Assembly: GCA_902783175.1 (NCBI GenBank)
Contig: CACZQA010000315.1
Span: forward strand, 1 to 11,362
DNA length: 11,362 nucleotides
DNA from: an uncultured Coriobacteriaceae bacterium
GTDB lineage: Bacteria > Actinomycetota > Coriobacteriia > Coriobacteriales > QAMH01
Direction: 5' to 3'
Each line of letters begins with the position of its first letter. Positions within the stretch are counted from its first letter, which is position 1. A program made the position numbers and the translations under genes. Below are positions 1 to 11,362 of this stretch, piece by piece. The notes under the pieces are model-generated. The model worked only from the letters and a program-made list of their open reading frames with translations. It was not told where the DNA came from and searched no databases.

Positions 1-83
1 CGGGTGAGCGTCTCTACGAGATGTGGGGGACGGGCCCGACGGAGTTCGAGCATCCCGGCGACGAGCTCTACCACGAGGACTAG
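1..83 (+). CDS. C-terminal end of an unidentified protein (partial)
   Basis: An open frame enters from the left edge (first full codon at base 3) and ends at TAG 81-83. The last 26 residues are rich in acidic and aromatic residues and end in GDELYHED. I recognise no family from so short a tail. It points toward the minus-strand iron-sulfur gene ending at 277, so the two are convergent, and the 193-bp gap between them holds a repeat array. Only 26 codons are visible, so that this frame is coding is inferred from its protein-like composition and the stop placed just before the repeats. Confidence 0.5.
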   Translation, partial: GERLYEMWGTGPTEFEHPGDELYHED

Positions 84-110
84 GGCCTAAGCCTTCACGG
101 AGCTCAAGCC

Positions 111-270
111 TGCACGAAAACCGTGGCACTGCCACACATCCCACGTTTTTTGCGCGAGAAACGTGGCAGTGCCACAACTTTGGCGCATGCTGCGCGGGAA
201 CCGTGGCAGTGCCACACATCCCACGTCAACTGCGCGAGAAACGTGGCAGTGCCACACATCCCACGCGAGG
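111..270. repeat. Tandem array of four 40-bp palindromic repeat units
   Basis: Units start at 111, 151, 191 and 231, an exact 40-bp period. Each opens with TGCGCGAGAA or a close variant, then one variable base, then C and the palindrome GTGGCA(C/G)TGCCAC (123-135, 163-175, 203-215, 243-255). Units 1, 3 and 4 continue with ACATCCCACG; unit 2 diverges after the palindrome into a tail where GCGCA (183-187) pairs with TGCGC (191-195) across the junction with unit 3. The 5' CGTGG can also pair with the distal CCACG, giving nested alternative hairpins. The array sits between the 3' ends of two convergent genes. A fifth unit at 11229 shows that the family is dispersed. REP/BIME-like elements, a bidirectional terminator or a protein-binding array are all possible. 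Confidence 0.92.
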
Positions 271-276
271 GCGCTG

Positions 277-990
277 CTACTTGCAGTCGTCGCAGAGGAA
301 GCGCACGTCCTCGCCGTTCTCATGAGCGCGGTGCACGACCTCGGCGGCGGTGCCAATCGCCTTTCCGCAGCTTTCGCAATAGGCGATGGTGAAGTTGCGG
401 TTCCAGATGCTCCGCACGTACTCGTCCTCTTCGTAGGGGATCGCATCGACCGGGCACACGCGCGCGCAGTTGAGGCAGCCGATGCACGGTTTGGGCGCCA
501 TGTCGAACGGCGGTGCCACCTGCTTTTCCGTCCCGTTGTTGATCATGCTGATGGCGCTCGCGCCGAGCGTGTCGCATGCCTGTACGCACAGGCCGCATGC
601 GATGCACTTCTCGCCGTCGACGGTCACGAACCCCTCGATGCTCGGGTCCCCGAGCGCATCGTTCATCTGCGCGATCGCATCCGACTGCGGAGCGCGCGCG
701 TGCAGGAGCGCGAGCAGCATGGCACGGTCGTTCTTCACGCGCTCGGTGCTCGTTCGCACCTCGCATTCGCGGAGCACGGGATAGACGCACGACGTGACGA
801 TGCGCGTGCGCCCGCCTTCCGAAATCTCGACGATGCACAGACGACAGCTCGCCCGGTGCTCGGGAATCTCGTCGTTTCTGCACATGGTCGGGATGAAGAT
901 GCCGTTGCGCTTGGCAATGTCGTACAGGTACTCGCCGCGCTCGCAGGTGCACGGCTTGCCGTCGATGGTGATCGTCAGCTCCTCGCTCAT
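277..990 (-). CDS. HoxU/NuoG-N-like iron-sulfur subunit of an NAD(P)H oxidoreductase
   Basis: 237 aa, probable electron-transfer subunit of a soluble diaphorase, close in length to HoxU. An N-terminal plant-type [2Fe-2S] domain has Cys 37, 49, 52 and 68. Two [4Fe-4S] motifs follow: CIACGLCVQAC (129-139) and CIGCLNCARVC (169-179). The histidine-ligated [4Fe-4S] motif found between these domains in NuoG, HoxU and HydA is missing: residues 69-128 contain only one Cys (76). The C-terminus carries an extra CESC (205-208) and CDDC (233-236) pair, resembling a zinc knuckle or rubredoxin-type site. The ATG at 988-990 overlaps the upstream stop as ATGA and has a near-perfect Shine-Dalgarno AAGGAGGTG at 995-1003, which argues against longer starts. 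It is translationally coupled to the NuoEF-like gene and should receive electrons from its FMN. No H-cluster or molybdopterin domain is present, so the final partner is unknown. Confidence 0.9.
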   Translation of the reverse strand: MSEELTITIDGKPCTCERGEYLYDIAKRNGIFIPTMCRNDEIPEHRASCRLCIVEISEGGRTRIVTSCVYPVLRECEVRTSTERVKNDRAMLLALLHARAPQSDAIAQMNDALGDPSIEGFVTVDGEKCIACGLCVQACDTLGASAISMINNGTEKQVAPPFDMAPKPCIGCLNCARVCPVDAIPYEEDEYVRSIWNRNFTIAYCESCGKAIGTAAEVVHRAHENGEDVRFLCDDCK

Positions 991-2861
991 GCGGCACCTC
1001 CTTCGGACAGCGCGTCGCAGCGGCACACGCCCGCACGGCAATGGTGGTCGCGTACGTGCTCTTCCCATTCGTCTCGGAAGCTTCGCATGCTCGAGAGCAC
1101 GGGGTTCGCGGCACTTTGGCCGAGTGCGCACAGCGCCGTGTCAGTCATGACGTCGCCGAGCCGCTCGAGCATCTCGAGGTCGCCCGCGCGCCCCTGGCCG
1201 TCGCAGATGCGCTTTAGAATCGCGCTCATCTGGCGCAGGCCCTCGCGGCACGGCGTGCACTTGCCGCACGACTGCGCGCACAGAAAATCGATGTGGTAGC
1301 GGGCCATTTCGACCATGCAGTCGCGCTCGTCGAGCACGACCATGCCGCCCGAGCCCATCTGCACGCCCTGCTGAGCCAGCTCGTCGAAGCCGATGGGGGT
1401 GTCGAGCAGCTTTTCGGGGATTACGCTGTCGGAAGGCCCACCGGGGAGCAGCGCCTTGAAGCTGTGGCCGCGCGCCACGCCACCACCCATGTCGAAGACG
1501 AGCTGGCGCAGGGTCGTCCCGAATGGAATCTCCAAGATGCCCTGGTTGGCGGCGCGCCCCGTGAGGAAGAACACCTTCGTGCCCGTTGAGCCTGTGGTCC
1601 CGATGGCGCGGAAGGCCGCGGCGCCCTCGCGGAAGATCCAGGGGATGGCGGCGAGCGTCTCGGCATTGTTGAGGATGGTAGGCTGGTCGAACAGGCCGTG
1701 CTGTGTGCTGTGGACGGTGTAGCTCGCGCGCGCCTCGGGCAGCTTGCCCGCCATGGACGACATGAGCGCCGTCGTCTCGCCGCAGATGTACTGCCCGCCG
1801 CTGCGCACGATGCGCAGGTACAGCTTGTGGCCCGACCCCATGACGGAATCTCCCAGGATGCCCGCTTCGAGTGCGGCGTCGATTGCGGCCTGCAGGCGCT
1901 CGCGCGCCTTGCCGTAGCCGCTGCGAACGTACAGGAAGCCCTCCTCGGCGCCGATGGCGAGCGCGCCGATGGCCATGCCCTCGATGATCGCGTGCGGGCA
2001 GCCCTCCATGATGGGGCCGTCCACGTAGACGCCGGGGTCTCCTTCGGTGCCGTTGCAGATGAGGTACTTGGGCTCGGCGGGCTCGTTCAGGCAGTTGCGC
2101 CACTTGGTCCCAGTCGGAAAGCCCGCGCCGCCCTTGCCGCGTATGCCGCTTTGCTCCACCTCCGCGACGATTGCCTCCGGCGTCATCGAAAGCGCGCGGC
2201 AAAGGCCCTCGTAGCCGCCGTGCGCACGGTATTCCTCGACGCTGACCGGGTCTTTCGCATCGAGCCCCGCCAACACGACGCGCTGCTGCATCGTGTTGAA
2301 CGCGGCGTGCGCATCGAAGTGCTCGCGCGCCTTGTACAGCGGCCGCTCGCCGTAGGCGCCGGGGGTCGAGGCGATGATGTCCTCGGGGTCTTCGCCGTCT
2401 TCGTAGCGCTCGAGCACGCGCGTGGCGCCCTCGGGGGTCAGTGCGGTGAAGTACGCATCGTCGATCTTCATGGACGGGCCGAAGGCGCAGGTCCCCAGGC
2501 ATTTCTCTTCCCGCAGGGTGAACGAGCCGTCCTGGCTCGTCTCGCCGAGCTTGATGCCGAGCGCCGCTTCTGCCGCGCGCCTGATCTGGCTCTTTCCGCG
2601 CAGATGGCAGGTGGTGCCGCTGCAGACCGTCACGACATGGCCTGACTGCTTCTTGGTGGAGAGCACCTTCAAAAACGTCGTGATGGCGTAGAGGTCGGCA
2701 GCGGGGCAGCCGAGGTAGTCCGCCAGGTCTTCGGTCGCCTGTGCTGGAACGTAGCCAAAAGCGTCCTGCAGGTCGAGCAGGACGGGGAGCGCGTAGCGCT
2801 GCTCGGGCGGGTAGGCCTCGAGGTACTCCTTGTAGCGCGATTCTTTGGTGTCGGGTGTCAC
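987..2861 (-). CDS. NuoE-NuoF fusion, HoxF/HydBC-like flavin diaphorase subunit
   Basis: 624 aa. It probably oxidises or reduces NAD(P)H at FMN and passes electrons through Fe-S clusters. Residues 1-160 are a NuoE/HydC thioredoxin-like domain with [2Fe-2S] ligands C80, C85, C121 and C125. Residues about 185-605 are NuoF/HydB-like, with the nucleotide loop RGKGGAGFPTG (241-251) and the cluster motif CGKCTPC (532-538) plus C578. The tail has H602, C608 and C613 in an HxxxxxCRAGVC pattern, similar to the Cys/His region of bifurcating HydB, but the C-terminal ferredoxin domain of HydB is absent. Several FMN/NAD-site motifs depart from consensus: NGTEGDPG replaces NADExEPG-type sequences and GETTAL replaces GEETAL. 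I chose GTG 2859-2861 because GGAAGGG sits just upstream and a -10-like box lies at 2892-2897; an in-frame ATG at 2925-2927 would add 22 residues of little similarity. The gene is first in a two-gene operon. Confidence 0.92.
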   Translation of the reverse strand: MTPDTKESRYKEYLEAYPPEQRYALPVLLDLQDAFGYVPAQATEDLADYLGCPAADLYAITTFLKVLSTKKQSGHVVTVCSGTTCHLRGKSQIRRAAEAALGIKLGETSQDGSFTLREEKCLGTCAFGPSMKIDDAYFTALTPEGATRVLERYEDGEDPEDIIASTPGAYGERPLYKAREHFDAHAAFNTMQQRVVLAGLDAKDPVSVEEYRAHGGYEGLCRALSMTPEAIVAEVEQSGIRGKGGAGFPTGTKWRNCLNEPAEPKYLICNGTEGDPGVYVDGPIMEGCPHAIIEGMAIGALAIGAEEGFLYVRSGYGKARERLQAAIDAALEAGILGDSVMGSGHKLYLRIVRSGGQYICGETTALMSSMAGKLPEARASYTVHSTQHGLFDQPTILNNAETLAAIPWIFREGAAAFRAIGTTGSTGTKVFFLTGRAANQGILEIPFGTTLRQLVFDMGGGVARGHSFKALLPGGPSDSVIPEKLLDTPIGFDELAQQGVQMGSGGMVVLDERDCMVEMARYHIDFLCAQSCGKCTPCREGLRQMSAILKRICDGQGRAGDLEMLERLGDVMTDTALCALGQSAANPVLSSMRSFRDEWEEHVRDHHCRAGVCRCDALSEGGAA

Positions 2862-2884
2862 GTCAGTCCCTTCCGAAAGACAAC

Positions 2885-2903
2885 TACGCGTATGATACCC
2901 CGT
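2885..2903 (-). promoter_or_regulatory. Putative promoter of the NuoEF-like operon
   Basis: On the minus strand ACGGGGTATCAT (2903-2892) contains the -10-like hexamer TATCAT, giving an expected start near 2885 and a leader of about 24 nt to the GTG at 2861. I see no good -35 at 16-18 bp, so an activator may be needed. The same 12-mer, with one difference, faces the other way at 3008-3019 before the divergent operon. Confidence 0.4.
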
Positions 2904-3007
2904 CTTCTGGTAACGCACGCCCGCCAATGACGTGCGCGGGCAGGTGGATGGGGGTGCAAGCAGGCGGTGACCGACGTTATCTAATAGTGACGTGCCGCTT
3001 GGTAAAA

Positions 3008-3026
3008 ACGGGTTATCATGGTCGAA
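3008..3026 (+). promoter_or_regulatory. Putative promoter of the ferredoxin-DUF169 operon
   Basis: ACGGGTTATCAT (3008-3019) contains the -10-like TATCAT at 3014-3019; transcription would start near 3026. No consensus -35 lies at the usual spacing. TGACGTGC (2988-2995) covers the -35 region and recurs at 2928-2935. The 12-mer is the outward-facing partner of the box at 2892-2903, suggesting that the two operons share control. Confidence 0.4.
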
Positions 3027-3038
3027 AACCGTAAGGAG

Positions 3039-3059
3039 CGGGCGCCACGCGCCCGTTTT
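3039..3059 (+). terminator. Terminator-like hairpin in the leader of the DUF169 operon (possible attenuator)
   Basis: A perfect 7-bp GC stem pairs CGGGCGC (3039-3045) with GCGCCCG (3049-3055) around the loop CAC and is followed at once by TTTT. It lies downstream of the putative -10 and 20 bases before the ATG at 3080, with no upstream plus-strand gene in the window to terminate. It may attenuate the operon; read-through from farther left is the other possibility. Confidence 0.5.
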
Positions 3060-3079
3060 GTCTGGAAGGAGCAGCGACG

Positions 3080-4060
3080 ATGGCTGCCGAGTTCGACTTT
3101 ATCCACGACGCCGACCGCTGCGTAGGCTGCGGCCTGTGCGTCGCCTTCTGCCCGCAGTACTGCCTCGAGGTGGGGGAGGGCGGCATGCCCGTCGCCACCC
3201 ACATGGAGACCTGCGTTGGCTGCACGACCTGCTCGGGCCAGTGCCCCCAGCGAGCGATCACCATTCAGGCGCGTTCGAGCGCGGCTGAGTACGACCCGTA
3301 CAAGGACGAGCCGCGTGCCGAGCCCATCTCCAAGGAGGAGCAGGCAAAGTACGCCGAGTGGGAAAAGATCATCATGGACGCGCTCGACCTGCGCTGGCAC
3401 CCCGTCGCGGTGGGCATAATCGACAAAGACGAGCTGCTGCCCGATGTGCCCTTCCCCAAGGAGAAGCTGCGCTACTGCCAGAGCATGAACGCCGCGCGCC
3501 GCGGCGCATCCATCCTCATGCCGCCGCACTGCCATTCCTGTCCGGACGGCACGTCGATCTTCGGCATGACGGGCGTACCCGAAAAGCTCGCCACGGGAGA
3601 GATCTACGTCTTGTTCCACAAGGTCGTCGACGCCGAGGCAGCCGCGAAGATGGTGGCGGAGCGTCCCACGCTGCCACCCAAGTCCAAACGCGCGACGCTC
3701 GTGCAGCCGCTCGGCAAGACCGTGCGCCATCCCGAGGTGGTCGTCTTCACGGGCACGCCCGAGCAGATGATGTGGCTGTCGATGTCCATGAGCTACTTCG
3801 ACGGGCACCGTCACGACTTCCACGCGTCGGGCTTCAACGCGCAGTGCGTCGAGGCCACGCTGCTGCCCATGATGAACGACGAGCCCAACATCTCGTTCGG
3901 CTGCTACGGCGGGCGCGCGTCGAGCGACATCGGCGAGGACATGATGTACATGGGCGTGCCGCTCAACCGCCTGGAGACCATCGTGAAGGGTTGCCAGGAG
4001 CTGGCAAAGCGCGCCATCCCGCAATCGCGCATGAAGATCTACGTGCCGCCCATCATGTAG
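3080..4060 (+). CDS. 2x[4Fe-4S] ferredoxin-DUF169 fusion protein
   Basis: 326 aa, no signal peptide or membrane segment, so cytosolic. Residues 8-62 form a bacterial-type ferredoxin with CVGCGLCVAFC (14-24) and CVGCTTCSGQC (45-55). A linker (about 65-95) leads into a DUF169 (COG2043) domain at about 97-318, recognised by the pattern HPVAVGI, RYCQ, a CHSC pair, FGMTG, VVVFTGTPEQMMWL and SFGCYGGR. DUF169 has no established function. Its cysteines here (133, 151, 154, 256, 275) sit in conserved-looking motifs and could bind a further metal or cluster. The start ATG has GGAAGGA at 3064-3070. It opens a three-gene operon with the GNAT-PhnP fusion (45-bp gap) and the CCG protein, and lies divergent from the diaphorase operon. 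An electron-transfer role is inferred from the ferredoxin module; the reaction is unknown. Confidence 0.9.
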   Translation: MAAEFDFIHDADRCVGCGLCVAFCPQYCLEVGEGGMPVATHMETCVGCTTCSGQCPQRAITIQARSSAAEYDPYKDEPRAEPISKEEQAKYAEWEKIIMDALDLRWHPVAVGIIDKDELLPDVPFPKEKLRYCQSMNAARRGASILMPPHCHSCPDGTSIFGMTGVPEKLATGEIYVLFHKVVDAEAAAKMVAERPTLPPKSKRATLVQPLGKTVRHPEVVVFTGTPEQMMWLSMSMSYFDGHRHDFHASGFNAQCVEATLLPMMNDEPNISFGCYGGRASSDIGEDMMYMGVPLNRLETIVKGCQELAKRAIPQSRMKIYVPPIM

Positions 4061-4105
4061 CGCACCTGAACTGCCGGGCGTGAGTCGAGGAAGGACCGAC
4101 CTACC

Positions 4106-5335
4106 GTGATAAAGCCACCGTTTCTGATCCGCGATGCGCAAGAAAGCGACATGCCGACGATCAACTACCTGTTCGCGTCGCAGGACTTCCCGGATGCGCC
4201 GGGACCGGAGGGCATCCGCGTCGCCATCGGCGACGGCAACGTCATGTTCGGCGCGATACGCATCGAGCACGCGCCGGACGGCTCCGACAACATCAACCCC
4301 GTCGTCGTCTTTGGCGTCAAGCAGGGGCTGGGTGTGGGCAAGGCGCTCGTCGTCGACGCGCTCAAGAAGCATCCCGACCTGCGGCTCGTCGCACGCGGGC
4401 ATTCCGTCGGCTTTTACGAGGCGCTCGGGTTCGTGCGCTGCGGCTGGGAGGACATCGACCCCAAGTACCGTACCGACTGCGACATGTGCCCCATGCTCGG
4501 CACCTGCGGGCCCGTCCCGTTCAAGTCGGTTCCCGCCCGCCACGTGCTCACCTTCCTGGGCACGAGCTCGGGCTGCGGCGTCCCGGCGTTTTTCTGCCAC
4601 TGCCCCGCGTGCGAGGAGGCACGCCGCGACCCCTCCAAGCGCCGCGGCTGCACGGGCGTCGTCATCCAGGGCAACGGCACGACGCTCATCGACACACCGC
4701 CCGACGTGCGCCAGGCGCTCATCCGCGAGGGGTTCGACACCATCGACGAGTTCTTCCTCACGCACGCGCACTACGACCATTTGGGCGGTCTGGGCGAGCT
4801 CGAGTACTTCATACGCCTGTGCCGCGAGGGCACACTGCCGTTTCGCGGGAGCAGCCACGCGCTCGCCGAGGCGCTTCAGGAGTTCTCCTACATGGACGAC
4901 TGCTTCGAGCTCGATGCCATCGACGATTACGCCACGCGCTCGTTCGACGGCATGACCATCCAGGCGCTCCCGCTCAACCACTGCCCGGGCGCGTTTGGCT
5001 ACCTCATCACGACGCCCAACGGGCACCGCACGTTCTACGCGCCCGACACCGCCGAGCTCAAGCCCGAGGTCGTCGAGGTCTTGAAGGGAGTCGACACCCT
5101 CATCATGGATGCGACGTTTTGGAAGAACGTCGGCGTCCACAAGACGCACCACACCGTGCACCAGACCGTCGACGAGGGCATCAACCTCCTCGGCGCGGGC
5201 AAGGTCATCTTGCAGCACCTCGCGCCGCACATGTGCGACGAGGGCGTGAACGAGATACACGAGATATACCAGTACGCGGCACAGTTCGGCGGACGCGTCG
5301 CCGTCGCAGAAGATGGGATGAAGGTAGAGCTATGA
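4106..5335 (+). CDS. GNAT acetyltransferase fused to PhnP-like metallo-beta-lactamase hydrolase
   Basis: 409 aa, two domains. Residues 6-138 are a GNAT N-acetyltransferase with the acetyl-CoA loop QGLGVG (73-78) and SVGFYEALGFVRCGW near 100-114; this part ends in an unusual Cys cluster (C125, C128, C134). Residues 146-409 are a PhnP-family metallo-beta-lactamase: the structural zinc motif CHCPAC (164-169), the metal motif HAHYDH (220-225), then H292, D314 and H371. PhnP in E. coli is a cyclic-phosphate phosphodiesterase of the C-P lyase pathway, but no other phn genes are visible, so phosphonate use is not implied. The start is GTG 4106-4108 with GAGGAAGGA at 4087-4095. Its stop overlaps the next start as ATGA, implying coupled translation with the CCG-domain gene. 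Substrates of both domains are unknown. Confidence 0.9.
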   Translation: MIKPPFLIRDAQESDMPTINYLFASQDFPDAPGPEGIRVAIGDGNVMFGAIRIEHAPDGSDNINPVVVFGVKQGLGVGKALVVDALKKHPDLRLVARGHSVGFYEALGFVRCGWEDIDPKYRTDCDMCPMLGTCGPVPFKSVPARHVLTFLGTSSGCGVPAFFCHCPACEEARRDPSKRRGCTGVVIQGNGTTLIDTPPDVRQALIREGFDTIDEFFLTHAHYDHLGGLGELEYFIRLCREGTLPFRGSSHALAEALQEFSYMDDCFELDAIDDYATRSFDGMTIQALPLNHCPGAFGYLITTPNGHRTFYAPDTAELKPEVVEVLKGVDTLIMDATFWKNVGVHKTHHTVHQTVDEGINLLGAGKVILQHLAPHMCDEGVNEIHEIYQYAAQFGGRVAVAEDGMKVEL

Positions 5336-6528
5336 GCGTGATGGAGATTCCTGCCGTCTACAACGAGACTTTGGAGAAGTGCCTGTCGTGCGGCAAGTGC
5401 ATGGGGCGCTGCGAGTCGCTGCAGCGTGCGGGCATGAGCCTGCTCGAGATTGCCAACGGCATGCGCAACGCGCTCGTCCGCTCGTCCGACGAGACCGAGC
5501 TCGCCATGAGCATCATGGCGACCCCGGGGCTCGTGCAGGCCGTGCGCGGCTGCTTCTTCTGCGAGAACTGCATCGTCAAGTGCGAAGCGGACATCAAGGT
5601 GAGCGAGCTCGTCTACGAGAGCCGCAAGGTCTTCCAGAACGACGGGCTGATCGAGCGCTCTGCTTGGACGAGCGTGCAGGTCGACCAGGAATGGGACATC
5701 TTCACGGCGTATCGCGCCATCTACGGCATCGGGTATTCCGACCTCACCCGTCACGTTGCCTCCGAAGGGCACGAACCCGAGACCGACTGCCAAGTCGCGT
5801 TCTTCCCGGGCTGCTCGCTTGCTGCCTACGGCCCCGAGCTGTGTCGCGAGGTCTTCGGCACCATCGAGGAGCTGGGCGGCAAGACCACGATGATCGACGA
5901 GTGCTGCGGGTCCCCGCTCAAGAGCGCGGGCTTTCTGGACCGCGCCGCCGCGCTCGAGCAGCGCATCGTGGACGAGATCGTCACGAGCGGGGCTGCCGAG
6001 GTCGTGTGCGCGTGCCCGGGCTGCCGCAACATGGTCGAGGGCGCCATGGCAAAGCGCGGCCTCGACGTGCGCGCGGTGACGGTCTCGCGCTTTTTGCGCG
6101 AGCATGGCTTTGCCCCGCGGCACGTCGACGGAAAGGTCCGCTTCTTCAAGTCGTGCCAGGACCGCGATGCGAGCTACCTCGACGACACGATGGCGCTCGT
6201 CGACGGGCAGACCTTCCAAGGCGTCATCTGCAACAGCTGCTGCGGCGCGGGCGGCGCGGTGAGCGCGTCGTTCCCCGAGCAGCAGCAGGCCAAGGTCCGC
6301 AGCATCCTCGCGCAGTGCGAGCCGGGCGACACCGTCGTCACGATGTGCCCGACCTGCACGTACACGCAGGTGTTCCAGATGATCAACGACGGCAGGAGCG
6401 ACCTTTCGTGCAAGAACTACCTCGAGCTGCTCTTTAACGCCGACTTCGACTGGAACACGACGTTTGCGCAGCTCGGCGGCATGTGGAGCGGCGAGTACGG
6501 CGCATGGCTTGCGCAAACGTTCGCGTAA
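5332..6528 (+). CDS. HdrD/GlpC-like iron-sulfur protein with two CCG domains
   Basis: 398 aa, soluble. The N-terminus has two [4Fe-4S] motifs: CLSCGKCMGRC (17-27) and CFFCENCIVKC (74-84). Two cysteine-rich CCG domains follow: C161, then C191-C192-G193 and CPGC (228-231); and C275, then C303-C304-G305 and CPTC (339-342). This is the arrangement of HdrD (heterodisulfide reductase), GlpC and the LutA/GlcF families, where CCG sites bind unusual [4Fe-4S] clusters acting on disulfides or pass electrons to partners. There is no HdrE-like cytochrome, GlpA/B dehydrogenase or FAD subunit nearby. The ATG overlaps the preceding stop by 4 bp, ending a tight three-gene operon. Inferred role: terminal electron carrier or thiol/disulfide reductase of the redox locus; its partner is unproven. 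Confidence 0.92.
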   Translation: MSVMEIPAVYNETLEKCLSCGKCMGRCESLQRAGMSLLEIANGMRNALVRSSDETELAMSIMATPGLVQAVRGCFFCENCIVKCEADIKVSELVYESRKVFQNDGLIERSAWTSVQVDQEWDIFTAYRAIYGIGYSDLTRHVASEGHEPETDCQVAFFPGCSLAAYGPELCREVFGTIEELGGKTTMIDECCGSPLKSAGFLDRAAALEQRIVDEIVTSGAAEVVCACPGCRNMVEGAMAKRGLDVRAVTVSRFLREHGFAPRHVDGKVRFFKSCQDRDASYLDDTMALVDGQTFQGVICNSCCGAGGAVSASFPEQQQAKVRSILAQCEPGDTVVTMCPTCTYTQVFQMINDGRSDLSCKNYLELLFNADFDWNTTFAQLGGMWSGEYGAWLAQTFA

Positions 6529-6550
6529 ACGACACATGCGCGCGTCTGGA

Positions 6551-6570
6551 ATCCTGTTAACATTACGCAC
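6551..6570 (+). promoter_or_regulatory. Putative leaderless promoter before the small membrane protein
   Basis: TAACAT (6558-6563) fits the actinobacterial TANNNT -10 pattern and is preceded by TG. Its distance puts the transcription start at or next to the A of ATG 6571. No Shine-Dalgarno sequence is visible in 6529-6570. No clear -35 is seen. Confidence 0.45.
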
Positions 6571-6975
6571 ATGAGCAACGAATACCATCTGACATTCAAG
6601 CAGGTTATCGTCCGCATCCTCTCCATCATAGTCGGTGGCATAGGAACGGGCGTCTGCGTTTGCAGTCTGACCATTCAGGTCGAGCAGGTCGGCGCGGTCA
6701 CCGCGTCCATCATGTGGTTCGCAGGGCTCGCGGCGCTCGTCACGGCGCTCACGGGCTGGGCGGTCTCGGTCGACCCGGGGCGGGGCAAGAGCCACGTCCC
6801 TGCCGCCGTCGTCGGCATCATCGCCGTCGGAATCATGTCGACGATCTACCTCAAGCTCAACGTGCGCTGGGATTTCGTCGTTATCATGACCGGCGTCGTG
6901 AGCGCGGCGATTATGGGCGTCGTGCTCATCATCTACCACTTCGTGCTCAAGGCAGAAGATCCAGACGCGCTGTAG
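6571..6975 (+). CDS. Small four-helix integral membrane protein, unknown function
   Basis: 134 aa. I do not recognise the family. Four hydrophobic stretches suit membrane helices at about 12-35, 42-66, 76-95 and 100-125, with a short charged N-terminus and an acidic C-terminus (KAEDPDAL). Two cysteines (29, 31) lie at the end of the first helix. It begins 42 bp after the CCG-domain gene and appears to have its own leaderless promoter, so it need not belong to that operon, though read-through is possible since no terminator separates them. A membrane anchor for the soluble redox proteins is conceivable but nothing in the sequence (no heme histidine pattern, no quinone motif that I can see) supports it directly. 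Confidence 0.8.
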   Translation: MSNEYHLTFKQVIVRILSIIVGGIGTGVCVCSLTIQVEQVGAVTASIMWFAGLAALVTALTGWAVSVDPGRGKSHVPAAVVGIIAVGIMSTIYLKLNVRWDFVVIMTGVVSAAIMGVVLIIYHFVLKAEDPDAL

Positions 6976-6987
6976 GTGCAGCGCCCC

Positions 6988-7002
6988 TTGGCTTTTAGCC
7001 AA
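6988..7002 (+). terminator. Small hairpin after the membrane protein gene (weak terminator candidate)
   Basis: TTGGCT (6988-6993) pairs perfectly with AGCCAA (6997-7002) around a TTT loop, 12 bases past the stop codon. There is no T-run after it on the plus strand, so it is at best a weak or Rho-assisted terminator. Confidence 0.35.
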
Positions 7003-7010
7003 TCCGTTGC

Positions 7011-7038
7011 TTGACGCGCATCGATGCGTGAGTAAAGT
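7011..7038 (+). promoter_or_regulatory. Promoter of the YerC-dnaE operon with an internal palindrome
   Basis: TTGACG (7011-7016) and TAAAGT (7033-7038) are 16 bp apart, a reasonable sigma-70-type promoter with a start near 7045. The spacer contains the perfect 12-bp palindrome CGCATCGATGCG (7017-7028), a possible operator placed to block or modulate RNA polymerase. A leader of about 90 nt follows to ATG 7136; it contains a small CTCC-GTT-GGAG hairpin (7066-7076) and no riboswitch class that I recognise. Confidence 0.5.
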
Positions 7039-7135
7039 AAGATATAGCTAACAAAAGGTTTTCGGCTCCGTTGGAGGCAGTCGGGACAGTGCGCGGGCGA
7101 GGCCGATTCCACCAGATTTTCAGGAAGCGTGTCAC

Positions 7136-7558
7136 ATGGGCGTAGTAGGATTGTGGAGCGGCTCAACCGCATGCAGCATGCCCCTGCAGACGCAGGCGGC
7201 AAACGCACTCGGACACATTCGTTCTTCGGTGACGATTCGGGGTCAAACCTTGGCACAGGACAAGATCAGAACAGAGCTTGTCGAGCATCTGCTCGATGTT
7301 TTCGCACATACGCAGGACCAGGATACGATCTACGCGATCTTGCAGGACCTGTGCACGGTGCGCGAGATAACGGAGATGTCGCAGCGCCTCGAGGTCGCGC
7401 GTCTGCTCTCCGAGGGCGCGAGCTATCTCGACATCCAGGAGCAGACGGGGGCGTCGGCTACCACCATCAGCCGGGTCTCCAAGTGCCTCAACTACGGCAG
7501 CGGCGGCTACGGGGCCGCGCTCGGCATGCTTTGCGGCTCACAGGACGAGGAGCGCTAG
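7136..7558 (+). CDS. TrpR-like YerC/YecD-family regulator
   Basis: 140 aa. Residues 48-121 match the YerC/YecD branch of the Trp repressor superfamily: DLCTVREITEMSQRLEVARL (71-90) is the hallmark block, followed by a helix-turn-helix at about 98-117 with TGASATTISRV. A DNA-binding role is expected; the ligand is unknown and need not be tryptophan. Typical members are about 100 aa, so the first 38-45 residues are an extension with no recognised domain. The ATG at 7136 has AGGAAG at 7122-7127, well spaced. An in-frame TTG at 7250 would give a normal-length 102-aa protein, with only a weak GGGG upstream. The gene lies 3 bp before dnaE and its end carries the dnaE ribosome-binding site, so the two are co-expressed. 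The palindrome at 7017-7028 could be its own operator (inference). Confidence 0.87.
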   Translation: MGVVGLWSGSTACSMPLQTQAANALGHIRSSVTIRGQTLAQDKIRTELVEHLLDVFAHTQDQDTIYAILQDLCTVREITEMSQRLEVARLLSEGASYLDIQEQTGASATTISRVSKCLNYGSGGYGAALGMLCGSQDEER

Positions 7559-7561
7559 ACT

Positions 7562-10500
7562 ATGGCAGAAGAAGACATCCCCGGATGGGAAGAAATAAAG
7601 GCCGCGTCGCTGGGGCAGGGGCCCGCACCCCACACCTGCCGTGACGCCGGCACCTTCGTGCATCTCCACAACCACACGGAGTACTCGCTGCTCGACGGCT
7701 GCACCCGCCTGGGGCCGCTGTGCGAGCGCGCCAAGGAGCTCGGCATGCCCGCCGTCGCCATCACCGACCACGGCTACATGTACGGCTGCGCGGAGTTCTA
7801 CCTTGCCGCCATCAAGGCGGGCATCAAGCCCATCATCGGCTGCGAGATCTACTTCACGCCCGACTCCACGCTCTCGCGCGACAAGCGCCCCGAGCTCTAT
7901 CACATGATCTTGCTCGCCAAGAACAACGAGGGCTACAAAAACCTCATGCACCTCGTCTCCGAGTCCGCGGTCGACGGCTTCTACTACCGCCCGCGCACCA
8001 CGTTCGAGATGCTCAAGAAATACCACGAGGGGATCATCGCCACCTCTGCCTGCATTGCGGGCGTCATTCCCAAGTCCATCGACCGCGGCGAATACGAGGT
8101 CGCCAAGCAATGGGCGCAGACCTTCAGCGACCTGTTCGGCAAAGAAGACTTCTACATCGAGATCCAAAACCACGGCCCCGAAGTCACCACCGACAGCGGC
8201 CTGTCCGAGCGTCAGATCAACGACGTGCTCGTCCGCCTCGCCAACGAGTTGGGGCTGAAGGTCGTCGGCACCAACGACATCCACTACCTCAAGCAGGAAG
8301 ACGCCTATACGCAAGACCTCATGCTGTGCATCGGCATGGGCAAGCACGTGAGCGACACCAACCGCATGAAGTTCAAGAACGACCAGTTCTACCTTAAGAG
8401 CCCCGAGGAGATGGCCGAGGCGCTCAAGGACCATCCGGAGTGCCTGGCGACCTCGCTCGAGATTGCGGACAAGTGCAACGTCACCATCGAGTTCGGCAAC
8501 ATCATCCTGCCGCGCTACCCGTTCCTGAAAAAAGACGAGACCAACGAGTCGCTGCTCAAGGAGATGTCGCTGCGCGGCCTCGAGGAGCGCTACGGAGATT
8601 TGACCCAGCGCATGGACGTCATCGAGCGCTTCGAGCACGAGTACGAGATCATCTGCAAGAAGGGCTTCGCGGCCTACTTCCTGATCGTGCAGGAGTTTGC
8701 CAACTGGGCACGCGAGAACGGGATCGGTGTGGGGCCGGGCCGCGGTTCTGCCGCGGGCTCCATCGTGTCGTACTCCCTCGGCATCACGCGTTTCGACCCG
8801 CTCGAAAACGACCTGCTCTTCGAGCGCTTCCTCTCGCCAGAGCGCACCGAGATGCCCGATATCGATATGGACTTCGACGATGAGCGGCGCCTGGACGTCA
8901 TCCAGCACTGCCGCGACATCTACGGCTCCGAAAAGATCGCGCACGTCATCACCTACGGCAAGATGAAGGCCAAGCAGGCGGTCAACGACTCCGCGCGCGT
9001 GCTCGACTACCCCATCTGGAAGAGCCAGGCCATCTCCAAGATGATCCCCAACGATCCCAAGATGACGCTCGACAAGGCGCTGACGGGCAACCCCGACCTG
9101 CGCAAGGAGTACGAGAGCGACCCCGACACGCGCAAGATCATCGACTCGGCGCGCAAGCTCGAGGGCCTCACGCGCGGCGAGGGCGTGCACGCGTCAGCTG
9201 TCATCATCTGCCGCGATGCCGTCGCCGACTACGTCCCCGTCAAGCTCGATACCAAAGGCGGCGTCATCATCACCCAGTACGACGGTCACATGACCGCCGA
9301 CATGGGCCTGCTCAAGATGGACTTCCTCGGCCTGCGCACGCTGACGGTCATCTCGAAGGCGCTGCGCAACATCAAGGACAACTACGGCATCGACCTCGAC
9401 CTCGAGAAGACCAACTGGAAAACCGACGAGGGCGTCTTCAAGCTCATGGAGACAGGCGGCACCAACGGCGTGTTCCAGATCGAGTCGCCGGGCATGCGCG
9501 CGCTGCTCAAGCGCATGAAGCCCGATACCTACGACGACGTCGTCGCCGTCATCGCCCTGTACCGTCCCGGCCCACTGGGCGCGGGCATGGTCGACGACTT
9601 CGTCGACCGCAAGCAGGGGCGCAAAAAGATCGTCTACTACGACGAGCGGCTGAAGGACATCCTCGAGAGTACCTACGGCACGATCGTCTACCAAGAGCAG
9701 GTCATGCGCATCTCCATCGTCATGTCCGGCTTCACGCTGGGCGAGAGCGACAAGGTCCGCAAGGCGGTGGCAAAAAAGAAGATCGCCCTGATGAAGGAAG
9801 TCGAGCAGAAGTGGGACGACGGCAACGTCGAGACGATGGAGAACCACTGGCTCAACGGTGCCGTGCGCAACGGCTACGAGCGCGCGACGGCGCAGAAGAT
9901 CTGGGACGATGTCCTCGCCTTCGCCGAGTATGCCTTCAACAAGTCGCACTCTGCCGCATACGGCATCCTCACCATGCAGACGGCGTGGCTCAAGGCGCAC
10001 TATCCCAACGAGTACATGGCCTCGGTTCTGTCGAGCTATACGGGCAAGACGGACAAGATCGTCCACTACGTCAACGCCTGCAAGCAAGACGGCATCAACG
10101 TCCTGCCGCCTGACATCAACGAGTCCCGCAGCGACTTCACCGCTGTGGAAAACGGCGTGCGCTTCGGACTCGCCGGCCTGAAGGGCGTGGGCGAGAAGGT
10201 CGTCGAGATGATCATCGCCGAGCGCGAGGAAAACGGCCCGTTCTCCGACCTGTACGACTTCGTGTTCCGCGTGCCGGCCGACGCCTGCAACAAGCGCGTC
10301 GTCGAGGCACTGGTCAAAGGCGGTGCCTTCGACTCCACGGGCTACACACGCCGCCAGCTGTGGGCACTCCTCCACGAGGGCTCGCTGCTCGAGCGCGCGC
10401 AGCAGCGCCGCCAGGACAAGGAAGATGGCCAGACTTCCCTGCTCGATCTGTTCGCCGAGGTCGAAGACGGGGCAGACGACTCCGACATGGAGGACAAGAT

Positions 10501-11191
10501 CCCGCCGGCAGACGGCGTCGAGTGGGACCGCCTGCAGAAGCTCGAGTTCGAGAAGGAGGTCGTCGGCATCTACGTCTCCGACCACCCGCTCTCCCCGTAC
10601 ACCGAGCTCCTGAAGGCCAACTCGCATGCCCCGCTTTCCGAGGTCGACGACGAGGACCTGTTCCACGACACGTACACGTACGATTTTGCGGGCATGGTCG
10701 CGGGTATCCAGGTCAAGACCACGAAAAGCGGCAACAACATGGCCATCATGCAGCTCGAAGACTTGGAGTCGTCCATCGAATGCGTGCTGTGGTCGAAGAC
10801 CTGGGAGAAGTATCGCGACCTGCTCCAGAACGAGGGCGGCGTGGGCAATCCGATCGTCCACCTGCATGGCAAATTCGAGCGCAGCGACCGCGGCGTACAG
10901 GTGATCGTCAAGGACATCAACCCGCTGTCGCTCGAGGGGCAGGGCAGCAGGCGTGGGCCGAGCGCACTCACGATTCGCGTGCGCTCCGACAAGTTCTCGA
11001 ACTCGGTCATGTCGCAGCTCTCGAGTATCTTCGACAACTACCCCGGCGTGCAGCCGGTCACGCTGTTCATCGAGCAGGCGGATGGGCGCAAGTTCCGCGC
11101 CGAGCTGCCGGTCAACGTCAACTGCGCCTCGCAGGAGCTCATCACGCGCGTCGGCGAGCTCGTGGGGCCCAACTGCGTGGAGCTCGCGTAA
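7562..11191 (+). CDS. dnaE: DNA polymerase III alpha subunit (replicative polymerase)
   Basis: 1209 aa, full length, catalytic subunit of the chromosomal replicase. After about 30 extra residues comes the PHP domain (31-300). The nine metal ligands of active PHP domains appear present: H36, H38, D45, H70, E95, H114, C164, D239 and H241, which suggests built-in 3'-5' proofreading as in mycobacterial DnaE1. The polymerase core has GPGRGSAAGS (391-400), PDIDMDF (432-438) and the third catalytic Asp in KMDFLGLRTL (D587). Helix-hairpin-helix sequence GLAGLKGVGEKV is at 869-880, a probable beta-clamp motif QTSLL at 957-961, and the OB fold at about 1040-1120. ATG 7562 has GAGGAG (7547-7552) inside the preceding gene. 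Lack of an N-terminal epsilon-like exonuclease and the domain order exclude PolC. Confidence 0.98.
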   Translation: MAEEDIPGWEEIKAASLGQGPAPHTCRDAGTFVHLHNHTEYSLLDGCTRLGPLCERAKELGMPAVAITDHGYMYGCAEFYLAAIKAGIKPIIGCEIYFTPDSTLSRDKRPELYHMILLAKNNEGYKNLMHLVSESAVDGFYYRPRTTFEMLKKYHEGIIATSACIAGVIPKSIDRGEYEVAKQWAQTFSDLFGKEDFYIEIQNHGPEVTTDSGLSERQINDVLVRLANELGLKVVGTNDIHYLKQEDAYTQDLMLCIGMGKHVSDTNRMKFKNDQFYLKSPEEMAEALKDHPECLATSLEIADKCNVTIEFGNIILPRYPFLKKDETNESLLKEMSLRGLEERYGDLTQRMDVIERFEHEYEIICKKGFAAYFLIVQEFANWARENGIGVGPGRGSAAGSIVSYSLGITRFDPLENDLLFERFLSPERTEMPDIDMDFDDERRLDVIQHCRDIYGSEKIAHVITYGKMKAKQAVNDSARVLDYPIWKSQAISKMIPNDPKMTLDKALTGNPDLRKEYESDPDTRKIIDSARKLEGLTRGEGVHASAVIICRDAVADYVPVKLDTKGGVIITQYDGHMTADMGLLKMDFLGLRTLTVISKALRNIKDNYGIDLDLEKTNWKTDEGVFKLMETGGTNGVFQIESPGMRALLKRMKPDTYDDVVAVIALYRPGPLGAGMVDDFVDRKQGRKKIVYYDERLKDILESTYGTIVYQEQVMRISIVMSGFTLGESDKVRKAVAKKKIALMKEVEQKWDDGNVETMENHWLNGAVRNGYERATAQKIWDDVLAFAEYAFNKSHSAAYGILTMQTAWLKAHYPNEYMASVLSSYTGKTDKIVHYVNACKQDGINVLPPDINESRSDFTAVENGVRFGLAGLKGVGEKVVEMIIAEREENGPFSDLYDFVFRVPADACNKRVVEALVKGGAFDSTGYTRRQLWALLHEGSLLERAQQRRQDKEDGQTSLLDLFAEVEDGADDSDMEDKIPPADGVEWDRLQKLEFEKEVVGIYVSDHPLSPYTELLKANSHAPLSEVDDEDLFHDTYTYDFAGMVAGIQVKTTKSGNNMAIMQLEDLESSIECVLWSKTWEKYRDLLQNEGGVGNPIVHLHGKFERSDRGVQVIVKDINPLSLEGQGSRRGPSALTIRVRSDKFSNSVMSQLSSIFDNYPGVQPVTLFIEQADGRKFRAELPVNVNCASQELITRVGELVGPNCVELA

Positions 11192-11196
11192 CCGTT

Positions 11197-11233
11197 GCGC
11201 ATGCAGCGTGCGAGAGCCGCACGCTGCATGCGC
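11197..11233 (+). terminator. Perfect 16-bp-arm hairpin after dnaE
   Basis: Bases 11197-11212 are perfectly complementary to 11218-11233 with a 5-nt loop AGAGC, starting 5 bases after the dnaE stop. The stem is very stable, but no T-run follows, so it is not a classic intrinsic terminator; it may stop transcription with Rho or protect the 3' end. Its 3' arm merges into repeat copy 5. Confidence 0.7.
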
Positions 11234-11268
11234 GAGAAGCGTGGCACTGCCACGCATCCTGCGCGTGT
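11229..11268. repeat. Fifth, solitary copy of the 40-bp palindromic repeat
   Basis: It begins with TGCGCGAGAA (11229-11238), identical to array units 2 and 4, followed by the palindrome GTGGCACTGCCAC (11241-11253) and CATCC. After that it diverges slightly from the array units. It lies between the converging ends of dnaE and the minus-strand gene ending at 11295, the same context as the four-unit array. Confidence 0.9.
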
Positions 11269-11294
11269 GGTGCGGGGTCTAGCGGTGTCTTCGC

Positions 11295-11362
11295 TTACAT
11301 GAGCTTTGTCATGGTGGCGAGCAGGATGCCGGCCGCTATCGCGAGCATGCCGATGATGCGGC
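11295..11362 (-). CDS. C-terminal end of a probable membrane protein (partial)
   Basis: Reading leftward from the window edge, an open frame ends at TAA (11297-11295). The visible 21 residues, RIIGMLAIAAGILLATMTKL plus a final Met, are strongly hydrophobic and look like a last transmembrane helix. No family can be named from this. It converges on dnaE with the hairpin and repeat copy 5 between the two. Confidence 0.5.
   Translation of the reverse strand, partial: RIIGMLAIAAGILLATMTKLM

Follow-up and report, generated by a model that had tools for sequence, protein, structure and literature searches.

A short palindrome found five times near the two ends of the window, the 11,362-nucleotide stretch of DNA analysed here, belongs to a family of 86 units at 35 loci across the draft genome. 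The units are oriented and lie mostly at gene ends. From direct observations of copy number, low core variation, fixed spacing with scrambled spacers, lack of outer-arm covariation and position, we infer protein binding: at close to even confidence, the arrays are rows of oriented sites, in phase with the DNA helix, to which a sequence-specific DNA-binding protein attaches where transcription units end. That these putative binding arrays act as insulators or roadblocks is a more doubtful step, and the likelier outcome is that they do not.

Palindromic units of the window

The window is contig C315 of draft genome G000 (1,615,141 bases, 327 contigs, 82.9% complete). As the sequence-only reading had described, four units follow one another at an exact 40-bp period (111-270) and a fifth stands at 11229-11268. 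Their positions and flanks are as follows.

1 to 82, + strand: partial gene, 3' end, left of the first array; stop at 80-82 (by eye; below gene-finder size)
111 to 150, + strand: unit 1; core 123-135, centre C
151 to 190, + strand: unit 2; core 163-175, centre G; right arm AACTTTGGCG atypical
191 to 230, + strand: unit 3; core 203-215, centre G
231 to 270, + strand: unit 4; core 243-255, centre G
277 to 990, - strand: gene, 3' end towards the first array (gene finder)
7562 to 11191, + strand: dnaE-like gene, 3' end towards unit 5 (gene finder)
11197 to 11233, no strand assigned: perfect 15-bp inverted repeat with a 7-nt loop; arms 11197-11211 and 11219-11233 (by eye)
11229 to 11268, + strand: unit 5, single; core 11241-11253, centre C
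11295 to 11362, - strand: partial gene, 3' end, right of unit 5; frame ends at 11295-11297 (by eye)

The switch of the centre base between C (units 1 and 5) and G (units 2, 3 and 4) was also described correctly. The block TGCGCGAGAA, which had been given as common to the units, is exact in three of the five, with TGCACGAAAA in unit 1 and TGCGCGGGAA in unit 3; CATCC follows the core in four, and unit 2 has AACTTTGG in its place. Conservation on one strand had been taken to give the units an orientation. They do have one, but the outer parts are not purely one-stranded and form imperfect inverted repeats, GCRCGRGA ... TCYCRCG. Both gaps look convergent, as had been proposed, with the two partial frames at the window ends judged by eye only.

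The gene at 7562-11191, which we take to be dnaE-like, has matches with 62-79% identity in five of six same-family genomes. The inverted repeat lies just past this gene and overlaps the left arm of unit 5; no T-run was seen at it, and the 84-nt stretch that contains it (11192-11275) folds at -58.2 kcal/mol (z -6.5).

A dispersed family with a nearly fixed core

The exact core GTGGCA(C/G)TGCCAC (GTGGCASTGCCAC) occurs at 74 sites on 31 contigs of the whole draft genome and the reversed pattern at none, so the window palindromes are not a product of chance. The idea of a dispersed, oriented family at gene ends is upheld by these counts, which go well beyond the five copies to which it could have been confined.

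The consensus of 82 full units is tGCRCGRGAAnc-GTGGCA-S-TGCCAC-acaTCYCRCG. Each unit is a nested dyad: an inner dyad of 13 bp is framed by half-sites CRCGRGA that lie roughly a helical turn outward. The left and right arms are slightly different, which gives the unit its direction. The centre base is C in 53 units, G in 28 and A in one; a swap between C and G that leaves out T is what a flip of the dyad would be expected to produce. Divergence from the consensus rises from 14% in the arms (212 of 1476 bases) to 55% in the spacers (271 of 492), and in the core, centre left out, it is 1.2% (12 of 984), a value biased downward because most units were first found by their exact core.

An arms-only model was run as a check on this bias over 239,846 bases (the window plus 40 contigs). 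At 20 bits or more it gave 64 exact-core and 11 altered-core hits, with none in the reversed control, and so brought in 11 units in which either the centre or one or two core bases are altered. A genome-wide search for the full unit with up to three mismatches yielded two further units, on contigs C144 and C256. With one assembly duplicate removed and altered copies included, the total is 86 units at 35 loci, a count that would miss altered units more than three positions off the consensus outside the contigs scanned with the arms model. Altered cores thus exist and are few: with up to two mismatches, the core pattern occurs at 154 places per strand of the whole draft against 173 for the reversed control, and half-decayed cores are not in excess. 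One and the same array, with an identical flank, closes contigs C5 and C116 (L032 6256-6370 and L043 3961-3984), so that one site was counted twice. Several further contigs stop at or near arrays, and the arrays seem to break the assembly.

Spacing between neighbouring units is fixed. Among 51 neighbour spacings below 200 bp, 45 are exactly 40 bp and six exactly 51 bp; the two pitches are 11 bp apart, about one turn, and both would keep the units on nearly the same face of the helix. Neighbours have the same orientation in 47 of the 51 pairs. Their spacer letters are 33.7% identical, a level that shuffling of units among arrays nearly matches (32.8%, p 0.40). The centre base is alike in neighbours at a frequency of 0.863 (0.525 expected) and arm likeness is slightly raised (0.760 vs 0.717), which makes an old duplication likely. 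The arrays probably grew by such duplication, their spacers having been scrambled since with the length unchanged.

The longer spacers and the array edges carry G tracts. Inspected by eye, the 51-bp spacers have GGG at positions 29-31 in unit direction in five of six cases and GGGG at 28-31 in four; the sixth spacer (L041) has the GGG equivalent on the other strand only. Over 64 array edges, 46 outward GGGG starts fall at positions 24-36, where the background rate would give about 3. These C/G tracts at the edges are loosely placed.

Position of the arrays relative to genes

No core lies inside a gene predicted by our home-made gene finder, which worked without annotation as reference and does not pick up genes that are short or partial. 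In one case (L053) the edge of an array runs 10 nt into the end of a gene. The spread through coding regions that would speak against a gene-end family was therefore not seen. By machine count, 11 of 34 arrays (the C116 duplicate included) lie in convergent, 9 in tandem and 2 in divergent gaps, and at contig ends 10 have a neighbouring 3' end and 2 a 5' end. A hand tally of the 35 loci, in which C116 was merged with C5, the window gaps were taken as convergent and C144 (divergent) and C256 (tandem) were added, gives 14 convergent, 10 tandem and 3 divergent loci, with 6 contig-end cases at a 3' end and 2 at a 5' end. All Fisher tests were made on the machine counts, not on the hand tally.

Half of the arrays with both flanks known are in convergent gaps (11/22), compared with 12/110 of the other gaps of at least 15 bp (p 9e-5), on contigs picked for holding arrays together with the RAYT contig and nine others. 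The bias stays when gap length is controlled, at 11/22 vs 7/82 for gaps of at least 77 bp (p 4e-5) and 9/20 vs 6/68 for gaps of at least 100 bp (p 6e-4). Eight of the nine tandem arrays lie within 100 bp of a 3' end; in the remaining one (L048) a T-run terminator separates the array from the gene. Arrays are also found 3' of RNA genes, namely an RNase P RNA (L045) and a tRNA (L060). The 19 flanking proteins scanned are of mixed kinds, four of them with no Pfam match, and one divergent-gap locus adjoins an LrgA-family gene.

A RAYT-type gene and its REP family as internal control

The sole Y1_Tnp gene above cut-off in the 83%-complete draft (L042:2993-3745, - strand, E 4.3e-11) has units of another palindromic family, CACGAGGGGCCGTGGGTATCG, at its flanks: one side carries two of them, the opposite side a single inverted one. 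Units of this family are located on L042 at 1311, 1345, 2938, 2970 and 3970. The contig has no GTGGCASTGCCAC and one match to it with two mismatches. In a genome of this completeness a second RAYT could be missing. The CACGAGGGGCCGTGGGTATCG family occurs at 47 places genome-wide (23-base pattern, up to three mismatches) and as 51 units in 34 clusters on the contigs analysed (21-base pattern). Twelve of 14 direct neighbours less than 250 bp apart are spaced at 32 bp, the others at 76 and 129 bp, and three inverted pairs are 34 bp apart. The twelve pairs spaced at 32 bp have 11-nt spacers that are 72% alike from one pair to another.

The two families differ in position. Of 28 CACGAGGGGCCGTGGGTATCG clusters with both flanks known, 1 is in a convergent, 21 in a tandem and 6 in a divergent gap; the convergent share of 1/28 against 11/22 for the arrays (p 1.7e-4) means that tolerance of repeats alone does not explain where the arrays lie. 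What flanks the RAYT-type gene of the 83%-complete draft, and where the arrays lie, led us to reject a RAYT-linked REP as their origin. The arrays are dispersed, intergenic and palindromic in many copies (86 units, 35 loci), and in this look the REP/BIME reading offered earlier was apt; a RAYT link, which such a reading would bring with it, is not supported, since the sole Y1_Tnp gene found has a different flanking family. The position table of the 82 full units has no conserved GTAG or CGTC tag beside the dyad, and the GTGG in the units is part of the paired dyad, not an unpaired head. Fixed distances in REP arrays have already been reported, in the passages available of PMC3116915; together with the favoured spacing of CACGAGGGGCCGTGGGTATCG, this means that fixed spacing alone can come from copying, and the argument for binding sites therefore rests on the scrambled spacers.

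RNA folding and terminators

The eight outer pairs of the units are Watson-Crick in 64.6% of cells, compared with a mean of 66.8% for arms dealt anew between units, and 99.2% of 2000 shuffles reach the observed value. Arm covariation is likewise absent when G-U pairing on either strand is counted, and when the set is thinned to 34 units, roughly one for each array. A structured RNA with compensating outer arms was rejected, as re-dealt arms pair slightly better than the real ones; this test covers the outer arms, the nearly fixed core not being amenable to it. Among 11 stretches folded, the z-score runs from -0.65 (weak) to -8.1 (very strong). Strong folds include the L058 stretch (-31.8 kcal/mol) and window 229-268 on the minus strand (-22.2 kcal/mol), and window 109-148 folds no better than shuffles (z -0.65 and -0.96). 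Rfam searched at gathering score, with 15 sources, placed no family on the arrays.

By a simple hairpin-plus-T-run rule, a terminator precedes the array at 4 of 41 facing 3' ends (L035, L048, L054, L062). In gaps of at least 77 bp the rule finds one at 3/38 ends before arrays and at 10/76 other 3' ends (p 0.54), so the data establish neither that arrays replace T-run terminators nor that they follow them. T-run terminators being rare at other gene ends too, this places less weight on the binding reading and more on an RNA reading. Inside the arrays, a hairpin-plus-T-run match occurs on at least one strand in 12 of 33, compared with a mean of 10.5 (range 10-13) in spacer-shuffled arrays, where 8 of 100 shuffles reach 12; in the position table of the 82 full units, the core has no T-run regularly next to it. 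Read inward, the 15 nt that adjoin the array contain C at 0.42-0.53 and G at 0.15-0.28. The first 40 nt past the facing stops have only a slight C excess (mean C minus G 0.033 vs -0.004). Rho entry regions are C-rich.

Alternative explanations

It is possible, though we doubt it, that the arrays are an RNA element. Transcription would enter the units from either side, and the resulting hairpins would halt it or shield mRNA 3' ends; this would be a bidirectional terminator that lacks a regular T-run. The place of the arrays at gene 3' ends and in convergent gaps fits such an element, as do the strong folds at L058 and at window 229-268. Fits also come from the T-run terminators found at only 4 of 41 facing ends, which leave the rest in need of another way of ending, although the T-run rule serves other 3' ends no better (10/76 vs 3/38). 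The C-rich inward edge resembles a Rho entry region, and T-run matches lie in 12 of 33 arrays, yet hardly more than in spacer-shuffled ones. According to part of PMC3733652, REPs prefer gaps that are convergent or tandem and are believed to be transcribed. Other observations fit poorly: some units fold like shuffles (window 109-148), compensatory pairing of the outer arms is absent on either strand, a T-run terminator already stands before the array at L035, L048, L054 and L062, and a hairpin has no need of an exact 40- or 51-bp pitch. The fixed pitch with its scrambled spacers and the absence of covariation between the arms thus weaken the bidirectional terminator suggested by the sequence-only reading; this terminator keeps in its favour the scarcity of T-run terminators ahead of arrays.

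An untagged, REP-like selfish repeat is unlikely. Its transposase would have been lost or left unassembled, its copies would settle where they do least harm, and the fixed core would be the recognition sequence of that transposase. Many dispersed, intergenic, palindromic copies restricted to one lineage are what it predicts; PMC3733652, in the part available, records families that lack GTAG or CGTC tags and a preference of REPs for tandem and convergent gaps, and by eye the gap after dnaE in three relatives holds other repeats. Against it, the only Y1_Tnp gene found has another family at its flanks and no array unit on its contig, the REP family of the same genome has no convergent preference (1/28), and REP spacers are 72% alike between loci whereas array spacers are 34% alike between neighbours around a nearly fixed core. 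Operators of an ordinary transcription factor with a large regulon are most improbable: a dyad with a nearly fixed core and three divergent loci, one beside the LrgA-family gene, agree with operators, but only 3 of 35 loci are known to be divergent, eight of nine tandem cases lie no more than 100 bp from a 3' end, and the 19 flanking proteins are of mixed kinds, four with no Pfam match. Among the three possibilities first raised for the window (a REP/BIME-like family, a bidirectional terminator and a binding array), the binding array fits best. Counted against it are the 3 of 35 loci in divergent gaps and the likely old duplication.

Distribution in other genomes

A 14-base core pattern is absent from six same-family genomes, so any function would be lineage-specific; the relatives compared are of the same family, with no other genome of the same genus listed. 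Among 396 genomes of the class, 17 have a match, the genome under study included, and the other 16 have one site each; a reversed control matched in more of these genomes than the core pattern did. An extended pattern searched in one genome for each of 84,980 species, a set that may leave out records very near the window, gave one archaeal match, and viral contigs gave 0 and 2 matches to two patterns. Two of the same-family genomes, G003 and G006, have Y1_Tnp genes and lack the core pattern.

In G004, G005 and G006 (L095, L096 and L097, reverse strand), the gap after dnaE contains different repeats, as judged by eye. They comprise a hairpin repeat, GTGCACCTT, a short direct repeat that includes GTGAGAGTTATGTAATTC, and a longer repeat block with an N run. 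The G004 block was not listed by the tandem-repeat finder. A repeat shared between these gaps and the array family was considered and dropped, as two motif counts did not tie them together. In G003 (L075-L084), 13-mers such as CGGTGCCTGACCC and TGACCCCCTGACA occur in 6-7 copies within 200 kb and are perhaps the REP of that genome.

A proposed model of phased binding sites

Under the binding reading, the family would consist of double-stranded DNA sites for a putative sequence-specific protein that docks as a dimer on the dyad GTGGCA-S-TGCCAC and may also touch the CRCGRGA half-sites about one helical turn outward on each side. Adjoining dimers would stand next to one another at a pitch of 40 bp, or of 51 bp with one turn more, and face the same way round the helix. 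Arrays covered by the protein and bounded by C/G-tract edges would lie just past gene ends, often between converging genes, and could act as two-sided insulators or roadblocks against read-through; alternatively, they may provide anchor points in transcription-free gaps. The full scheme, a lineage-specific putative protein that forms a two-sided roadblock or insulator where converging genes end, on dedicated landing pads of fixed pitch, is speculative and on present evidence improbable.

Dispersed bacterial palindromes are usually classed as REPs and then left. We know of no well-described dedicated bacterial system for separating converging transcription units. Here, one genome holds both a RAYT-linked REP control and a family whose core, pitch and position look constrained, and this allows a direct test of the idea that repeats of this sort can, in some cases, be binding sites that keep converging transcription units apart.

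Comparison with known systems

The literature searched did not contain GTGGCACTGCCAC. Among the matches listed for GTGGCAGTGCCAC, TGGCACTGCCA or TGGCAGTGCCA, all papers were on other subjects by title and none had GTGGCACTGCCAC; the terms Coriobacteri, intergenic and palindromic repeat together found nothing in the literature searched.

A close named site is matS of MatP, GTGACRNYGTCAC, of which the part of PMC6907758 available describes 23 sites in the Ter region about 35 kb apart. Like the array core it is a 13-bp dyad with a one-base centre, and the array core is one transition off in each half; matS is widely spread in Ter, by the same partial account, whereas the arrays have a short pitch and lie at gene ends. 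Neither the MatP model (PF06303) nor the ParB_N model, tried for the binding protein, gave a hit in the 83%-complete genome. PF06303 hit E. coli only among 14 control genomes, and a MatP/matS reading was rejected: the core is near matS, yet no MatP was found in the draft. The likeness to matS may serve as a lead only. ParB_N has hits in five of six same-family genomes, and the missing hit here may be due to incompleteness.

Untagged REP-like families are already known, in M. tuberculosis, Deinococcus, Bordetella, Brucella and Cyanobacteria, as a portion of PMC3733652 reports. They are palindromes that lack a terminal tag, as the arrays are, a likeness by description and not by sequence; the array consensus was not found in the literature searched. 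REPINs, as far as PMC3116915 was available, are inverted half-elements around a centre that form tandem groups, some at fixed distances (72 and 112 bp) and nearly identical including their flanks. The array units are also inverted halves round a centre in ordered tandem groups; they differ in spacers that are as unlike within arrays as between them, and in the shared orientation of 47 of 51 neighbours. REP/BIME elements are described in parts of PMC2817692 and PMC3733652 as short, dispersed, intergenic palindromes, often clustered and regularly spaced, and often downstream of genes or between convergent ones; the second source has REPs favouring tandem and convergent gaps and thought to be transcribed. 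The arrays share the short, dispersed, intergenic palindromes, the clustering, the regular spacing and the place at gene ends. BIMEs alternate, whereas array neighbours keep one orientation in 47 of 51 pairs and have scrambled spacers, and the arrays are far more biased to convergent gaps than the RAYT-linked family of their own genome.
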